A stretch of 64,000 bases of DNA from IMG/VR virus record IMGVR_UViG_3300028840_008186, positions 1 through 64,000 of that record; one strand, given 5' to 3'. The notes below the pieces were generated by a model. The model saw nothing but the letters and a program-made list of their open reading frames with translations, was not told where the DNA came from and did not search any database. This document shows positions 1-64,000 of the stretch, in pieces (the first letter of the stretch is position 1; every line of letters starts with the position of its first letter). The stretch is from a virus. The position numbers were made by a program, and so were the translations under genes.

Positions 1-408
1 TTATTGCGGTTCGGTTGGTATCGTAATAGTAAAGGGCGGCGGCGCCAGGAAGTCAAGTACCGTACTCACCTCATTGCTCTTCTCGCTCTCATTACCGCTT
101 TCATCGTAAGCCGTAGCGACAAAGTAATAAGTAGTCTCATCCTCATCCGGAGCCGTAATAGAGTTTTCAGAAGTATAAGTAGTCTGCCCTTCCACATAGG
201 GAACGTCTACAACAAGATCGGGGCTATCTGCACCGAGAGCCTGTCCGTCAGCAGTCAGGCTGGCGTAAATCCGGAATCCCGCTAGATCCGCTGGAGGGCT
301 GGGATAATCCCACTGGAGGGCCACCGGTTCGCTTCCGGCGAAAGCGGTAGGCGCGAATATGCAAAACAGGATGGCAAAAATACTTAAAATACCTACGAAT
401 TTTTTCAT
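1..408 (-). CDS. Secreted fibronectin type III-like protein
   Basis: A 135-residue protein whose first 24 residues are a clear signal peptide (Lys-Lys start, hydrophobic core, small residues ending in AFA), followed by one fibronectin-III-like beta domain (VALQWDY near the start, TYYFVATAYDESGNES near the end) and a short Pro-rich tail. The ATG at 408 was chosen because AAGGAG lies seven bases upstream; the reading frame stays open further upstream without a better start. It is the last gene seen on this strand and has its own promoter at 591-619, so it is probably expressed separately from the late operon. A secreted binding protein carried as a cargo gene is the likeliest reading; the ligand is unknown. 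Confidence 0.75.
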   Translation of the reverse strand: MKKFVGILSIFAILFCIFAPTAFAGSEPVALQWDYPSPPADLAGFRIYASLTADGQALGADSPDLVVDVPYVEGQTTYTSENSITAPDEDETTYYFVATAYDESGNESEKSNEVSTVLDFLAPPPFTITIPTEPQ

Positions 409-590
409 TGGTAATACTCCTTCTTCTGAGTTTCGAGTGCTCATCGCACTCCTGTAAAAGATCTAAATCACGTTCTATTCGTTTGCGAAGCCCACTACCG
501 CAATCATCACCTCCTTTCAATTGCAAATAAGCGTGAATCGCCAGTAGGTCTTCTTTTAATTCTAGTATACGCACTGTGCCCCTCTAAAAT

Positions 591-619
591 AGTATACCTA
601 GCAGGGGAGTTTTTTACAA
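591..619 (-). promoter_or_regulatory. Sigma-70-like promoter for the secreted protein
   Basis: On the minus strand the -35 TTGTAA (614-619) and -10 TATACT (591-596) are separated by exactly 17 bases. Transcription would start near 585, leaving a leader of about 175 bases before the ATG at 408. Inferred from sequence only. Confidence 0.5.
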
Positions 620-623
620 TAAC

Positions 624-1337
624 TTATCGCCAGTACTTTTTAATCCAAGGGAATTCTTTACAGATCTGCCGCTGGGACGGGTCGTAAACCCCATTGAAGA
701 AAACCACCCGAGTGTTACTTGGCAAAGGCCTCGCTCCTTTTCGAAACTTCCTGAACAAATAAATCCCTTCGTCCCCCGGCTCCCAAACCGGCTCGTCTTT
801 GAGGACATGACTGATATAGGCCTGGTCTGTGCCTACAAACTTAGTTTTCCTACGAGTTCGAGGAGAACGCACCCGTTCCAATTCTTTGGCCTTCATCGGA
901 TCAAAATCATCCCAAACCTCTTTCCGCGCTCCAGCCCTGAGCATGAATAGCGTACCGGAATAGAATGTTCTGGGATTGGTACCTTTGAGCGCCTTGAAAT
1001 CCGGGCGCTGATCGAATAAATCTGAAATGTCTCTGAGTATAACACAGTCCAGATCGATAGAGACAATATAATCCCCAATTTGATCCTTCATTTCCTCCGA
1101 GAAGATCTTGAGTCTCCGGTAACACCCTCCCATATCCGCATAGTCATCCCACAGAGGAATGCAGTTTACCGAGTCCTCGACACCCTCCGGGTCATCAGTA
1201 ATACAATGGAATTGGTAGGGTATGCTAAGATTTCTACTCAACATATGCCCAAGCCGATTCACATGCGTACTTGTAAACAAGAGCTTTTTCTTAGGGTGAA
1301 GACCAGCATCCCACTTCCAGCAGACTATATTGATCAT
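624..1337 (-). CDS. GT8-like glycosyltransferase
   Basis: A 237-residue protein resembling GT-A fold family 8-type transferases. Residues 93-99 hold the metal-binding DxD motif (IDLDC), preceded by a region rich in Asp and aromatic residues that would bind the nucleotide sugar. It has no signal peptide or membrane segment, so it would act in the host cytoplasm. Its start overlaps the stop of the preceding GT2 gene by four bases (ATGA). It is the last of a run of eight glycan-related genes. The sugar donor and acceptor cannot be read from sequence; phage virion proteins or host surface polymers are both possible. Confidence 0.65.
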   Translation of the reverse strand: MINIVCWKWDAGLHPKKKLLFTSTHVNRLGHMLSRNLSIPYQFHCITDDPEGVEDSVNCIPLWDDYADMGGCYRRLKIFSEEMKDQIGDYIVSIDLDCVILRDISDLFDQRPDFKALKGTNPRTFYSGTLFMLRAGARKEVWDDFDPMKAKELERVRSPRTRRKTKFVGTDQAYISHVLKDEPVWEPGDEGIYLFRKFRKGARPLPSNTRVVFFNGVYDPSQRQICKEFPWIKKYWR

Positions 1338-2068
1338 ACGACCCTCTCGTACGGCGTTTGCAAGGTCATGATTCCTCTGCCCGTCTGCTTCTTCATAGCC
1401 TTGATTTCAGCTTTTTTCCTATTATTCTCATCACCCTTCAAAATCATACGGTCGCGGGGCACACTGGAATCAGGAATGATCTCCCTGGGATAACGGACCA
1501 ACGGAACCTCCAACCGGATCCTTTGGCCCCCTGTAAGTTTCAACAGCCGATTGACTTTCTTATTATAACTAGGAGAGGGCCAGTCCGCCGTTCCGTAGGT
1601 CCCAGCGAAGTCCTCATCATAACCTCCTATTCGCCAATACATCTTTCTGGTCATAAAATAAGAATCGTTGTGTGGTTTGTACGGGGTTTTATCAGGCGCG
1701 TCTACCCTCTCGAACTGATAGATATTGTTCGGATCAAACTCACCTCGCAACAATGTCGTATAAGTTTCCAGTGGAACCAAGTGGTCCATATCTGAAACCA
1801 TCAGCCATCCGTCATCAGCATGATACGCCCCTACGTTCCTAGCCATCCGCCAATTCCAATCAATGTGCTCCTTAATGCGGTAGACCCTGTGCTTGACCAT
1901 ACACGGGGCGCTTTTGAATACTTCTGCCGCCGGAGTTTCGTTCGAGCAATCGTCTGTGACTATCACTTCGAGTTGGGAACCGAAAGGATAGGCGTTCCAA
2001 GTATCGATATGCTCTCGTAGCATCCCAGGATTGTTCCAATACGAATACACAAATGTGAAAGAGTTCAT
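1334..2068 (-). CDS. GT2-like glycosyltransferase
   Basis: A 244-residue GT-A fold transferase of the family 2 type. VTDDCS at 37-42 matches the nucleotide-binding strand, WNWRMARNVGA at 71-81 the usual G-A-rich helix, and SDMDH at 92-96 the DxD metal site. The chain is short for a full GT2 enzyme and lacks membrane segments, so it is probably a soluble cytoplasmic catalytic domain. The start codon shares one base with the stop of the sulfotransferase gene (TAATG), which suggests translational coupling. The acceptor is unknown. Confidence 0.75.
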   Translation of the reverse strand: MNSFTFVYSYWNNPGMLREHIDTWNAYPFGSQLEVIVTDDCSNETPAAEVFKSAPCMVKHRVYRIKEHIDWNWRMARNVGAYHADDGWLMVSDMDHLVPLETYTTLLRGEFDPNNIYQFERVDAPDKTPYKPHNDSYFMTRKMYWRIGGYDEDFAGTYGTADWPSPSYNKKVNRLLKLTGGQRIRLEVPLVRYPREIIPDSSVPRDRMILKGDENNRKKAEIKAMKKQTGRGIMTLQTPYERVV

Positions 2069-2991
2069 TATTTTACCCCCGAGTAGAAAAACGTGAAGTC
2101 CTGTTCGTAGATCTCCCTGACTATCTTTTGCTCCTCCGGCCCATAGTATTCTTTCCAGGGCTTGCGCTCCGAACGAGCATTGATTCCTTTTTCAGGCAAA
2201 GGAATTTGCATCCCAGTGTACGAAGCAACCTGATGCCAAGTTTTATCCAATTGCTCCAACTTTAAAACTAGGGACGGCGCTATTCGCCACCGGCCCTTTT
2301 TATCGAGAAAACAAATGTAATAAAATTGAGGAATAAAATGGTAGTTGTACCTCTCAATAGGTTGATCTCTGAGGAAACGAACGAACTCCGGGAACTCCAT
2401 ACCGGAAGTTGGAAGCCCTGTGGGATCCTCCTCCTGCTTAGTAGGCGCGTATACTTTATCATACCATGCAGAAACCAATCGTGCGTAAGGATTACGAACC
2501 ACTGCAATCGATCGATAACTACGGCGCTGCCAATAAAACATTGCGCCCATGTCTATATATGGAATCTCTCCTCGTTCATCCTGGCGCAAAGCATCCTTTC
2601 TAAGCACATCATTATCTGGATAGTACCCCCACCCCTTAGCAAAGGCGTTCTTCAAAGCAGTAGAAGCATTCTTAGGGATCGCCATGAAGATTGTACGGTG
2701 TTTGTGGGATAGCATATTATTCCGTTTGATATTCATCATCCGCGCATCATTGTAAAAATCACTCCTTTCACTCACCCACTTCTCTTCATTGTATTCTTTT
2801 AATTTAGCAACGATCCGCTTGGCCATCGTAACGCCTATTCGGATCTTTGTTTCTAACTCCTCAGTCTCCGGCGAGTCATCTAAGGTCTGTACAATTTTCC
2901 ACATCTCCCTAAAATTTTCGCATATGGTATACCTACTGCCTCCCTGTAACAACTCCTCCAGAGAACAAGGTTCATGTTTATGAAGCGCCAT
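2068..2991 (-). CDS. Sulfotransferase (Sulfotransfer_2-like)
   Basis: A 307-residue protein with the two PAPS-binding elements of cytosolic/Golgi-type sulfotransferases: the 5'-phosphosulfate loop IPKNASTAL at about 105-113 and the 3'-phosphate site VVRNPYARLVSAW at about 164-176. These families transfer sulfate from PAPS to hydroxyl groups of carbohydrates or other acceptors. The gene sits between two glycosyltransferases and overlaps the upstream one by 14 bases and the downstream one by one base. The context points to sulfation of a sugar added by the neighbouring enzymes. The phage would depend on host PAPS. Family assignment is firm; substrate is inference. Confidence 0.8.
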   Translation of the reverse strand: MALHKHEPCSLEELLQGGSRYTICENFREMWKIVQTLDDSPETEELETKIRIGVTMAKRIVAKLKEYNEEKWVSERSDFYNDARMMNIKRNNMLSHKHRTIFMAIPKNASTALKNAFAKGWGYYPDNDVLRKDALRQDERGEIPYIDMGAMFYWQRRSYRSIAVVRNPYARLVSAWYDKVYAPTKQEEDPTGLPTSGMEFPEFVRFLRDQPIERYNYHFIPQFYYICFLDKKGRWRIAPSLVLKLEQLDKTWHQVASYTGMQIPLPEKGINARSERKPWKEYYGPEEQKIVREIYEQDFTFFYSGVK

Positions 2992-3664
2992 ACTCCTCTC
3001 CTTTCAGCTTTATTCCAGTAGCTGCCACCCACTCCCTGCCTATATCTTTCACCATCAAGGACTTATCAGGCCCAAATAACACCAGCTGTTGCTTGGTATT
3101 TATAAATTCCAAGAACACAGGATGCTTTCGCATCATAGGGCTTGGATCGTTCTTAGCGGGTGGTTTTCTCATTCTGCGGAGCATACCTTTCACATAGCTT
3201 TTCTCCATCAATGCCGGAGGAAAATGAGGCCGGTTGCGCGCCCTGACCCCAAGATCCAAGCCCTTGTACGAAAACCGACCGGTGACCGGAGTCGGTCCTT
3301 TATAAAAACCAATTAGTGATACCTTATCATGCGATTGCAGGTAGTCTATGCACAGATCCAAATCCAACGGCTGTAGTAACTCCCAATCATCTTCCCATTG
3401 CAAAACAAACTCTGTCTGGCACAAATTCCATACAGTACGAACAGCATGAAAGAACGAGGCCTGAGCAGGTTGATGGAAAAGCGCCGTCTCAAAGAAAAGA
3501 GATGCTTGGGCCATAACCTCCTCCCGAGTGGTACCATCCCCCTTCGGATCAATATTCATTATTAAACGAAGTTCGTGGGAGGTCTTCAAATTGCGCTTCA
3601 AAGATTCAAACACAACCTTATGGACATCGGGTCTGATACATGCTGTCATTGTTATATCAATCAT
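2978..3664 (-). CDS. GT-A-like glycosyltransferase with WEDDW motif
   Basis: A 228-residue protein. The N-terminal part (ITMTACIRP, then LRLIMNIDPKGDG) resembles the Rossmann-like nucleotide-binding half of GT-A enzymes and QWEDDW at 89-94 is a probable DxD metal motif. No signal peptide or membrane span. It overlaps the methyltransferase gene upstream by four bases (ATGA) and the sulfotransferase downstream by 14. More distant from characterised families than the neighbouring GT2 gene, so function is assigned by motif and context. Confidence 0.6.
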   Translation of the reverse strand: MIDITMTACIRPDVHKVVFESLKRNLKTSHELRLIMNIDPKGDGTTREEVMAQASLFFETALFHQPAQASFFHAVRTVWNLCQTEFVLQWEDDWELLQPLDLDLCIDYLQSHDKVSLIGFYKGPTPVTGRFSYKGLDLGVRARNRPHFPPALMEKSYVKGMLRRMRKPPAKNDPSPMMRKHPVFLEFINTKQQLVLFGPDKSLMVKDIGREWVAATGIKLKGEEYGAS

Positions 3665-4215
3665 TTTTTCCTACCACAAAACCAAAACACAGGATCGAAC
3701 AAATCTTCGTGAACCCGGACAATGTTCTCTTTTTCCATGGACTCCGCTATATCAGCCAGTGTGATTTCGCACCACCATGCATCGCTAGTCCTGCCCTCGG
3801 GCCAGAAGTCGTGCGCCATTATAAAGTCACCTGATTTCAATATAGGTCCAAACGCCTGAACCTCCTTAATCTTATTACCATTGTCACAAAGCACTAAAGT
3901 AGGACCAGAGCGTTGTATCGCCACTTTAATAGACCGTTTGATCTCCCAAAGGTCGGTGCTAGAATAAACCTTGCCGCTTAATCCTACAATTAGTTTAACA
4001 ACTGACCTGCTCACGTGCTTGATTTCATAAGTATAGAATTTTCCTTGTGTAATGTATTGGCAATACGCAAAGAAAGTAGAAAGGGAGCCCCGCCCCGTGC
4101 CCAATTCTATAATCTGGGTAAACTGATGATCCCGAAAGAACTCCACAAAGGCCGCGATCGTCCCACGCGCTTGCGCCATTCCTGTCCCGAATAAAATCTC
4201 CTTACTTGGTTTCAT
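3661..4215 (-). CDS. Class I SAM-dependent methyltransferase
   Basis: A 184-residue protein with SAM-binding motif I, IIELGTGRGS, at 35-44, an acidic second strand (YTYEIKH) and LVLCDNGNK at 108-115, followed by MAHDFW at 133-138. This layout is typical of the small-molecule and sugar methyltransferases related to the cephalosporin hydroxylase/Methyltransf_24 type. Its place inside a glycosyltransferase block suggests methylation of a sugar. Start and stop overlap both neighbours by a few bases. Acceptor unknown. Confidence 0.7.
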   Translation of the reverse strand: MKPSKEILFGTGMAQARGTIAAFVEFFRDHQFTQIIELGTGRGSLSTFFAYCQYITQGKFYTYEIKHVSRSVVKLIVGLSGKVYSSTDLWEIKRSIKVAIQRSGPTLVLCDNGNKIKEVQAFGPILKSGDFIMAHDFWPEGRTSDAWWCEITLADIAESMEKENIVRVHEDLFDPVFWFCGRKK

Positions 4216-4873
4216 ATTGCTCCTTTCGATAGCCTCGATAATATTCTACCAACCGCCCGAGGTCCAGCGCCTGTCGGCCTCGTTGGCATAATTCTGCGGC
4301 CAATACGGTTGCGGCAGGGCCTAAGAACAGTACATACAGACTATGCTTGGGCAATTCCATCATACGCTTAAGGAGTCTTTCTTTGTGAGAGTAAGCATCC
4401 CGTTCCGGCCCCCTAATTATTTGCAGACTCTTAGCGGAACCAAAGAAGCCCCCCTTCTCATAATTCCGATGAGAACCCCGCAACATAACTACGTCCCGGC
4501 CCGAGAGTACACTAGCCCATAGCTCCCAATACGCATCGTTCATGATAGGAGCCTGATCCCCCCGGCTAACGAAAGCTGAACCAAACGTAGTAAATAGGTC
4601 TGCATGCCGACGAAACCTACTCATCTGCCTCCTCCAAAACTTGTGAAGCTTCGGATCAACGCAAGCATTATGACGAGGTATCCCTACTATCAGATCTGGA
4701 ATCTTGTTATTAAGGATCCGACGAAGATCGTAAGTTATCCCAGGAACAAGCATCTGGCAGTTCCTTTGGTGTTTCCCGTCCACTAATTTCAGTTCTCCAT
4801 CTCCGAACCTGGCTAAACTTTTACCGTGGCGTAGAATTGATTCTACAGTGGTGAATTCGTCCATTATTTCCAT
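4202..4873 (-). CDS. GT-D fold glycosyltransferase (DUF1792-like)
   Basis: A 223-residue protein matching the GT-D/DUF1792 family described from streptococcal adhesin glycosylation. ARFGDGE at 21-27 carries the family's D-x-E metal motif; the C-terminal GPAATVLA...ALDLGRL (185-208) matches the second conserved block. In the known members the enzyme extends O-linked glycans on a serine-rich protein. Two starts are possible: ATG at 4873, or ATG at 4864, which shares a base with the preceding stop (TAATG) as is usual in this operon. The acceptor in this phage is unknown. Confidence 0.75.
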   Translation of the reverse strand: MEIMDEFTTVESILRHGKSLARFGDGELKLVDGKHQRNCQMLVPGITYDLRRILNNKIPDLIVGIPRHNACVDPKLHKFWRRQMSRFRRHADLFTTFGSAFVSRGDQAPIMNDAYWELWASVLSGRDVVMLRGSHRNYEKGGFFGSAKSLQIIRGPERDAYSHKERLLKRMMELPKHSLYVLFLGPAATVLAAELCQRGRQALDLGRLVEYYRGYRKEQYETK

Positions 4874-5514
4874 GAGAGCGCCTTTTCAATACTTACTTTG
4901 GGAAACCCTCTGATCTCACTATCAGGGTTGGCGTTAAACACCTTAATACTCGGCCAGCGCCTGGGTAAAAACTTAGCAACCCGGGAAGTCCGACTGACGA
5001 TACACGAATACATATCTTTTTCACTTTCCTTATAATGCTTCATCCAATTACGAGCCGAGCCAGCGCCCTTGCCATCGTAGCCTACCAATACCAACCTCGT
5101 TGCTCCCATAAGAATAGCCAAACTAATGGCGCATCCACCGGATGATCCATTATAACTAAGTACGGGCTTATGGAATATAGTGCCAGCCCCATACTTGTAT
5201 TTTACATAAGTCAATCCAGGCTCGTATCTAACAGTAGGATTCTTCCCTTTTGCTACATCTAGGACACTACCACGATCGATGGTATATTTGGGACCTTGAA
5301 AGGACTCTACCGCTTTCTTATTCCACCAGTACCATTTTGCGTCTCCAAAAAACAGCACGTCAGTGCAAGGCAGATAAACCGCATTGTTTATTCCTAATAC
5401 ATTTTTATCCATAAGACGCTCTATCAGATTACTACACAGATCCTGGCCGACCACACTCGGGCCTCCTCCGAGCAAAAACACCGTAGATCCTGGCCATCTC
5501 CTTTCAATTATCAT
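4864..5514 (-). CDS. DUF115/MptE-like protein, first copy
   Basis: A 216-residue protein with a glycine-rich N-terminal loop FLLGGGPS at 13-20, SSGGCA near 123 and LVLVGYDG near 140. This pattern is seen in the DUF115/6-hydroxymethylpterin pyrophosphokinase-like family, which also includes proteins linked to flagellin and surface glycan modification, and is common in phages next to glycosyltransferases. Upstream GGAG is eight bases from the ATG. It is paralogous to the next gene upstream (5511-6182), which it overlaps by four bases. Enzyme activity uncertain. Confidence 0.6.
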   Translation of the reverse strand: MIIERRWPGSTVFLLGGGPSVVGQDLCSNLIERLMDKNVLGINNAVYLPCTDVLFFGDAKWYWWNKKAVESFQGPKYTIDRGSVLDVAKGKNPTVRYEPGLTYVKYKYGAGTIFHKPVLSYNGSSGGCAISLAILMGATRLVLVGYDGKGAGSARNWMKHYKESEKDMYSCIVSRTSRVAKFLPRRWPSIKVFNANPDSEIRGFPKVSIEKALSWK

Positions 5515-6182
5515 AATACAGACTCCAAGCTGACATACGGAATATACTCATTTAACGCAGAAACTTTTGAACAAGAGACTATCTCTACCTTGGGCATCGC
5601 TGCTATGGTCTTTACAAAAGCCCTTTTGAACTTATCATAGCGTTCGGGTTTAGTCGCATTTTTGCGCTTCTCATCATAACAATCGTGAAAATGCGTTTCT
5701 CCTCTGCGCTTGGCATCTTTGTCTAAGTCGCATCCCAAAAGATAAATAGGATTGAGTCCCATTATATTAGCGATTCGAATAGCCGTGACTCCTGCATTGT
5801 TCCAGGTAGGCACTCTATCATTCCACTTCTCGGGAGCAATAGGATGATTCTTCTCGCTGCCCATTGGGAACTGTAACGCGTTCTTTATAGTCACGCTCGT
5901 CAACTTGCTCGGATAGAACATGATAGTCTTTTGAAGAGATTTGAGATCTTGATTAAAGGTCCTCCAATATCCCCGATCTATAAAAATAAGGTAAGTCGGC
6001 TCAAACAACTTGAAAGCATGGTTGGAGCCGACTGTTATCTCTTGTTTCAGCTTCTCAACTATCTCCGGGGAAATGTCTCGAATAGACGGACCTCCGCCTA
6101 TTACAAAACCTCGTTGTCCTCGGTGCTTCTTTTCATAGAGCCGCAGCTTGCGTCCTTGCACTAGACTATTCTCCTTAACCAA
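5511..6182 (-). CDS. DUF115/MptE-like protein, second copy
   Basis: A 223-residue protein with GFVIGGGPSI at 25-34, WNNAGVTAIRIA near 127 and IYLLGCDLD near 147, the same layout as the neighbouring paralogue at 4864-5514. Family members are implicated in glycan modification or in making a phosphorylated sugar or pterin precursor. It begins the glycan block, overlapping the end of the fibre-like gene by eight bases, so it is co-transcribed with the tail genes. Two diverged copies side by side suggest different substrates rather than a recent duplication. Confidence 0.6.
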   Translation of the reverse strand: MVKENSLVQGRKLRLYEKKHRGQRGFVIGGGPSIRDISPEIVEKLKQEITVGSNHAFKLFEPTYLIFIDRGYWRTFNQDLKSLQKTIMFYPSKLTSVTIKNALQFPMGSEKNHPIAPEKWNDRVPTWNNAGVTAIRIANIMGLNPIYLLGCDLDKDAKRRGETHFHDCYDEKRKNATKPERYDKFKRAFVKTIAAMPKVEIVSCSKVSALNEYIPYVSLESVL

Positions 6183-6993
6183 AATTGAGACTGAGCTGAC
6201 TGGCTGAGAACCTAACCGATTCTCCTGAACTTACAGTGACGCCTCCGCTTGCCAAATTACCATAAAATAATAAGTTAGAGGACTGATTTAATATATAACC
6301 ATGACCCACTAATCCCCAATTAGAAGCAGCGGCGGTAAACGTAATGGTAGAACTATTAGCCACCGCTGTCCCCGCACTAGAAGTAGTCCAATCGGTATGA
6401 GTTACCAAAGTAGTACCAGGAGTCCCAGTCGGATCAGTAATATTACCACCATCTGCTCCCGGATTAGTAGTAGACAGTCCGACTTGGATACTGGAAGATT
6501 GGGAGAAAGCTGAAATATTTAACAAATGATTGATTAAACCATTGCCCATATAGTTAGATATAATAGCACTCCCAGCCGTCAAACTCAACTCTCCCGCCTG
6601 TACTCTAACTGAGGTTCCTGAAGTAACAGTCTTTGAAGAACTAAACTCCCCATGAAACAGCATATTGGCTTCTGATTGAAGCGTTAAATCATCCATCACC
6701 GCATAATGGGTAATGGTACTCCAATCCTCCCCCGCGACTCCAAAATCAATCAGATTCTGATTCGTAGATGATTTGTTGGTGGAAGTAGTCCAATTGGCGC
6801 TCCCCACTCCAATTTGCTGCCTTTCATAACTCGCGCCATCGGGCTCGCCTGAAAAAGAAATAGCCCCCTCTCCGGCCCCTGCGGGATCGCTAGTGAATAA
6901 GGCTAAAAACAGATCGGTAGGCTGCGGGCACGCCGACCCTAGCATTACATGATTCAAAGCCAAGCTTTCCCAGTAATTAGTCAAACACCCCAT
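6175..6993 (-). CDS. Fibre-like virion protein with two tandem domains
   Basis: A 272-residue protein made of two related domains of about 135 residues. Each starts with a helical segment (ALNHVMLG; GLINHLLN), then a strand with LFLALFTSDP or IQVGLSTTNP, a Ser/Thr-rich middle, a WSTITHYAVMD or WGLVGHGYIL block, and a final LFHGEFSSSKTV or LFYGNLASGGVT strand with SGTSVRVQAGELSL or SGESVRFSASQLSL. This layout is frequent in phage genes near tail fibres. A structural or host-contact role is inferred from position between the tail tip and the glycan enzymes. Confidence 0.6.
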   Translation of the reverse strand: MGCLTNYWESLALNHVMLGSACPQPTDLFLALFTSDPAGAGEGAISFSGEPDGASYERQQIGVGSANWTTSTNKSSTNQNLIDFGVAGEDWSTITHYAVMDDLTLQSEANMLFHGEFSSSKTVTSGTSVRVQAGELSLTAGSAIISNYMGNGLINHLLNISAFSQSSSIQVGLSTTNPGADGGNITDPTGTPGTTLVTHTDWTTSSAGTAVANSSTITFTAAASNWGLVGHGYILNQSSNLLFYGNLASGGVTVSSGESVRFSASQLSLNFG

Positions 6994-7003
6994 GACTGCC
7001 TCC

Positions 7004-8317
7004 TTAAGTTATCTTAACCAATGTAAGGGTTCTTTCTTCCTGAGCCCAATTATAAGTCTTTTCTGTAACCATGAAATTATACAATCCACCGGTCTGATAA
7101 GGGACCAATAAAGCCAACGACTCGTTCCCCACTCCCGTGGTTTGTAGATTGAGGTAATCTCCCATCTCGTAATCGATCGCCCTCCATTGGAAGTTGGCTT
7201 CAAGTACCATTCGTTCTTGGCCATTAAATTCAGCCCAGAAGCCCAAAACCTCCGAGGCCATCCCTCTATCTTTTATCCAAGGCAACGATATCACCTCTTC
7301 TGAAGTTCCATAGGTCCCCACGCCTGAAGAATAGCTACGGCCTATAGCCTCTTGTAAAGCCTCTTCGCCCGACTTATTCCAGTGCATCTTATATCGGCCT
7401 TTATAAGAGGTAGTGAGTGATTCAATCGAAGTAAAACTCATTGTTACGTCTATTACCTCATCAGGTATAACAGTGGTCGCAGTTATCGCTTCATTGGAGG
7501 AAGCGTATAATATCGCCTCACTGGCAAATTGACCCGTCCAGGACGCTTGTACAAATAAAGGACCAAAAAACGATAGGTCGGCTGCTGTATTGAATTCCCC
7601 TTGCCAATCAGCAGCGGCTCCATGGACCGTACCAACCGCAGTAGTAAGAATACCGGTGGTACTGAACTCACCTTGCCAATCAGCTTGGGCCGCTATCTGT
7701 TGTGCCGAAGTTATATCAGCGATTGTCGAAAACTCCCCTTGCCAATCGGCAGAGGCAGGAGCATAAGTTCGCAGATGATAGTGATCTACACGCCAGACCT
7801 CTTCATCATGGCGCGTAATAATAGTACCAGAGGACTGATCGCTATCTTGCTGACCTACCCCCAACGCTACAGGAGCAGGAGCCCCCTCTGGTAGAGTTCC
7901 ATACCCCCCTCTGGCAGTATCTACATAGACTTCCCACGCATCATTAACTTTATCATATTTGTATTGGAGACGAACCCAGGTATCAAGCGAGAAAGCTATG
8001 GGAGAGCTGAAAAGACCGGTTTGCCAAACAGCTCCGTCATAATACTCAAAATCTATTTCGTAGGTTCCGCCATTGTTGGTAATTCGAAAACCAGCTACTA
8101 CAGCGTTGGTGTTATCAATGAGCGTACAAGTTCTAAAGCTCCTCCCAGAGGAGAGTCCAGAAACCAATTTGAAATGCTCGTGAATGAAAGAAGTAGGTGT
8201 CCCAGACTTTACCAACCGCCGGTAACGCTGCGACTCTGCCCCGGCATCTAATTGAACTTCGAGACAATACTGGCCGGATGGGGTGCTTACATTAACGATC
8301 GAGGTTGAGCCCGCCAT
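7004..8317 (-). CDS. Tail protein with LamG-like head and tail-tip-like C-terminus
   Basis: A 437-residue protein in three parts. Residues 1-190 look like a concanavalin/LamG-type beta sandwich that could bind carbohydrate. The middle has tandem units ending in ADWQGEFST (three copies plus a WTGQFAS variant), also visible as DNA repeats with CCTTGCCAATC at about 7598, 7671 and 7738. The last 150 residues (ESLTTSYKGRYKMHWNKSG onward) resemble the end of a tail-hub protein and may complete the product of the gene just upstream, which lacks such an end. A tail-tip or adhesin role is likely. Confidence 0.6.
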   Translation of the reverse strand: MAGSTSIVNVSTPSGQYCLEVQLDAGAESQRYRRLVKSGTPTSFIHEHFKLVSGLSSGRSFRTCTLIDNTNAVVAGFRITNNGGTYEIDFEYYDGAVWQTGLFSSPIAFSLDTWVRLQYKYDKVNDAWEVYVDTARGGYGTLPEGAPAPVALGVGQQDSDQSSGTIITRHDEEVWRVDHYHLRTYAPASADWQGEFSTIADITSAQQIAAQADWQGEFSTTGILTTAVGTVHGAAADWQGEFNTAADLSFFGPLFVQASWTGQFASEAILYASSNEAITATTVIPDEVIDVTMSFTSIESLTTSYKGRYKMHWNKSGEEALQEAIGRSYSSGVGTYGTSEEVISLPWIKDRGMASEVLGFWAEFNGQERMVLEANFQWRAIDYEMGDYLNLQTTGVGNESLALLVPYQTGGLYNFMVTEKTYNWAQEERTLTLVKIT

Positions 8318-8319
8318 TT

Positions 8320-10407
8320 TTAATCTCCTGGGAGCGGCAAGAACTTCATGTATTCTTTAGTCCCTACCCAATATAATATCGCGCGGCACTGCCTAAAGAA
8401 AAGCTCTTGTAGTGCCTTGAATGAGACTTCCTGATTTATAACTATATGAAAATTGTAGTTCCTACCAGCAAACTGGGTACCAGCCTCTCCAAAAGACCCA
8501 CTATCATAATCCAAACCATAAAGGTTCGATAGCATATGAGCCCGAATCTGATCCGGCCTGGTATAACTATACCCAGTACAATCTGCGCTCACTCTCTTGC
8601 CTATTACCATATCAGCAGTGGAATTGCCTGACTGGGTAACTGTTCCTACCCTGTACAAAACCCCTCCCGGAAGCTGCGCCCACTCATCCTCATCCGCAGT
8701 GCCTACTTGCGTATTCGTTTTTGTTTTAGAGGGTTCATAAGCAACCTCTATCTCCAACCGCCGAATGAGAAAGTAACCTTCTGGATCGAAGCCAACGCCC
8801 CCGCCTATATAAAAAGAAAAACAAGAATTCGTGAAATAATGCCAGGTATGTTCCTGACCGCCGGCACACGGATACCAATGCTCCACGTGGTCAGGATCGG
8901 GGTAGTCATCTGGGTAATCCCCTTCGTAAAGATCTGGACTGCGGTCCAAGTAGGTAGTCGTATTGGGAGCGTTTATGTTGACCCCGTCGCAAGCCGATGA
9001 AAACAGAAAGAGCCCCGCAGAACCTCCAGAATACCCATGATGAAACCTGAGCTCGAATTGGCCCGAAGATTCCCAAAGCCCTCGCACTACTTCATATTCG
9101 AATGTAATCTTGAAATATTTTGGGGTTCCTTCTGGTTTACTAGCATTAGGGAAGCCCCATACAGGAAGTACTTGAGGATCGCCGCCGCACATACAATGCT
9201 CGCAATCATTCTGATATTGTTCTTCATCAGACAAAGCCGGATCATAGCATGAAGCGGAAAGTGTAGTCCGCGACAGAGTGTTTTCTTCCTCCTGGTGTTT
9301 ATGGCCCTCTGGATCCTCAAGAAGCTCCAATACCTTTTGAACCTCCCCTAGATCGTACTTTGGCGTTAAAGTGGAGGGGTCTTGATTGGGGTCATTGGTA
9401 AAGCGAATATCGTCTTCAATTGAAGTATTAACCTGCTTGTAGATAGACGGAAGGGTATGAAATACGATGATACCCTTTCCTTCGTAGCCCGAATAGGCAG
9501 AATTCCAAGAACCGTCCGCGTTCTGACTCCCATCTCCGGCTCCGCAATATTTAGTGATATTGTTATCCTCATCGCCGTCCGCAATTTCCTTCTGCCGAAT
9601 ATCGTCTACATATACGTTCTCAATCCCAGACATCGGATGATCTGATAACAAATAAACATACTCGGTCTGTATTTCAGCAATGTTTGCCCCTTTATCGTGC
9701 TCCACTTCTATAGTCTCGTTGTAGCCTCGCGCAGTTACATTAAACGTATTTCCGTTCCGCGAAGACACCAATACAAGCTCGGAGTCGATTTGCGCTACAA
9801 AAGAACTCTGAGAGGGAAACCGAGAGCCATCTGTGATCTCAATATCTCCAACGAAATCTGCGGTTATGTCTTCAATTATGGTAGTTTTGCCGCCAGCATC
9901 GACCGCCAGACTGGGGACTCTTTCCGGAGAGCCGTAGATGGTATTGATAACCTTGCCTAAATCATCTGGATCCATACCTGGATAGTCGTCATAAGTAGCA
10001 ATAGGCCAAGGGCTCCGTTTCTCCAACAAGGTGCTATAATCTACTATTTCCACTACGCAAGAATCCAATGTGATCTGCTTTAGACCAGCGCTGATTCCAT
10101 AGTAGATCAATTTGTAGGATTCGGAGTCTTCGTGCGCCCAATAAATATAAGTAGCATGCCCTATAAATCGACCCATATCCGAAAAGCGATCATATCCAAA
10201 AACAGGCTTGGAATTATTGAGAGCCAGGGTATAAGAACCGTTGGACACTTGCATGGTGGAGGGGTCGAAACTGGGATTGCGACCAGACAAGTTCAATATC
10301 AGCCCTATCCATTCCTCCCCAAACCGGTAATGCGTCCTTTCAGAAATATACATACTCCCGAACTGGACATAAACCGTAGGATTCTTTAAGTGCCTTGGAT
10401 AAGTCAT
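8320..10407 (-). CDS. Tail tip/hub protein
   Basis: A 695-residue protein lying downstream of the tape measure and Dit-like genes, where siphoviruses encode the tail hub (lambda gpJ or Tal position). The N-terminal portion (FGEEWIGLILNLSGRNPSF, then NGSYTLALNN) resembles hub domain beginnings. The C-terminal part (QEVSFKALQELFFRQCRAI, then LYWVGTKEYMKFLPLPGD) resembles the hub domain that handles ring assembly but stops early; the next gene could supply the rest. Assignment rests on position and fold-like pattern, not on a catalytic motif. Confidence 0.6.
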   Translation of the reverse strand: MTYPRHLKNPTVYVQFGSMYISERTHYRFGEEWIGLILNLSGRNPSFDPSTMQVSNGSYTLALNNSKPVFGYDRFSDMGRFIGHATYIYWAHEDSESYKLIYYGISAGLKQITLDSCVVEIVDYSTLLEKRSPWPIATYDDYPGMDPDDLGKVINTIYGSPERVPSLAVDAGGKTTIIEDITADFVGDIEITDGSRFPSQSSFVAQIDSELVLVSSRNGNTFNVTARGYNETIEVEHDKGANIAEIQTEYVYLLSDHPMSGIENVYVDDIRQKEIADGDEDNNITKYCGAGDGSQNADGSWNSAYSGYEGKGIIVFHTLPSIYKQVNTSIEDDIRFTNDPNQDPSTLTPKYDLGEVQKVLELLEDPEGHKHQEEENTLSRTTLSASCYDPALSDEEQYQNDCEHCMCGGDPQVLPVWGFPNASKPEGTPKYFKITFEYEVVRGLWESSGQFELRFHHGYSGGSAGLFLFSSACDGVNINAPNTTTYLDRSPDLYEGDYPDDYPDPDHVEHWYPCAGGQEHTWHYFTNSCFSFYIGGGVGFDPEGYFLIRRLEIEVAYEPSKTKTNTQVGTADEDEWAQLPGGVLYRVGTVTQSGNSTADMVIGKRVSADCTGYSYTRPDQIRAHMLSNLYGLDYDSGSFGEAGTQFAGRNYNFHIVINQEVSFKALQELFFRQCRAILYWVGTKEYMKFLPLPGD

Positions 10408-10823
10408 TTACCTTGCCTCCACTCTTTGATCGTTTTGTGACTCAATAACTCCGTCCCGCAATGGTCACAAACCCAATATGTTTTATACCCATACCGATTC
10501 TCCCGGCCTTGGGGCGGTAGATTGAAGTGCCTCATAGTGCCCCTACAATCCCGGCACTTGGGGTAATAACGCGTGGGCCGAGGAGGTCGCGGAGGCAAAA
10601 ACCGATAATTCTCATAGCCTCTGTTACGAGGAAGCTGTTCCAATAGATGTACCATAGATTCTCTATTGAACTGTTCATAAACGCAGCGGGGGCAGTACCA
10701 CATGCTCCCATATCCATAGCGATTAAAAGGCCCTTTGGGTGGGAGGGCTCTGATACGAAGAGGTATATTACAATCTGGACATCTCGGCATCCTGACTATA
10801 TCAGTTATAGACAAACCACTCAT
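10404..10823 (-). CDS. Double zinc-ribbon protein
   Basis: A 139-residue basic protein with two zinc ribbons: CPDC (15-18) paired with CPRC, and CRDC paired with CDHC. Each is followed or preceded by the same LPPxGxxNRYGYxxxWxC block, so the protein is an internal duplication. The gene upstream carries a third copy of this unit. Overlap of four bases (ATGA) with that gene. Such proteins inside a tail operon are odd; they could be structural zinc-bound virion components or regulators. No function is known to me. Confidence 0.65.
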   Translation of the reverse strand: MSGLSITDIVRMPRCPDCNIPLRIRALPPKGPFNRYGYGSMWYCPRCVYEQFNRESMVHLLEQLPRNRGYENYRFLPPRPPRPTRYYPKCRDCRGTMRHFNLPPQGRENRYGYKTYWVCDHCGTELLSHKTIKEWRQGK

Positions 10824-11212
10824 GCGCTTTTTTGCTCCTCTTTGAGCTTGGATACAATTTTTTTAACGCTTTCTGAATTGAACTGCTCATAAAGGCAATC
10901 TCCCCTCGTACAGTACCACATGCTCCCATATCCATAGCGATTATTCTTGCCTTTAGGCGGAAGATGTCTCAAACTTAAAGGCCCTCCGCAATCCGGACAG
11001 GGCAAAGGCTTTACGAACTCTTTTTCATCACTTAATTTGGGCTGGGTTTTCGAACTTATGAAAATAGGACGCTCTTTCTCCGCTAGGATCTCTTGATAAA
11101 GCTCGAAGGCTTTGGTTATGTTAGTAGTGATCCCACTTCGTACAAAAATCTTTTTAGCCCGGGCCAACGCAGCGACCCTATCACTGAACTCTTTTTTACT
11201 CAACCGCTTCAT
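10820..11212 (-). CDS. Zinc-ribbon protein with helical N-terminus
   Basis: A 130-residue protein. A Lys-rich helical region (about 1-70) precedes one zinc ribbon CPDC...WYCTRGDC with the block LPPKGKNNRYGYGSMWYC shared with the next gene. The ATG at 11212 was preferred to an upstream in-frame ATG at 11221 because GGGAGG ends nine bases before 11212 but directly abuts 11221. It follows the giant Cys-rich gene by one base. Probably a paralogue of half of the 10404-10823 protein. Confidence 0.65.
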   Translation of the reverse strand: MKRLSKKEFSDRVAALARAKKIFVRSGITTNITKAFELYQEILAEKERPIFISSKTQPKLSDEKEFVKPLPCPDCGGPLSLRHLPPKGKNNRYGYGSMWYCTRGDCLYEQFNSESVKKIVSKLKEEQKSA

Positions 11213-11213
11213 A

Positions 11214-14200
11214 CTACTCATCCTCCCATACGCATTGCGGGTAAGCTGGGTAAAACCCCGGCCAATAAGTATTAACGCGCCCATTCATATTATCATCATC
11301 CCCATCCACTTCCCAGCAGCGCGTATCAAAGTCCCAGTCCCCTACAAAAATCCTTTCATTGTCATATCCATAAGTAGTCGGGTAAGGCGGGCATGCTATA
11401 GGCCTATCAGGATCAGTATCATTATAATAATAATACCCAGGATGCATACACGCTACACTAGGCTGGCAACTTGGGCAATACGGGGAGTTAAATCTCTCAC
11501 CGGTAGGGATAGCATTCCCACAAAATGCGTCTCCGCACTGTGACATTCCGCCTAAATAACCATCGCACTTCGAGCGAGATACAAAGAAAAGAGGCCATTC
11601 CCCCATATAATCGCCGAAGCAGTCCCACATATCTGCGTAACACGCATAATAAGTTGAATTATAAATAGCCCACTTAGTACCAGGCTTTACTACGCATGGC
11701 CAATAAGGCATTCCTAAATCCTCAAGCCAATTATTTTCTACCCCTCCGCACAACCCATTGCTAGGCTCCCGCCTAGCGTTTAATTTTATCTCTACCGCAT
11801 CGCACTGAGTAGTAGTACCTGCATTGAAAAGCCTTAAAGTAGCTACCCCTGTATCAGACTCTCCATAAGGTTCCTCCGGACAAGAATCGAATACTACTTC
11901 CACGCTACCAACTCCCTCATGTGCTCCATTAAAATAAACTTTGCTGGAATCGAAATTAGATTCTAATGTCCAATCATAATAAGATTCTGGACCATCTGTA
12001 GTAAAGGTTTGAGAAGTTTGCGTCCAATCACAACCATGATGATAATTAGGGTCGCTTAAAAAAACACTATTACACGCGCACGCAGTCATATGTAAGTCTG
12101 AGTAAAGTATAGTCCCTTCTCCCGGCCCTTGCTCACTCACAGTCAACGTCAATTCGTAAACCAGACGCCACCCTGTGCCGCTCCCATCTGAACTGCAATA
12201 AAGCCCTAACGCAAATTGAGCACCCACTTCTGCGTCCGAAGATATAGCCACAATAACATCAAGACATCCTATACATTGATAGTGATCAGTAGACCAAAGG
12301 AAATCAGCATCTCCCACTATCGAATCCAATTTGGTTATTAGCCAGCCATAATAAGTCACACCCTGTCCACCAGAACAAGGGCTGCCAAGAACGCTGTGTG
12401 CATACAGTGAATAATCGTAAGAGCCCCCAGCATTGACGTTCGTCGTAACAGGGGAAATACTAACTAAACAACAATCTAAAAACTCCTTACAGAATATTAT
12501 CACGCTATCCACCCAATTACCATCGCAATATAAACTTAAATCATGAGACGTTTCTACAGTATGCTGTACCGGACAAAATTGTATTTGGGTACTATCAGAC
12601 ACAGAGTAACGATCACCGCTGTCACAAAGCGGGTAGCCTATAGCGGGCGTAGTAGTAACCCACCCGCCCCAAAACTCACTAATAACCCAATCGTAAGTCC
12701 GATCAGGACAAGCATTGTCTACATGAAAATCCACGTGCACAAGAGTCATGTCCATTACCATTGAACGGTAGATCTCCTCCGTTATCTCATGCGTATCACA
12801 TCCAATTAATGCATCATCGCAATAACACGCAGTAATACTAATCTCATGAGTAGCCCTGACCGTATAATTATCTCTATTACACTTCAATTCTATCGTAGCA
12901 GAACCTTCTTCTGTCCCAGCCGTAAATTGAGCTCCATACCCATCAGTGTCCGTAATTATACCGCACCCGGTAGGCGCTCCATCCGCTATATCCCACCAAA
13001 AGTCATTGCTAGGGCAAGTTGGAAACTTCTGATTATCCGGCGGATCTCCATCCACGCCGTGTACTAAGGCATCTAATTGTACAGTGCCCTCCACCGGCAC
13101 AGAACTAGGCCCAGATATTGCGTAAATACCAGAACAGCAATCCCGTACTGCTACTGGATAAACATCAATCTCATAGCCACCGCAAAGTAAACTTATTGTG
13201 CCCACCGTATAGTCAACGCCTTGAATAGTCTCGCTAGTACCCCCACTGATTTTCGTAGGACAATCGTCTTGAGGATCGAAATCAACATCTGGAAGAAATA
13301 AGGCTATTGCCCAAGAAAAATCTGTAGTAGGACAAGGACTCACGCCTCGGTTTTTTACACTGAACCCATCCGCATATCCGTCATTCCGCGCCACGTCCAA
13401 TATCAAAGCCTCCCGATCCTCTCCATTTATTGTCATAAGCTCATCGGGATTGAAAAATGCATTATGCAAAGTAACGCCACTGTAATCGATATCTCCAGCG
13501 CACTCGCAAGAAGTACCAGATTCTACTACTATCTGAGCGGTAGACAAAGGCGAGGGACACTCTCCGCAAGTTACCTGTACTTCTACCATACCATCTACTG
13601 TTCCTGAATAAAAATACATTCCCGTGCCCTGAAGAGTAGAGTTCGTTCCCCCTGGAGTAGACTGATTACCATTGGCATCCTCGAGGTAGCAATCCGACCC
13701 AGCCGGGTAATTTGTAATTTGCCAAGTATAATGATGGTAGGTATCTACCCCGTCCTTATCGCAGTAGTAACCAGTGTCCGGCCAAAGTTCATTATATTTA
13801 TTAGTGAGCTGGAGCACCCCAGTAACCTCAGTACCGACTGTAGCAGAAGAGGGATCTATTTCTTCTATACAAGTGCAACAGTCTATAACTTCTATGATTT
13901 GCGACGAAACTATATCGCCCTTACAATTCAAAGTTATTACTATATAACCATCCCCCTGTTCTCCTGCATTCAAAACAGCCGTATCGCCCGTCGCATCTCC
14001 ATCGTAATTCGCATATTCTGCTGAATTCAAATCCCATGTATAATCATCGGTGCATGGAGAAGTAGAATGCTTTCCATCTATATATAAGTCAAGAACGTCT
14101 CCTACTTGCACTTGCATAGAACCTGGTACATCATCCGATTGAATAACTTCATTGCCAGTGCATACGCAGCCTAAAAGAATGATAACTATAGAATCGCACT

Positions 14201-14570
14201 CGCACCCCTCCCAAGCATCAGGATGCTCCGGATGCTTGCAATGTAAATAAACGGTATCCGAATCGCCTGTTATAGGAGCGGTATAAGTAACCGAAAGACC
14301 CCAAACACTATCTTCATTAGCTGTACTCAATCCCTCTGTTGTGTTCTCAATTGTGCCCAATTCGCACGTCCAATAAAAATAATCACCAGAACATGGAGCA
14401 ACCGCATACCGTCCTTGCACAGTAAGCACTTGCGTGCCCTCTAATTCCATATCTAAATTATCGTAGCCTATAAATTCACTACCAGCATGGCAGATAGGCC
14501 CATCGCATCCGCACCCACAAGCACCGAATCGAATAGGAAGCGTGTCACAATTTGGAATAGGCCGGGACAT
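11214..14570 (-). CDS. Giant cysteine-rich Ig-like repeat tail protein
   Basis: An 1,118-residue acidic protein with about 60 cysteines. It is built from roughly eight Ig-like (Big-type) beta domains, each with a Cys-x-x-x-[DY]-[FY]-x-W core (for example SGDYFYWTC, CTDDYTWDL, CPTTDFSWAI, CPSNDFWWDI, CPDRTYDWVI) and a closing strand ending in paired cysteines such as VIDCCTC or VRDCCSG. The last 200 residues are a different Cys/Tyr-rich region. No signal peptide. Located between Dit-like and hub genes, so probably a tail-tip or side-fibre component. The cysteines may bind metal or form disulfides after release. I know no characterised counterpart. Confidence 0.7.
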   Translation of the reverse strand: MSRPIPNCDTLPIRFGACGCGCDGPICHAGSEFIGYDNLDMELEGTQVLTVQGRYAVAPCSGDYFYWTCELGTIENTTEGLSTANEDSVWGLSVTYTAPITGDSDTVYLHCKHPEHPDAWEGCECDSIVIILLGCVCTGNEVIQSDDVPGSMQVQVGDVLDLYIDGKHSTSPCTDDYTWDLNSAEYANYDGDATGDTAVLNAGEQGDGYIVITLNCKGDIVSSQIIEVIDCCTCIEEIDPSSATVGTEVTGVLQLTNKYNELWPDTGYYCDKDGVDTYHHYTWQITNYPAGSDCYLEDANGNQSTPGGTNSTLQGTGMYFYSGTVDGMVEVQVTCGECPSPLSTAQIVVESGTSCECAGDIDYSGVTLHNAFFNPDELMTINGEDREALILDVARNDGYADGFSVKNRGVSPCPTTDFSWAIALFLPDVDFDPQDDCPTKISGGTSETIQGVDYTVGTISLLCGGYEIDVYPVAVRDCCSGIYAISGPSSVPVEGTVQLDALVHGVDGDPPDNQKFPTCPSNDFWWDIADGAPTGCGIITDTDGYGAQFTAGTEEGSATIELKCNRDNYTVRATHEISITACYCDDALIGCDTHEITEEIYRSMVMDMTLVHVDFHVDNACPDRTYDWVISEFWGGWVTTTPAIGYPLCDSGDRYSVSDSTQIQFCPVQHTVETSHDLSLYCDGNWVDSVIIFCKEFLDCCLVSISPVTTNVNAGGSYDYSLYAHSVLGSPCSGGQGVTYYGWLITKLDSIVGDADFLWSTDHYQCIGCLDVIVAISSDAEVGAQFALGLYCSSDGSGTGWRLVYELTLTVSEQGPGEGTILYSDLHMTACACNSVFLSDPNYHHGCDWTQTSQTFTTDGPESYYDWTLESNFDSSKVYFNGAHEGVGSVEVVFDSCPEEPYGESDTGVATLRLFNAGTTTQCDAVEIKLNARREPSNGLCGGVENNWLEDLGMPYWPCVVKPGTKWAIYNSTYYACYADMWDCFGDYMGEWPLFFVSRSKCDGYLGGMSQCGDAFCGNAIPTGERFNSPYCPSCQPSVACMHPGYYYYNDTDPDRPIACPPYPTTYGYDNERIFVGDWDFDTRCWEVDGDDDNMNGRVNTYWPGFYPAYPQCVWEDE

Positions 14571-15343
14571 TAAAATACCTCCCGAACGGACATAGTGAAA
14601 GTTTGGTAGTAAGGCAAGAGATCGCCACTAGGAGAGGTTCCTCCCGGGATTACATAGGGGAAGCTGGCCGGTCCCAAAAGCTCCACGTACCGAAGCGTTC
14701 CGTCATGATCATACATATAAAAAGGGAGCAATCCATCATCGGTATCTACTAAACACTGCTTAAATACATCCATTTTCGTAGAGCCCATAGTAAATTTATA
14801 TTCATAGGCCCATTTGGATTCGCCTCGTTTCAGACCCCAACGATGCCCCGACCGTGTGTATCTAATATCTTGATTGGGCTCTCGAGTCGGAACAGGACCT
14901 GGGAAATCGGGGTGGACGTCAAAAACCTTCGTGCCCAGCGTCAACTCTGCTATATACGGATCTGACTTTGGAGTAAACGTCAACTGGTAAGACGTTGGGT
15001 ATTCATCCCCATACATCAAAGGCGTGCTCCATGACGCAACAAACTCTGATGAGTCGGGAATGGAGGATGAATACAGTTGATGCCCCGACCCATCGCTAAT
15101 CGTCACGGTTTCAGATGCCAGATTGTGACGGCTGATTGCAAAGAAATCTATAGGCACGCCGGTCCCAAAATTGGACAGAGCGATAGTCCAAGGCGCAGCA
15201 CCGCCTTGCGTCCGCATCCAAAGATCATTCCGGTCCCCATCGTACAAACGAGACGCAGGATAGGCAGTACTTGGAGATCCGTAAGTAAATGAAATGGTAG
15301 CATCCCGAAGAATATTGTTGGTGACCAGCTTGATATTTTCCAT
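14570..15343 (-). CDS. Distal tail-like protein
   Basis: A 257-residue protein directly downstream of the tape measure gene, the usual place of the distal tail protein in siphoviruses. The N-terminal half (PASRLYDGDRNDLWMR, WTIALSNFG, FFAISRHNL) looks like a discoidin/F5-8-type galactose-binding sandwich. The C-terminal half (KWAYEYKFTMGSTKMDVF...YYQTFTMSVREVF) resembles tail-ring domains. Start shares a spacer of three bases with the tape measure stop; its stop overlaps the next ATG by one base (TAATG). Confidence 0.6.
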   Translation of the reverse strand: MENIKLVTNNILRDATISFTYGSPSTAYPASRLYDGDRNDLWMRTQGGAAPWTIALSNFGTGVPIDFFAISRHNLASETVTISDGSGHQLYSSSIPDSSEFVASWSTPLMYGDEYPTSYQLTFTPKSDPYIAELTLGTKVFDVHPDFPGPVPTREPNQDIRYTRSGHRWGLKRGESKWAYEYKFTMGSTKMDVFKQCLVDTDDGLLPFYMYDHDGTLRYVELLGPASFPYVIPGGTSPSGDLLPYYQTFTMSVREVF

Positions 15344-15346
15344 GAT

Positions 15347-18300
15347 TTACCCCAACATTGGCGCTTGGCCTAATCTTTGGAGACGTTGAATATCGAAAGC
15401 CAGCTTTCGCGCGTCTCCCGCATAATTATTGAGATTGATAGTACCGGCTCCCTGTCCGCTTGCTGCCGCCGCGCTCATAACATGTTGTAAGTTCTGAATG
15501 GAACCATCGATCCGCTGTAGGTACTGGTTCCCTTCTATCATCAACCGGCTATGATAGGCCAGCTTACTATCCAGAGACTTAATCCCAAGATTGGTTGTGC
15601 TCAGAAACTGTCCCAGATCGGGAGGCGTCATGTTCCACAAGTAAGCACTAAGTGTTTCAAACCCTTCTTGATTAGCAAGTCTGAGTTCTCGCAAGGACTC
15701 TATTATATTCCTCAAAAGACCGCCCTCGCCAGCAGAAGTAGGAACAGCGCCGCCCTCTGCAAAACGCAACGGCGCAACCGTCCCTCCCTTCGCATACCGA
15801 GGGATCACGTCTACAAAAGACTTAGTGGCTTTAGCTATGCCACCCTTCGCATACCGAGGGATCACGTCTACATAAGACTTTAAAGTACCAACGAAACCCC
15901 CTCTAGTAAATTTAGGAACCGCATCTATAGCAACCTTGCCTTTATTCAACGCCTCGAGGAACATTGTGCCATACTTTTGTACAGCCGATTTCTTAACAAC
16001 GTACTCGCCCGGAGTTAGCCACGCCGGTATAGTATCAGTGCCTTTGGCCTTAGCCCCTAGATCGGCTGGGTGGGGGGCTTCGCCGCCCTCGGCGAAGGTA
16101 GAACCATAATATTGATTGCCTGTGAGAGGGTTGATGCCCTCAAATGCGTGGGAAGCACCTGAGTCCTCTGCTACTGTTTTTTGGTGGGCTATTACGTTGT
16201 AGTGCTTATCATGGATATCGAATTCCTCAATAGCCGCGAGTCGGTCCAATTCGAATTTTGCGCCGGAGTCTACTTCGAAATATTTGGGTTCGATTGTTGC
16301 ATTTTGAAGATCTCTAATAGAACCACGCACTACCTCAATACTAGCTGCCATATCCCCCGCCATACGGGAGTAAGCATCCATCATATCTTGCGCATGTTTC
16401 AAAGCATCTTCCTTTTCGGCTACCCGCAACCGCGTGCGCTCCTTGATAGCCCGTTCTACGACATCACTGGCTTTGGCTACCTTTCTCTCGGCCTCTGCCT
16501 GGCTTAAGGCGGACTCTTCTCCCTTAGCAGCTGCTACGCCTAATTCCACAAATATATCCCTGGCTTCTCCGGCCATCTGCTTGGCCAAATCCTGATTCTC
16601 AATTACATCCGATTGTATTAAATGGTAGGCCTTAGACATCTTGTCTTGGGCCTCTTCGAGCTTATCCGCTTGAAGCTCGGTTTCAGTCATCCCCGCTCGA
16701 CTGATCTTTTTGAGTGCGTCCTCCGCTGTTGAAGCATTGTCTTTAATACTCTCAGCGCCTTCCTTTCGAATCTCAGCTATATCCTCTTGCGCACTTTGTA
16801 TCGCGTCTGCGTAGGCTTCTTCTTTAGTAATTGCATAATTATACGAGGACTGAAGAGAAGACAGCCAATCATTCAATACTTTTTCCTTATCGTCCAGCGT
16901 GCCTCTCTCAATTTCGTCTATAGCCGCTCTGGAATTGCGAACAATGCTTTCTCTTTCTGTAGCACTAATCCGCTCTAAACTTAATCGCGTTTGCAGCCTC
17001 TGTTTCTCAACAGCTATCCTTTTATCAGCTTCCTCACGAGCTATCGCAATGAGCTTATCTTTCCGCTCCCTTTCCTTCTCCAGCACGAGGTATCTGGTAT
17101 TTAACTCTCTCCAAGCTGTATTTTGATGAATCTCAACAAGGCGCTCATTTATATCCGCAACGCTCTCAAGATAACCCTCCTCCGCATCTACCAATTTCCC
17201 AAAAGCGCGATCGTATACACGCTTCCACTCGCCCAAAGCCCTCTCCCGCATCTTAATACTTTTACGCAAAGGCTTTCGGCTCTCTAAGATCTCAATCTCC
17301 CAATCATACGCCTGATTTACAATTTCTCTACGCGCCGCGTAATGATCATCGATCTTCCGTTCCATCTCCTCATAATAACTATCTGCTTTGGCTTTGATCT
17401 GTTGGTGCTCCAATATCTTCTCTTGCACCATGCGATTCCTATAATCAGCCGCTGCCTTTACTGCTTCCTTATAATGATAGTTTTGCTCTTTTTCTAAATA
17501 CTCCTGGTACGCCAAAACTTTTTCCTCAATAGAAGTAAGCTTGTCCTCAAAACCAAACTGGTCTATATTGGTCATAGCTTGGAGGTCTTCTTGTATCTGG
17601 GGAGACAACTTAGCGAACACCTTTTGATATTCTGATATCTGGTGATCAGCATCCTTCTTCATAGTTTCGAGTTCTTTGAGCAGCATTGCGCGAACCTTTG
17701 CAAAATCAGCTGGCTTAAGAAGCCCGCTGTACATATTATCGAACACCGCTGTCAAGTGTTCAGCTGACAAAACAATCTCTTTGTCCATAAGTCCCAAAAC
17801 TCTATCACGTATCCGCTTTAGCTGGATTTCCCTTTGCTTCATTACTTCTTCATACTCAACCCCTGTGATGCCTCTCCACATCGCATGAAGAGGGGCTTGG
17901 GAGATCTTCTTGATAAACTCCCACAATGAGTCGTACCCTCCTGCAAACCGGTTTTTTATCAAAGCAGGATCAGCTGCTAATAGTTCTTCATTGATAGCCG
18001 TAAGCTTCTCTGCATCCTTTACCATAGCATCAGTAAGGCTTGTCTTTTCGTACTCCCTGGTAGCTGCGGCTAGTTCATCAAGATGATTCTTTAATGATTC
18101 AAGAGTAAGTCCCATATCCTCTTCGAGGAATTTAACAAAGTCTTCAGCTTGCTCATCTTCCCTCATGCGCCGAACTGTGTTAGTAAATTCTCTACGACCC
18201 TCTTCTGCTGCTTTTGCCAAAGCATCTGCCCACGACCGGGCTGCTATCGCATGGGATGCAAATTGTTCAGCAGCTTTTCCTGCCTTTTTTGCCGCCCTAT

Positions 18301-21300
18301 CATATTGCGTCCCTACTCTTATAAGAAGAGTAATCATTGCACTGGCCGCGTAAGCCGCTTTTGCAAAAGGAGAAGTAAAAGCCATCGCCAATTTAGCAAA
18401 CGTGAATCCTAATTTTCTGGCGATCTTCATCACCGTCATCATTACTTTGCCTACTCCTCCTATAGACAAAGCTACCATGGACCACTGAATTATGCCCGGT
18501 ATAGTCTCTACCACTTTTTCTGCTGCTTGGGACAAACTGGTAAGCGACGATACTACAAATTTTATGGTATCAGTAAGACCAGCCTCTCCCAAAGCAATAG
18601 CCAAATTCTCAATATTTTGCCACATAATCTTTATTTTATTGGACAAGCCCTCAGCTTGGGTACCAGCGGCTTGAGCGGCAGACCCGAATTCATAAGTCAA
18701 GTCTATAGCACGCTGCAATGAGTTACCAGAAGCCACTGCTTCAATCAAAGCGGCCAGCGCGTTCGCTGCTCTTGTGCCAAAGAACGCAACCGCTTTGCCC
18801 ATATCAACTGTATTCGTTTCGAAATCCCAAAGGATCGGTGCGAGGTTCTTGAGCGCCCCAATCCATCCTTGCGTTTTAGGATTGACTTTATCCAACTCAA
18901 GGCCTACTTCTGCCATTGCCGCTTTTAATTTCGTGGAAGGATTTACCATCTGAAGCATGACACGCCGGAGCCCCGTGCCCATAGTGCTCGCTTTGAGACC
19001 GTTATCAGCAAGCACCATCAAGGTTCCAGTAACCTCATTAAGATTTAGCCCAGCTTGGCGCCCAGCCGCGCCTACATAGTTGAAAGCAGTCTTGAGCTTG
19101 TCTATATTGACTTTGGCATTATTGATTGCATTGGTAAAAATATCAGCTACCTTAGAAGTCTGAGTGGCTTCTAAACCGAAAGCCCTGATAGCCGTGGTCG
19201 TAAGCTCCACCACATCTCCAAATTCAGATTGAGTCGCAGTGGCCAATTGGCTGATGCCCTTTAAAGCGAGCATAGACTCCGCCAAGTTAAAACCAGCCTG
19301 TCCAATAATCTGAATACCCTCCCCCAATTCAGTAGCTGAAAATATTGTTTCTCTAGCAGTCTTCTTGATCACATCTCCCATGACACGAACTTTATCTATG
19401 CCTATCTCTAAAATAGCCATCATTCCATGAAGAGCCTGATCGAAGTCTGCGACCGATTCTATAAATTGCTCAATGCCTTGAATAATAGCAGTCAGCGCTG
19501 CAGCGGCAAGAGTAAAAGCAGCAAACTGTTTGAATCGTTTGCCTATCATAGTAAACGCCCCGCCAAGGTAGCCTAACTCCTTTCTCATCTTCATAGCGCG
19601 GGAGGTAAACATGCCCATGCCCCTATAAGAAGGATCCAGTTCTTCCATGTACTCATCAACCGCTTCCTCGGCAATGTTGAAAGCATCTGCATTCTTCTTA
19701 AGTTGCTGGTTTAGTTTGAATATTTGCTTGTCAAGCTTGGCTACCTCTTTGCTTGATTTGCCAGTCTGGTTCTTTTGCACCTCAAGCATCTCTATTTGTG
19801 CTTTAATGGCATCTTGGCTTTTTCTGAAATTACTGGAAACACGGCCTATTGCTGAATTGTATCTGCCTACTTTAGCCGCATCCTCCCCAAAAATCCTTCC
19901 TAATTCTTCAAGCGCATCAGCATGCTCTAAAGATTTCCTCGTAGACTTTTCCCTAGCTTTCTGCCATTCCGATTGCGCCCGAACATCGCTGTCAGCAGCT
20001 TCTGTCAAATCAGAAAAGGACTCTATACTTCTTTGCATTACTTCATCAGCCCTAGCCCCTTCTTCCGACCACGCTTCTAACGCCTCCTGCTCGTTTTCTA
20101 ATGCTGCAGTGAGCCTATCATAGCCCTCCTCACTTGCTTCCATATTGGCAAGCTGTTCTTTCATTGCTTTAGCTGATTCAATTCTCTTTCTCTTCTCCTC
20201 ATCCACTGCATTTGCATGCTTCTTAATAGTGGAAACCAATCGCTCCTTAGAAAGAGTCTCATCCTTGTACCTGTCATTGAGCGCGTTCAACACAGGAACA
20301 AGATCCATTCCAGCCTTGGAAACACGCTTTCGTGCCCCAACAAGTTCTTTATCCGCATCCGCTGCGCCTATGGCGTAATCAGCATGAGCTGCAAAAGACT
20401 TAGCAATAACTGACTCCTCAGAAGCTGTATCACGGATCTGCTTTTCTAATTCAGCCAAGTCACTTTCCAATTCCTTTGTTGAAAGACCCGCCTTTTTAGT
20501 CGCTTCTATTGATTGAAGAACAGCATCCCTTTGCTCATGTAGCCCCGCGACCTGCCTATCGATACTACGCACAACTTGAACAGCCAGCCCCTTGAACATT
20601 TCTAAGGATGATTTCGCATCAGTATTGAACGCTTTCGCCATTGCGCGAACGGCAGCAACAACTCTATCATCCTGCGCTGCCATAGACTCAAGCTTACTCT
20701 CTAGCCCATCTATAGTTTTCTCCCCTTGGGCCATAGTATCATAGGTTTGCTCCATTGCCTTCTGGACTGTATACGTGGGCTCTTCCAAGCGCCGGATCTT
20801 CTCCGCAAGTTCTTCATATTCAGCCGTGCCCTCACCAAGTTTAGTCATATCATATTGGAGAGCTGAAACTTGCCCCCGGATTTTGGTGGTGGCATCTATA
20901 GCTGCTTTCTTATACGTATTGAAATTATCAATATACGCTCCAAACCGGTCTGCGAGGTGCTCAATAATAGCTACTTGCTCCTCAGTAAGATTGGAGGTCT
21001 TTTTGAGCTTTTTTTGAAATGCATCTATATCGTCCCGGGACTCAAGGAACGCCTTCCCGGTCATACCCAAAGCTTCAGCCGCCTCAACTGTCATATTCTT
21101 AAAGGGCAGAATGCCCTTTTTATTAACAAATTGAAACCCTTTTTGGGTAAGTTTAAGATTGCCTTCCAGTGTATGAATAACAGCGGATGCTGAGCGCACA
21201 TCATCCGCCATCCCTTTAAACGCACCGCTTTCAAAACTATTTAATTTGCGCTGCAGTACCTTAACAGCCGGTCCTATTTGTTGGAGACGTTTGATGTACA

Positions 21301-23968
21301 TCTCTGCTTGCTCGTCTGTTTTTCCGTAAACCTGGCCCAAATAACGAAGTGCGTTCAATTGATCTCTAGCTGCGTCGTTCCCTTCCGCAATCTGTTGTTC
21401 TAACCGTTGCTCCTCCTTTGTGAACTTCTTCATGGCCCCCAAATTTCTAAGGACCGCTTCAGTTTGCTCTTCACTCAACCCAATTTGTTTTGCTGTCTTT
21501 TTATTCAAACCCGCAACCCGGTCCCCAACCAATTGTAATCCACCGGACTGCTCAGCAAGCTTGATATCCTGCGCTGTGATCGCCTCAGCCCACTCCCGCG
21601 TGCCTTCTACTCCCTCTTTCTTAATAATTCGGGCTAGGCCTAATACAGCGTTGCCGTACTTAATCGCTTCCTTTTTGGCTTGGTTTATCTCTTGGGTAGT
21701 TTTGCCCGCTGCTTCCTTGAGTTCCTCAAAGAATTCAATCGTTACACCAGTGAACGCATCGGGATCCAGTCCTATAGAATCATCATCCGCCTTATCTGAG
21801 TCCTTCTTGTCAGTTTTAGCAGCCCTAGCAGCTTCTGTTTTTGTTTCTGCGATACGTTTCTTGGCATCTATGGCTCGTTCTTCGAACTCTTCGAGTTCGT
21901 CCATTCCTTGGCCCGTAAATTTGGCGATCTCTTTGAATACTGCTTCGAAAGCTCCTGTTATAAGACCAGAGATCGACTTAAAGCCCTCAAGCACTTCCGC
22001 CAAAGACTTATAAGCATCCTCAGACCCCTCCGCCCCTTCTCCTGCTTCCTTAACACGCGCAGTCACAGCTTCGAGGACCTCAGATACATCACTGCCTTGT
22101 CCCGCGAGGCCCTTCAATCCCCCCAATAGATCTTCCAAGACTGATTGAAACTTTTGAATAACCTCTCCCGAATCTTGGTACTCTTCCTTCTGTTCGGCGA
22201 GGATTTCAGCTTGCTTAGCAAAGGCCTCTATTTGCTGGCCTACACTTTCTACTATTTTGTCCGCCAATCCTTCATATGCAGACAGCCCCGCATTGGTTTC
22301 CTTTTCCATAACAGCGCTGAGAATGGAAACCGCCTCTTTTACCTGCTCGTGGCTGATGCCCATTTGGTCCATCTTAGCCACAAATTGATCGATGATTTCA
22401 GTGGTTTTCTCCAACCGCCGTGCCGCCTTGCTCATAGCCTCATTGAGCTGGTATTGTGGCTCCGTGGCAGCTGTAACCGAGCCTTCTATTTCTTTATAAG
22501 CATCCGAGCCCTTATCACCAATCTTCTCCAACTGAGACAACTGAAGAGATCGTATCTTAGCTTGCTCAGTTTCCGATTCTCTAACCGCTGCTAAATAAGT
22601 CCGCACATGTTCCGGAAGTTTGCCGTATTCATCCCCAAGCGCCTCAACCCGATCGATCTCCTTTTGTGAAACGCCCTCTTTCTTGAGCTTATCGATCTCA
22701 TTGCCCCAACTCGAAGCTAATCGTTTATTCCTTTCATAAGACTCCCCGAGGATTCCCAACCGTTCTGCCATATCCTCGGTCATCTCTATAAATGGACGCA
22801 TACCTTGCTCGGTAAGAACCTTCAGCTTACCAGTCAAAGCATCCACATTGCCTCGGAACGTCTCCAATACAATGCCTGCAACATCAGCCTTCTCAACGAC
22901 CTCCTTCAAACCCTCAGCCCCGATATCTTCGGCAGCCTTGCCCATCTTCTCCAAGCCCTCTTTGACCAGGAGAATCCGAGTAATATATTCTTCCGCTACT
23001 TCATTAGTGGCACCAAATTGTTTGGCGAGATCTCGCATAGCGTCCAATTCTTCTTCAACGCCGCCTTGTCCCGTCGCTTTGCTAAGTTCGTTGAAACGCT
23101 CTATGAACGCACCAAATTTCTCATCAAGAATAGTCAGGTGCTGCGCCCAATCTTCATAAATATTGATAGCTAACCGGCCTTGCTCGTTAAGCGGCACCAA
23201 TCCATCAGCTGTAGCAAGCACATTGCCCCGAAGCAGCTCGGCACGAATCCCTGCCATATCAAGACTCTTGGCCCACTCTTCAGTGCCTTCTACACCTTCG
23301 TCCTTGAACATCTTGGCAGTTTTGGTAATCTGATCGGCGAGATCCCGGGCTTGGTTCTCTATCTTTTCTTGAGCAGCTCCGGTTTCTTCCATCTCGTTCG
23401 CTAGGACTTTGAGCGCATCTTCATACAGGCCTAATTCATCTCGGCCTTCTGCACCAAGGCCTTCGCCTGTAATCTTACCCATCTCCTCTGCGATCGTTTT
23501 GGCGATCTTGCTCGTTTCCGAGCCCATATTTTCAAGATCATCTTGGAACTGCGCGAATTTATCGAGGTAGGATTTTTGGAATTGACTGAGACCTTCGGTT
23601 ATATCTTGTACGCTTTTGGAGAAATCACCACCATACTCCTTGATCATCTCAAGTACGCTGGCAAGAACATTTTGGGCTTCTCCTGCTTTCTCGGCCTTGT
23701 CTGCAAAGTCCTCAGCGGCCTCACCTGCGCCCTCTAAATGATCCTTGGTTTTCTCAGTGATATCTTCGATGGCACTTGTAGTAGCCGAGACATTACTGGA
23801 AAGAGAAGAGGCCATTCCTTCCAATAACTTGGATGCGTCTTCTTCACCTAACTTCTTGGTGGCCTCAGCAAAAGCGCCTAACACTCCTTGAAGGTTCTTC
23901 AACCCTTCTAAGAGCCGCTTATCGACCATGCCTCGAATATTGAGAAGCAATCCTTTTTCTTTAGCCAT
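15347..23968 (-). CDS. Tape measure protein
   Basis: A 2,873-residue protein, long and mostly alpha-helical with Lys/Glu/Ala-rich coiled coils. A TP901-type tape measure core lies around residues 1560-1800 (FDQALHGMMAILEIGIDKV, ATELGEGIQIIGQAGFN, LKTAFNYVGAAGRQAGLN). Hydrophobic segments sit near 1545 and 1860-1900. The C-terminus has short repeats VDVIPRYAKGG. The ATG at 23968 was chosen: GGGAG is seven bases upstream; the longer frame starts with a poorly supported GTG. At about 0.15 nm per residue, the rule known for this family, the tail would be near 430 nm. The first half contains a large internal duplication. Confidence 0.93.
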   Translation of the reverse strand: MAKEKGLLLNIRGMVDKRLLEGLKNLQGVLGAFAEATKKLGEEDASKLLEGMASSLSSNVSATTSAIEDITEKTKDHLEGAGEAAEDFADKAEKAGEAQNVLASVLEMIKEYGGDFSKSVQDITEGLSQFQKSYLDKFAQFQDDLENMGSETSKIAKTIAEEMGKITGEGLGAEGRDELGLYEDALKVLANEMEETGAAQEKIENQARDLADQITKTAKMFKDEGVEGTEEWAKSLDMAGIRAELLRGNVLATADGLVPLNEQGRLAINIYEDWAQHLTILDEKFGAFIERFNELSKATGQGGVEEELDAMRDLAKQFGATNEVAEEYITRILLVKEGLEKMGKAAEDIGAEGLKEVVEKADVAGIVLETFRGNVDALTGKLKVLTEQGMRPFIEMTEDMAERLGILGESYERNKRLASSWGNEIDKLKKEGVSQKEIDRVEALGDEYGKLPEHVRTYLAAVRESETEQAKIRSLQLSQLEKIGDKGSDAYKEIEGSVTAATEPQYQLNEAMSKAARRLEKTTEIIDQFVAKMDQMGISHEQVKEAVSILSAVMEKETNAGLSAYEGLADKIVESVGQQIEAFAKQAEILAEQKEEYQDSGEVIQKFQSVLEDLLGGLKGLAGQGSDVSEVLEAVTARVKEAGEGAEGSEDAYKSLAEVLEGFKSISGLITGAFEAVFKEIAKFTGQGMDELEEFEERAIDAKKRIAETKTEAARAAKTDKKDSDKADDDSIGLDPDAFTGVTIEFFEELKEAAGKTTQEINQAKKEAIKYGNAVLGLARIIKKEGVEGTREWAEAITAQDIKLAEQSGGLQLVGDRVAGLNKKTAKQIGLSEEQTEAVLRNLGAMKKFTKEEQRLEQQIAEGNDAARDQLNALRYLGQVYGKTDEQAEMYIKRLQQIGPAVKVLQRKLNSFESGAFKGMADDVRSASAVIHTLEGNLKLTQKGFQFVNKKGILPFKNMTVEAAEALGMTGKAFLESRDDIDAFQKKLKKTSNLTEEQVAIIEHLADRFGAYIDNFNTYKKAAIDATTKIRGQVSALQYDMTKLGEGTAEYEELAEKIRRLEEPTYTVQKAMEQTYDTMAQGEKTIDGLESKLESMAAQDDRVVAAVRAMAKAFNTDAKSSLEMFKGLAVQVVRSIDRQVAGLHEQRDAVLQSIEATKKAGLSTKELESDLAELEKQIRDTASEESVIAKSFAAHADYAIGAADADKELVGARKRVSKAGMDLVPVLNALNDRYKDETLSKERLVSTIKKHANAVDEEKRKRIESAKAMKEQLANMEASEEGYDRLTAALENEQEALEAWSEEGARADEVMQRSIESFSDLTEAADSDVRAQSEWQKAREKSTRKSLEHADALEELGRIFGEDAAKVGRYNSAIGRVSSNFRKSQDAIKAQIEMLEVQKNQTGKSSKEVAKLDKQIFKLNQQLKKNADAFNIAEEAVDEYMEELDPSYRGMGMFTSRAMKMRKELGYLGGAFTMIGKRFKQFAAFTLAAAALTAIIQGIEQFIESVADFDQALHGMMAILEIGIDKVRVMGDVIKKTARETIFSATELGEGIQIIGQAGFNLAESMLALKGISQLATATQSEFGDVVELTTTAIRAFGLEATQTSKVADIFTNAINNAKVNIDKLKTAFNYVGAAGRQAGLNLNEVTGTLMVLADNGLKASTMGTGLRRVMLQMVNPSTKLKAAMAEVGLELDKVNPKTQGWIGALKNLAPILWDFETNTVDMGKAVAFFGTRAANALAALIEAVASGNSLQRAIDLTYEFGSAAQAAGTQAEGLSNKIKIMWQNIENLAIALGEAGLTDTIKFVVSSLTSLSQAAEKVVETIPGIIQWSMVALSIGGVGKVMMTVMKIARKLGFTFAKLAMAFTSPFAKAAYAASAMITLLIRVGTQYDRAAKKAGKAAEQFASHAIAARSWADALAKAAEEGRREFTNTVRRMREDEQAEDFVKFLEEDMGLTLESLKNHLDELAAATREYEKTSLTDAMVKDAEKLTAINEELLAADPALIKNRFAGGYDSLWEFIKKISQAPLHAMWRGITGVEYEEVMKQREIQLKRIRDRVLGLMDKEIVLSAEHLTAVFDNMYSGLLKPADFAKVRAMLLKELETMKKDADHQISEYQKVFAKLSPQIQEDLQAMTNIDQFGFEDKLTSIEEKVLAYQEYLEKEQNYHYKEAVKAAADYRNRMVQEKILEHQQIKAKADSYYEEMERKIDDHYAARREIVNQAYDWEIEILESRKPLRKSIKMRERALGEWKRVYDRAFGKLVDAEEGYLESVADINERLVEIHQNTAWRELNTRYLVLEKERERKDKLIAIAREEADKRIAVEKQRLQTRLSLERISATERESIVRNSRAAIDEIERGTLDDKEKVLNDWLSSLQSSYNYAITKEEAYADAIQSAQEDIAEIRKEGAESIKDNASTAEDALKKISRAGMTETELQADKLEEAQDKMSKAYHLIQSDVIENQDLAKQMAGEARDIFVELGVAAAKGEESALSQAEAERKVAKASDVVERAIKERTRLRVAEKEDALKHAQDMMDAYSRMAGDMAASIEVVRGSIRDLQNATIEPKYFEVDSGAKFELDRLAAIEEFDIHDKHYNVIAHQKTVAEDSGASHAFEGINPLTGNQYYGSTFAEGGEAPHPADLGAKAKGTDTIPAWLTPGEYVVKKSAVQKYGTMFLEALNKGKVAIDAVPKFTRGGFVGTLKSYVDVIPRYAKGGIAKATKSFVDVIPRYAKGGTVAPLRFAEGGAVPTSAGEGGLLRNIIESLRELRLANQEGFETLSAYLWNMTPPDLGQFLSTTNLGIKSLDSKLAYHSRLMIEGNQYLQRIDGSIQNLQHVMSAAAASGQGAGTINLNNYAGDARKLAFDIQRLQRLGQAPMLG
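15786..15879 (-). repeat. Tandem repeat in tape measure C-terminus
   Basis: Two near-identical 37-base units (15786-15822 and 15843-15879, offset 57 bases) encode the VDVIPRYAKGG motif twice. A third, weaker version (PKFTRGG) lies next to them. Gly-Gly spaced repeats of this kind are common at the ends of tape measure proteins. Confidence 0.8.
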
Positions 23969-23970
23969 GT

Positions 23971-24779
23971 CTAATCTCCCAAAGTACGCGCAGCTTCCTG
24001 TCTCCACTTCCTATGAGCCCCCATCATTTGATGGGTGATCCTGTCCTTTTCTTCCTTGCTCAAATGCTCATATTCAGATGGATCTCTAAACAACGGAACC
24101 TCCGGGCTTTCTTGGAATGAGGTGGTGGCCTTGGATTGAGTTGAGTGGCCCTCTTGTTTATCGGGATCTATCCCGTGCATACGACACTGGAACTTCCATT
24201 CCTCCAGCTTACTTTTCTGCGCGTATTCATATAGCGCATGAATTTGAAGGAGGGCCAAGCCTCCTTCTTTGAAGCTCTTTCGGTACACGTCTTCCAGCCG
24301 ATAACTAGGATACTGGCGAAGTACTTCGGCTACGACCTCTTCGAAAACTACTGCTTCTTCTTGGTTCGCTTGCTGGGCGCTGCTTGCTTGGGCAGTTTCG
24401 GAAATAGCGCCCTGCCCCTTTCGAAGAGGTCCTTCAAGTTTTTTATTAGTCCTTCATAGTTGACCTCGAATATTACATTAACAATCTCTGAGAGTTGTTG
24501 ATTGGTCAACTCTTCCATGCGAGGGGAATCCTCCTCATCGCATACATACCCCAAAATAATACCCAAGTTTGTATTAATGATAGCTTGGATATTTTTGACG
24601 GCGTCAACTTCGGACATCCCTCTGAGATCCGTGCCTACAATCTCATTGATAGAACCAGCAAGCTTCTCCGTCAATGAGAATTGGTCAGACACAGACAAAG
24701 GATAGACCTTGACACTTCGAAGGTGCCTGACTCCTACATCAATGGTCTTAATTTGGGGGTTTAATCGTTGATCAGACAT
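23971..24779 (-). CDS. Tail assembly chaperone GT fusion (by -1 frameshift)
   Basis: The fusion product starts at 24779 with the G-like protein and shifts to the -1 frame at the heptamer A AAA AAC (plus-strand 24438-24444, in frame 0 as ATA AAA AAC). After the shift the frame stays open through AISETAQASSAQQANQEEA and VVFEEVVAEVLRQYPSYRLED to the stop at 23971, three bases before the tape measure ATG. GGGCAG and CTGCCC about 20 bases downstream could form a stimulatory stem. This is the classical siphovirus arrangement (lambda gpG/gpGT), whose products wrap the tape measure during tail assembly. The downstream part has no good start of its own. Confidence 0.85.
24348..24779 (-). CDS. Tail assembly chaperone G-like protein
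   Basis: A 143-residue protein read in frame 0 and ending in a Lys-rich tail (PSKRTKKKQ). It lies between the major tail protein and the tape measure, like lambda G. It contains the slippery site described for the fusion product, so it should be the abundant form with the fusion made at low frequency. Start ATG is preceded by AAGGAGGAATTCTA. Confidence 0.85.
   Translation of the reverse strand: MSDQRLNPQIKTIDVGVRHLRSVKVYPLSVSDQFSLTEKLAGSINEIVGTDLRGMSEVDAVKNIQAIINTNLGIILGYVCDEEDSPRMEELTNQQLSEIVNVIFEVNYEGLIKNLKDLFERGRALFPKLPKQAAPSKRTKKKQ
24438..24444 (-). promoter_or_regulatory. -1 ribosomal frameshift site A AAA AAC
   Basis: The heptamer sits in the proper phase (X XXY YYZ) of the G-like gene, and both frames are open around it. 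Stem GGGCAG/CTGCCC with a 16-base loop begins about 20 bases downstream. Confidence 0.8.
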
Positions 24780-24857
24780 TAGAATTCCTCCTTAATAGGG
24801 ATTGGGTATTACTCAATTTTCAGTTTCGCGGATGCGAGTGTACTACAGTGAAGAAAG

Positions 24858-24877
24858 GCCGGGGCCGGAGCCCCGGC
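24858..24877 (-). terminator. Hairpin terminator after major tail protein gene
   Basis: Perfect 8-bp stem GCCGGGGC/GCCCCGGC with a 4-base loop, followed on the minus strand by CTTTCTTC. It lies 17 bases beyond the major tail protein stop and would lower expression of the chaperones and tape measure relative to the tube protein, as is common in siphoviruses. Confidence 0.6.
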
Positions 24878-24893
24878 TTCAAAGGTTGACGGT

Positions 24894-25514
24894 TTAGCTC
24901 CAGTAGATACGGCCCAGAGGCATTTCGTCCCAGGTCGCATCTCCGCCGGACACGCCGGAGTCCGCACGTTTGGCTTCCAGCGTGATAGGTACGTTTGCAT
25001 TGTCTTCCGCCGCCATGGAAATTTCCACTGAACTCGTAACGTTGGCGCGGGGAAAGATAATGTTCATAGAGTTCGTGCCGTTGGGGTACGTATAAACCGC
25101 TTCCACCCGAACATAGTCCGGCGCAGAAATCGTACCCAATGGGATATCATCGTCAGCAGTCCATCCTGCTTTCGTATGAGGCTCATACTCACCGGACGAA
25201 GCTTCAACATCAACGCCACGAGCGATAGCCAAGTTCCTTGCATGGATTTCCTTGAATTCGCACTCAAGAGCGCAAGACTCACGGAGTGGGATCGTCAAGT
25301 CCTCCAGCATTGGAAAGCCAGATTCCAGTTTCCAATACTCAACATTGGAAGTGAACCCCGTAGAGTTCAACGCACCAAGCGAGTCTTCGGTCGTGTCCAA
25401 AGCCTGGAGGGGATCGTCAATATGGGCAGCAGACGCACCCACCAAGATCTTGGCCAGACCGAGGGCAACGGTATGCGGGAATCTGGTAAGTGGACCAGTT
25501 CTTGAAATAGCCAT
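24894..25514 (-). CDS. Major tail protein
   Basis: A 206-residue protein upstream of the tail chaperones, the usual place of the tail tube subunit. It has a short N-terminal arm, alternating beta pattern and a helix (SCALECEFKEIHARNLAIA near 85-100), consistent with tail tube folds. A strong RBS (GGAGGTAAAAGGTT) precedes the ATG at 25514, and a terminator hairpin follows the gene, both consistent with high expression. Assignment is by position and size. Confidence 0.7.
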   Translation of the reverse strand: MAISRTGPLTRFPHTVALGLAKILVGASAAHIDDPLQALDTTEDSLGALNSTGFTSNVEYWKLESGFPMLEDLTIPLRESCALECEFKEIHARNLAIARGVDVEASSGEYEPHTKAGWTADDDIPLGTISAPDYVRVEAVYTYPNGTNSMNIIFPRANVTSSVEISMAAEDNANVPITLEAKRADSGVSGGDATWDEMPLGRIYWS

Positions 25515-25578
25515 AACCTTTTACCTCCTATGCAAAATAGTTAAAATCTCGTTCCTTACGGACTGCATCTGAGGGATA

Positions 25579-25797
25579 TTAAGGCGAATCACCAGGGAAA
25601 AAGTTTATGGTGTTCGTTGCCTTGCACGATTTACGGAGACACTTCATACGAAGATTTCCGTGAATTTCCATTTCAACTATGTTAGCCTCTTGGCCGTCTC
25701 GTGTGTCTCTGCCGAACTTGAAAATAAACAAACCATTGGGCCTTCTTTTGAGGAGTTTCTTTCCACATTTCTCACAACAAATCCATATGCTATTCAT
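25579..25797 (-). CDS. Small zinc-ribbon protein
   Basis: A 72-residue protein with two cysteine pairs: CCEKC near the N-terminus and CLRKSC near the C-terminus. The ATG at 25797 overlaps the previous stop (TAATG) and has GGGGAG ten bases upstream; the longer frame to 25815 is unlikely. It lies between neck and tail tube genes. Function unknown. Confidence 0.65.
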   Translation of the reverse strand: MNSIWICCEKCGKKLLKRRPNGLFIFKFGRDTRDGQEANIVEMEIHGNLRMKCLRKSCKATNTINFFPGDSP

Positions 25798-26219
25798 TAG
25801 TATACCGCTCCCCACTTCAAATTTAAAGTCAAAGTTTTCATCTTTATACCATCGGGGAGGTTCATCGTCTCCGTCTCATGATCGTGATAGACTTTCAGCC
25901 CTCCTAACTGCGTCCAGTCCGCATCATAAAATTCTATACCTCCTTGAAGGCAATTGAATACAGTATCTCTAAGAGCAGCTAATTGGTCGCCCTCCCAGTC
26001 TCTTTTGGTAAATAGATGGACTAATAAATCCACAGAGCTAACTTGGTCTACTATCAAATCCTTCATCCGGACGCTAATCCACTGATTGATTGAACCATTC
26101 TCCGGAGGCAGATTCAAGCGATCGAAATACACTTGTATACTCTCGCCAGTGTAAAAGGTATCCCAAAAGAACTTTTTGACCGATCTCTTAAGATTCGCTT
26201 CCTTCAGAGTTTCGTCCAT
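25797..26219 (-). CDS. Tail completion/terminator-like protein
   Basis: A 140-residue protein in the neck gene block just before the tail tube gene, the place of the tail terminator in siphoviruses. Features: helix at the start, MKDLIVDQVSSVDLLVHLF in the middle, and a final beta strand LTLNLKWGAVY. ATG at 26219 follows GGTGAG; in-frame TTG at 26234 and GTG at 26228 are alternatives. Overlaps the upstream gene by 32 bases. Confidence 0.5.
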   Translation of the reverse strand: MDETLKEANLKRSVKKFFWDTFYTGESIQVYFDRLNLPPENGSINQWISVRMKDLIVDQVSSVDLLVHLFTKRDWEGDQLAALRDTVFNCLQGGIEFYDADWTQLGGLKVYHDHETETMNLPDGIKMKTLTLNLKWGAVY

Positions 26220-26427
26220 CAGACTCACCGCCAAATTTCTCTGCTAAAAATTTCAATGTAGGCTCGAAGCCTTCATGCAAATACTTCACAGCTTCCGACA
26301 AAAATTTATCCTGAGCCTCATAAGTGATCTCAGCTTTGTCCATCAGCGCCCGTAGCATAAGAATTTGTTCCAAAGAAAACTCCACGGTCACATAAATATC
26401 TCTGTGGGCAACATCTACAATTTTCAT
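26188..26427 (-). CDS. Small neck-region protein, unknown
   Basis: A 79-residue, mainly helical acidic protein (MKIVDVAHRD start). ATG at 26427 shares one base with the preceding stop (TAATG). The helical part LEQILMLRALMDKAEI and a charged C-terminus are the only visible traits. Conserved position between neck genes suggests a virion assembly role, but I do not recognise a family. Confidence 0.6.
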   Translation of the reverse strand: MKIVDVAHRDIYVTVEFSLEQILMLRALMDKAEITYEAQDKFLSEAVKYLHEGFEPTLKFLAEKFGGESDGRNSEGSES

Positions 26428-27329
26428 TAGGTCACGCTCTTCCACGCATTCTCGGTTTCATCAAAATAATGGGTAATATGATGGTCTATGCTTTCCACTG
26501 TGTCTCCAAAAGAATGCTCTATGGCCCCTCCGGATCTGCCAGCAGCTGTTTCTTCATAGTACTTAACACGAGTGCCGCCAATAGTTTTTTCTTTCAGCTT
26601 ATCAAAAGAAGGCTGCTTCCCAAATTCCGACCTTCGGCCAGCGCCTACTCCGCTCAACTCAGCTTCATACTGAATCTCGCCTTCCCATCCCTCCGTTGAG
26701 GCCGAGGATAAATAATCATCCGGATCCGCAAACTCAGGAGCCTGGACCTCCTCTGGGAATTGATTTGCTGCCGCCCGCAAAGACCGCCCTATAGTATCAT
26801 GAATATCTCGTGGGAAATGCTCCTTGGAGTACCTTTCAAAAGCTGGACCGAACCAAGGCCTGTAGGCCTCTAACATACCAGCGATGCCCCGCGTGCTGGT
26901 CATCGAGCCATAGGAAACCATACGCTTTAATTCAGGGTCGTACACTTGGTCCGGGGTATACTCTCCTTTGTGAATGCCTACAGTATACCCTCCGCGTCCC
27001 GAAGGCCAATAATCAATGCCCCTCAATAAAGCACCCGTTACACCAATGCCTACTTTATCTGTCTTAGCACCCAATTTGTACCGGCGCTTTAACCAATCCT
27101 TATTCAGGACTTTTTCCCGCCCACTAAAGAACTCTTGATCTATAAGAGACTTCCGAATAAAAGCAGCTAACCGGTTAGCTACTTTGCGTGTGAGCAAACC
27201 TCCTTGTTCTTGATCGTTCCAATACATGAAAGCGTTCTCTATGCCTTTCACACCACGCTTGGACTTCTTAGCCCAAGTAGTAAGATAGGCCACTTTCTCA
27301 TATCCTTCAAAACTTATTGGACTTCCCAT
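26427..27329 (-). CDS. HK97 gp10-like neck/tail completion protein
   Basis: A 300-residue protein. The start (ISFEGYEKVAYLTTWAKK) and VANRLAAFIRKSLI helix resemble HK97 gp10-like tail completion proteins, though the chain is about twice the usual size, with an acidic extra C-terminal part from about residue 200. ATG at 27329 overlaps the previous stop (TAATG), which decides against the longer frame. Probably at the head-tail interface. Confidence 0.55.
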   Translation of the reverse strand: MGSPISFEGYEKVAYLTTWAKKSKRGVKGIENAFMYWNDQEQGGLLTRKVANRLAAFIRKSLIDQEFFSGREKVLNKDWLKRRYKLGAKTDKVGIGVTGALLRGIDYWPSGRGGYTVGIHKGEYTPDQVYDPELKRMVSYGSMTSTRGIAGMLEAYRPWFGPAFERYSKEHFPRDIHDTIGRSLRAAANQFPEEVQAPEFADPDDYLSSASTEGWEGEIQYEAELSGVGAGRRSEFGKQPSFDKLKEKTIGGTRVKYYEETAAGRSGGAIEHSFGDTVESIDHHITHYFDETENAWKSVT

Positions 27330-27943
27330 TACTCCCTCGTATCCTGGGAAACTCTGCAAATACTTACGTTATTCAATCTATCCGGCGCTATGCCCTTAAT
27401 TTCCCAATTATTTGAACCAATGGTGAAACGATCTCCCACCCTTGGATTACAATCTCCTGATATATGAAGGTTAAACTGGTCAACAGAATATTTGCCATAC
27501 TCCTCCGATTTCATCTCCGTGTAGTCTACCATCCCTGTTAACAATACCGGTTCGGAAGATTCCAATATAGGCCAAGTTACTGTCTCTACATAATCAGAGT
27601 CCCGGGAGGTAGACTTGCGCTTCAGATCACCACTATAATTGCATTTGTACAAAATGCCTTCTTTTGTCACAATAGAATTTTCAAACCGAGTGGGGTTGAG
27701 CACAACGAGGAGATGGTACGTGCTATCGTCTACAAATTGAATTATATCGCCGGGAACAGCAGTGGTATTGTACGGGAGGGTACAATCTAGCATGTATTGA
27801 GTCAGGAAAGGACTGTTGGCTTGGATCTTAACCTCATAGTCAAGGTGCTCTTGCACGGTATCGGATCCATCGTGCTTGATAACATTGACAAGAGTAGCCA
27901 GCTCATTAATGACTTCCGCAATATCTGGTCCGATACCCGTCAT
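27329..27943 (-). CDS. Head-tail joining protein (stopper-like)
   Basis: A 204-residue protein, beta-rich (GDIIQFVDDSTYHLLVVLNP, then VGDRFTIGSNNWEIKGI), located second after the adaptor-like gene, where head closure proteins are found. GGGAT lies five bases before the ATG; it overlaps the upstream gene by 38 bases. Assignment is by position and beta-barrel-like pattern only. Confidence 0.5.
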   Translation of the reverse strand: MTGIGPDIAEVINELATLVNVIKHDGSDTVQEHLDYEVKIQANSPFLTQYMLDCTLPYNTTAVPGDIIQFVDDSTYHLLVVLNPTRFENSIVTKEGILYKCNYSGDLKRKSTSRDSDYVETVTWPILESSEPVLLTGMVDYTEMKSEEYGKYSVDQFNLHISGDCNPRVGDRFTIGSNNWEIKGIAPDRLNNVSICRVSQDTRE

Positions 27944-28385
27944 TGTCTATCCCATATTCGTGGCAGAGTCTGGTAATATCGTTCCCATACTGATCGTAAA
28001 TAAATCCATTGTTTACATAAGTTCCAAATAATTTATCCACAGTAGACCCAAGCAAAATAGGCTCGGTGTTGAGCGCTTCTACGAATTCCTCATCCCATTG
28101 CTTGATCAGATTGGTATAGTTCTCATACCGTTGTTGTAAATAAATTTGCTTGTATCGAAATTTACTCGCAGCAACAGTACGAAGCAAATCAATGGCGTGG
28201 CGCTTACCGCGCTGAATCGCCCAAAATACCTTTTTATCGTTGGACAGCGGGTAGGACCATCCAAGTTCCATCATAGACTGGAGGGCTGCAAAATCCAGCC
28301 CTCCAGCATCTAATTCGGAAGCCAAGGAACTAAGCGCCTTTTCAAGCAAAAGCGCATGATCCCTAGCTGTTGAAATAGTGGACAT
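27906..28385 (-). CDS. Head-tail adaptor-like protein
   Basis: A 159-residue helical protein downstream of the capsid gene, in the position of gp6/gp15-type connector adaptors. Helices include HALLLEKALSSLASELDA and KRHAIDLLRTVAASKF. Start ATG with moderate upstream purine run. Position-based assignment. Confidence 0.45.
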   Translation of the reverse strand: MSTISTARDHALLLEKALSSLASELDAGGLDFAALQSMMELGWSYPLSNDKKVFWAIQRGKRHAIDLLRTVAASKFRYKQIYLQQRYENYTNLIKQWDEEFVEALNTEPILLGSTVDKLFGTYVNNGFIYDQYGNDITRLCHEYGIDNDGYRTRYCGSH

Positions 28386-28397
28386 TACAGACCCCTA

Positions 28398-28667
28398 TTA
28401 CTTCTTTCGTCGGCGACTCGGCTTGGGCTCTTCCGTTTCCGTGTCCAGCTCGCTCCCCTGATCGAGAGTCGTGGTATCTTTCGGGGGAGAAGTCGCTTTT
28501 TTGGGTTTGGGATCCGGCGAGAGCACAGTGATCGTAGGCTTGCCCCGATCTATCTCATCATAGATCTTGGGGTGAAATTCCTTCTCCGCATCACTGTGAA
28601 CTCCCGGATTCATATACACGCCGCGTCCTAGTTTCAACCTTGCATTGACTCTAATTTCCATATCCAT
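28398..28667 (-). CDS. Small capsid-region protein with charged tail
   Basis: An 89-residue protein. The first 50 residues are compact (LKLGRGVYMNPG); the rest is Pro/Thr/Lys/Glu-rich and ends in PSRRRKK. Good RBS (AAGGAGGAATGGAT). Located between capsid and connector genes. The disordered basic tail could bind capsid or DNA. Family not recognised. Confidence 0.65.
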   Translation of the reverse strand: MDMEIRVNARLKLGRGVYMNPGVHSDAEKEFHPKIYDEIDRGKPTITVLSPDPKPKKATSPPKDTTTLDQGSELDTETEEPKPSRRRKK

Positions 28668-28690
28668 TCCTCCTTGGACTGAACTATGGC

Positions 28691-29923
28691 TTATTCAGCC
28701 ACGGTCATGGTGTAAATAGCGTCCGGATGGTACAATACCGGAAGGCCCTTATTTTGGACTCGAGTCCAAATGCCTTCCGGATCCCATTCGTCCTTCGTAT
28801 CGGCGTACATGCCCCAGTGGCGCTCGTTGCCAAACGGAGATTCCATGAATTCAGCGATCTTCTCGCCTTCCATAGTATCCGCGAACATGACGAACTTGGT
28901 ATCCGGGACGAACTTTTTCCGCATCACTAACCGGTCCTGTGTAGCTACATAGGAACTGGATGTGGCGCTGGAAAGAGTAATGGTATTGGTAGAAAGCGCG
29001 ATCGAACTAATCGTCACATCTTCCCACGTAAACGGTTCGCTCATGTCATAGATGCGGGCGCTCTCACCGGCCTCGAAATCCGTTGCGTCTTCAACTACCA
29101 CTGTGGCAGAAGTAGAACAATCAGAAGTCAGCCAGCTGGAGACTTCGTGCATCTCATCATACACATAGAGCGTACCAGCTCCCAAAAGCGTGCCGATAAC
29201 CCGGGCCGGATCTCTGAACATATCGCCTTCGCCGAACGCGCTCTTTTTGAGCAGGTTCTGAAGATCGTCATTGAACAAGAGAGCCCGAAGAATCTGCGTA
29301 TTGCAGATGAAATAGTTCGGGTCGGTTCCGGTATTGTCCCGGAAGGTCACCTTGGCATCAAAAATATCCGCAATCGGCGTGGCTGAAGAACCCGCACCGG
29401 AAGAGGCACGATCCCAAAGGTCAGTAGTTGTAAGGGTTTCTTGGTGGACGCTCGGTAGGCCGTAATCAACGGTGAATTTCACGCCGCCAATAGCCTGATA
29501 GGTAAACGACCCATCGAAAAGCATCTTGGCCAGCATCCATTCTCGTCTGCGATCACAGCGAACCTTCAACCGATTCAATTTCCGAGCCAATTGCCGCTCG
29601 GCTGTGTAATAGGTTGCCTCAGTCAAAGGCGCTCGAAGGTTATTGAGCATAACTTCGTCGATGAAGGTTTTCTCCTTCCAGTAGGCTGCTCGCGCAGAAC
29701 CTTCGGAGTAAATTCCCTCATCTCCCATCACTGGAGCCGGAGAACCGGGAGCGACAAACGGGGTCAGTCCCACAGTCCCCATCTCCAGGATCCATCTGAT
29801 AGTGTCAGAAGCGTACTGCTGACTCGGGAACAGGTTTGTAAAAAACAAGTTCCTAGCAGATGGCAATTTCTCAATTACCTTATTGAGAACTTCCAACTGT
29901 AGTGGTTCAGGAACTCCTTTCAT
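28691..29923 (-). CDS. Major capsid protein (gpE-like)
   Basis: A 410-residue protein that matches the lambda gpE/Phage_cap_E family in layout: N-terminal LFPSQQYASDTIRWIL, LTPFVAPGSPAPVM, a block ERQLARKLNRLKVRCDRRRE, VKFTVDYGLP and a C-terminal ADTMEGEKIAEFMESPFG. It has the HK97-type shell fold in known members. An insert of about 60 Ser/Thr/Val-rich residues near 265-330 is extra compared with the usual 340-residue size and may be a surface domain. Strong RBS AAGGAGGTAAAAAC. Confidence 0.9.
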   Translation of the reverse strand: MKGVPEPLQLEVLNKVIEKLPSARNLFFTNLFPSQQYASDTIRWILEMGTVGLTPFVAPGSPAPVMGDEGIYSEGSARAAYWKEKTFIDEVMLNNLRAPLTEATYYTAERQLARKLNRLKVRCDRRREWMLAKMLFDGSFTYQAIGGVKFTVDYGLPSVHQETLTTTDLWDRASSGAGSSATPIADIFDAKVTFRDNTGTDPNYFICNTQILRALLFNDDLQNLLKKSAFGEGDMFRDPARVIGTLLGAGTLYVYDEMHEVSSWLTSDCSTSATVVVEDATDFEAGESARIYDMSEPFTWEDVTISSIALSTNTITLSSATSSSYVATQDRLVMRKKFVPDTKFVMFADTMEGEKIAEFMESPFGNERHWGMYADTKDEWDPEGIWTRVQNKGLPVLYHPDAIYTMTVAE

Positions 29924-29962
29924 GTTTTTACCTCCTTAAAGTTGGTGTTCGATCTCCAACGA

Positions 29963-30730
29963 TTACGTCAAAATGTAGAATTGACCATCTTCCGTAAGGC
30001 CGAGATCGGTTTCAGCTTGTGTATCGCAGTTCACCAAAGAATCCGAATAAAGGATAGCATTGGAGATCACCACCGAGCCAAGCGCACCGCCCTGATCTTC
30101 AAAACCGGTGTCGATAGTCTGATCCAAAATGAATTCCGCTTTGTTCTGTGCCTTGGCCAGTTCCTCACCCGAAGAATCGGTGGAGCTGCCGGCATCTTGG
30201 CGCAGAAAGATTCGGGCCTTATTGCCCGGAGTAAAATTACCAGACACCGAAGCCCCTACGGTTAGCGTAGCCTGATAATCGTAAGTGGTCCGATCGATGG
30301 CCGTGATATAACAACTCTCAGGAGAGTCGCTATTATCCTCGAGGATACATTCATCCCCGACCTTAAACATCCAAGACCTCTCAAGATCCACATACACCGT
30401 GGTCCCGCCATTGGGATCTGCCAACACTGGACAGCAGCCCGGGGTGTCTGCGTGATCGATCGAGGACGGGTCCGAAGTGACCGGCATATAAGGAATAAGA
30501 ACGCCCTGCGCCTCATCCCCATTGGGATCGGCCTGGTTACGGATCTTAGCCATAACCTGCCCAGCTTCGAGAATGCCAAATCCGCCCCGAATCGTCTTGG
30601 GTAGGATCAAAGCAATATCTCGCTGAGAATAGAACAAGCGCTTCTCGGTATACCGAGTAGTGCCTGTTAGCGACTGCTGAGGAATGGCCCCAGACAGCCC
30701 TGCAGTAGTTTTATTCGGTCCAACTGGCAT
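29963..30730 (-). CDS. Head decoration-like protein
   Basis: A 255-residue protein between protease/scaffold and capsid genes, the position of lambda gpD-like decoration proteins. The C-terminal part (NKAEFILDQTIDTG, then TDLGLTEDGQFYILT) and beta-rich centre (FKVGDECILEDNS) fit a surface-binding role, although it is about twice the length of gpD. RBS GGAGGTATATC precedes ATG. Assignment mostly by position. Confidence 0.5.
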   Translation of the reverse strand: MPVGPNKTTAGLSGAIPQQSLTGTTRYTEKRLFYSQRDIALILPKTIRGGFGILEAGQVMAKIRNQADPNGDEAQGVLIPYMPVTSDPSSIDHADTPGCCPVLADPNGGTTVYVDLERSWMFKVGDECILEDNSDSPESCYITAIDRTTYDYQATLTVGASVSGNFTPGNKARIFLRQDAGSSTDSSGEELAKAQNKAEFILDQTIDTGFEDQGGALGSVVISNAILYSDSLVNCDTQAETDLGLTEDGQFYILT

Positions 30731-30762
30731 GATATACCTCCGTTAGTTAAATGTTTCTCGGA

Positions 30763-31296
30763 TTAGCTCTGGTCTTTGTTATCGCCGGTGACGTAACCGA
30801 CCATACGATCCGAAAGTTTCTCTGCCTTACTTTCCTTGTCGCCGGAGTTGCCCTCGCCAGTGCTCATACCTTGAACCGGCTGACCCTTGAAAGTATCAGC
30901 CAAGTCAGTTTCCCAGCTCTTGATCTCATTCTTAACGGCTTCCCTGAACTTTTCCTCATTCAGAGCGCCTTCCTCGACGAAATCATCGTGCCGGACCTGA
31001 GCTTTCACCCTCTTGTAAAGACGGGATGGGATATAGCTATCATTCAACGCCTCATCAAAAAGAGACGAGGCATGAGCAGCCAAATCCTTCTCGGTACGGA
31101 TGGCTTCAGACTTCTCCAGTTTTGCGATGCGGTCTGCATTCGCCTTGTCGGACTCGGAAAGTTGCTCATTGGCTTCTTGCAAAACAGCCAATTTCCGATC
31201 CTTGTCGGCCAGCTCAGTCTGCACCGCAGCTTTGGCACCCTCTTCAAGCTGGGCGACCAACTCTGGATACTTCTCTCTGAGTTCATCAATTGTCAT
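30763..31296 (-). CDS. Nested scaffold protein (internal start)
   Basis: The in-frame ATG at 31296 (codon 280 of the protease gene, MTIDELREKYPEL) is preceded by a perfect AAGGAGGT at 31303-31310 with six bases spacing, much stronger than needed for chance. It would give a 177-residue coiled-coil scaffold alone, as lambda Nu3 inside gene C. The residues EQLSESDKANADRIAKLEKS form a heptad-like helix. The RBS and frame are seen; the product is inferred. Confidence 0.7.
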   Translation of the reverse strand: MTIDELREKYPELVAQLEEGAKAAVQTELADKDRKLAVLQEANEQLSESDKANADRIAKLEKSEAIRTEKDLAAHASSLFDEALNDSYIPSRLYKRVKAQVRHDDFVEEGALNEEKFREAVKNEIKSWETDLADTFKGQPVQGMSTGEGNSGDKESKAEKLSDRMVGYVTGDNKDQS

Positions 31297-32133
31297 TTCC
31301 TTACCTCCTTGACCAGTGTTGTCATCTCCCTCAGATGATCCTTCATTCAATTCCACATTGGATTGTGATGCATTACTTTTATCATAATGCTTCAGAATTT
31401 CAAGGTCAAGCTCTTTCTCCTCGGTATCATTGAAAACCGAGACGCTGGTATGTTTATCAGCTCCGAAAGTACAGACTGAAGCTTCCCTTACTAAGCCTTT
31501 TCTGAAGATAGTAGCGGGGCCTTTCATCTTGAATCCGTTCACTTCCCCTTTTTCACCTTCGCCAATCTCTTCAATTACAGTGGGACGAACTGAAATGGAA
31601 GCCTCGTATGGAAATCCGTCTTTTGCATTCTGGTAGAATTCCTCCGCGTCTTTGTTAGTGAGAAGTTCAATGTCCTCCACTTCAATCGCGTTGTTCTCTA
31701 CATTGGGCTTAATCTTGGAGAAGCCTATCTTGCGTTCTCCAAGATGCTCTTCCAAAATCGGGAAAGACCCTTTGTTGAATTCCATACCAGCTACATCGAT
31801 AGCCAAGTCACCCCACATCCAATGCCCTTTAATAGGCTTGCCGCTATAAGCAACCATAGAGAATTTCTTTTTGTCATCCTCGGTCGCTTCTGAAAAAGTA
31901 AACTGCCCCGGCTCTTTAAAAAAAAGAGCATTCCTGGGGATCTTGCGCGTCTCCTTCATACGCCCCTCCGTGAATTTTGAGTTAGCAACCCTTATTGCTT
32001 TTCCTTCACAATCCTTGCCGCCTTCCTTCTTACACTTCCTCAAAACCTCATTAGCGATCTTCGCCCATTTCTTGGCTTGCTCTTTGGAGAGCCCCTTCTT
32101 ATGCTTTTTCGCATCTTCAGCTTTCCAGGGCAT
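30763..32133 (-). CDS. Prohead protease-scaffold fusion
   Basis: A 456-residue protein. Residues 1-55 (KHKKGLSKEQAKKWAKIANE, C-x-A-IRVANSKF) are a small ChaB-like module often fused to phage head proteins. Residues 60-240 resemble the prohead protease (GEFP-like ISVRPTVIEEI, then REASVCTFGADKHTSVSVF where the Ser is a likely catalytic residue). After a low-complexity linker comes a coiled-coil scaffold (280-456). An internal start makes the scaffold alone. Start overlaps the portal stop by one base. Confidence 0.75.
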   Translation of the reverse strand: MPWKAEDAKKHKKGLSKEQAKKWAKIANEVLRKCKKEGGKDCEGKAIRVANSKFTEGRMKETRKIPRNALFFKEPGQFTFSEATEDDKKKFSMVAYSGKPIKGHWMWGDLAIDVAGMEFNKGSFPILEEHLGERKIGFSKIKPNVENNAIEVEDIELLTNKDAEEFYQNAKDGFPYEASISVRPTVIEEIGEGEKGEVNGFKMKGPATIFRKGLVREASVCTFGADKHTSVSVFNDTEEKELDLEILKHYDKSNASQSNVELNEGSSEGDDNTGQGGKEMTIDELREKYPELVAQLEEGAKAAVQTELADKDRKLAVLQEANEQLSESDKANADRIAKLEKSEAIRTEKDLAAHASSLFDEALNDSYIPSRLYKRVKAQVRHDDFVEEGALNEEKFREAVKNEIKSWETDLADTFKGQPVQGMSTGEGNSGDKESKAEKLSDRMVGYVTGDNKDQS

Positions 32134-33785
32134 TATTCAGACTCCGACTTGGGCGCTTTCTTTTCTTCACCCTTATTCTGCTCTTCGATCTCCTGCGCCT
32201 TTTCTTGATCAAGAGTCATCTTATCTTTGGGGTAGAGGTACTGCTCTAAAGCATGAAGCTTCCTTAAGCTTGGGTAATTATGAAAGCCCAAGCGCTCCGC
32301 TACCGCCTCCCTGGGAATTCCCAGAGTATCTACCAAGGAACCATGCTTAACCCCTAACATTGCCTTCGCGTGGGACTCAATGTCTTCTAATCTGGAAACC
32401 GGGAGCGATACGGATACCAATTTATAAGCTGGTTTTTGAACCTTCTTAATAACAGGTTTAAGACCATCTTCCCCTTCCGGATCGCCTTCATATCCAATTA
32501 CGTCATCAACTCTACGATTTTCCTTGAAGTTAGTTGCAGCTGATTTCAATTTCAGAATCGGACGCCAAAAGTTGTATCTCAGAAAGGTCTTGAAGTACGA
32601 CAATTCATCATTGATTCGATCGCCCTGCGGTCCTTGAGCAGCCTTAACTGAAGCGTAGGTACTCTTATAATCTCCTAGCATCATATCCTGGGGCTTGTTC
32701 AGGCCGGAGGAAACCATCTGCATAATATCGGTATCCTGATCGGAGATCGATGGTAAGCTAGGATTCTGAACCTCTAGCTTCATACCAGGAGGAAGTACTA
32801 AAGTGCCCCCAGGTTCCTTGGGCTGCAGAATACCGGTGGAACTTCGTTGGTCCTCTGTCAAAGCCAGCCAGGAACGGAACGCCCGAACGTCCTCCATTGT
32901 GATAACCCATAGATAGGCACCGCTCGATTTCTTGTGATCAATCTCGTATTTCTTCAACTCCTCATAATAGTTCAGCCATTCAATGGTAGTCCGAATATGA
33001 GAGACGTTTCGACGGGTTAGCATGCTGCGGTCCCACCGCACTATAAACCGATAGTACCCGCCAATCTTTTCCAACTTCTTATTATTGGACTTGCTTTTCT
33101 TGAGCTTGTCGGATTTATATGCTGAGTGTTGTTTGACTGCGTTTTCCAGTTCCGGAAAGTACGCAATGTTTATAGAGGGAACCAAAAGCTTTTCCGAACT
33201 CAACAACTTATCCGTCTTCTCAAATTGCACATTGTAAAACAACGGCAGGGTTTGTTTTACCGGATGGAAAATAATACCGGAGCCCTTGTCCGCTCCTACC
33301 AACGAATCCGGTGATATGAAATCGACTTCTACAAACCCATCGTTGTGAATCGTGAGCATCAAGAAGAGTTCCCCTTCTATCTCTGCCCTGCCCACGAACT
33401 TGGGAAAGTTCTCACACAAAGCATTCCTGGGATCTTCCATCGTCTCATCAATGGCTTCTTGTATATCCGGGACTTCTGAATAGAAACCAAACCCCCAACC
33501 AGCCATCCGGCCCATAATATCCCGGACGTGAGAACCGATCTGTGGATTCTTCTCGAACTTGTTCCAACATTGCTTGCGGAGGTTCCGGAGATCGTACTCC
33601 CCTTCATTGTAAGAGGTGGAAACAGGGAATCCATCGGAGTCGGTCTTTTTCACTGTTGCAGAAGCATGACTGAATAACGGGAATGAAAACTGAATCTGCC
33701 GGAGGGTATCATCCGGCAGCTTCATAAGACTATGCGCTACATCATCATTCCCCAAAGCAGCTAAAGGGTATTTAGTGCGAGGCAT
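32133..33785 (-). CDS. Portal protein
   Basis: A 550-residue protein next to TerL. Typical portal traits: an N-terminal region leading to SHVRDIMGRMAGWGF, a beta-rich middle (GELFLMLTIHNDGFVEVDFI), a long helical stem around 270-320 and the LNKPQDMMLGDYKSTYASVKA segment, followed by a Lys/Glu-rich C-terminus. It forms the dodecameric DNA entry ring in known phages. It overlaps TerL by 14 bases. Confidence 0.85.
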   Translation of the reverse strand: MPRTKYPLAALGNDDVAHSLMKLPDDTLRQIQFSFPLFSHASATVKKTDSDGFPVSTSYNEGEYDLRNLRKQCWNKFEKNPQIGSHVRDIMGRMAGWGFGFYSEVPDIQEAIDETMEDPRNALCENFPKFVGRAEIEGELFLMLTIHNDGFVEVDFISPDSLVGADKGSGIIFHPVKQTLPLFYNVQFEKTDKLLSSEKLLVPSINIAYFPELENAVKQHSAYKSDKLKKSKSNNKKLEKIGGYYRFIVRWDRSMLTRRNVSHIRTTIEWLNYYEELKKYEIDHKKSSGAYLWVITMEDVRAFRSWLALTEDQRSSTGILQPKEPGGTLVLPPGMKLEVQNPSLPSISDQDTDIMQMVSSGLNKPQDMMLGDYKSTYASVKAAQGPQGDRINDELSYFKTFLRYNFWRPILKLKSAATNFKENRRVDDVIGYEGDPEGEDGLKPVIKKVQKPAYKLVSVSLPVSRLEDIESHAKAMLGVKHGSLVDTLGIPREAVAERLGFHNYPSLRKLHALEQYLYPKDKMTLDQEKAQEIEEQNKGEEKKAPKSESE

Positions 33786-35664
33786 GGTTTACTCCGTATT
33801 TCCCGTGAAGGTTACGTTTGTTGGAGAAGAAGGTCCCAAAATCAGCGGAACCTTTCCTTTCCCGGAAATGCCCAACTCCAAGGTTCCGTCCTCCATATAT
33901 ACACCACCCCAATGAAAACACGGAGTCATCCTGAACTCCGTCCTTTTCGTCCTTCTCTGGGGTGCCATACCATTTCTTTTGGGAATCATAATCGAATATC
34001 TTCAGCTCCTCGTCCAATATGTCTTCGTTCTTGGAGCCGGGAACGCCTACTAAAGGTGCCTTAAATCGCCCCTCTGCAGAGACGACATAGAGTTCGGTGA
34101 AGCACTTTTTCTGCTTCTCATAACTTGGGAACGTCGCCTCGAATTCAATTTCAAGCTCCTCGCACCAGGGAGCGAGGTCCCAGCATCCCCATCGCTCGGC
34201 GCAGAGCGTATCGATTCCATCGAATTCCGCGTAGGCATCCCGAAGGACAGATTTGATGCCTTCGAGCGTCGATCCCTCGACGTGATCGAGCGCAAGGAGG
34301 AAGTAGATGTAGTTGGGTACATTCTTTTCATGATCGTAGATAACTCCTTTGTTCTTGCTGTCTCTCAGTCCCTTAGCGACTACTGTGACGATCGTCCGCG
34401 CCATTCCTTCGGCAGCCATCGGATCTGCGCGGTCAATCCCCGCAAGTATCGCCCAGTCCGTATTGTAGATTTTACTGAGCTTTACCAAATCCTCGTTTTC
34501 GGCCATCATAGGGATGCCGTTACGTTGGAGATGGTAAACCTCATCTACAGGAACCAGTCTTTTCTCTATTGTATTGATCTGTTCCAAGAAAGTCAATCTG
34601 TTTTTGTTTTTAGTACGCCGACTTCGCCTTTTTGCTTGTTTATTATAGGTTCCGGAACGCTGTCTTTCCTTATTTAAAAGCGTTTGCCTCTCTTCGCAGA
34701 CCTCTCTTACCAATAGCGGATCGCACCCTATCTTCCCATCAATCCCTATATAGCGGAGCGAATCTACAATGGGTTCCGGGAACAGCTTGCCCGCAGCTGC
34801 ATCCCATGTGTTCTTGAAGTACTGATTGTATTCTGGAGTTGGAAACCGGTAGGAGTACGACTTCAATTGCTCTTGGGTCATCAACGGATGCCAAAAATCA
34901 GTAAAGTGGGCCTCTGGGGAATTCCGATAATTGAAATACAGCGTTCTATCAGACCCTGCCAAGTGAGCTTTGTACAGCTGGTACAGAATGTGGTCCTTCT
35001 TAGACACGGTCGAGTCAATAACTCCCAATGCATTGGGAATGTTCCGCGTCGATCCGTCCAGCTGTACAAAGAACTTGGGATTCGTCATGTCAAAGATTTC
35101 TGAAAAAGAGTACCCGGTAATGTTGGACACAATACCAGAAAACGAGGAGATAGCGCGGATGGTAGAAATGATACCGTTGTCCTCCGCGCTTCTGAGATTG
35201 ACTTGCTTCTCCTGAATATTCTTGTGCCCTATCACCTGGAGTAGCTCCGGGGAATTCCGGATTGTATCGGTTATAATATCATAGTGGACAAACTTTACCT
35301 GGTCGCGGGAGTTGGCCCCGAGAACGATCTGCTGGTTGGGGAAGCAAAAGAACTTCCACATCTGTATCAGACATACTAGAAAAGACTTGCCCTCGCCCCG
35401 CATCCAGCACAAAACGATAAGCCGGTGCTTGAACTTACCATTGCGCATCTCCAGGGCCTCATGCAGTATATCTTTCTCAGCTTGCCAGAACTCCGCCCAA
35501 CTCCTCCCGGTGTCCGGATCCTTCTCCGTAGGCAGATCCCCCATCAACCGCCATTCTGAGTGGTGGGTCCCGGGAATGGGGATCTTAACGCGGACGTTTT
35601 CCTCCGCCCATAACGTCATGCCCTCGCCGCCGTTTTGGTACTGATCTAATTTGCCAAAGTCCAT
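33772..35664 (-). CDS. Terminase large subunit
   Basis: A 630-residue DNA packaging motor. Walker A variant MRGEGKS at 88-94, Walker B-like FSEIFDM at 187-193, and a C-terminal nuclease domain starting at LAGIDRADP (408-415), whose Asp residues bind metal in the RNase H fold; another acidic site, QDDSVFSLGW, lies near 590. An insert rich in Arg/Lys at 330-360 is longer than usual. Placed before portal. Spacing of 13 bases from the J-domain gene upstream. Confidence 0.92.
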   Translation of the reverse strand: MDFGKLDQYQNGGEGMTLWAEENVRVKIPIPGTHHSEWRLMGDLPTEKDPDTGRSWAEFWQAEKDILHEALEMRNGKFKHRLIVLCWMRGEGKSFLVCLIQMWKFFCFPNQQIVLGANSRDQVKFVHYDIITDTIRNSPELLQVIGHKNIQEKQVNLRSAEDNGIISTIRAISSFSGIVSNITGYSFSEIFDMTNPKFFVQLDGSTRNIPNALGVIDSTVSKKDHILYQLYKAHLAGSDRTLYFNYRNSPEAHFTDFWHPLMTQEQLKSYSYRFPTPEYNQYFKNTWDAAAGKLFPEPIVDSLRYIGIDGKIGCDPLLVREVCEERQTLLNKERQRSGTYNKQAKRRSRRTKNKNRLTFLEQINTIEKRLVPVDEVYHLQRNGIPMMAENEDLVKLSKIYNTDWAILAGIDRADPMAAEGMARTIVTVVAKGLRDSKNKGVIYDHEKNVPNYIYFLLALDHVEGSTLEGIKSVLRDAYAEFDGIDTLCAERWGCWDLAPWCEELEIEFEATFPSYEKQKKCFTELYVVSAEGRFKAPLVGVPGSKNEDILDEELKIFDYDSQKKWYGTPEKDEKDGVQDDSVFSLGWCIYGGRNLGVGHFRERKGSADFGTFFSNKRNLHGKYGVNHASH

Positions 35665-35677
35665 ATCAGTGCTCCAT

Positions 35678-36037
35678 CTATATTGTAGTAGAATCGCAGT
35701 TGTAGTAGTAGTAGGCAGATGGATTCGAATAGGGGTAGGCGCAAGTCCGCCACCGCATCCGCATCCTCACAACAGGCTGGGGCCGTTGAATAATCTTCAT
35801 CTTTTTAACCTCACCCCAAACTGCATTGATCTCCTTCGCCTTCTCAGGATCTCCCCCGTGATCAGGGTGGTGGCGTGTGATTGCTTTCTTGTACGCCGCT
35901 TTGAGGATCCTTTTGAGTTCTTCCAAGGTCTGCACCGCCTCTGCGTAACCCATTCCAGAGCGAATAGGCGGCAGGGAAGCTGGATCGCACTCTAAAATAC
36001 CACATACATCCATCATAGTATACTGCTTATTTTGCAT
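35678..36037 (-). CDS. J-domain (DnaJ-like) protein
   Basis: A 119-residue protein with a J-domain at 35-80: helix LEELKRILKAAYKKAITR, then the HPD tripeptide at 57-59 (HHPDHGG), then helix KAKEINAVWGEVK. HPD stimulates Hsp70 (DnaK) ATPase in all known J-proteins. The last 40 residues are Arg/Tyr-rich. ATG at 36037 overlaps the upstream stop (TAATG). Just before TerL, so it may recruit host DnaK to capsid or terminase assembly; that role is inference. Confidence 0.8.
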   Translation of the reverse strand: MQNKQYTMMDVCGILECDPASLPPIRSGMGYAEAVQTLEELKRILKAAYKKAITRHHPDHGGDPEKAKEINAVWGEVKKMKIIQRPQPVVRMRMRWRTCAYPYSNPSAYYYYNCDSTTI

Positions 36038-36264
36038 TACTCCTCCCTGGTTGCAGCCCAATCCCATGCCCCCTTCTCTGTAAGTGAAGGGGGTCCCAGG
36101 TATCTACACCGGGGGCACCGCGCCCGGTATTCTGGATTTCCCAGATTCTTACGCGAGCGGCACTCCAATCTTTGCCCGCAGTGCGGACATAGTACCAATC
36201 TCTCCGAAGTCGAGTGGTCCTCCGACTTCCTTTCTTTCAATGTCTTCGGCTTCATACCGGACAT
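36037..36264 (-). CDS. Zinc-ribbon protein overlapping the cupin gene
   Basis: Up to 75 residues with one clear zinc ribbon (CPHCGQRLEC...CPRC), as in Lar-type phage proteins, ending in KGAWDWAATREE. The ATG at 36264 has GAGGTGATGT in front but would overlap the cupin gene by about 115 bases. A TTG at 36198-region is a shorter alternative. The zinc-ribbon part is convincing; the start is not. Confidence 0.55.
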   Translation of the reverse strand: MSGMKPKTLKERKSEDHSTSERLVLCPHCGQRLECRSRKNLGNPEYRARCPRCRYLGPPSLTEKGAWDWAATREE

Positions 36265-36541
36265 ACATCACCTCAATTATCAATGCATTGTTCGTGCGGG
36301 TCTGAAACTCATGCCATTCCCCTGGTTTGGTCTGGAACACCTGCCCGCGCCTTACCGTGGTAATCCCATCCTCCGTCTTTATGAACAGTTCACCTTCCAA
36401 GACATAAAACAAGTTGTACTTGGCCTGGTGCCGATGCCACGAACACCTTTGCATAGGCTCAAGCCGCAGAACTGAAACCTCACACAAATCGTTGCAAAAG
36501 ATATTCTCCTTCTCACCCCATGTCTTGCGTGTTCTTTCCAT
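36149..36541 (-). CDS. Cupin-fold protein
   Basis: A 130-residue single-domain cupin. Motif 1 WHRHQAKYNLFYVLEGELFI (His-x-His, later Glu) and motif 2 GQVFQTKPGEWHEFQT give the usual His/Glu metal ligands, as in mannose-6-phosphate isomerase type II and sugar-nucleotide isomerase cupins. ATG at 36541 follows AAGGAG by ten bases; the in-frame TTG further up lies inside the RBS. It may supply or bind a sugar for the glycan genes at the far end of the operon; that link is inference. Confidence 0.75.
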   Translation of the reverse strand: MERTRKTWGEKENIFCNDLCEVSVLRLEPMQRCSWHRHQAKYNLFYVLEGELFIKTEDGITTVRRGQVFQTKPGEWHEFQTRTNNALIIEVMYVRYEAEDIERKEVGGPLDFGEIGTMSALRAKIGVPLA

Positions 36542-36565
36542 AAGACTGCATCTCCTTTCCAATTT

Positions 36566-37231
36566 TTAAAACTTTGCACCTGTACCCTCTTTCATGTCCT
36601 TGCCTTTGGTCCGTTTGGGAGTCTGGGGTTTGCCCATCAACGCTTCCAGGTACTCTTCTTGTACTGTGGGTGGCTTGGGTATACACTTTTTGCCCCCTTT
36701 ACGCCGCTGTGCAATCCGACCCCAGTGCCTGTCTATGGAATCGCAGGTTTTCCTGAACTCCCTATACACTGGGTGCACACGGCTGGAATCTTCAGGATCC
36801 CGGGACCATCCGTCCAACCGCAACATCTCCATCTTATGCCTCCAAAGATTATTATACAAAGGCACAAGGTTGAAACCGATAACCACAACCTTATCCCAAT
36901 CTGGTCCTGAAACCTCCATAAGCTGCAATGCAGAAGTAATTACAGCTCGCAAATAGTACTTTTGCAAAAGACACCATTTCCATCTGATTCCTGAAATGGG
37001 CATAGCCTTCTTTTCACTATTGCGAGCGTAGGTGCAAGGACGTAAGGGACATTCTATCTCCCGGCATTCCTCTAGGTGATCCCAAAACACCAAGTTATAC
37101 CCTTCAGGATCCCCTGTAGGCCACTTGCCTCTGTGAATGGTATCCCGTCCCATCTTGTCTATAAGCTGTGGGGGAAGCTTGAACTTTCGGAATGCTTTGG
37201 AATTAGTTGGCGATGTGAGTGTAACTCCCAT
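36566..37231 (-). CDS. Putative small terminase subunit
   Basis: A 221-residue protein that opens the late operon, 900 bases before TerL. The region NLWRHKMEMLRLDGWSRDPE followed by HPVYREFRKTCDSIDRHWGR resembles the central helices of P27-type small terminases. It also has four cysteines around 57-87 (CREIECPLRPC). A strong RBS, AAAGGAGGAGGGGT, precedes ATG. The match is weak; it could be another regulatory or DNA-binding protein. Confidence 0.4.
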   Translation of the reverse strand: MGVTLTSPTNSKAFRKFKLPPQLIDKMGRDTIHRGKWPTGDPEGYNLVFWDHLEECREIECPLRPCTYARNSEKKAMPISGIRWKWCLLQKYYLRAVITSALQLMEVSGPDWDKVVVIGFNLVPLYNNLWRHKMEMLRLDGWSRDPEDSSRVHPVYREFRKTCDSIDRHWGRIAQRRKGGKKCIPKPPTVQEEYLEALMGKPQTPKRTKGKDMKEGTGAKF

Positions 37232-37294
37232 ACCCCTCCTCCTTTCAGTTGTAAACGGTTGGGCTGTACTTCTTGAAGAAGCTGCATCCCTTAA

Positions 37295-37323
37295 ATTGTA
37301 GCTAAAACCCTCGGAAGAGTAAA
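37295..37323 (-). promoter_or_regulatory. Late operon promoter candidate
   Basis: On the minus strand the -35 TTTACT (37318-37323) and -10 TACAAT (37295-37300) have a 17-base spacer, about 65 bases before the first late gene. It is the only good sigma-70-like pair in this divergent region on this strand. Confidence 0.45.
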
Positions 37324-37436
37324 CCTACTTCCTTTTGTGGTTCGAGTCTGCAGAACAGTATGTACCTGGGAAGGTGTAAGACTCTACTAGGACTATGTAC
37401 ATACCTGTGGGGTCAATACTCTGTGTGCACAGAATT

Positions 37437-37468
37437 TTGCGGTGGGTACCCCTGGCCTAGAGTAAGAA
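37437..37468 (+). promoter_or_regulatory. Degenerate copy of early promoter/operator repeat
   Basis: GGGTACCC-TGG-TAG-GTAAG positions match the repeats at 38887, 40797 and 45426. The inverted arms are TACCC and GAGTA (one mismatch). It lies 120 bases before the first early gene. Assignment is weaker than for the other three copies. Confidence 0.35.
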
Positions 37469-37585
37469 GGCGGAAAAACTCTTTAGAGAAGGGGGGTCGG
37501 ATTCTAAGGCTAAAACCTCCCGGACGGTACCGCCTCCCGGACGGGTAAAACCTAAAACCTAGTACTTAAGAAGGGAGAGAGAAAA

Positions 37586-38134
37586 ATGAGTAAAGGTAAA
37601 AGCGAGAAGGTAGAGAAGGTAGCGAAGGTCGGAGCGGGTAACGAAGCTTTAATCGAAGAGGCTAAAAGCCTAGGAGTTAAGGTAGACGCCCTACTTAGGG
37701 CGGGATTACTCGAAGAGGCGCGCGAGAAAATCGAGAGGGAAAAGACTCTAGCGAAGGCTAAGGAAGCCGCCCTAATCGTCGGTCGGTCGGCGAATCGATT
37801 CGCCCTATTTTATCGAAAGATAGGGGAGTCGCTAAAGGCGGGGCGTCTCCCGTCGGGAGTAGAGGATCGCGAGTATACCTTCGGTATACTCGGGCTTTAC
37901 CCGAAAGAGGGACGCGGGGGAGGAGTAAGTGACTGGGCTAATAAGGGCGCTTCTAAAGGAAACGCGCTATTCGCCGAAATCGTCCGGACCGGAAACGCCG
38001 AGGCCTTTCTAAAGGCCTACGATAAGGTCCGGACGGGCGAAGCGACCGAAGGGGTAAAAACCGGGATCGATTACCTAAAGGGATTCGCCCCCGAGATCCG
38101 TAAAGCCCTAGGATTCGCCCCCGAGAGTAAATAA
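37586..38134 (+). CDS. TG/CA-depleted Lys-rich protein, paralogue of 40931 gene
   Basis: A 182-residue basic protein of unknown function. Coding DNA contains no CA dinucleotide and only three TGs (one in ATG), so the protein has no His, Gln or Cys, one Trp and only the initiator Met. Leu is written CTA, TTA or CTT and Val never GTG. It is paralogous to the 40931-41365 protein: RAGLLEEAREKI matches EAGLLDEAANKI and GRGGGVSDWANKG matches GEGGGSSDWGHKA. RBS AAGGGAGAGA before ATG. First gene of the early strand, followed by a 10-bp hairpin. Probably imported from a genome with different composition. Confidence 0.85.
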   Translation: MSKGKSEKVEKVAKVGAGNEALIEEAKSLGVKVDALLRAGLLEEAREKIEREKTLAKAKEAALIVGRSANRFALFYRKIGESLKAGRLPSGVEDREYTFGILGLYPKEGRGGGVSDWANKGASKGNALFAEIVRTGNAEAFLKAYDKVRTGEATEGVKTGIDYLKGFAPEIRKALGFAPESK

Positions 38135-38146
38135 TAAACCTTAACC

Positions 38147-38169
38147 GGGAGGGGCGCTTCGCCCCTCCC
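38147..38169 (+). terminator. Hairpin after first early gene
   Basis: Perfect 10-bp stem GGGAGGGGCG/CGCCCCTCCC with a CTT loop. No T tract follows, so it may be a leaky terminator, RNA stabiliser or attenuator just before the RBS of the next small gene. Confidence 0.5.
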
Positions 38170-38192
38170 CTACTACGAAGGAGGTCTGGAAA

Positions 38193-38351
38193 ATGGAATT
38201 AGTAGAACTTTTTGAAAGGTACGAATTTCCTAAGGACGAATGCTTCGGATTAGCCGACGACGAATTGGAGAACTATTACCTTCGGACCGAACGGGAAAAT
38301 ACCGGTCTGAAGATAGTGGAGCTCGATTATCCTAACGTAACCTGGGCTTAG
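38193..38351 (+). CDS. Small acidic protein, unknown
   Basis: A 52-residue acidic protein (MELVELFERYEFPKDE start, DYPNVTWA end) with a strong RBS, GAAGGAGGTCTGGAAA, directly before ATG and a strong terminator after its stop. Its DNA contains no CA dinucleotide, continuing the anomaly of the preceding gene, but TG is present. Family not recognised. Confidence 0.65.
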   Translation: MELVELFERYEFPKDECFGLADDELENYYLRTERENTGLKIVELDYPNVTWA

Positions 38352-38361
38352 AACCTGAAAA

Positions 38362-38384
38362 GACCCCTCCCGTAGGGAGGGGTC
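38362..38384 (+). terminator. Rho-independent terminator
   Basis: Perfect 10-bp stem GACCCCTCCC/GGGAGGGGTC with a GTA loop, AAAA before and ATTT after, 10 bases beyond a stop codon. It closes the first early unit and may work in both directions. Confidence 0.75.
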
Positions 38385-38885
38385 ATTTCCCCAGCCACCC
38401 AGGCCCACTTTTCTGTCCAGCTCACGGATATTTCTGGGAACAAATCGGTAGACTCACTTTTGTGGTTTGAGTGATGGCGGATACGCAAATCCTGAACTGT
38501 TCGCTGCAGTCCACTTTTCTGGTCTGAATAAAACAACTCTATTCCACTTTTCTGAACCCTGCTTGCCTCACTCACTAAAGTGGGTGCTGAGGAACACTTT
38601 TTCTTAGGAACACTTTCTTGAACTGGGTGTGCTGCAAGGTTGATGGCATGACGCAGAAGCCCTGAGCAATGGGTTCTGAAACTTGGTTGATGGCTGGCAA
38701 AATCAACACGCGCATACCCATAACGCAGGAACACCAATACACTTACCCACCTACATACCCCACCTTAGCCCCAGTGCTTTCCTAGTCTACACACTTTCCA
38801 GAGTACCACCACTCTTCAGCCTAATAGCAATTAGGTACTCATACATACACTCCCCTAATTTATTCCGTACCACTACGAATATTTC
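38385..38885. repeat. Iteron-bearing non-coding region, candidate origin
   Basis: About 650 bases without a convincing gene. It contains CCACTTTTCTG at 38405, 38511 and 38544, a variant CACTTTTGTGG at 38455, an inverted copy AAAGTGG at 38577, GGAACACTTT at 38591 and 38607, and GGTTGATGGC at 38638 and 38685. From about 38710 to 38880 the plus strand is C/A/T-rich and very poor in G. Repeats plus strand asymmetry suggest a replication origin or regulatory site; no initiator gene is identified. Confidence 0.45.
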
Positions 38886-38886
38886 C

Positions 38887-38918
38887 CTTTATGGGGTACC
38901 CGGTGGTTAGGGTAAGCT
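38887..38918 (+). promoter_or_regulatory. Early promoter/operator repeat, copy 1
   Basis: CTTTATGGGG-TACCC-GGTGGTTA-GGGTA-AGCT. The first 28 bases are identical to the copy at 40797. TACCC (38897-38901) and GGGTA (38910-38914) form an inverted repeat with 8-base spacer, and the -10 position reads TAAGCT. It precedes the 39032 gene. Confidence 0.6.
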
Positions 38919-38930
38919 AGGCGTTACCTA

Positions 38931-38950
38931 TCGGCTCCTAGGGGAGCCGA
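38931..38950 (+). promoter_or_regulatory. Leader hairpin
   Basis: Perfect 8-bp stem TCGGCTCC/GGAGCCGA with a four-base loop in the 5' leader just after the promoter repeat. It could stabilise the transcript or act as an attenuator. Confidence 0.4.
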
Positions 38951-39031
38951 CTAGCGCACTTTAATCTAATTCAGAAAGGAGGTGAATATTCGGTTTTGAA
39001 TAAATCTCTAACTCAAAAGGAGGAAAGAACA

Positions 39032-39547
39032 ATGAGTAATGAATTTCGTAAAATTGTATCCCGTATACTGACGGAGGATCCATGGGATCCGAACGTGAAC
39101 GATGCGGACCTAGAGGTATCAGCGATCGATGATAAATTTCGCCGGTTCAGTGTATATAACCCCCGGAAGCACTACCTCATATTACACACGGGTGACGACG
39201 TAATAGTGGGATGTGAGAACGGGAATAACGAAGCTTTCAAGCTCGACGTTCCACTGGACGGAATTTATCTCGACCGGGATATATTCATTCAGGCTGAGAA
39301 GACCATTGTGGAAGGTCGGCTCGTGATGTGTAAGCACTGCGAGGGTCCTTGTGACCTAGCGGAAACCGTATTAACCCGGTATCAGTCCGACACTGGAACT
39401 GAAAGATGTGGTAACTGTAGGTTTGTATACTGGGAGGACGGGGACGAGTACGCGGGATATCATTGTGGGTGTCCCTACGGAATCCGGTATGAAAAACCCG
39501 TAGCGAGTAACGACCACTGCGGGTTGTGGATGAAGATAGTAGGTTAG
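39032..39547 (+). CDS. Cys-rich early protein, unknown
   Basis: A 171-residue protein. The first 100 residues are beta-like (YLILHTGDDVIVGCENGN); the C-terminus has CKHCEGPC, CGNCRF and HCGCPYG, a probable multi-zinc region. ATG at 39032 has AAGGAGG eight bases upstream. The frame is also open from a TTG at 38996 behind another AAAGGAGGTGA, which would add 12 residues. First gene after promoter copy 1. Confidence 0.7.
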   Translation: MSNEFRKIVSRILTEDPWDPNVNDADLEVSAIDDKFRRFSVYNPRKHYLILHTGDDVIVGCENGNNEAFKLDVPLDGIYLDRDIFIQAEKTIVEGRLVMCKHCEGPCDLAETVLTRYQSDTGTERCGNCRFVYWEDGDEYAGYHCGCPYGIRYEKPVASNDHCGLWMKIVG

Positions 39548-39554
39548 ATCACTG

Positions 39555-39576
39555 GGGGAGGCCGGGAGGCCTCCCC
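39555..39576 (+). terminator. Intercistronic hairpin
   Basis: Perfect 9-bp stem GGGGAGGCC/GGCCTCCCC with GGGA loop and TCTTC after it, eight bases beyond a stop and close to the next RBS. One of several such hairpins between early genes. Confidence 0.5.
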
Positions 39577-39596
39577 TCTTCAAAGGAGGTGAATTT

Positions 39597-39830
39597 ATGG
39601 AGGTCAACGGGACACTCACAGAAGTTCGATTCGGCCACGGCGACGGCGTGAAGCTGTGGGTCTGGGACCGGAAGATCATCGGTTGTAACGCAGCCAAAAC
39701 TATAGATGGTAGTCGTTACTGCTTTTTGTGCGATTACCACTGCGAGGCTATGCTTGAAGATGTGACGAAAGTCGCTGAAGATCACAAGACCTGGATCAAG
39801 TCAGTTGGGATCCTGAAAGATTGGAGGTAG
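39597..39830 (+). CDS. Small early protein, unknown
   Basis: A 77-residue protein. CNAAKTIDGSRYCFLCDYHC contains four cysteines in a possible metal site. RBS AAAGGAGGTGAATTT. It is followed after three bases by the next gene. Family not recognised. Confidence 0.65.
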   Translation: MEVNGTLTEVRFGHGDGVKLWVWDRKIIGCNAAKTIDGSRYCFLCDYHCEAMLEDVTKVAEDHKTWIKSVGILKDWR

Positions 39831-39833
39831 GAT

Positions 39834-40019
39834 ATGGAATTACCTACATTGAAGGCAACATTGATGAATCGGGATGGTTTGAGTTCAGAAGAAGTCGATG
39901 ATATGATCGCCGACGCTCGTGAGGAGTTGATGGAGCGGATTGAAAATGGTGAATATTGCGATGATTTCTGTGAAGAGATGTTTGGACTTGAACCGGATTA
40001 CATTATGGACCTGATATAA
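39834..40019 (+). CDS. Small acidic conserved phage-type protein
   Basis: A 61-residue acidic protein (LSSEEVDDMIADAREELMER, then FCEEMFGLEPDYIMDLI). Proteins of this pattern are common among small early phage genes, without known function. RBS GGAGGTAGGAT. A helical pair is the likely fold. Confidence 0.7.
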   Translation: MELPTLKATLMNRDGLSSEEVDDMIADAREELMERIENGEYCDDFCEEMFGLEPDYIMDLI

Positions 40020-40038
40020 GAAAGGAGAGTCTGAAGAA

Positions 40039-40299
40039 ATGAAAGAGAAAGATTTCAAATTTGAAGAAACAATCGAGCACGAAGGCACATCGGCTGAAGC
40101 GGCAATGCTCCATATCGCACAAAAACACCCGGAGAAGGCACTCAATATCCTATTCCATGTTCTGGACGGGGCGTTGGCTGGACTGCCTAGCGACCAGAAA
40201 GACTGGAGGAGCAATATTGAATATTCGCAGGTGCTCTTGATCCTGCGAAGTCTGGATGCAACCAGTAGGCTCATCGCTGAGTATATGACCGCTGATTAG
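40039..40299 (+). CDS. Small early protein, unknown
   Basis: An 86-residue protein, largely helical (AAMLHIAQKHPEKALNILFH, then VLLILRSLDATSRLIAEYM). RBS GAAAGGAGAGTCTGAAGAA. Nothing indicates a function. A strong hairpin follows it. Confidence 0.65.
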   Translation: MKEKDFKFEETIEHEGTSAEAAMLHIAQKHPEKALNILFHVLDGALAGLPSDQKDWRSNIEYSQVLLILRSLDATSRLIAEYMTAD

Positions 40300-40311
40300 G
40301 ATAACCCTGAA

Positions 40312-40337
40312 GCCCTCCGGTTGAAAGACCGGAGGGC
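40312..40337 (+). terminator. Intercistronic hairpin
   Basis: Perfect 10-bp stem GCCCTCCGGT/ACCGGAGGGC with a 6-base loop, 12 bases after a stop and before the next AAAGGAGG. No T tract; possible partial terminator or processing site. Confidence 0.5.
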
Positions 40338-40361
40338 CATAAACAAAGGAGGTCTGAAGAA

Positions 40362-40745
40362 ATGAAAGATACAGGATTGTTGTTGGAGCGGATGCGGGAA
40401 CAAGATCTCGTGCACTTGCTCGAGGACAAGATCGAGATGCTGGGATTTACCCGAGAATGGGTTGCAAACCCAGCTGATCCCACGCAGGTCACACGCACCG
40501 AGGCCAAGGTATATATGCCGTACGGCATAGCCAACGACACAGGAGAGCCAGAGGAGATCCGGGTTACAATGACTCGGGATTGGGCCACAACGATTGCCAT
40601 CGGATGCGACACTGGCAGGTGTGACCTCATATGGGTCCCGCAAGATGAAACATGGAGCGAGATATGGCATGTTGGCGGAGGGCAAGGGCTAGACATCTTG
40701 CACGCCATACTTACAGATGGTGATTTTCCTCCATTGGAAGATTAA
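40362..40745 (+). CDS. Early protein, unknown
   Basis: A 127-residue protein with a helical N-terminus (LLLERMREQDLVHLLEDKIE) and a mixed centre (YMPYGIANDTGEPEEIRVTM), ending acidic. RBS AAAGGAGGTCTGAAGAA. Last gene before promoter copy 2. Family not recognised. Confidence 0.65.
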   Translation: MKDTGLLLERMREQDLVHLLEDKIEMLGFTREWVANPADPTQVTRTEAKVYMPYGIANDTGEPEEIRVTMTRDWATTIAIGCDTGRCDLIWVPQDETWSEIWHVGGGQGLDILHAILTDGDFPPLED

Positions 40746-40796
40746 ACCAAAACCGGGATATGATGCCGGAAAAATCGTAGTGAGGCCAAGAAAACT

Positions 40797-40828
40797 CTTT
40801 ATGGGGTACCCGGTGGTTAGGGTATAAT
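40797..40828 (+). promoter_or_regulatory. Early promoter/operator repeat, copy 2
   Basis: CTTTATGGGG-TACCC-GGTGGTTA-GGGTA-TAAT, with a consensus -10 TATAAT at 40823-40828. Arms TACCC (40807-40811) and GGGTA (40820-40824). There is no TTGACA-like -35; the conserved TTTATGG lies at that distance instead. Confidence 0.7.
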
Positions 40829-40930
40829 ATACCTAAATCGTTAGAAAACGACCGGCTCAAGGAGAAAGGAGGTGAGATAGTGAAGGGAGCCAACAACAAA
40901 CTCAATCCAAACGGAAAGGAGAATGAGAAG

Positions 40931-41365
40931 ATGGGAAAGAAAAAGATAGTCAGGAATGCAGGACAACACAAGGTTGAAGATCTCCGCGCCCAAGCAGCCG
41001 AAGCTGGTGTGGATATCTCCAAGCTGGTAGAGGCGGGATTGCTCGATGAGGCTGCGAACAAGATCGATCAGAGCGAAAAGCTCAAAGCAGCCGAAGCCAA
41101 GAAGACCGGCAAAGCCATTCCCAAAAACCGCTGGGAACGGTTGTGGACCAAGATCGATAGGGAGATCAAGGATCTCGGCGTTGAGGATTGCGAGATTCTG
41201 ATGGCGATGAAATATCTCACCCTGAAAGAGGGTGAGGGCGGCGGTTCCAGCGATTGGGGCCACAAAGCGGGGCTGAAAGCTGCCCTGCTCGCATATAGGC
41301 ACGCCCCTGAATGCCTGTCCAAGGCGCACAAAGCGAAGATCAAGGAGATGATCAAAGACGCTTAG
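40931..41365 (+). CDS. Lys-rich protein, paralogue of 37586 gene
   Basis: A 144-residue basic protein. AGLLDEAANKI and EGEGGGSSDWGHKA match the first early protein, but this gene has ordinary TG and CA content. The ATG at 40931 has AAGGAG nine bases upstream; a GTG at 40880 behind AAAGGAGGTGA is also in frame and would add 17 Asn/Lys-rich residues. First gene after promoter copy 2. Function unknown; small, basic and promoter-proximal would fit an abundant nucleic-acid-binding protein. Confidence 0.75.
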   Translation: MGKKKIVRNAGQHKVEDLRAQAAEAGVDISKLVEAGLLDEAANKIDQSEKLKAAEAKKTGKAIPKNRWERLWTKIDREIKDLGVEDCEILMAMKYLTLKEGEGGGSSDWGHKAGLKAALLAYRHAPECLSKAHKAKIKEMIKDA

Positions 41366-41373
41366 TCATCGCT

Positions 41374-41407
41374 CCGACCAGCAAGCTGCGATCGGTTTGT
41401 TGGTCGG
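41374..41407 (+). other. Intercistronic inverted repeat
   Basis: CCGACCA and TGGTCGG (7 bp) enclose 20 bases that include GCGATCGGT, a string also present in the gap at 47959. A second small stem CCGCC/GGCGG follows at 41454-41470. The region 41366-41498 carries no gene. Confidence 0.4.
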
Positions 41408-41498
41408 CTCGGTTGACTAACCGTGGACAATAATATGATAACAGGAACGCCCCCGCCTTTGAGGGGCGGAGCTGTGTCAACAGAAAGGAGGTGAATAG

Positions 41499-41798
41499 AT
41501 GAAATACTTCAAAGTACAACTCAAAAAGGGCGGTGTGCTCGTTTCAACCGAGGATATCCGCAGTGGGGTTGTGAAGGTGAGGGGCTGTTACGATGATGTT
41601 GTTGGTCCCTTTGAAGAACTGCGTTTCTGCATAACCTGTGAATACGCACTACCGGAACACTCCAATCGTTGCGGCGGCTTGAAAGATGAGACGATTGAAG
41701 CCGAGGACATTGAGGACTTGTTTGTAAAAGCCAAAGGCGAGCCTGAATCCATCGCAGCACAGAGGAGGTCAGTATATGGTAGTACCGGAAGTGCGTAG
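41499..41798 (+). CDS. Small early protein, unknown
   Basis: A 99-residue protein with a beta-like N-terminus (YFKVQLKKGGVLVSTEDI) and the single pair CITC plus CGG near the centre, then an acidic helix. RBS AAAGGAGGTGAATAG. Overlaps the next gene by 23 bases. No family recognised. Confidence 0.6.
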   Translation: MKYFKVQLKKGGVLVSTEDIRSGVVKVRGCYDDVVGPFEELRFCITCEYALPEHSNRCGGLKDETIEAEDIEDLFVKAKGEPESIAAQRRSVYGSTGSA

Positions 41799-41970
41799 CG
41801 ATTGGTGCCCGGATTGCGGCGCAGGGAAAGACAAACTCCAAGCGTGGCGATCATGGGACGAGCATGGGAAAGCAACACGGATATGTACCGTTTGCTTGGG
41901 AAGGAAGATGGAGGAAATAAAAAATGATATATCTGCAAGGCACCGAGCAAGTGCAGAACGCATCTCATAG
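41776..41970 (+). CDS. Small zinc-ribbon protein
   Basis: A 64-residue protein with CPDCG at 11-15 and CTVC at 37-40, a one-ribbon fold, followed by a basic helix. RBS AGGAGGTCAGTAT. Overlaps genes on both sides. Function unknown; such ribbons often bind nucleic acid or protein. Confidence 0.65.
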   Translation: MVVPEVRSDWCPDCGAGKDKLQAWRSWDEHGKATRICTVCLGRKMEEIKNDISARHRASAERIS

Positions 41971-42166
41971 AATAAATGAGGCTTCTATGAGGATGAAGGA
42001 GACTGCGCACAGAATAGAGAGCGCCGCCGTGGGTATGGATGCAGCGCTGGATCGGTTCTTCTACAGGATGGATGAGCTGGTAAATACGCTCGTTCAAGAG
42101 ATGAAATCGATCCAGGAAGCAAAGCATGAACGAGCGCAGGAATATTTCGATGATGGGACCTGTTGA
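41924..42166 (+). CDS. Small coiled-coil protein
   Basis: An 80-residue helical protein (RINEASMRMKETAHRIESA, DELVNTLVQEMKSIQEAKHE) with heptad-like spacing. RBS GGAGGAAATAAAAA. Overlaps the upstream zinc-ribbon gene by 47 bases. Unknown function; an oligomerising adaptor is possible. Confidence 0.6.
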   Translation: MIYLQGTEQVQNASHRINEASMRMKETAHRIESAAVGMDAALDRFFYRMDELVNTLVQEMKSIQEAKHERAQEYFDDGTC

Positions 42167-42332
42167 TCCTAGGACAACGATATGCCTGATCGCGCTCCTC
42201 TTGATTCCGGTAGCCGCCGAAGCTCCAGAATGGTATCGGATCAAGAAGAGTTCCATTCGCAAAGCGCAGCCCATTCTGGTCTCGAGCGTTGAGACTATAT
42301 ACCGTGGACCGGATGGGGAGATATTCAAATGA
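42126..42332 (+). CDS. Small membrane protein
   Basis: A 68-residue protein with one hydrophobic segment TTICLIALLLIPVAA near residues 18-32 and a basic stretch after it. Start at 42126 (AGGAAG upstream) or at 42150 (AGGAAT upstream); the second gives a tidy 60-residue signal-anchor protein. Overlaps the coiled-coil gene by 41 bases and the next ATG by four. Inner membrane location is predicted. Confidence 0.5.
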   Translation: MNERRNISMMGPVDPRTTICLIALLLIPVAAEAPEWYRIKKSSIRKAQPILVSSVETIYRGPDGEIFK

Positions 42333-42463
42333 TTACGTTCTGGCCCTTGAGGTGGTTAAATAAGCTTTTCCTCGCACGTTCCTGTTATGGAGGAAAGCGA
42401 CACCCTTGGGCCGGATCGATCTTGAGAGGAGGTAAGCTGATATGTCAGGAGATTGCATATTGA
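42329..42463 (+). CDS. Very small basic protein
   Basis: A 44-residue basic protein (MITFWPLRWLNKLFLARS start). ATG overlaps the previous stop (ATGA) and GGGGAG lies eight bases upstream. The N-terminal half is amphipathic and aromatic, so membrane association is possible. It overlaps the next tiny gene by 22 bases. Confidence 0.45.
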   Translation: MITFWPLRWLNKLFLARSCYGGKRHPWAGSILRGGKLICQEIAY

Positions 42464-42516
42464 ACAGCCTGATACTAGGGGCGCTGTGTTGGGTTATAAT
42501 ACTTGCTCTGATATAA
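42442..42516 (+). CDS. 24-residue transmembrane peptide
   Basis: A peptide of 24 residues, MSGDCILNSLILGALCWVII plus LALI, that is essentially one membrane span. It has a strong RBS, GAGAGGAGGTAAGCTGAT, directly before ATG, and its stop overlaps the RBS of the next gene. Small phage membrane peptides often act on host membranes or as antiholin-like factors; here the role is unknown. Confidence 0.5.
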   Translation: MSGDCILNSLILGALCWVIILALI

Positions 42517-42530
42517 GGAGGTGAAAGAGG

Positions 42531-42827
42531 ATGCGGTATATCATAGAGATCGACAGTCAAACATTGCCCCCTGAAGATAGCGACTTCCATAGGACAGATC
42601 TTGTTATAATGATGAGAGACGCCCTTCAGGATTTCCTACGAGTCAGGGAGCACCCCACGGAGTATGTCCGAACGAGATATGCTGACCACGACTACAGGTT
42701 TAGGGAAATGAAGCTGAGAGACGTGGAACGGCGAAACCGAGTGGCCAAATATCTACTCCGTCATGGTAAGGTTGACGTAGATATCCGGAAGCTCGTGCCG
42801 GATGATTTGGAAAGGAGAGAGCAATGA
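42531..42827 (+). CDS. Small early protein, unknown
   Basis: A 98-residue protein, Arg-rich, mixed alpha/beta (RYIIEIDSQTLPPEDSDF, then RDALQDFLRVREH). RBS AAGGAGGTGAAAGAGG. Overlaps the next ATG by four bases (ATGA). No family recognised. Confidence 0.65.
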   Translation: MRYIIEIDSQTLPPEDSDFHRTDLVIMMRDALQDFLRVREHPTEYVRTRYADHDYRFREMKLRDVERRNRVAKYLLRHGKVDVDIRKLVPDDLERREQ

Positions 42828-43174
42828 TACAGAAACCGCAGTGGGAGATTGATCATGGCATAACAGCTGATCGATTTGAAGACCACCATGGTTATTATCT
42901 TCAAAAGGCGAAGCTGTTCGGCATAGGGTGGCCTCGTACTGAAGAGCGGTTTATGAACCGCACGAGGGAGCATTGGGCGGAGCTATATGACCAGGACGAG
43001 CATCTCAACAACGCTCGGTTAAGTGAGTTCGACCGGTACCACTTCTGGGATCTAGCAATCGCTCGACGGTTGCGAGTCCCTATCAGCAAAGCATGCTCAG
43101 TATGTATGAGAAAAGCAGTTATCAAAGAGGAGGTGCTAAAATGGCGAAGGAGATATCTGGAGAAAGGAGCGTGA
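42824..43174 (+). CDS. Early protein, unknown
   Basis: A 116-residue protein rich in His, Trp, Tyr and Arg (DHGITADRFEDHHGYYLQK). One CSVC pair near 97-100. RBS GGAAAGGAGAGAGCA. Separated by three bases from the next gene. No family recognised. Confidence 0.6.
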   Translation: MIQKPQWEIDHGITADRFEDHHGYYLQKAKLFGIGWPRTEERFMNRTREHWAELYDQDEHLNNARLSEFDRYHFWDLAIARRLRVPISKACSVCMRKAVIKEEVLKWRRRYLEKGA

Positions 43175-43177
43175 GCT

Positions 43178-43816
43178 ATGTGTAGAAAATTGATTAGACA
43201 ACGGCCTGTTCGCGTCGCTAAACGCAATCAGCCGGTGTGGAAAACCATGGATAAGATCCTTCCCAATACCTACATGAGCCCGTATATCTGCGTGGAAGAA
43301 GAGAAGATGGCCCTGGGATCGCGGAGGCTATCAGGCTTCACGGCTGAGGGCGGCGGTTATATGGCGTACCGCGATAAAAAAAGATGTTACGGCCATAGGG
43401 GCACCTACCATAGGCGGTATTTCATTCCCAAAGGCGCGCGGTATTGCATTGGTACATGTCCGCAAAAAGGAGTGAAGGGGGCTGTACGAGCGGAGTTCCT
43501 AGTGAGAGGAGAGGAATTGGATGCCTTTGATATCCATAAAGCCAGGATCGAGCGTATTCACTATGCCCTCGATCACCCGGACTACGATGAAGACGCTGAT
43601 ATAATAGCCGAGATCTTGTTGGAAATAGAAACCTTGAATGCTGAAGTAGATTACTTGATGAGCGAGACTCGCAGAGGACTCGGTGATGAAGTGGACTGGA
43701 AAACACGAATGCACACGGATCATCTAAAACTACGGGCGGGAGACTTGGCGGACTTCATAAAAGAATTAGCCTGGGAAATCCAGCACGCAGAGAAGGAGGT
43801 GAAGACTATTGGCTGA
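43178..43816 (+). CDS. Early protein with Arg-rich N-terminus
   Basis: A 212-residue protein. The first 90 residues are Arg/Tyr-rich with four cysteines; the rest is a long helical region (HKARIERIHYALDHPDYDED, IIAEILLEIETLNAEVDYLM) like a coiled coil. RBS AGAAAGGAGCGTGAGCT. Overlaps the next TTG start by eight bases. Unknown function. Confidence 0.6.
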   Translation: MCRKLIRQRPVRVAKRNQPVWKTMDKILPNTYMSPYICVEEEKMALGSRRLSGFTAEGGGYMAYRDKKRCYGHRGTYHRRYFIPKGARYCIGTCPQKGVKGAVRAEFLVRGEELDAFDIHKARIERIHYALDHPDYDEDADIIAEILLEIETLNAEVDYLMSETRRGLGDEVDWKTRMHTDHLKLRAGDLADFIKELAWEIQHAEKEVKTIG

Positions 43817-44081
43817 TATCACTAATTTCCAATGCCCGCGCTGCGGCGGCGAGCGCATTGAGATGGTCGAGCAATGCATGCTAGGCTCTGTCCTCGGAGC
43901 CATAGACGAAGAAGGACACTGCGAAATCCTCAGCTCCGGCGAGGTATGGGACGGTGAAACAGAGCGGTTCCAATGCGTCAAATGCGGCAAGGTCATACAT
44001 ACAGAGGACGGAACCGTAATTCAATCAATAATCGAACTCGCAGAACATGCGAGGAAAAGGGGGTGGTTGGAAGATGAGTAG
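43809..44081 (+). CDS. Zinc-ribbon protein
   Basis: A 90-residue protein with CPRCGG at 9-14 and CVKCGK near 56-61, a standard zinc ribbon around an acidic loop. It begins with TTG, supported by GAAGGAGGTGAAGACTA directly upstream. Overlaps the next ATG by eight bases. Unknown function. Confidence 0.65.
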   Translation: MADITNFQCPRCGGERIEMVEQCMLGSVLGAIDEEGHCEILSSGEVWDGETERFQCVKCGKVIHTEDGTVIQSIIELAEHARKRGWLEDE

Positions 44082-44361
44082 AATAAACCAGTTGATAGCA
44101 GATATGGAAGCTGCCTTAGTCAATGATATGGTATCGAACCGTACATTGAAGGTCTGGGACGAGCTGAAGCCCAAAATCGTCAACCCTGACAAATTGGCCG
44201 ATTGGATGAGGATGAAAGGATTCACCAAGGATTCTCTTATCAACGATATCATGGACGAATGGACAAACGACTTGATGGAGGGCCTGGAAGAGATATATGG
44301 CCTGGAATCGTCGGTGTCATTTATCCTGAAAGGAGGTGAAGAGGATGAATATGGGAGTTAG
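44074..44361 (+). CDS. Small helical protein, unknown
   Basis: A 95-residue acidic helical protein (INQLIADMEAALVNDMVSN start). ATG at 44074 is inside the stop region of the previous gene and has GGTTGGAAG upstream; an in-frame start at 44047 is less likely. It overlaps the next gene by 17 bases. Confidence 0.55.
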   Translation: MSRINQLIADMEAALVNDMVSNRTLKVWDELKPKIVNPDKLADWMRMKGFTKDSLINDIMDEWTNDLMEGLEEIYGLESSVSFILKGGEEDEYGS

Positions 44362-44644
44362 TCTGAAGGACAGACGACCACTGTCTCCGATGGAGGCAGC
44401 TGTCCAGAAGGCCCAGGAATATTTCGGCGACCTTATGGCGATGTACGCCGAGCAAGAGGGCGTGGATCCTGAATCGTTGAGCTCAGGAGCGTGGGAGCCC
44501 TCAAATAAAGAGGCCAAAATGGTATTTATGGAATCCCTTTATGCAATTCAGTACAAGGGAGACTATGAAGAAGCATGGGAATGGGCAGTTAACAATGACT
44601 TAGCTTTCATGTACTACAGAGAGGAGGAACACGATGAGCCGTAG
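44345..44644 (+). CDS. Small early protein, unknown
   Basis: A 99-residue protein, helical and acidic (EAAVQKAQEYFGDLMAMYAE, AIQYKGDYEEAWEWAVNND). ATG at 44345 follows AAAGGAGGTGAAGAGG; a GTG at 44336 lies within that RBS. Overlaps the next gene by 11 bases. Confidence 0.6.
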   Translation: MNMGVSLKDRRPLSPMEAAVQKAQEYFGDLMAMYAEQEGVDPESLSSGAWEPSNKEAKMVFMESLYAIQYKGDYEEAWEWAVNNDLAFMYYREEEHDEP

Positions 44645-45062
44645 AATGAAATGCTTTCATGTGAATGAGAAAAAGAACTACGCAACCAAAACCAGGGGAG
44701 AAGATGGGGTATATCGCTATCCTGCTTGGTTACATGGGCATATGCTTACGAACAAAGCTATGCGGGATAATGATAGATTCGCTACCTTGTTCGCCCCGGA
44801 CGGAACCCGAGCCAACCAGATCAATCACTCTTCATTCAAGCAATTGAACGAGATGGGAGTAGTGGAACACGTATATCTCCCTGAACTGAGCGATGAGTGG
44901 TGGAGAGTAGCCGAATACGGACTGGCCCGATGCGATACGATGGAGTTGATTCGACTTAAGAACACACTGAGGCAAAATCCAAACTTCAAAAACATATTCA
45001 ATCCGAAAGAGCAACACAAATGCCCGATGTGCGGGCAGAAATACGCGAGGGGGTGCTGCTAA
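44634..45062 (+). CDS. Early protein with C-terminal Cys motif
   Basis: A 142-residue protein. A helical DNA-binding-like middle (NHSSFKQLNEMGVVEHVYLP) and a C-terminal CPMCGQKYARGCC that could bind zinc. RBS AGAGGAGGAACACG. Its stop shares a base with the next start (TAATG). Family not recognised. Confidence 0.6.
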   Translation: MSRRMKCFHVNEKKNYATKTRGEDGVYRYPAWLHGHMLTNKAMRDNDRFATLFAPDGTRANQINHSSFKQLNEMGVVEHVYLPELSDEWWRVAEYGLARCDTMELIRLKNTLRQNPNFKNIFNPKEQHKCPMCGQKYARGCC

Positions 45063-45391
45063 TGTCAGACTACATTAATCACGAAGGAATGTACGCAGAT
45101 CTCCAAGACGTCATCCAAAAACTTGAATCAGTACGGGGCCTGATGCCCTGGGGAAAGGAGAAATTGGATTCTCCAATTACAACTCTGAAAACCATAGAAG
45201 CTGAACTGATAGATCACATGTCAGTTGGACGGTGCTACGGTTGTAATGAACCTCTTTTGCCTGGGGAAGTCAAGGGCTTCGGTGACGCAATACTCAGAGT
45301 AGATGGGGGAGCTGATTTCGAGCGCCTTGATTTCTTTATGTGCATGGAGTGTGCGCGCCGAGTAGTCGCTATGATAGAAAAAGTTAGTTGA
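45062..45391 (+). CDS. Zinc-ribbon-like protein
   Basis: A 109-residue protein: helical first half (DLQDVIQKLESVRGLM) and CYGC/CMEC pairs in the second half. ATG at 45062 overlaps the upstream stop. It is the last gene before promoter copy 3. Unknown function. Confidence 0.6.
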   Translation: MSDYINHEGMYADLQDVIQKLESVRGLMPWGKEKLDSPITTLKTIEAELIDHMSVGRCYGCNEPLLPGEVKGFGDAILRVDGGADFERLDFFMCMECARRVVAMIEKVS

Positions 45392-45425
45392 GGCGCTAAA
45401 AGTTCGATCTGAATCCAAAATAACC

Positions 45426-45457
45426 CTTTATGTAGTACCCGGTGTTTCGGGTATACT
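45426..45457 (+). promoter_or_regulatory. Early promoter/operator repeat, copy 3
   Basis: CTTTATGTAG-TACCCG-GTGTTT-CGGGTA-TACT. The inverted arms extend to six bases here (45436-45441 and 45448-45453) and the -10 is TATACT (45452-45457). Differences from copies 1 and 2 keep or extend the inverted repeat, which suggests that it is selected. Confidence 0.7.
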
Positions 45458-45574
45458 TCGCGTATATCGTAACCGAAGGGGCGGAGCTGTGATCCTACCT
45501 TGAAAGGAGGTGATAGCCGATATCCGATTATTCCAACTGCAATCTTTTCAATCTTTTCAGAAGGAGGACAAATC

Positions 45575-45847
45575 ATGAGTAAAGCAACGAAAGCCAAAGG
45601 TAAGAAAACTGAGGAAACCCAAAAAGATCCCCAACAAGTCTACCGGGAAGCTGCGGATGATTTCGCTAAGTCTTCCGCCAAAGCCATGAAATCCTTGTGT
45701 ACTACGTTCGGAGACACGCAAGACACGTTCACCAAAGAGCTGAAATCTATCTGCGGCTCCGAGCAAATCAAAATGGTACACGAATACCTCAAGAAAACCG
45801 TCAACGCCATCGCTGCTAAGAAAAGCAATCTCAAATCGGTAAAGTAA
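45575..45847 (+). CDS. Lys-rich protein after promoter copy 3
   Basis: A 90-residue basic, helical protein (MSKATKAKGKKTEETQKD start). AAGGAGGACAAATC precedes ATG; another AAAGGAGGTGA lies 70 bases upstream without a usable start. Like the other promoter-proximal genes it has a Lys-rich N-terminus. Possible abundant nucleic-acid-binding protein; unproven. Confidence 0.7.
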   Translation: MSKATKAKGKKTEETQKDPQQVYREAADDFAKSSAKAMKSLCTTFGDTQDTFTKELKSICGSEQIKMVHEYLKKTVNAIAAKKSNLKSVK

Positions 45848-45869
45848 TTTAGCATTGCTTCGGTTCATG

Positions 45870-45892
45870 CCCTCCGGCTCTTGGCCGGAGGG
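45870..45892 (+). terminator. Intercistronic hairpin
   Basis: Perfect 9-bp stem CCCTCCGGC/GCCGGAGGG with five-base loop, followed by TATATG. Same kind of sequence as the hairpin at 40312-40337. Confidence 0.5.
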
Positions 45893-45911
45893 TATATGCG
45901 GAGGTGATACT

Positions 45912-46256
45912 ATGAACAGGTGCGAAGAATGTAATGCAAAACAAAGGTGTTTCAAGTGCGGTAAGAGAATATGCGCTCCTCTTAATCACGACGATCCAAT
46001 CGAATCGACCAATGTAGGGGGCGCGCATGAGCTTGAGAACAGAACATATTGTTCCTATCTGTTCTTGACTATGCTCCCAAACAAAGACGTAGTGCGTTGT
46101 ATATCCGAACCGCACTACGTGAACGAGGGAGGGCACTTTTGCCAAGCTTGCGGTCCCTGCCTGGGGAAATCGTCGAAGCAAGAACAAAAGCCCAGGAGGA
46201 CCAAAAACAGAAAGCCTACGGAGCCAAAAAAGAAGCGGCGTGGGCTTTTATTTTGA
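45912..46256 (+). CDS. Cys-rich zinc-binding protein
   Basis: A 114-residue protein: CEEC (4-7), CFKCGKRIC, then CQACGPC, and a Lys/Arg-rich tail (KPTEPKKKRRGLLF). The pattern suggests two zinc sites similar to a FYVE or B-box-like ribbon. ATG at 45912 has GGAGGTGATACT. Unknown function, possibly nucleic acid binding. Confidence 0.6.
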   Translation: MNRCEECNAKQRCFKCGKRICAPLNHDDPIESTNVGGAHELENRTYCSYLFLTMLPNKDVVRCISEPHYVNEGGHFCQACGPCLGKSSKQEQKPRRTKNRKPTEPKKKRRGLLF

Positions 46257-46270
46257 AAGGAGGTGAGAAT

Positions 46271-46441
46271 ATGACGACCGAGTGGCGGGTTTACCGCAAT
46301 GGTAAGGAGATTGACCGCGTGTTCTTCGATGACGATTGTGATCGCGAATACGTGCGAGATGCTCTGATCAACCATGACAACTACCCCGCAGACATTGAGA
46401 TTCTGCGGACACAACGGCGCAAGGAGGCAGGAAATGGCTAG
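46271..46441 (+). CDS. Small early protein
   Basis: A 56-residue protein (WRVYRNGKEIDRVFFDDDC) with a beta-hairpin-like start and helix. ATG at 46271 follows AAAGGAGGTGAGAAT. Overlaps the next gene by eight bases. Function unknown. Confidence 0.6.
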   Translation: MTTEWRVYRNGKEIDRVFFDDDCDREYVRDALINHDNYPADIEILRTQRRKEAGNG

Positions 46442-46682
46442 ATTCTTTGGAGAGATAACTGGTACCAAAGGCGCGAAGGAGAACAAGACTCACACCAGTG
46501 CCGGAACAAACTACGTGAGGGCTCATGTTCGAGGGTGGAAGGTGGGCGTAGAGGTGATCGTAAGACCGCACCTGGACAACGAAGATATGGACATGGTCGA
46601 GGTTTGGCTGACCGGCGGATCGAAGAACTCCAGCCGGAAGAAAAAGATCGGCATGTTCAGCGAGGAGGATATCAAGATATGA
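46434..46682 (+). CDS. Small basic protein, unknown
   Basis: An 82-residue protein with beta pattern (NYVRAHVRGWKVGVEVIV, then MVEVWLTGGS), as in small phage proteins of this kind. ATG at 46434 with AAGGAGGCAGGAA. Overlaps the next ATG by four bases. Confidence 0.6.
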   Translation: MARFFGEITGTKGAKENKTHTSAGTNYVRAHVRGWKVGVEVIVRPHLDNEDMDMVEVWLTGGSKNSSRKKKIGMFSEEDIKI

Positions 46683-47287
46683 AAAAGACTAAGCAAGTGC
46701 CCATCTACGAGTTCGATGAGCTTGAAAAAGCGGCGCAGGACCAAGCAATATGCGACCACATCGAGTTTGTGATTGAAACAGATGATGGAGAAACATCTAC
46801 ATTCTACGATGACTGTATCAAGGAGATGGAGGACTTAAGAACGCCTTGGTTTCTCGGCCAGTGTATATTCGATAAGCATTGGTTTGCGATCGCGGAGTTA
46901 CTTCAGGACAACGATTACTACTTCTACCAGGATGGCAGAGCAGTACCTTCGGAGCTGTGCCCCGATGATGATTCTTGCGAGGCCAATTATCACAGCTATC
47001 GGCTGAGAAACGGGATCAGTCTCACAAGTAAGCCGGATTATGATATGCTCCCGGCAGGGTGCATGATAGGATTGAGAAGCTATTTGGAAGAGGGGATAGC
47101 GCCAGGGCACTTTCTGTACAGCGTTCTCTGCAACGATCTGGTAGGAGCGTTCCAATATGCCGACAAGACCAACCGAAGGCGGATGGCGGACATAATCTCC
47201 TTCTTATGGAACCATATACCCATGAGTGCTTGGGGGACACCGGAAAAAGTAGACACATGGCTGAAGAGCTTTTCCTGGACGTACTAG
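46679..47287 (+). CDS. Conserved phage early protein
   Basis: A 202-residue protein. The start (IYEFDELEKAAQDQAI) and the C-terminal YSVLCNDLVGAFQYAD block are patterns common in phage early proteins of unknown function. ATG at 46679 follows GGAGGATATCAAGAT and overlaps the upstream stop (ATGA). No catalytic motif visible. Confidence 0.65.
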   Translation: MKKTKQVPIYEFDELEKAAQDQAICDHIEFVIETDDGETSTFYDDCIKEMEDLRTPWFLGQCIFDKHWFAIAELLQDNDYYFYQDGRAVPSELCPDDDSCEANYHSYRLRNGISLTSKPDYDMLPAGCMIGLRSYLEEGIAPGHFLYSVLCNDLVGAFQYADKTNRRRMADIISFLWNHIPMSAWGTPEKVDTWLKSFSWTY

Positions 47288-47300
47288 GAAGGAGGAAGAA

Positions 47301-47936
47301 ATGAGAGCAATCAATATGCCGGAGTATCCAGGCGAAGCAGGAGTCTCAACAATTCTCAACGAGGAAAACCGCATAGTATTCGCCTGGATACGACACAATG
47401 AGAGCCCGGAGAATCCGTTGGAGGATTGGGATTGTATAGGATCGATTCACAGTCTAGGACATAGGCTGATATCCTATGACCCCGATACAATCGAGGAAAA
47501 CAGGGACAACCCGGACGCGATCCCGTTGAGCTATTTTGAGCACGGCCTATGTATGTGGGGCGTAGCCGGAACAATGGACGGCATGCCCGACTTCCGATGG
47601 GACGGGGTGGACTTTGCTGGGATATGGCTCCCGGATGAATGCATCCTGGACGAAGCAAAAGGGATGGTGGGAGACTTCAGGCGTTCGTTTATGAAGAAAC
47701 GCGCCGACCATGCTTGCCGCGCGTACACGCATTGGTGCAACGGCGATATATGGTGCGTCGAGTTGAGGGTCTACCAATTGGATTGGTACGACGATGACAC
47801 GCCTATCCAATCTCTCCAGTACTACGAGGACTCTCCAGACGAAGTGCTCCTGTTCGAAGACGTATGCTGCGGCTTCTACGGGTGGGAGGAAGCAGAGATA
47901 AACTTGAAGGACAGCTGGGAATCATACGCGCGATAG
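47301..47936 (+). CDS. Early protein, unknown
   Basis: A 211-residue acidic, Trp- and Cys-rich protein (PEYPGEAGVSTILNEE; CCGFYGWEEAE). RBS AAGGAGGAAGAA. The gap after it (47937-48010) carries an imperfect hairpin CCCTGC...GCAGG enclosing GAGCGATCGGTGG. Function unknown. Confidence 0.6.
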   Translation: MRAINMPEYPGEAGVSTILNEENRIVFAWIRHNESPENPLEDWDCIGSIHSLGHRLISYDPDTIEENRDNPDAIPLSYFEHGLCMWGVAGTMDGMPDFRWDGVDFAGIWLPDECILDEAKGMVGDFRRSFMKKRADHACRAYTHWCNGDIWCVELRVYQLDWYDDDTPIQSLQYYEDSPDEVLLFEDVCCGFYGWEEAEINLKDSWESYAR

Positions 47937-47992
47937 ATCCTTGACCCTGCTCATCGAGCGATCGGTGGGCAGGACTGAGGGATTTATCCCCA

Positions 47993-48019
47993 GAAAGGAG
48001 GTGAGAGAATATGAGCAGA
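47993..48019 (+). repeat. 27-base RBS/start repeat, first copy
   Basis: The 27 bases from GAAAGGAGGTGA through the start codon region (ATATGAGCAGA) recur exactly at 48414-48440. The repeat covers the RBS and first codons of two unrelated genes and could be a recombination site between small-gene cassettes. Confidence 0.7.
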
Positions 48020-48415
48020 TCCTATATCAAGAAGGAAGTAGCAGAGATTCTTGGAGTTGAGCGGCACACGATCCAATATTACACCGACCGGGGCCTTATC
48101 AACCCGGATGTTCATGCTCCCAAAGGACGAGGCAAGTGGCGAAGATATAGCAAATACAATATCTTCGAGGCAGCGTTGCTTCGCCGATTAAATGAGGCAA
48201 GAGTCACTTTGGAAGACGGAAAGTTTGTATTAGGACGACTGAGGGCCGGGTGCGCCAACGAGTCCCTAATGAACTTATGCTATTGGAAGTCACCATGGAT
48301 GTTAGTACTACATGGGCACGGAGTCGGCTTGGTAGCTGAGATTACCATGAGCCGACAATTACACATGCGCGGCGTCAGCTGCTTAGTAATAAAATTGGGC
48401 GGTTTGAAGTTTTGA
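48011..48415 (+). CDS. MerR-like DNA-binding protein
   Basis: A 134-residue protein. Residues 3-70 form a MerR-type winged helix: YIKKEVAEILGVERHTIQYY, then TDRGLINP and a RYSKYNIFEAALLRRL second half. The C-terminal part lacks MerR effector cysteines and the long dimer coil. A phage transcription regulator, perhaps acting on the early promoters, is likely. Strong RBS AAAGGAGGTGAGAGAAT. Confidence 0.75.
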   Translation: MSRSYIKKEVAEILGVERHTIQYYTDRGLINPDVHAPKGRGKWRRYSKYNIFEAALLRRLNEARVTLEDGKFVLGRLRAGCANESLMNLCYWKSPWMLVLHGHGVGLVAEITMSRQLHMRGVSCLVIKLGGLKF

Positions 48416-48440
48416 AAGGAGGTGAGAGAATATGAGCAGA
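48414..48440 (+). repeat. 27-base RBS/start repeat, second copy
   Basis: Second exact copy of the repeat at 47993-48019; it starts two bases inside the stop of the MerR-like gene and ends inside codon 3 of the next gene. Confidence 0.7.
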
Positions 48441-48716
48441 GACAAGCGGATAAGGTATGGGATCGATGAAGAAACAGGGATCATCGTTTCGCAGAATCTC
48501 CAGACCGGAGAGATCTGCTGGCCGACAATAGACTTCAGCGCGATGATCCCGGATGATGGCTTCGCTTTCAAGTGGAGCATGGGCGAACCGTTGAAGCCTT
48601 TAGACTTAGCCGGATTTGAAGTCCATTGGACTCGCAAGATCCCAACGAAGTACAAAAACATTCACAGGGAGTATTGGGGAATGAAACCCCTGCCTATTCC
48701 CAGAAAGGAGGCTTAA
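48432..48716 (+). CDS. Small early protein, unknown
   Basis: A 94-residue protein, beta-rich (IRYGIDEETGIIVSQNLQTG). RBS in the shared 27-base repeat. Followed by the next gene after one base. Related in tone to the start of the 48718 protein (GI.YG...ETG), so an old duplication is possible. Confidence 0.6.
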   Translation: MSRDKRIRYGIDEETGIIVSQNLQTGEICWPTIDFSAMIPDDGFAFKWSMGEPLKPLDLAGFEVHWTRKIPTKYKNIHREYWGMKPLPIPRKEA

Positions 48717-48717
48717 G

Positions 48718-49254
48718 ATGGGAGAGACTGAGTATGCGGGAATCAACTATGCCCCCGGCAGGATCACTAATATCGATCTTGAAACAGGGATTCGATATGG
48801 CGTGATTCCTTTCCAGGAACTAGGACAGGTCTGGTTCGATGAGAGCGAACCTTATTATGAAGAGCCCTGCTGTCCTGAATGCGGCTTCCCTATTTCAGAT
48901 CGAGAAGAGGGCACTGTATGTCCGCAATGCAAACACGAAGTAGAGGATGGGGAATTCGACTTTGAAGAACCAACCTCTTTCTTCATCGACAACGAGGAGA
49001 TCAGCGCGGAGCAACCCAATGACAATACTGATATATGGGTACTGAAAAGTAAGTATTTCACATACGCTCAGTTCTGCTCGCCCTGCGCCCCGGGAGCATG
49101 TTATCTGATGAGTTGGCTGGCAGAGGATGCCCGAACGGACGGCAATAAAGCCTATTGTTTCGGGCACGATTGGTTTGAGGACGGGAAAGCTCCATATCCG
49201 GTCTTCGATGTCGAAACAGGAGAGGAGGTGAAACCGAATGACGATACCGAGTGA
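48718..49254 (+). CDS. Conserved phage zinc-ribbon protein
   Basis: A 178-residue protein. CCPECGFPIS...CPQCKHEV forms a zinc ribbon at 51-75, and a second part CSPCAPGACYL, then AYCFGHDWFEDGKAPYPVF, matches a protein type widespread in phage early regions, with no known function. RBS AAAGGAGGCTTAAG. Overlaps the next gene by 17 bases. Confidence 0.7.
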   Translation: MGETEYAGINYAPGRITNIDLETGIRYGVIPFQELGQVWFDESEPYYEEPCCPECGFPISDREEGTVCPQCKHEVEDGEFDFEEPTSFFIDNEEISAEQPNDNTDIWVLKSKYFTYAQFCSPCAPGACYLMSWLAEDARTDGNKAYCFGHDWFEDGKAPYPVFDVETGEEVKPNDDTE

Positions 49255-49510
49255 TGGATTCATGGACGGAGGCGAACCTTATACAGAAGAGGAGATGGAA
49301 CTTATGGAGAGAGAAGAAGCAAGAAAGCCAACTGTAGTACTAGACGATGGGAATGCGCTGGCGGTTATAGGCCGATGCGCCAAGGCGCTCCACCGAGCTG
49401 GCTATAGCAAGGAGGAGGTAGACAAGTTCCGAGAGGAGGCTCTCTCAGGAGACTACGACAACGTACTACAAACCGCTATGAAATGGTGTAACGTGGAAAT
49501 GAGCGATTAG
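49238..49510 (+). CDS. Conserved small phage protein
   Basis: A 90-residue protein whose C-terminal half (DDGNALAVIGRCAKALHRAG, then GDYDNVLQTAMKW) is a pattern common in phages of many hosts. RBS GAGAGGAGGTGAAACCGA. Helical, function unknown. In many phages it lies beside the same zinc-ribbon protein as here. Confidence 0.7.
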   Translation: MTIPSDGFMDGGEPYTEEEMELMEREEARKPTVVLDDGNALAVIGRCAKALHRAGYSKEEVDKFREEALSGDYDNVLQTAMKWCNVEMSD

Positions 49511-49519
49511 GAGGTGAAA

Positions 49520-49729
49520 ATGGAATATCCAAAATCCAAACCAAAACTCTACGAGTGCTGTAGGTGCGGCCATCAACAGATGATCGCAACGAACCACTAC
49601 GGCCAGTGCTGGAGCACTAAGGGGTGGAACGAGTGCCCCAAGTGCCCTCCCTGGGCTAAAAAAGCTAAATATGGCGGCCAGACTGTGTGGTTCTGTGTGG
49701 AGGATCCGCCGGAGGAGGTGAGCGAATGA
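49520..49729 (+). CDS. Small zinc-ribbon protein
   Basis: A 69-residue protein with CCRCGH at about 13-18 and CPKCPPW near 40, plus aromatic residues. ATG at 49520 chosen: AGGAGG ends five bases upstream; a GTG at 49514 overlaps that RBS. Overlaps the next ATG by four bases. Confidence 0.65.
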   Translation: MEYPKSKPKLYECCRCGHQQMIATNHYGQCWSTKGWNECPKCPPWAKKAKYGGQTVWFCVEDPPEEVSE

Positions 49730-50028
49730 AAGTCAGGGTTCATTGGATCGTGTCGGGCGAAATAGAGATGGCCGACGATATCGAAGCGATGGGGCTGAAG
49801 AAGCTCGAAGACATCCTCGACTATGTACCGGAAGTCTGGGCGGTGAAGAAAGAGATCGCCAGGACCTTCACTTCAGAAGTCGAATTGCTAGAAGTATTAG
49901 ACACTAACGGGGTTCCCAGGATCACCTTCGACTTCTCCCCAGCTGCAATACAACTCTATGAAGGGAGGAAACCGAATGATAAGTCGAGAAGAACAATGCG
50001 AAAGAGCGATCCGCACTCTATTGGATAG
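49726..50028 (+). CDS. Small early protein, unknown
   Basis: A 100-residue protein, beta then helix (VRVHWIVSGEIEMADDIEAM). ATG at 49726 with GGAGGTGAGCGA. Overlaps the next gene by 53 bases. No family recognised. Confidence 0.6.
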   Translation: MKVRVHWIVSGEIEMADDIEAMGLKKLEDILDYVPEVWAVKKEIARTFTSEVELLEVLDTNGVPRITFDFSPAAIQLYEGRKPNDKSRRTMRKSDPHSIG

Positions 50029-50653
50029 AGCGGATTCCGCTCATACTGAGTGGGAGCTGGATGTATATCCGAGCTGTTCCGAGCCCGGATATGACGATGT
50101 TCCGGTTCTTACCGCGAACTGGAACAACGTACCGTCAAAGCTATTTGACTGGCTGGAGCGGAAGTTCGACTTATGCAACGATGATAGGCTATTGTTCCTC
50201 GGATGGTGCGACGAATGGATAAGATGCTCACACTGCAGGAGCGCTGTACGAGAATCACCGGACAGCTACGGCTGGCTGCCGTCCTACGTGTGGGTATCAG
50301 ATTGCGAGATCCTATGCCTGCATTGTTGCGATAGCGAAGACTTCCAAGAGGAGGTCATCGAATGGTATGCCAACAATCCTCGTATGGCGCTGGGACCGGA
50401 ATGGGATAATATCTTGGAGGACCGGGGCTTTGAATGCGCTACTGAGGACGATCGTGCGTGCCCTCGGTACGAAACCGGCCTCCACCCAGGGCAAGACGAT
50501 GATCCCAAAGAGGTCTTCGCCCAGCTGAAGAAACGGTTTGAGAAGGTATGGGATCGAACCCAAATCATCTTCATCATGAAATCCAAAGGGCAGTTCGATC
50601 TTGACTGGGGCGTATATTACCGAGTACTTGAAGAGGAGGAAGGCAATGATTAA
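49976..50653 (+). CDS. Conserved phage early protein with zinc ribbon
   Basis: A 225-residue protein with CSHCRSAVRESPDSYGWLPS and ILCLHCC forming a zinc site in the middle, and a C-terminal part (LHPGQDDDPKEV, then QFDLDWGVYYR). This two-part pattern is widespread in phages without assigned function. ATG at 49976 follows GGGAGGAAACCGA. Overlaps the next ATG by eight bases. Confidence 0.7.
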   Translation: MISREEQCERAIRTLLDRADSAHTEWELDVYPSCSEPGYDDVPVLTANWNNVPSKLFDWLERKFDLCNDDRLLFLGWCDEWIRCSHCRSAVRESPDSYGWLPSYVWVSDCEILCLHCCDSEDFQEEVIEWYANNPRMALGPEWDNILEDRGFECATEDDRACPRYETGLHPGQDDDPKEVFAQLKKRFEKVWDRTQIIFIMKSKGQFDLDWGVYYRVLEEEEGND

Positions 50654-51161
50654 AGGCGGCACTGAAATCAGTCAGAAGTACGGAGAGGCTTGGGAATCAT
50701 TGAATCCAGGCGAACGGTGCTCCTTCGAAGACTTCGCAGAACTAGCGGAGCTGGATATCAATGACAAGAAAACCAAAACTCGCTTGTACTCCTTTTTTGC
50801 ACGACTCCGCAAGCACGGCAGAGTGAAAAAGGAAGGCCATGAGTTTGTCAAGCTCGAAAGCAGCAAAACCATATACAAAACCCAAACTAAAAAGGACGTG
50901 GAGAAATACCAATTCACTATGTTCGAGCTGGGCGAAGCGGTGATGGAATTTATTAAAAACCTCAAATTGGAGATTTCGGCTCTGAAACGGCAGAGTGACG
51001 AGTACGAAAGAGAACTTTCGGAGCAATCATCGGAACTGCATCAGCTCCAAGGAGAATTGAGCGCAGCCAAGAGCAAGATCCACGAGCTGAATAATCGTCA
51101 ATTCAACGGCAAGAAAGCTTCACTGCATGATCTACAAGAGTCTTTGAGAGGAGGTGTATAA
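50646..51161 (+). CDS. Winged-helix-like protein with coiled-coil tail
   Basis: A 171-residue protein. The first 65 residues (CSFEDFAELAELDINDKKTK, then TRLYSFFARLRKHGRVKKEG) read as a winged helix, followed from about 95 by a coiled coil (ERELSEQSSELHQLQGELSA). ATG at 50646 with GAGGAGGAAGGCA. A DNA-binding or replication accessory role is possible. Confidence 0.6.
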   Translation: MIKGGTEISQKYGEAWESLNPGERCSFEDFAELAELDINDKKTKTRLYSFFARLRKHGRVKKEGHEFVKLESSKTIYKTQTKKDVEKYQFTMFELGEAVMEFIKNLKLEISALKRQSDEYERELSEQSSELHQLQGELSAAKSKIHELNNRQFNGKKASLHDLQESLRGGV

Positions 51162-51167
51162 ACAGAA

Positions 51168-51389
51168 ATGGCATTGACAGTAGACGGTATGACCTTTCAT
51201 TTAACCAAACACGCTGTAAAACGGTATGCCCAACGTATTGGCCCCTATGAAAATGAGGAGGAGATTATCAGGAATTGCCTCAACGGGCTTCCAGATCACG
51301 AACCGGTCTGGGAGCCCCACCGGTTCAAAAAGGGCTTGGTACTGAAGTCGGTTGTACCTAACAACAAAGCACGCAAACTCTACTATTGA
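51168..51389 (+). CDS. Small RelE/DUF4258-like protein
   Basis: A 73-residue protein starting with a strand then TKHAVKRYAQRIGP, a pattern seen in DUF4258/RelE-like phage proteins. Catalytic residues of toxins are not clear. RBS GAGAGGAGGTGTATAAACAGAA. Function unknown. Confidence 0.5.
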   Translation: MALTVDGMTFHLTKHAVKRYAQRIGPYENEEEIIRNCLNGLPDHEPVWEPHRFKKGLVLKSVVPNNKARKLYY

Positions 51390-51401
51390 GAGGAGGATAT
51401 C

Positions 51402-51701
51402 ATGGAAGAAACCAAAGACATCTGCCGGTACTCGGCAAGCAAAAGAGTCAAATTAACTACCAGAATCATTGCTATCGATGAGTACGAAGCTGAAACCATA
51501 GCGGACAGTCTGGACAGCGGCGATTGGGAGGAGGAGGAAGAGATTGACGGCCCCATGGTGTTTGATCAGGAAACGATTGCTGCTGTTACCATCGCATGGG
51601 ACGAGCAATCGCTGGACCGTCGCCATGAAATATCCGAGCATACCTGGAAAGAGATCGTGGGTCTTATTTGCAAGGAATTTAACATAGTAATAGACTACTA
51701 A
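51402..51701 (+). CDS. Small acidic early protein
   Basis: A 99-residue very acidic protein (DSGDWEEEEEIDGPMVF) with short strands. RBS GAGAGGAGGATATC. Such acidity could mimic DNA, but nothing more supports that. No family recognised. Confidence 0.6.
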   Translation: MEETKDICRYSASKRVKLTTRIIAIDEYEAETIADSLDSGDWEEEEEIDGPMVFDQETIAAVTIAWDEQSLDRRHEISEHTWKEIVGLICKEFNIVIDY

Positions 51702-51713
51702 GGAGGTGAAATT

Positions 51714-52055
51714 ATGACAAAGAAAGACCAAGAGAGATTGATCAATTTGAAGATCAAAAAGAAGCGCCTTGAGGAGCAAATCAAGGGACTCGAGGCCGTT
51801 GCAATGAACGAGGAATACGATGAAATCGTAGGCGCCAACGGGAAAGTACAGCTCCAGGCCCGAAAGAATTACAAGATCCCTTCCAATGTGCCCATAATTG
51901 ATTACATGGGACAAAACGCCTTCAACGAGAGGGCCAAAATATCCGCCTCCGAAATCACCAAGGCTATTGGGGAGGAAGGATTTGACGAACTATTGATCGA
52001 AGGCGCAGTGCTTAAAGGGAAAGACACCCGGTATTATAAACTCACCGAATTCTAA
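51714..52055 (+). CDS. Coiled-coil/winged-helix early protein
   Basis: A 113-residue protein: coiled coil at 1-30 (DQERLINLKIKKKRLEEQIK), then a basic middle and a winged-helix-like end (SASEITKAIGEEGFDELLIE). RBS AAGGAGGTGAAATT. Last gene before the inverted repeat at 52069-52172. Confidence 0.6.
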   Translation: MTKKDQERLINLKIKKKRLEEQIKGLEAVAMNEEYDEIVGANGKVQLQARKNYKIPSNVPIIDYMGQNAFNERAKISASEITKAIGEEGFDELLIEGAVLKGKDTRYYKLTEF

Positions 52056-52068
52056 TAGTGAGCCACGG

Positions 52069-52172
52069 ATGGTAAGGGGTTGTTATCTTTTATAATAAAA
52101 ATAGTAGACATAGGCCACGGATTTCGATATGCTACGCGGGCTGCTTTACTAAGAGGTTCAACCCCTTACCAT
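52069..52172 (+). promoter_or_regulatory. Long inverted-repeat leader before sigma-like gene
   Basis: A perfect 14-bp inverted repeat, ATGGTAAGGGGTTG (52069-52082) and CAACCCCTTACCAT (52159-52172), encloses 76 bases and ends three bases before the RBS AAAGGAGG. A -10-like TATAAT (52091-52096) is inside, and GCCACGGAT occurs twice. The 3' arm can also pair locally with TAAGAGG (one mismatch), offering an alternative fold. It could be an attenuator or structured regulatory RNA. Confidence 0.6.
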
Positions 52173-52194
52173 TTTAGGAAAGGAGGATCAATGC

Positions 52195-52662
52195 ATGGTA
52201 GAAGACTATCAATGGCTGGTGGAAAAATATTCCAGCAAATTTGCAGCAGTTTCTAACCTAAGCCAAACCGAATTGAAGCAACAAGGCTTCCTCATACTCC
52301 TGGAGGCCGCAGCTTCCTGGGATCCCGCAAAAGGATCTCTTCCTTCCAGACTCAAGTACAGACTAGCCACCGGACTTCATAATTATACCAAGAAGTATTA
52401 CACACAGCAAACAAACCAAATCTCCTACGAAGACATAAGCCCAACGGATGAATATAATCCGGAACGGCTGTGCATCTTCAAAGAGGCGTACAGCGCCTTG
52501 TCCCAAAACGCTAAGTTGGCCATGCTGCTGCTGATGGAGGAAGTGGACACATCCGTCCCTCCCTTACAAGTGCGAGGTCTTTTGGTCGAAGCGTTACACA
52601 ACTATATGGGAAAAGGCAAAGCGTGGCACACCTTGAAAGAACTGAAAGCATTAGCACAATAG
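52195..52662 (+). CDS. Sigma-70 family-like protein
   Basis: A 155-residue protein. Residues 20-70 resemble sigma region 2 (LSQTELKQQGFLILLEAAAS followed by WDPAKGSLPSRLKYRLATGL), while the second half (about 95-150) is a helical region that could be a degenerate region 4. Phages use such small sigma-like factors for middle or late transcription. RBS AAAGGAGGATCAATGC. It opens the replication gene block. Confidence 0.6.
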   Translation: MVEDYQWLVEKYSSKFAAVSNLSQTELKQQGFLILLEAAASWDPAKGSLPSRLKYRLATGLHNYTKKYYTQQTNQISYEDISPTDEYNPERLCIFKEAYSALSQNAKLAMLLLMEEVDTSVPPLQVRGLLVEALHNYMGKGKAWHTLKELKALAQ

Positions 52663-52672
52663 GAGGAGCAAA

Positions 52673-54616
52673 TTGAACTCATCTGAAATAAAGCAGCGGA
52701 TAAAGGATGACGATCTATTTGCTATCGGTGCCCTGCTCCGACTTCATCAATTCCAAACTCCCGACGAGCAGTTGCAGAAAACAACAGCTTATGACAACGG
52801 TATAGGATTCAACGCTTTTGACGCTGGGATATTGAGCGATATAGCTGAATTCTATTTGAGGAGAGGCCGTCTGTCTCCTAAACAATTGAAGCTTATCAAG
52901 CCTAAACTGTATAAGTACAGCGACCAATTGGCATCAGTCGGCGGCGCGGAACCGGTGAAAGAATTTAACAAAGAAGAGGAGCAGAAAAGCAAACGCACTA
53001 CCAAGAAGAAATACGTGGTAGAAATGGACGAGGAATTGAAGATCATATTCCCCTACGATCCCGACATAGTGGCCAGAATCCGCACTATACCCGGACGGCG
53101 CTATGTAAAAGAGGAGAGGTCTTGGATTGTTCCAAAAACTGTTAGCGCCATAACCGTGCTGGTAGAGGAGTGCTTCGATATCTCCGACGAATTGAACGAA
53201 TGGTGGGAGTCCTACAAGAATGTGAAGGAACTGGACCCCAACTCGATCGAGATTGAAGGATTCAAGACCGAGCTTTATCCATTTCAGAAACAAGGCGTTG
53301 CGTTCATTGAGTCCCGCGAGGGAAAGGCACTGATAGCAGATGACATGGGCCTTGGGAAAACCATACAGGCGCTGGCGTGGTTGCATATTCATACAGAAAT
53401 CAGACCAGCGTTGATAGTGGTCCCAGCTTCCGTTAAGTTGAACTGGCGGAAAGAGGCCCTGCGATTTATGGACCCTGAACCGGGCATTTCTATACTGCAA
53501 GGAAAGACCCCGGACCCCTATGACGTAGGGGATGATATTGTTATTATTAACTATGACATCGTGCACGACTGGCGCGACGTGCTATTGGAAAAGCCTTTCA
53601 AAGCACTGATCCTCGACGAAGCCCACCGTACCAAAAACCCCAAGGCGTTACGATCGGCTGCAGTCATGCGGCTTGCCCGAAAGATCGACAATGTAATAGC
53701 CTTGACGGGCACCCCTATCTTGAACCGACCTATCGAAATCTTCAACTGCCTCAAAATGCTCCGACCGGCTATGTTCAAATCCCAATGGGCGTTCGCAAAA
53801 AGATATTGCGATCTTCGCCATAATGGGTTTGGATGGGAGATGAATGGAGCGACTAACAAAGAAGAACTCCATAAAATCCTAGCCGAGGAAGTAATGATCC
53901 GGCGGATGAAGACTGAGGTACTGACCGAGCTCCCGGACAAGCAACGCATACCGATGCCGGTAGAGATCGACAATACCAAAGAATATCGCAGAGCTGAAAT
54001 GAACTTCATCGCGTACCTTCAAGACATCGATCCAAAGAAAGCATCTTCAGCCGCTAGAGCGCAAGTGTTAGCCGAGATAGAAGGCCTGAAACAACTGGCG
54101 CTCGCTGGGAAGATTAAAGAATGCATTAAGTGGATCGATGACTTTCTGGAAGATAGTGAGGAGAAGCTAGTGATATTCGCGGTCCACCACAGTGCTGTAG
54201 ACCGACTGATGGAAGCCTACGGGCACAAAGCTGTGAAAATAGACGGACGGATCGCGCAAAGTAAACGCCAAGATATCGTTGATAAGTTCCAAGAAGACCC
54301 CGACACCCGGCTATTCGTCGGGAATATTCAGGCGGCTGGTGAGGGTATTACTCTGACCTCCGCCTCGAATTGCGTATTCATCGAACTGCCCTGGACGCCA
54401 GGAGCCCTGGAACAAGCATCCGACCGTATTCATAGAATAGGCCAAGAAGCCGACAGTGTGAATATATACTACCTGATCGCGGAAGGCACAATTGAAGAAC
54501 GAATGATGCGAGTATTGGATGCTAAACGAAGGGTAATTCAAGAGGTTGTAGACGGCCTGTCTCAGGACGATCAAGAATCAACCCTAGCTGCCTTGCTGGA
54601 GGAATATCGTGGATAA
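52673..54616 (+). CDS. SNF2-family helicase with HARP-like domain
   Basis: A 647-residue protein starting with TTG (AGGAGGAGCAAA before it). Residues 115-180 resemble the HARP domain of SMARCAL1-type proteins (KIIFPYDPDIVARIRTIPGR). The ATPase core has LYPFQKQG (Q motif), ADDMGLGKT at 222-230, LILDEAHR at 312-319 and LTGTPI; the second lobe ends in ASDRIHRIGQ. SMARCAL1 relatives anneal or remodel DNA at forks. A replication or recombination role is expected. Confidence 0.85.
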   Translation: MNSSEIKQRIKDDDLFAIGALLRLHQFQTPDEQLQKTTAYDNGIGFNAFDAGILSDIAEFYLRRGRLSPKQLKLIKPKLYKYSDQLASVGGAEPVKEFNKEEEQKSKRTTKKKYVVEMDEELKIIFPYDPDIVARIRTIPGRRYVKEERSWIVPKTVSAITVLVEECFDISDELNEWWESYKNVKELDPNSIEIEGFKTELYPFQKQGVAFIESREGKALIADDMGLGKTIQALAWLHIHTEIRPALIVVPASVKLNWRKEALRFMDPEPGISILQGKTPDPYDVGDDIVIINYDIVHDWRDVLLEKPFKALILDEAHRTKNPKALRSAAVMRLARKIDNVIALTGTPILNRPIEIFNCLKMLRPAMFKSQWAFAKRYCDLRHNGFGWEMNGATNKEELHKILAEEVMIRRMKTEVLTELPDKQRIPMPVEIDNTKEYRRAEMNFIAYLQDIDPKKASSAARAQVLAEIEGLKQLALAGKIKECIKWIDDFLEDSEEKLVIFAVHHSAVDRLMEAYGHKAVKIDGRIAQSKRQDIVDKFQEDPDTRLFVGNIQAAGEGITLTSASNCVFIELPWTPGALEQASDRIHRIGQEADSVNIYYLIAEGTIEERMMRVLDAKRRVIQEVVDGLSQDDQESTLAALLEEYRG

Positions 54617-54902
54617 AAAACGAGCTGTCCAACTCCGGCGATCCGGAGACGTGTTCAAGATGAGATTCGACGGTGTGAAATCCGGGCATAAGTTGGCCCG
54701 GATTAAGCACCTGGATGCAAAAACCCTGAAGGCCCGGGTAGAATACCCAGAAGGTCCCTTCAATTCAGAATACCCTTGGATCCGCTACCCTCTGCATATG
54801 ATAGAAGAAGTTGAAGAACGAATTCCACTTTATTCCACTTCTAACGACATGCCTAGTAGACGAACCAGGGTAAATGGAAAAAAGCCAAGACGCACAAAAT
54901 GA
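54609..54902 (+). CDS. Small basic protein
   Basis: A 97-residue very basic protein (KSGHKLARIKHLDAKTLKAR; C-terminus RRTRVNGKKPRRTK). Overlaps the helicase gene end by eight bases. Probably nucleic acid binding. No family recognised. Confidence 0.55.
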   Translation: MDKKRAVQLRRSGDVFKMRFDGVKSGHKLARIKHLDAKTLKARVEYPEGPFNSEYPWIRYPLHMIEEVEERIPLYSTSNDMPSRRTRVNGKKPRRTK

Positions 54903-54942
54903 AGTGGGTTCTGTGGCCATTAAAAGGAGAGGAGACAAGCCA

Positions 54943-55533
54943 TTGCCGGCAAAGATAGATTGGAATGGATTAGCAGAGTACATGAATTACAGTTCTGTGA
55001 AGGAAATGCTTGAATCGGAGATAGCCAAGGAAGCCCACGCCAAATTCGTAGGACACAATGTGACAAGTTTCGCGAAAAAGTTGGGCGTGAGCACGGTCAG
55101 CTTGGCCAAGAAGATGAAAGAAGTGGGAGTGGAAGCGCCACCGAAAGGAATGAAATATTACTTCTTTCCTGAACGGTTCGGATATTCTAGCGAGAAGGCA
55201 ATGTTTCAATGTTGGCGATTCGATGAAGGAAAGTCACCAGAGGAAATCCAAGATCTTTTGAAAGAAAAGATTACGGAGCTCCCAGTTCGCCGACAGAATG
55301 TTATAAAACGATTGAAAGAATACAAGTGCTTTAACGGGATTGAGCGGCAATACATTTATCACAAGGACGGAACGTGGAGCTGGAGAAAACTATGCCCTAT
55401 ATGCGGAGGGGCGACGGTTCGCAAACCAAACAATGAACGCGGGTACGCCGGATCTTGGTGTACCCGATGCGACTGGGAAACACCGCAGAACAGAAAGGAA
55501 GATATTTATGTTCCAAGCCCGGAGGTTCTATGA
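54943..55533 (+). CDS. HTH and zinc-ribbon protein
   Basis: A 196-residue protein. A helix-turn-helix-like region (SFAKKLGVSTVSLAKKMKEV) near 36-56 and a C-terminal zinc ribbon CPICGG...CTRCDWET. TTG at 54943 was chosen because AGGAG lies eight bases upstream; ATG at 54874 is in frame but has no good RBS. It overlaps the primase gene by 26 bases. DNA-binding, perhaps replication initiation; unproven. Confidence 0.6.
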   Translation: MPAKIDWNGLAEYMNYSSVKEMLESEIAKEAHAKFVGHNVTSFAKKLGVSTVSLAKKMKEVGVEAPPKGMKYYFFPERFGYSSEKAMFQCWRFDEGKSPEEIQDLLKEKITELPVRRQNVIKRLKEYKCFNGIERQYIYHKDGTWSWRKLCPICGGATVRKPNNERGYAGSWCTRCDWETPQNRKEDIYVPSPEVL

Positions 55534-56416
55534 AGACTATGGAATTGACTACAGCGATGGAACGATTAGTCATAAGCACACTCGAAGAGGTTGGATTAAC
55601 CGCCCGTGTCCGTTCTGTACGGGCAATCCCGGACTCCACCTCGGATATAACGAAAGCAATGGATATTACGTTTGTTATCGATGTGGAGGCCATTCCGCAG
55701 CTAAAGTGGTTCGGGCTCTCCGAGGCAGCAGCTGGACGGAAGCTAAGAGACTCGTTTCTGCATATGGCGGCGAGGAAGCTTACAAAACGAAGAGAGCGCG
55801 TGAAGCAAAAGAGAAAGAGATTGAAGTGGTACTACCGAAAGGCAGTGGTCCGCTTATTGAACAACACCGCGTCTACCTTGTTGCGAGATACTTTGACCCT
55901 GAAGCCCTGGAGGACATATGGGGCTTGCTCGGAACGAACCACCTGGGACCATACAAGTGGCGAATCATCGCCCCTATCTTGTTTGGGGGAAAACTCGTGT
56001 CTTACCAAGGCCGAGATATCACGGGGCGGTCTGATAAGAAATACAAAGCATGCGCGAGAGATAGCGAACAAATACATCACAAACAGGTTCTCTACGGATA
56101 TGACTTAGCCGATCGAGATGTCCTGGTTGTGGAAGGAGTAACGGACGTATGGCGAATGGGTCCTGGGTCGGTAGCTACGTTTGGAATAAAATATACACCG
56201 GCCCAGGTCAAATTGTTGAGCCAATTCCGGCGAGTGTTTGTATGGTTCGATGAAGAAGATCCCGAGGCTGAAGAGAAAAACCTACAGCTGGCCTCAGAAC
56301 TGACGGCACTTGGAGTCGATTCTGAGGTTATCCGAGCTGGGATCGAAGGAGATCCTGGAGACTTGAATCAAAAGGATGCAGACTACGTTATGCGAGAACT
56401 GTTGATAAGAAGGTGA
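55508..56416 (+). CDS. DnaG-like primase (CHC2 zinc finger and TOPRIM)
   Basis: A 302-residue primase. The zinc-binding domain has Cys 34/37 and 56/59 (CPFC...CYRC). The TOPRIM domain shows VLVVEGVTD at 205-213 and WFDEEDPE at 246-253, with the metal-binding Glu and Asp. It would make RNA primers for the DnaB-like helicase encoded next. ATG at 55508 (AAAGGAAG upstream) chosen over an upstream in-frame start that would overlap the neighbour by 190 bases. Confidence 0.9.
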   Translation: MFQARRFYEDYGIDYSDGTISHKHTRRGWINRPCPFCTGNPGLHLGYNESNGYYVCYRCGGHSAAKVVRALRGSSWTEAKRLVSAYGGEEAYKTKRAREAKEKEIEVVLPKGSGPLIEQHRVYLVARYFDPEALEDIWGLLGTNHLGPYKWRIIAPILFGGKLVSYQGRDITGRSDKKYKACARDSEQIHHKQVLYGYDLADRDVLVVEGVTDVWRMGPGSVATFGIKYTPAQVKLLSQFRRVFVWFDEEDPEAEEKNLQLASELTALGVDSEVIRAGIEGDPGDLNQKDADYVMRELLIRR

Positions 56417-56457
56417 CTAACATACCAGGATGGATAGAGTTTCAAAGAAGGGGTGCC

Positions 56458-56496
56458 GTTATATATAACTTGTTATATATAACTACGCGCGTAGTT
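56458..56496 (+). repeat. Overlapping perfect palindromes
   Basis: GTTATATATAAC occurs twice (56458-56469, 56472-56483); the second overlaps by three bases a 16-bp palindrome AACTACGCGCGTAGTT (56481-56496). Another GCGCGC-rich stretch follows. Perfect dyads of this size between replication genes could be protein-binding sites or an origin; the region has no gene. Confidence 0.65.
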
Positions 56497-56530
56497 CTTA
56501 TTACGCGCGCCCGAGCGCCTCAGCGCGTGC

Positions 56531-56572
56531 AGGATACCCTTATCCCACCCCTAAAGGGGTGGGGGGTATCCT
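56531..56572 (+). terminator. Large two-part hairpin
   Basis: AGGATACCC (56531-56539) pairs with GGGTATCCT (56564-56572) and CCCACCCC (56544-56551) with GGGGTGGG (56556-56563), giving 9 + 8 bp with a TTAT bulge and TAAA loop. No T tract after it. Terminator, attenuator or origin structure in the primase-to-56615 gap. Confidence 0.65.
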
Positions 56573-56614
56573 CACCCCTTTGGGTTGCAAGAGTAGGTTT
56601 TGAAGGAGGTTTTT

Positions 56615-57433
56615 ATGAGAACTAAATTCCCAGGAAAAAGAAAAACTATGGGAACAAAAATCAAAGATAAGAAACCTCCCAAAAAGGTTTCTCCCAAGAA
56701 AAAGATTAGACAAGAAGGATATGAAATACTTGTAAAAAATCTTACCATTCATTCCATGATATCTCTATGGATCAATACAGAAGGATTAACCGGCCATACT
56801 AAGCGAGTGCAAGAAAGATGCGCTTATTTCCTGTCTGCTTTAGCAGAAGGGAAATTAGTCCCTGCTCTTCAAAGATATTATGGCAAAGCTAAGGTAAACC
56901 TTCCACCTGAACAATTAGAGATAGTTTCCAAACGAATAGGCATTACCAGAGTGGACCGAATGGTATTAGATTACATCGAGTATTATCTTGATCCCACTTT
57001 ACTTACCAAGTACATGACACCCAGTTTAATACAAGCTATCTACCATGAATACTACCAAAGTTCACCGCTGATTTATTACACGCAGATCGCTATTCCCAGA
57101 TCCATATTCCCAGATCCAATTGACTCTGCGAGAGATGTTGATATCAAATTAGGAGCCCATACATTTATCAAAGATTATTATTGGATAAATGGAAAGAAAG
57201 ATAATTATCAAACGCGCAAGCAAGTAGCAGCACTGGCCAAAACTCTTATTCAAATATTCCGCAGCTCGGATACTACTATGGCTTCAGGAATTACAGATCC
57301 AGTTGATATGATGGAGGAGTATGCGTTCTGGTTAAACCAAAGCGGAGCCAAAGCTTCGCCGCTTGGATTAGGCCCCACCAGTGGATGGTGGAAATCTTTC
57401 AGAGACGAAGTTCTACATCTTGCAGATGAGTAA
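56615..57433 (+). CDS. Unknown basic protein, AT-rich insert between primase and helicase
   Basis: A 272-residue protein with a Lys-rich N-terminus (KDKKPPKKVSPKKKIRQEG) and a helical body without motifs I know. ATG at 56615 follows AAGGAGGTTTTT. The DNA is noticeably more AT-rich than its neighbours, with codons such as AGA, TTA and ATA, and it is preceded by the palindrome cluster. It probably entered later (a moron-type gene). Could be a DNA-binding or defence/counter-defence protein. Confidence 0.7.
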   Translation: MRTKFPGKRKTMGTKIKDKKPPKKVSPKKKIRQEGYEILVKNLTIHSMISLWINTEGLTGHTKRVQERCAYFLSALAEGKLVPALQRYYGKAKVNLPPEQLEIVSKRIGITRVDRMVLDYIEYYLDPTLLTKYMTPSLIQAIYHEYYQSSPLIYYTQIAIPRSIFPDPIDSARDVDIKLGAHTFIKDYYWINGKKDNYQTRKQVAALAKTLIQIFRSSDTTMASGITDPVDMMEEYAFWLNQSGAKASPLGLGPTSGWWKSFRDEVLHLADE

Positions 57434-57444
57434 GGAGGTGAGAA

Positions 57445-59040
57445 TTGAAGATAGAGAGAACCAAACCGCAGGACGCCCAATCTGAACGCTATATTGTGAC
57501 TGCGATGATTATGTCCGGGCGGTGTTGCAAAGCATTCAAAGATATGGACTGCAAAGAGTATCTCCAAACTAGCTTTGCAAAAACTATAGCCGATTGGTGC
57601 TTACAGTATTACGACAGATACGAGACGGCACCGGCGTACCAAATAAAAGCTATCTTTGAAGAGGAATCGGATTTCCTTGAACAAGACATAGCGGATATGA
57701 CGGAGAAGTTTTTGGAAAGCTTGAGTGAGGAATTTGAAAGGACGGAGCATTTCAATTCCCAGTACTGGATTGACTATGGCGAGAAGTATTTCAAAGCCCG
57801 TAGTTACAAGAAGCTTGCCAAGGAGATAGCCAGAGCTGCAGATCAAAACGATGTGAAGAGAGCCGATGAGCTATACTCTGATTTTAACCGCGTTGAAGTT
57901 GCGCAATTAGATGGGGTAAATGTTTTCGATCAAAAGGAAATTACAGAACTTCAAATCAGAAGTGAGGAATCTGATACGCGAAAGTTATTCAAGATGCCAG
58001 GGGCGTTGGGCGAAATGATAGGATGGGTTGAAAGAGAAACATTCTTTGCGTTCCTCGCCAGGGAGAAAGCAGGTAAATCTTATGTACTGGAAGAGTTCGG
58101 ATTCAGGGCTTATCGGGAGGGGTGTAAGGTTGCTTACTTCGACATGGGAGATATGTCCAAGGACCAAAGTGATTACCGATATTTATCTTACGTCACAGGA
58201 AAGCCGTACAACGACCGATATGCTGGCCCTACCTGGATCCCCATTTTGGATTGCTTGTGGAATCAAGACGGTCGTTGCACCGATGGTTGCTCGGCTGATA
58301 TTGTAAAACAAGATGACAAAGGCAAAAGGTATTTTGCTTGCGGACCTTGGGATGAGGAAGGAGAAGATCATGAAACATGTATTGAATGCAAAAAAGAAAA
58401 ACCGAGGAAGTTCAGGGGATCGGTATGGTGGAAGAAGGTAAATTTATCAGTTTGGGCCTGGACAGAGGCTCGAAGGAGAGCAAAGTGGTTTGAAACAAAG
58501 TTCCGCCGGGGAGTTTTTGAACGATGCAATTGGCCAATGGGAACTCGTAGAATCAGCGACGTGGAGTCCTGGATTGTGCAAAACCGAGAACGTAACGGAT
58601 GGGTTCCTGACGTTGTTATCGTAGACTACCCTGATATTGCGCTGCCTGAGGATGCAAGAATGGAGTTCCGGCACAGGGAGAACGAGAAGTGGATGAGGCT
58701 CAGAAGTATTTCTCAAAAGTTCCACTGCTCGGTCATCACTGTTACTCAGAGTGACGCAGCCGGATACAAAAAGAAAAACCTCGACCTGTCCAATTTCAAT
58801 GAGGATAAACGAAAATATGGACATGTTACTCACTTCTATGCAATCAATAAAACGCTGGAGGAGCAAGAGCTAGGGCTTATGAGGATAGCGGCTTTGATAC
58901 TGCGCGAGGACGAAATGAGCACTGTGAATAATGTAACAGTCCTACAAGCTTTGCGCAAAGGCAGACCTTACACAGCAAGTTTTTTTGGAAGTACGCCGAA
59001 ATTACCCGTAGTTCAAGACAAGGTCCAAGTATATATATAG
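57445..59040 (+). CDS. DnaB-like replicative helicase
   Basis: A 531-residue RecA-fold helicase. The N-terminal helical domain (1-130) is DnaB-like; Walker A is AREKAGKS at 205-212 and Walker B is VVIVDYPD near 400; the ITVTQSD segment matches the H3 motif. An insert at 265-320 carries several cysteines (CTDGC, CIECK) and may bind zinc, which is unusual for DnaB. It works with the primase encoded upstream. RBS AAGGAGGTGAGAA. Confidence 0.85.
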   Translation: MKIERTKPQDAQSERYIVTAMIMSGRCCKAFKDMDCKEYLQTSFAKTIADWCLQYYDRYETAPAYQIKAIFEEESDFLEQDIADMTEKFLESLSEEFERTEHFNSQYWIDYGEKYFKARSYKKLAKEIARAADQNDVKRADELYSDFNRVEVAQLDGVNVFDQKEITELQIRSEESDTRKLFKMPGALGEMIGWVERETFFAFLAREKAGKSYVLEEFGFRAYREGCKVAYFDMGDMSKDQSDYRYLSYVTGKPYNDRYAGPTWIPILDCLWNQDGRCTDGCSADIVKQDDKGKRYFACGPWDEEGEDHETCIECKKEKPRKFRGSVWWKKVNLSVWAWTEARRRAKWFETKFRRGVFERCNWPMGTRRISDVESWIVQNRERNGWVPDVVIVDYPDIALPEDARMEFRHRENEKWMRLRSISQKFHCSVITVTQSDAAGYKKKNLDLSNFNEDKRKYGHVTHFYAINKTLEEQELGLMRIAALILREDEMSTVNNVTVLQALRKGRPYTASFFGSTPKLPVVQDKVQVYI

Positions 59041-59046
59041 GCAAAG

Positions 59047-59063
59047 GGCGGAGATGTTCCGCC
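59047..59063 (+). terminator. Small intercistronic hairpin
   Basis: GGCGGA/TCCGCC (6 bp) with a 5-base loop, six bases after the helicase stop. Weak terminator or processing stem. Confidence 0.35.
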
Positions 59064-59097
59064 GATTATTAACAACTTCCAACAAGAGGAGGACATT

Positions 59098-59751
59098 ATG
59101 GAAAAGAAAGATCTCAAGAAACTGGCTAAGGAAATGAACAAGGTTATGGGACTGGACCCGGCGATCGATCTCAAATTGGACGCCGAAAAACTCGAGGACT
59201 ATATCAAGAAAAGCCTAGATGAGGTGTATGATACTGATATCGAACCGGAGAACGAAGGGGATGATTGTTTTTCCGACGCAGCGGTGAAGACGCTGGCTGA
59301 ATTGGGGCACGAATACGCTCAGAAGTACCTCGAAAAGCAAGATGAAGGCGAAGAGGAGCCTGAGCCTGAGCCTGAAGAGAAGAAACCCTCCAGGCGCTCG
59401 AGCAGCAAGGGCAAGAAGAAGGAAGAGCCCAAGAAGGAAGAGAAACCTTCACGTAGCAAGGGCAGCAAGAAAGAGGAGCCGAAACAGTCCAAGAAATCTG
59501 ACAAAGAGCCTACGACACGAAAGATGACGCGGCTCGATTCTATTGTTCAGGGCATCGCCAACGCTCACAAACAAAAGAAGAATTGGGAGTTGGATGAAAT
59601 CACCAAAATTACCAATGAACTCTACTCCTCCAACGGCGGCAAAGAAAACCACCGTGAGGCGAAGTTCTTTGTGAATATCGCTATCCAATGTATGGCAGGC
59701 ATTGGAGTAGTAGAATTCAACAAAGAAAAAGAACATGTGAAGTTCGCCTAA
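59098..59751 (+). CDS. Lys/Glu-rich protein with helical ends
   Basis: A 217-residue protein. The start (KDLKKLAKEMNKVMGLDPAI) is a pattern often found in phage proteins of the replication region. The centre (95-145) is a low-complexity Lys/Glu/Ser linker (repeats of KKEEPKK and SKGSKK). The end (145-217) is a folded helical domain. Possibly a single-strand-binding or recombination accessory protein. RBS AAGAGGAGGACATT. Confidence 0.65.
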   Translation: MEKKDLKKLAKEMNKVMGLDPAIDLKLDAEKLEDYIKKSLDEVYDTDIEPENEGDDCFSDAAVKTLAELGHEYAQKYLEKQDEGEEEPEPEPEEKKPSRRSSSKGKKKEEPKKEEKPSRSKGSKKEEPKQSKKSDKEPTTRKMTRLDSIVQGIANAHKQKKNWELDEITKITNELYSSNGGKENHREAKFFVNIAIQCMAGIGVVEFNKEKEHVKFA

Positions 59752-60197
59752 TGGGACGTTGGAAAAGTATACCTGGATACCCTGGCTATTGGGCTTCGGC
59801 CCAAGGTCAGGTTCTAGGTAAAAAGGGCGGAGTTCTCAAGCCGAAGCTTAAGAAATATGCATATGTTGATTTGTATAGGAACAACAAGAGGGCGCGTAGG
59901 CCCATCCACCAATTGGTACTGGAGGTTTTCGGACCTCCTAGGCCTTCTCCTAACCACTTCCCGAATCACAAAGATGGTAACAAATTGAATAATAGTATTT
60001 CTAATCTTGAATGGCTCACTCCTAAAGAGAATATGAGACACGCTGTGAAAACTGGTCTGTTCGTTATCCCATCCGGTCCCAAGAATCATTGGCATGGAAA
60101 GGCTCAGTCCGCTTCTCATATTCTAAAAAGATCAGAAGCCATGAGAGGTAAGAAAAACCATCAGTATAAACATGGGAGGTATTCTGCTTATGAGTAA
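59751..60197 (+). CDS. HNH homing endonuclease with NUMOD4 domain
   Basis: A 148-residue HNH nuclease. NUMOD4 motif WKSIPGYPGYWASAQGQVLG starts at residue 4. The HNH core includes RRPIHQLV (His 53), NHKDGNKLNN at 72-81 and NLEWLT at 85-90. Such enzymes are free-standing homing endonucleases that copy themselves into cognate sites. ATG at 59751 shares a base with the previous stop. Its insertion between the accessory gene and the radical SAM gene is seamless. Confidence 0.88.
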   Translation: MGRWKSIPGYPGYWASAQGQVLGKKGGVLKPKLKKYAYVDLYRNNKRARRPIHQLVLEVFGPPRPSPNHFPNHKDGNKLNNSISNLEWLTPKENMRHAVKTGLFVIPSGPKNHWHGKAQSASHILKRSEAMRGKKNHQYKHGRYSAYE

Positions 60198-61269
60198 GCA
60201 TGGTTTATCAGTGCGTGGTGATTGTTTATACTGCCCGCTTCCCCTCTCCATAGACCCATACAACAACTGCCTCGTAGACTGCCACCATTGTTATATGAGG
60301 CGGTTGAATCATGTATGGGGCAAAGAACTCAAGCCGTTGGATCCAGAAGCTTTGAGAAAGAAGCTCACCAACGGCTTGAAAAACAAGAATCCCAAATCCT
60401 CGATGGCCAACTGTCTCGCCAGAAAGAAAACTATACGGATTGGCAACAAGGCTGATGGCTTCCAACCGATCGAGGACGATCTGCATATCACGGCCCAAGT
60501 GATACAGATCTTGGAAGAACTGGAGTGGAGTTATGTTATCCAAACAAGATTCCTATCAAGAGTCTGGGAATTTGGCTCCGACTATCGAGACGCCCTCTCT
60601 CCAAGAAACGCCGTTATTCTTCCGATTATTAGTCCTGGCCTTGAGATGGACTGGGAGATCCTCGAGAGAAGAAGAACGGATCCGCCAAGGGTTAGACTGC
60701 GGATCCTCAAAGAGTTTCGAGAGCGCGGATTCCACGGCGGCGTCAATGGAGAGCCTTTCATTCCTGGGTATCATACGGTGCAGGATTTCGAGGACACGCT
60801 CAAAACGCTCAGGGACTATGGGATCGACCGGTACAACACATACAACTTACACTTGAATGATTACGTTCTGAAACGACTAAACGATATCAATTTGGATATC
60901 GAGAAGATTTGGACCATGAATCAGGACAAGAATTGGAAGCCGATCCAACAGCAGCTTTGCGATCTTGCGAAAAAACATAATATCATACTGGGCTGTCCCG
61001 ACTTTGTAAACACCGGACCTGACTGGAAGGAGGAGGCTAATACTTGTTGCGGCATAGACGTTCCGAATCCAAGCCGATTTAATACCCATTACTTCAAGAA
61101 GACTATGCAGGCCGGAGTCAAGGCCCCTAACGCTGTACTAACGCAGCATTGGGAGGGTATCGGGGAGTTTGAGGAGGCCTTGAAGATAGTCCAAGGGAAA
61201 CGATCCGATATGTATACAATGGCTGATGCTGGATTGGTTAAGAAGCCCAAGAAAGGATTGATAGTATAA
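60190..61269 (+). CDS. Radical SAM enzyme (SplB-like type)
   Basis: A 359-residue protein. Cluster motif C-x3-C-x2-C at Cys 27, 31 and 34 (NCLVDCHHCYMRR) binds a 4Fe-4S cluster, in the arrangement seen in spore-photoproduct-lyase-type radical SAM enzymes. The body follows a TIM-barrel pattern, and CCGIDVPNP near residue 285 is a possible second cysteine site. It could modify DNA bases or a small molecule. ATG at 60190 follows GGGAGG by ten bases. Its stop overlaps the next ATG by one base. Confidence 0.8.
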   Translation: MSKHGLSVRGDCLYCPLPLSIDPYNNCLVDCHHCYMRRLNHVWGKELKPLDPEALRKKLTNGLKNKNPKSSMANCLARKKTIRIGNKADGFQPIEDDLHITAQVIQILEELEWSYVIQTRFLSRVWEFGSDYRDALSPRNAVILPIISPGLEMDWEILERRRTDPPRVRLRILKEFRERGFHGGVNGEPFIPGYHTVQDFEDTLKTLRDYGIDRYNTYNLHLNDYVLKRLNDINLDIEKIWTMNQDKNWKPIQQQLCDLAKKHNIILGCPDFVNTGPDWKEEANTCCGIDVPNPSRFNTHYFKKTMQAGVKAPNAVLTQHWEGIGEFEEALKIVQGKRSDMYTMADAGLVKKPKKGLIV

Positions 61270-61439
61270 TGGAAACGTATTGGGAACAAGTACAGCAGTT
61301 GCATGATCAATTAACCCACGTTGCTATTTCTTGCTTAGGCAAGGATCCCTTCGATCGGGACAAAGCCAAGTTTACTATAGCGGTCCTCGATGGACCAATG
61401 GAAGGAGAAATTGTCACTGTTGAAATGAGGATAGTATGA
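61269..61439 (+). CDS. Small protein between radical SAM and methyltransferase genes
   Basis: A 56-residue protein (ETYWEQVQQLHDQLTHVAIS start) beginning in TAATG overlap with the radical SAM stop and ending in ATGA overlap with the methyltransferase start. This double coupling supports a real gene although there is no clear RBS. Function unknown; perhaps a subunit of one of its neighbours. Confidence 0.5.
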   Translation: METYWEQVQQLHDQLTHVAISCLGKDPFDRDKAKFTIAVLDGPMEGEIVTVEMRIV

Positions 61440-62143
61440 AAACAAATACGATATTAGCTGGAGACGCTCAGATGATGAGCGAGGATTACATACCTGACGG
61501 TTCGATTGACTTTGTTTTGACGTCTCCTCCGTATGATGGTGCGAACACTCCGAAGGGCGCTGCTCCGAACTTATACCAGTACGGCTTTGAGTTGAGTCGG
61601 GTGTTGAAAGATGGGGGTGTTTGCGTCTTGGTCATACAGGACATAGTCCACAACGGCATCAAGCGCGGCCACTCCATTCGAATCCCGTCCTATTGGATAG
61701 ATCACACCAAGCTAAATCTTTGGGACGATTATATCTATTGGCGCGGAGGGCAGGAGGGGTATTGGTGGAAGAATCGGATCCGCAAAGACCACGACTATAT
61801 GTGGATCTTCGTCAACAATGCGAACAAACCTAAAACCTTCAACAAGATCCGCTACTCCAATCAGGGCTCTATCTTTGATTACCGAACCGAGAAGCGGAAG
61901 ACCAATTTGAGGCGTCACAAAAAAGAGAAAGGCAAGCTATACCCGGTTGCGTTTCCTTTCCAGTTGGCTGAGGATATGATCCGGATCTTCACCAAAAAGG
62001 ATGACTTGGTACTAGATCCTTTTTGCGGGTACGGAACGACTCTCGCCGCAGCGAAGGTTTTGAATAGACGGTACTTGGGAATAGAACTGTTGGAGCACGT
62101 AGCATCGATCGCTACCAAGCACCTGGAGGCTGGATTACTATGA
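61436..62143 (+). CDS. DNA methyltransferase (N4-cytosine/N6-adenine type)
   Basis: A 235-residue beta-class amino-methyltransferase. The catalytic motif IV is TSPPY at 29-33, which is the form most often found in N4-cytosine enzymes; SAM motif I is DPFCGYGTT near 195-203, at the C-terminal end as in permuted members. No target recognition domain beyond the centre (70-180). It may protect phage DNA from restriction. Overlaps neighbours by four bases on each side. Confidence 0.88.
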   Translation: MKTNTILAGDAQMMSEDYIPDGSIDFVLTSPPYDGANTPKGAAPNLYQYGFELSRVLKDGGVCVLVIQDIVHNGIKRGHSIRIPSYWIDHTKLNLWDDYIYWRGGQEGYWWKNRIRKDHDYMWIFVNNANKPKTFNKIRYSNQGSIFDYRTEKRKTNLRRHKKEKGKLYPVAFPFQLAEDMIRIFTKKDDLVLDPFCGYGTTLAAAKVLNRRYLGIELLEHVASIATKHLEAGLL

Positions 62144-62961
62144 GTTTAGGACTGAGAAAAACTCCTCGGCTCTTGGACCAATGGAAATCCCTCGCCAATA
62201 TAATAAACAATCCTGTTGAGTATTGGGATTTCCCTACCACAATGCTCGCCTTTGCTAAATCTTTGAAGAACTCTCAGCTTTTGCTTATGGAAGGCGGCGT
62301 TGTGTTCAGGATAAGGGGAAAGCAAGCGACATTGATCAATTGGTTCGGGGAAGAGGAGGATATGCGAGCAGCGGTATTTGCTCTTCAATCTCAAGATATC
62401 AAAGTGAAAAGCCTTAATTGGGAGAAGACTATGTTCTTCCCGGACAAGGGAGCGAAGGTCAAAGAATTCATTGTCTATGGCTTATATGACTTTGATCTTT
62501 CTACACAATGCCACTCGAGCAAGACCCGTGAAACTTTGAGGAGGAAGCACCGCCAGGGCAAGAAACGGTACACCGTAGGACATAAGCTGCCAGCTAGAGA
62601 GAAGATGGATGAACTATTTGCTAAATGGGCTGAGGAAGCCAGCAAGCGTCATTTTATGGTTGTTAAAGGACATTACCAAGCCTATATCGATCTACTTTAC
62701 AAAGGCTTTGCTAGCTGTATTTGCTTTTGGGAAGGCGAGGAACTGATAGGCATATGCGGTTACGAGGTTTTCGGCAGCTGTGCGCAAATAACTTTGATGA
62801 AGAATCGAAAGGCGCACAGTTGTTTCCCAGTTTACTTTTGGGTTGCGTCTGTAGAGACTATATCCCGGCACTATAACAAAGTATTTTGCGGATCAACCGC
62901 CGAGGGGCTCAAGCAACAGTTAGGTTTCCTGCCTTATGATACCTATAAGTTGAAGCTTTAG
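62140..62961 (+). CDS. GNAT/FemAB-like acyltransferase
   Basis: A 273-residue protein. The C-terminal half (ELIGICGYEVFGSCAQITLM and PVYFWVASVETI) has the GNAT fold layout as in FemAB or DUF2156-like transferases; RRKHRQGKKR near 130 recalls aminoacyl/acyl-CoA binding motifs. In phages, GNAT proteins near methyltransferase genes can acylate modified bases, but peptide or polyamine acceptors are equally possible. ATG overlaps the upstream stop by four bases. Confidence 0.65.
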   Translation: MSLGLRKTPRLLDQWKSLANIINNPVEYWDFPTTMLAFAKSLKNSQLLLMEGGVVFRIRGKQATLINWFGEEEDMRAAVFALQSQDIKVKSLNWEKTMFFPDKGAKVKEFIVYGLYDFDLSTQCHSSKTRETLRRKHRQGKKRYTVGHKLPAREKMDELFAKWAEEASKRHFMVVKGHYQAYIDLLYKGFASCICFWEGEELIGICGYEVFGSCAQITLMKNRKAHSCFPVYFWVASVETISRHYNKVFCGSTAEGLKQQLGFLPYDTYKLKL

Positions 62962-62981
62962 TATTTTTATCCTTAAAAATA
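62962..62981 (+). terminator. AT-rich hairpin after acyltransferase gene
   Basis: TATTTTTA/TAAAAATA (8 bp) with TCCT loop immediately after the stop codon. Confidence 0.4.
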
Positions 62982-63008
62982 AATATTTCCTTTATTAAAA
63001 ACCATTTT

Positions 63009-63039
63009 ATAGCCCTAGTTCAAGTCGGATTAGGGCTAT
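63009..63039 (+). terminator. Terminator-like hairpin
   Basis: ATAGCCCTA/TAGGGCTAT (9 bp) with 13-base loop followed by ATTT, in the 100-base gap before the PLP enzyme gene. It probably separates transcription units, in part. Confidence 0.5.
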
Positions 63040-63064
63040 ATTTATGGGCGGAAGGAGGGCCGGG

Positions 63065-63907
63065 ATGACGATTCGATTGATACCAAATACTCCAGTGGAG
63101 GAGTATACCGTTAAAGGGCAAACGGTTTTAGTCAAAAGGGAAGATCGCGCTACACCTTATCCCGGTCCTCCATTTTCTAAAGTACGGGGGTTGGTGCCCT
63201 ACCTATGGGATTTAAAAGAGTTGGGATTCACAACCATAGGCTACGTGGAAACCTCTGTCTCTATGGCCGGATGGGGAGTCGCGTGGGCGTGCTATCACCT
63301 CGGCCTCGAGTGCATTTTATGGGACCCTCAATACGAGAAGACGCCACCGCTGCTTCGCTACCATCGGAAACAATGGAAGAAGTTCAACCCTAAGATTCTA
63401 CCGATTAAGGCAGGGATGGCAGCGGTAAACTATAATATAGCAGCTAAAGAGGTTCGCAAGACACCGGATTGTTTCTTGCTTCCGCTCGGATTGCCTCTCC
63501 CTTATACCGTAATGGAAACTGCTAAGATCGCCCGGGAGACGTGGAATAGCAATGTATTTCGTACCGTAGTAACATCGGTCGGTAGTGGTACAATATGTGC
63601 GGGACTCTTGAAAGGACTCCCTGGAGATGTTAAGATATTCGGAGTAATGACCAGAACCGGTTCATCAAAACACAAAGCAAAAACGATCCATAAAAAAGCA
63701 CACATCCCTATCGGCGGTTTTTTAGGGAACAAAAACCTGAGTGTAGTAGATCCGGGATGGAGATATGCTGACCGAAGCTCTTGGCCGTGTCCTTTCCCAT
63801 GCCACCCTTGGTATGATCGGAAGGCGTGGCAATGGTTAGACCAATGGATGGGGATGCAGCAAATGGATGGGCCAGTAATGTTTTGGAATATCGGGAGGGT
63901 GCGATGA
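63065..63907 (+). CDS. PLP-dependent enzyme, fold type II
   Basis: A 280-residue protein with the tryptophan-synthase-beta/ACC-deaminase-like layout. VKREDRATPYPGPPFSKVRG holds the likely PLP lysine (Lys 39 in SKVRG), and SVGSGTICAGL at 171-181 is the phosphate-binding loop. It is shorter than cysteine synthase (about 310) and lacks some substrate motifs. Phages carry such genes in clusters that modify thymidine, which would fit the radical SAM and acyltransferase neighbours; this remains an inference. ATG at 63065 follows GGAGG by six bases. Confidence 0.75.
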   Translation: MTIRLIPNTPVEEYTVKGQTVLVKREDRATPYPGPPFSKVRGLVPYLWDLKELGFTTIGYVETSVSMAGWGVAWACYHLGLECILWDPQYEKTPPLLRYHRKQWKKFNPKILPIKAGMAAVNYNIAAKEVRKTPDCFLLPLGLPLPYTVMETAKIARETWNSNVFRTVVTSVGSGTICAGLLKGLPGDVKIFGVMTRTGSSKHKAKTIHKKAHIPIGGFLGNKNLSVVDPGWRYADRSSWPCPFPCHPWYDRKAWQWLDQWMGMQQMDGPVMFWNIGRVR

Positions 63908-64000
63908 ACCGCATAAGTACAGACAACTACCCGTTACTGAAAGCGTTCGCTGATGCGTTGAAGCTGACTATTTTAGAAGAGATCGACGTTGAAGGGAAGT
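63904..64000 (+). CDS. Start of an unknown gene, cut by the window edge
   Basis: The first 32 residues (MNRISTDNYPLLKAFADALK start) are in the window. ATG overlaps the PLP enzyme stop by four bases and follows GGGAGGGTGCG. Too short to assign. It probably belongs to the same module. Confidence 0.6.
   Translation, partial: MNRISTDNYPLLKAFADALKLTILEEIDVEGK

Follow-up and report, generated by a model that had tools for sequence, protein, structure and literature searches.

A single rightward transcription unit in this phage genome lacks one double-stranded dinucleotide step, and we consider it rather probable that this step is the phage's own DNA hypermodification site, of which the unit has been kept clear. 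The window analyzed here is the whole stretch of 64,000 nucleotides at positions 1 to 64,000 of IMG/VR virus record IMGVR_UViG_3300028840_008186; coordinates beyond 64,000 are those of the full 92,221-base record. The plus strand has no CA, and hence the template strand no TG, throughout 37432..38383, and a core at 37456..38186 is nearly free of TG as well. Because TG and CA are one step of double-stranded DNA, a single cause covers both depletions, and a TpG-specific DNA modification was therefore sought. Judging from sequence, thymidine hypermodification in this phage probably takes place in a 5'-TpG-3' context on either strand; since TG on one strand is CA on the other, DNA without both would carry no modified base.

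The initial annotation of this DNA had reported the absence of CA over these 952 bases and the near absence of TG between about 37456 and 38185, and recounting bears out both. The last CA before the island lies at 37430 and the next at 38384, the second-longest CA gap in the entire 92,221-base record is 118, and TG within 37456..38186 is found only at 37587 (the ATG start codon), 37930 and 37934, the latter two in AGTGACTGG, which encodes Ser-Asp-Trp. Template-strand TpG (coding-strand CA) is zero across the whole unit and coding-strand TG, which reappears at 38187, is near zero only to 38186; some non-template TG is present in the promoter and in the second gene. In the rest of the window the TG/CA dinucleotide occurs about 3,700-4,000 times. 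Contig IMGVR_UViG_3300017960_000086 is an independent assembly of the same DNA and holds the island without differences, which excludes an assembly artefact.

Sampling of synonymous codons at genome usage gave 16.6 ± 3.4 CA and 29.6 ± 4.0 TG for the first gene (gene 1), and the observed 0 and 3 were reached in none of 20,000 draws. When the synonymous codons within the gene were shuffled, the means were 10.5 CA and 12.9 TG and the observed values were again never reached, so dinucleotides across codon boundaries are avoided too. The depletion thus outlasts the codon null that the initial annotation had proposed, and the island is explained by neither codon usage nor protein composition. The bias extends into the protein as described there, its 182 amino acids including no His, Gln or Cys, one Met and one Trp. 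The second gene (gene 2) has 0 CA (P = 0.037) and its TG is halved (7 observed against 13.5 expected; P = 0.003).

CG and TA, which the annotation had called common, are both enriched in the island (odds 1.31 and 1.40, respectively), which disfavours mutational decay and RNA hydrolysis. Being the transition products of CA and TG, these two dinucleotides could also be read as the trace of regional hypermutation or biased repair, whether by CpA deamination as in fungal RIP or by adenine deamination. C-to-T change at CpA would lower GC, however, and GC is raised (55% in gene 1 against 47% in the genome). Such a process would have had to convert every site in 952 bases and to stop at sharp functional borders, the reading frame and the Ser-Asp-Trp motif are intact, and the two assemblies show no variation inside the island; we regard this origin as barely credible.

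The CA-free stretch corresponds to one unit made up of a promoter, a 182-aa gene, a 52-aa gene and a terminator, located where leftward structural genes and rightward early genes diverge, with no CA between about the -35 of its putative promoter and the base of the terminator hairpin. The putative promoter (37436..37472, plus strand) reads GGGTACCC-N11-TAAGAA and appears to be a divergent relative of the promoters at 38887, 40797 and 45426, whose spacing it shares and to whose class motif it has 11 mismatches overall; we infer the promoter, the start site and the time of expression of the unit. The 5' leader (37473..37585, plus strand) has 0 CA and 0 TG, where 8.8 and 5.2, respectively, are expected for 37466-37585. 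Leader, gene 1 and the hairpin between the genes are all but devoid of TG on both strands, down to the stop codon and the ribosome-binding site, which is AAGGGAGAGAG and not the TG-containing GGAGGTGA frequent in this phage. Gene 1 (37586..38134, plus strand, stop TAA) encodes a small, net basic protein that is predicted with low confidence to be mostly helical (pLDDT 52, too low for a fold search) and that had no match in Pfam, PHROG and PDB sequence searches. It is followed by a perfect 10-bp hairpin, GGGAGGGGCG-CTT-CGCCCCTCCC (38147..38169, plus strand), and the strict TG/CA-free core stops 17 bases later. Gene 2 (38193..38351, plus strand) has a weak match to PHROG 25707 (E = 0.005), a family with no assigned function. 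The putative terminator (38357..38389, plus strand) is the hairpin GACCCCTCCC-GTA-GGGAGGGGTC followed by ATTTCC; its 3' foot carries the first CA, at 38384, and its plus-strand tail failed a strict terminator scan.

A CA-free stretch that fits a transcript, with stricter avoidance of one RNA-strand dinucleotide, is also what would be left by selection on RNA, if a host or phage ribonuclease (a toxin or defence effector) cut CA and UG and the early transcript had become resistant. The annotation had offered an RNA-cleaving enzyme as one explanation, and on the present evidence we hold it to be distinctly unlikely. The enzyme would have to cut at CA and UG yet spare UA (odds 1.40) and CG, and we know of none that does so; the symmetry of double-stranded DNA is the simpler account. 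The CA-free DNA reaches some 30 bases upstream of the predicted start site, and the genome-wide effect at TG palindromes described below would be left unexplained. RNA structure is ordinary as well: a special structure of gene 1 was considered and rejected, as its z of -2.1 falls within the range of 17 control windows (+1.2 to -6.6).

Three early promoters of the GTACCC class, at 38887..38957, 40797..40858 and 45426..45488 (all plus strand), are followed by TG/CA-free runs of 53, 44 and 45 bases, respectively; the chance of such a run of at least 40 bases from a random start is about 0.1%. The longest TG/CA-free runs of control phages likewise lie between genes. Because intergenic runs are also enriched there, the sister promoters lend little weight to an exempt unit, and the proposal that promoters are generally TG/CA-free in this phage was weakened by the same comparison.

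A paralogue of gene 1 at 40880..41365 (plus strand; 37-38% identity over about 110 aa) has the ordinary TG/CA content that the initial annotation had ascribed to it, its protein holding four His, three Gln, two Cys, three Trp and six Met. The annotation had also suggested transfer from a genome under selection against TG/CA, and the higher GC of gene 1 and its want of a close homologue elsewhere would suit such a gain: among phages, plasmids, and viral and genome contigs, no homologue of gene 1 or gene 2 was found beyond the identical contig, and a search for the motif E-G-x-G-G-G-x-S-D-W returned the same phage plus chance matches only. A donor is missing too, and we know of no genome that avoids TG/CA throughout. 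Against a foreign source, this phage itself carries a paralogue of the gene and promoters of the same class, the CA-free part ends at the terminator and not at a recombination edge, and the two independent assemblies agree, so we consider transfer very unlikely.

The 500 bases between the terminator and the next promoter (38384-38886) are CA/TG-rich with CCACTTTTCTG repeats and may be a replication origin. A cluster of intergenic palindromes (TTATATATAA, twice, and ACTACGCGCGTAGT) lies with a GC-rich hairpin at 56430-56600. Two near-identical intergenic elements of about 80 bases, TTTTTATCCTTAAAAATAAA.ATTTCCTTTATTAAAAACCATTTTATAGCCCTAGTTCAAG...CTAGGGCTA, each with a hairpin and each preceding a gene (62964-63040 and, in the record, 76898-76980), are possibly a middle promoter or an RNA element.

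Candidate enzymes for a DNA modification are encoded at 60-72 kb of the record; the four given below with window coordinates lie on the plus strand. A PLP-dependent enzyme (63044..63907) is homologous to gp52 of phage M6, which acts in thymidine hypermodification (36% identity, E = 8e-45), and in a collection of named phages its relatives are confined almost wholly to M6/YuA-type hypermodified-thymidine phages. Two radical-SAM proteins are distant relatives of M6 gp53 (E-values of 2e-5 and 2e-3 in a small search), of which the first (60172..61269) is kept in nearly all contigs of the family. An N6/N4 DNA methyltransferase (61436..62143; E = 1.3e-31) and a GNAT/FemX-like protein (62140..62961) lie between it and the PLP enzyme; the latter protein has a weak Acetyltransf_6 match (E = 0.026) and is a possible transferase of the cassette. 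The 60-72 kb region of the record also encodes a dCMP deaminase, a FemX/LPG-synthase-like protein and a thymidylate-synthase homologue with the PPC motif and a uracil-type Asn (..RSWDLWSGFPANLGG..), a sequence that fits a synthase or a hydroxymethylase alike. At 71083-72312 of the record a uracil-DNA glycosylase domain is fused to a 3'-5' exonuclease domain, an arrangement conserved in the radical-SAM family, and the adjoining PolA is without its own exonuclease domain. A sulfotransferase-family protein at 87854-88549 of the record is also present in a few relatives.

With the second radical-SAM protein as query, 27 uncultured phage contigs were found with the same replication and radical-SAM block. 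The recurrent block (60172-63907 and record 64020-72312) comprises the two radical-SAM proteins, an optional PLP enzyme, the FemX-like protein, a clamp, the UDG-exonuclease and PolA. The 5hmU DNA kinase families (PF18748 HMUDK_HMUD1 and PF18723 HMUDK_hel) had no match at E ≤ 10 in the 92-kb record, which is possibly incomplete, and a profile search for the amino acid:DNA transferase family (PF18724) found none in this genome; as positive controls, the kinase models match M6 gp54/gp55 and PF18724 matches M6 gp51. Across 26 related records two 5hmU-kinase/ADDT families were searched and neither was found (PF18723 in 0 of 26). Since the known kinase and transferase families are missing, the chemistry should differ from the M6 pathway as known, and the block common to the 27 contigs is a candidate for a new thymidine-hypermodification pathway.

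If TpG is modified, palindromes containing TG/CA should be shielded from restriction and others purged. Each hexamer palindrome was given a score relative to its Markov expectation, and within GC classes the palindromes containing TG/CA were compared with the rest by permutation, in a test devised post hoc, after the data had been seen. In this phage and its relatives hexamer palindromes fall short of expectation, except those that hold TG/CA. In this genome the GC-stratified permutation gave a TG/CA effect of +0.73 log2 (p = 0.0045), which for this genome alone is moderate and is exceeded by an AT effect when unstratified. Eight genomes with the same radical-SAM cassette, whose members are not fully independent, gave a combined p of 1.3e-10, six phages of the M6/ViI/phiW-14 type (M6, ViI, MW2, Epa5, phiW-14 and SH-Ab 15599) 4.1e-12, and seven controls (lambda, D3, F116, T7 and three uncultured phages) 0.24. 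TG-free palindromes stand at about 0.35 of expected counts in M6 and YuA. Palindromes with TC/GA or AC/GT showed no such effect in the radical-SAM family, and SP-15, which carries a different modification, showed no TG effect; among three further phages with an ADDT-like gene, RHph_I65 and Tonitrus were without it and CaiB had only a trend. The signature thus picks out TG in M6, YuA, MW2, ViI, phiW-14 and the family of this phage, not in controls, and TpG-directed protection of this phage's DNA is likely. From sequence alone, it can reveal the dinucleotide context of a DNA modification that has yet to be identified.

Selection on the island itself would stem from obstruction of RNA polymerase by modified T in the template. 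Published work puts the targets of 5hmdU DNA kinase at TG and TC (PMC6449724, PMC7653180). On templates with phosphorylated 5hmU, transcription by E. coli RNA polymerase was 37% of that on unmodified DNA and 10% of that on 5hmU DNA (PMC6457204), and for T7 polymerase bulky or charged uracils inhibit in the template strand and are tolerated in the non-template strand (PMC11550810). The strand bias of the island runs in the expected direction, with template TpG at 0 over 952 bases and some non-template TG: a total lack of TpG in the template strand between promoter and terminator is consistent with a polymerase block on modified template, and the near absence of TG from the opposite strand of gene 1 with selection that acts more strongly on the first gene. 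Host RNA polymerase in its unmodified state could copy a unit of this kind from modified virion DNA with no loss of efficiency, or, with a different timing, the unit could be read whenever modification silences other promoters. Its small proteins would probably act first or be needed throughout, possibly by helping the polymerase use the rest of the modified genome. Of this account, we infer the chemistry, the polymerase block in this host, when the unit is expressed and what its proteins do; the depletion with its borders and strand difference, the enzyme set and the palindrome signature of TG protection are observed. The annotation's idea of a nuclease or modification system with this site thus survives in part, TG/CA being supported as a modification site; the modification is apparently the phage's own, with the island exempt from it, and not the property of a donor.

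The same TpG modification could shape the island by another route, were gene 1 to encode a protein that blocks a modification-dependent host enzyme (a Type IV nuclease or a glycosylase), its site-free unit surviving and being expressed before the genome is destroyed. Such a role would cover the depletion on both strands, suits a unit that stands at the start of the early region, and draws on the TG-protection signature, which supports modified TpG. It does not predict a total lack of template TG across gene 2 and the terminator alongside a return of coding TG at 38187, and cuts elsewhere would still ruin the genome; we judge it unlikely. Returning to relief of a transcription block, a more far-reaching version is possible, and we put it forward tentatively: TpG-directed hypermodification made without the known kinase or transferase would silence the phage's own DNA, an exempt unit would have been purged down to its amino acids, modification would serve as an expression switch, and the exempt gene product would let polymerase read modified DNA.

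No comparable island was found in 13 phages with known or predicted hypermodified T, about 26 relatives and 80 TS-homologue loci; many of these sequences, the relatives in particular, are fragments that lack the early region. Apparent islands in five of the contigs (L059, L100, L181, L212 and L245) and in SP-15 were rejected, by eye or by profile, as simple repeats or non-coding oddities. This counts against an exempt unit, for which a general need would give more cases. For the reading to hold, either other phages would have to deal with the problem differently or the adduct of this phage would have to be unusually obstructive.

In a phage with heavily modified DNA the first genes have to be transcribed by host RNA polymerase from fully modified virion DNA, a problem seldom stated. 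If the reading holds, a unit rewritten to the amino-acid level would be direct evolutionary evidence that modification costs transcription, and the exempt unit would point to a gene that overcomes the block. To our knowledge, the removal of a dinucleotide from just one transcription unit, amino acids included, in an otherwise normal genome has not been described before, and a literature search found no published description of such a TG/CA-free island. Avoidance of endoribonuclease sites of the MazF/ACA type also yields transcripts without a short motif, and the island resembles it in this; here both CA and UG are avoided and UA is common, for which DNA symmetry is simpler. Phage restriction-site avoidance is alike in that a short double-stranded motif is purged by selection, whereas the island is limited to one unit, is strand-biased, and concerns a dinucleotide abundant in the rest of the window. 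The 5hmU-derived hypermodification of M6/YuA, ViI and phiW-14 (at TpG/TpC) shares with this phage the TG context (PMC6449724, PMC7653180), a homologous PLP enzyme, radical-SAM proteins and palindrome relief at TG/CA. This phage differs from M6, ViI and phiW-14 in being without a recognisable 5hmU kinase and amino acid:DNA transferase and in having extra FemX-like proteins and a second radical-SAM protein, and none of those checked has a TG/CA-free unit. T7 gene 0.3 (Ocr), an antirestriction gene, is likewise a small gene heading the early region, and both may act before the rest of the genome is usable. None of the searches made showed gene 1 to be homologous to Ocr, and its product is net basic, unlike DNA mimics; in contrast to Ocr, the gene's own DNA is here purged of one dinucleotide over 0.7-0.95 kb.
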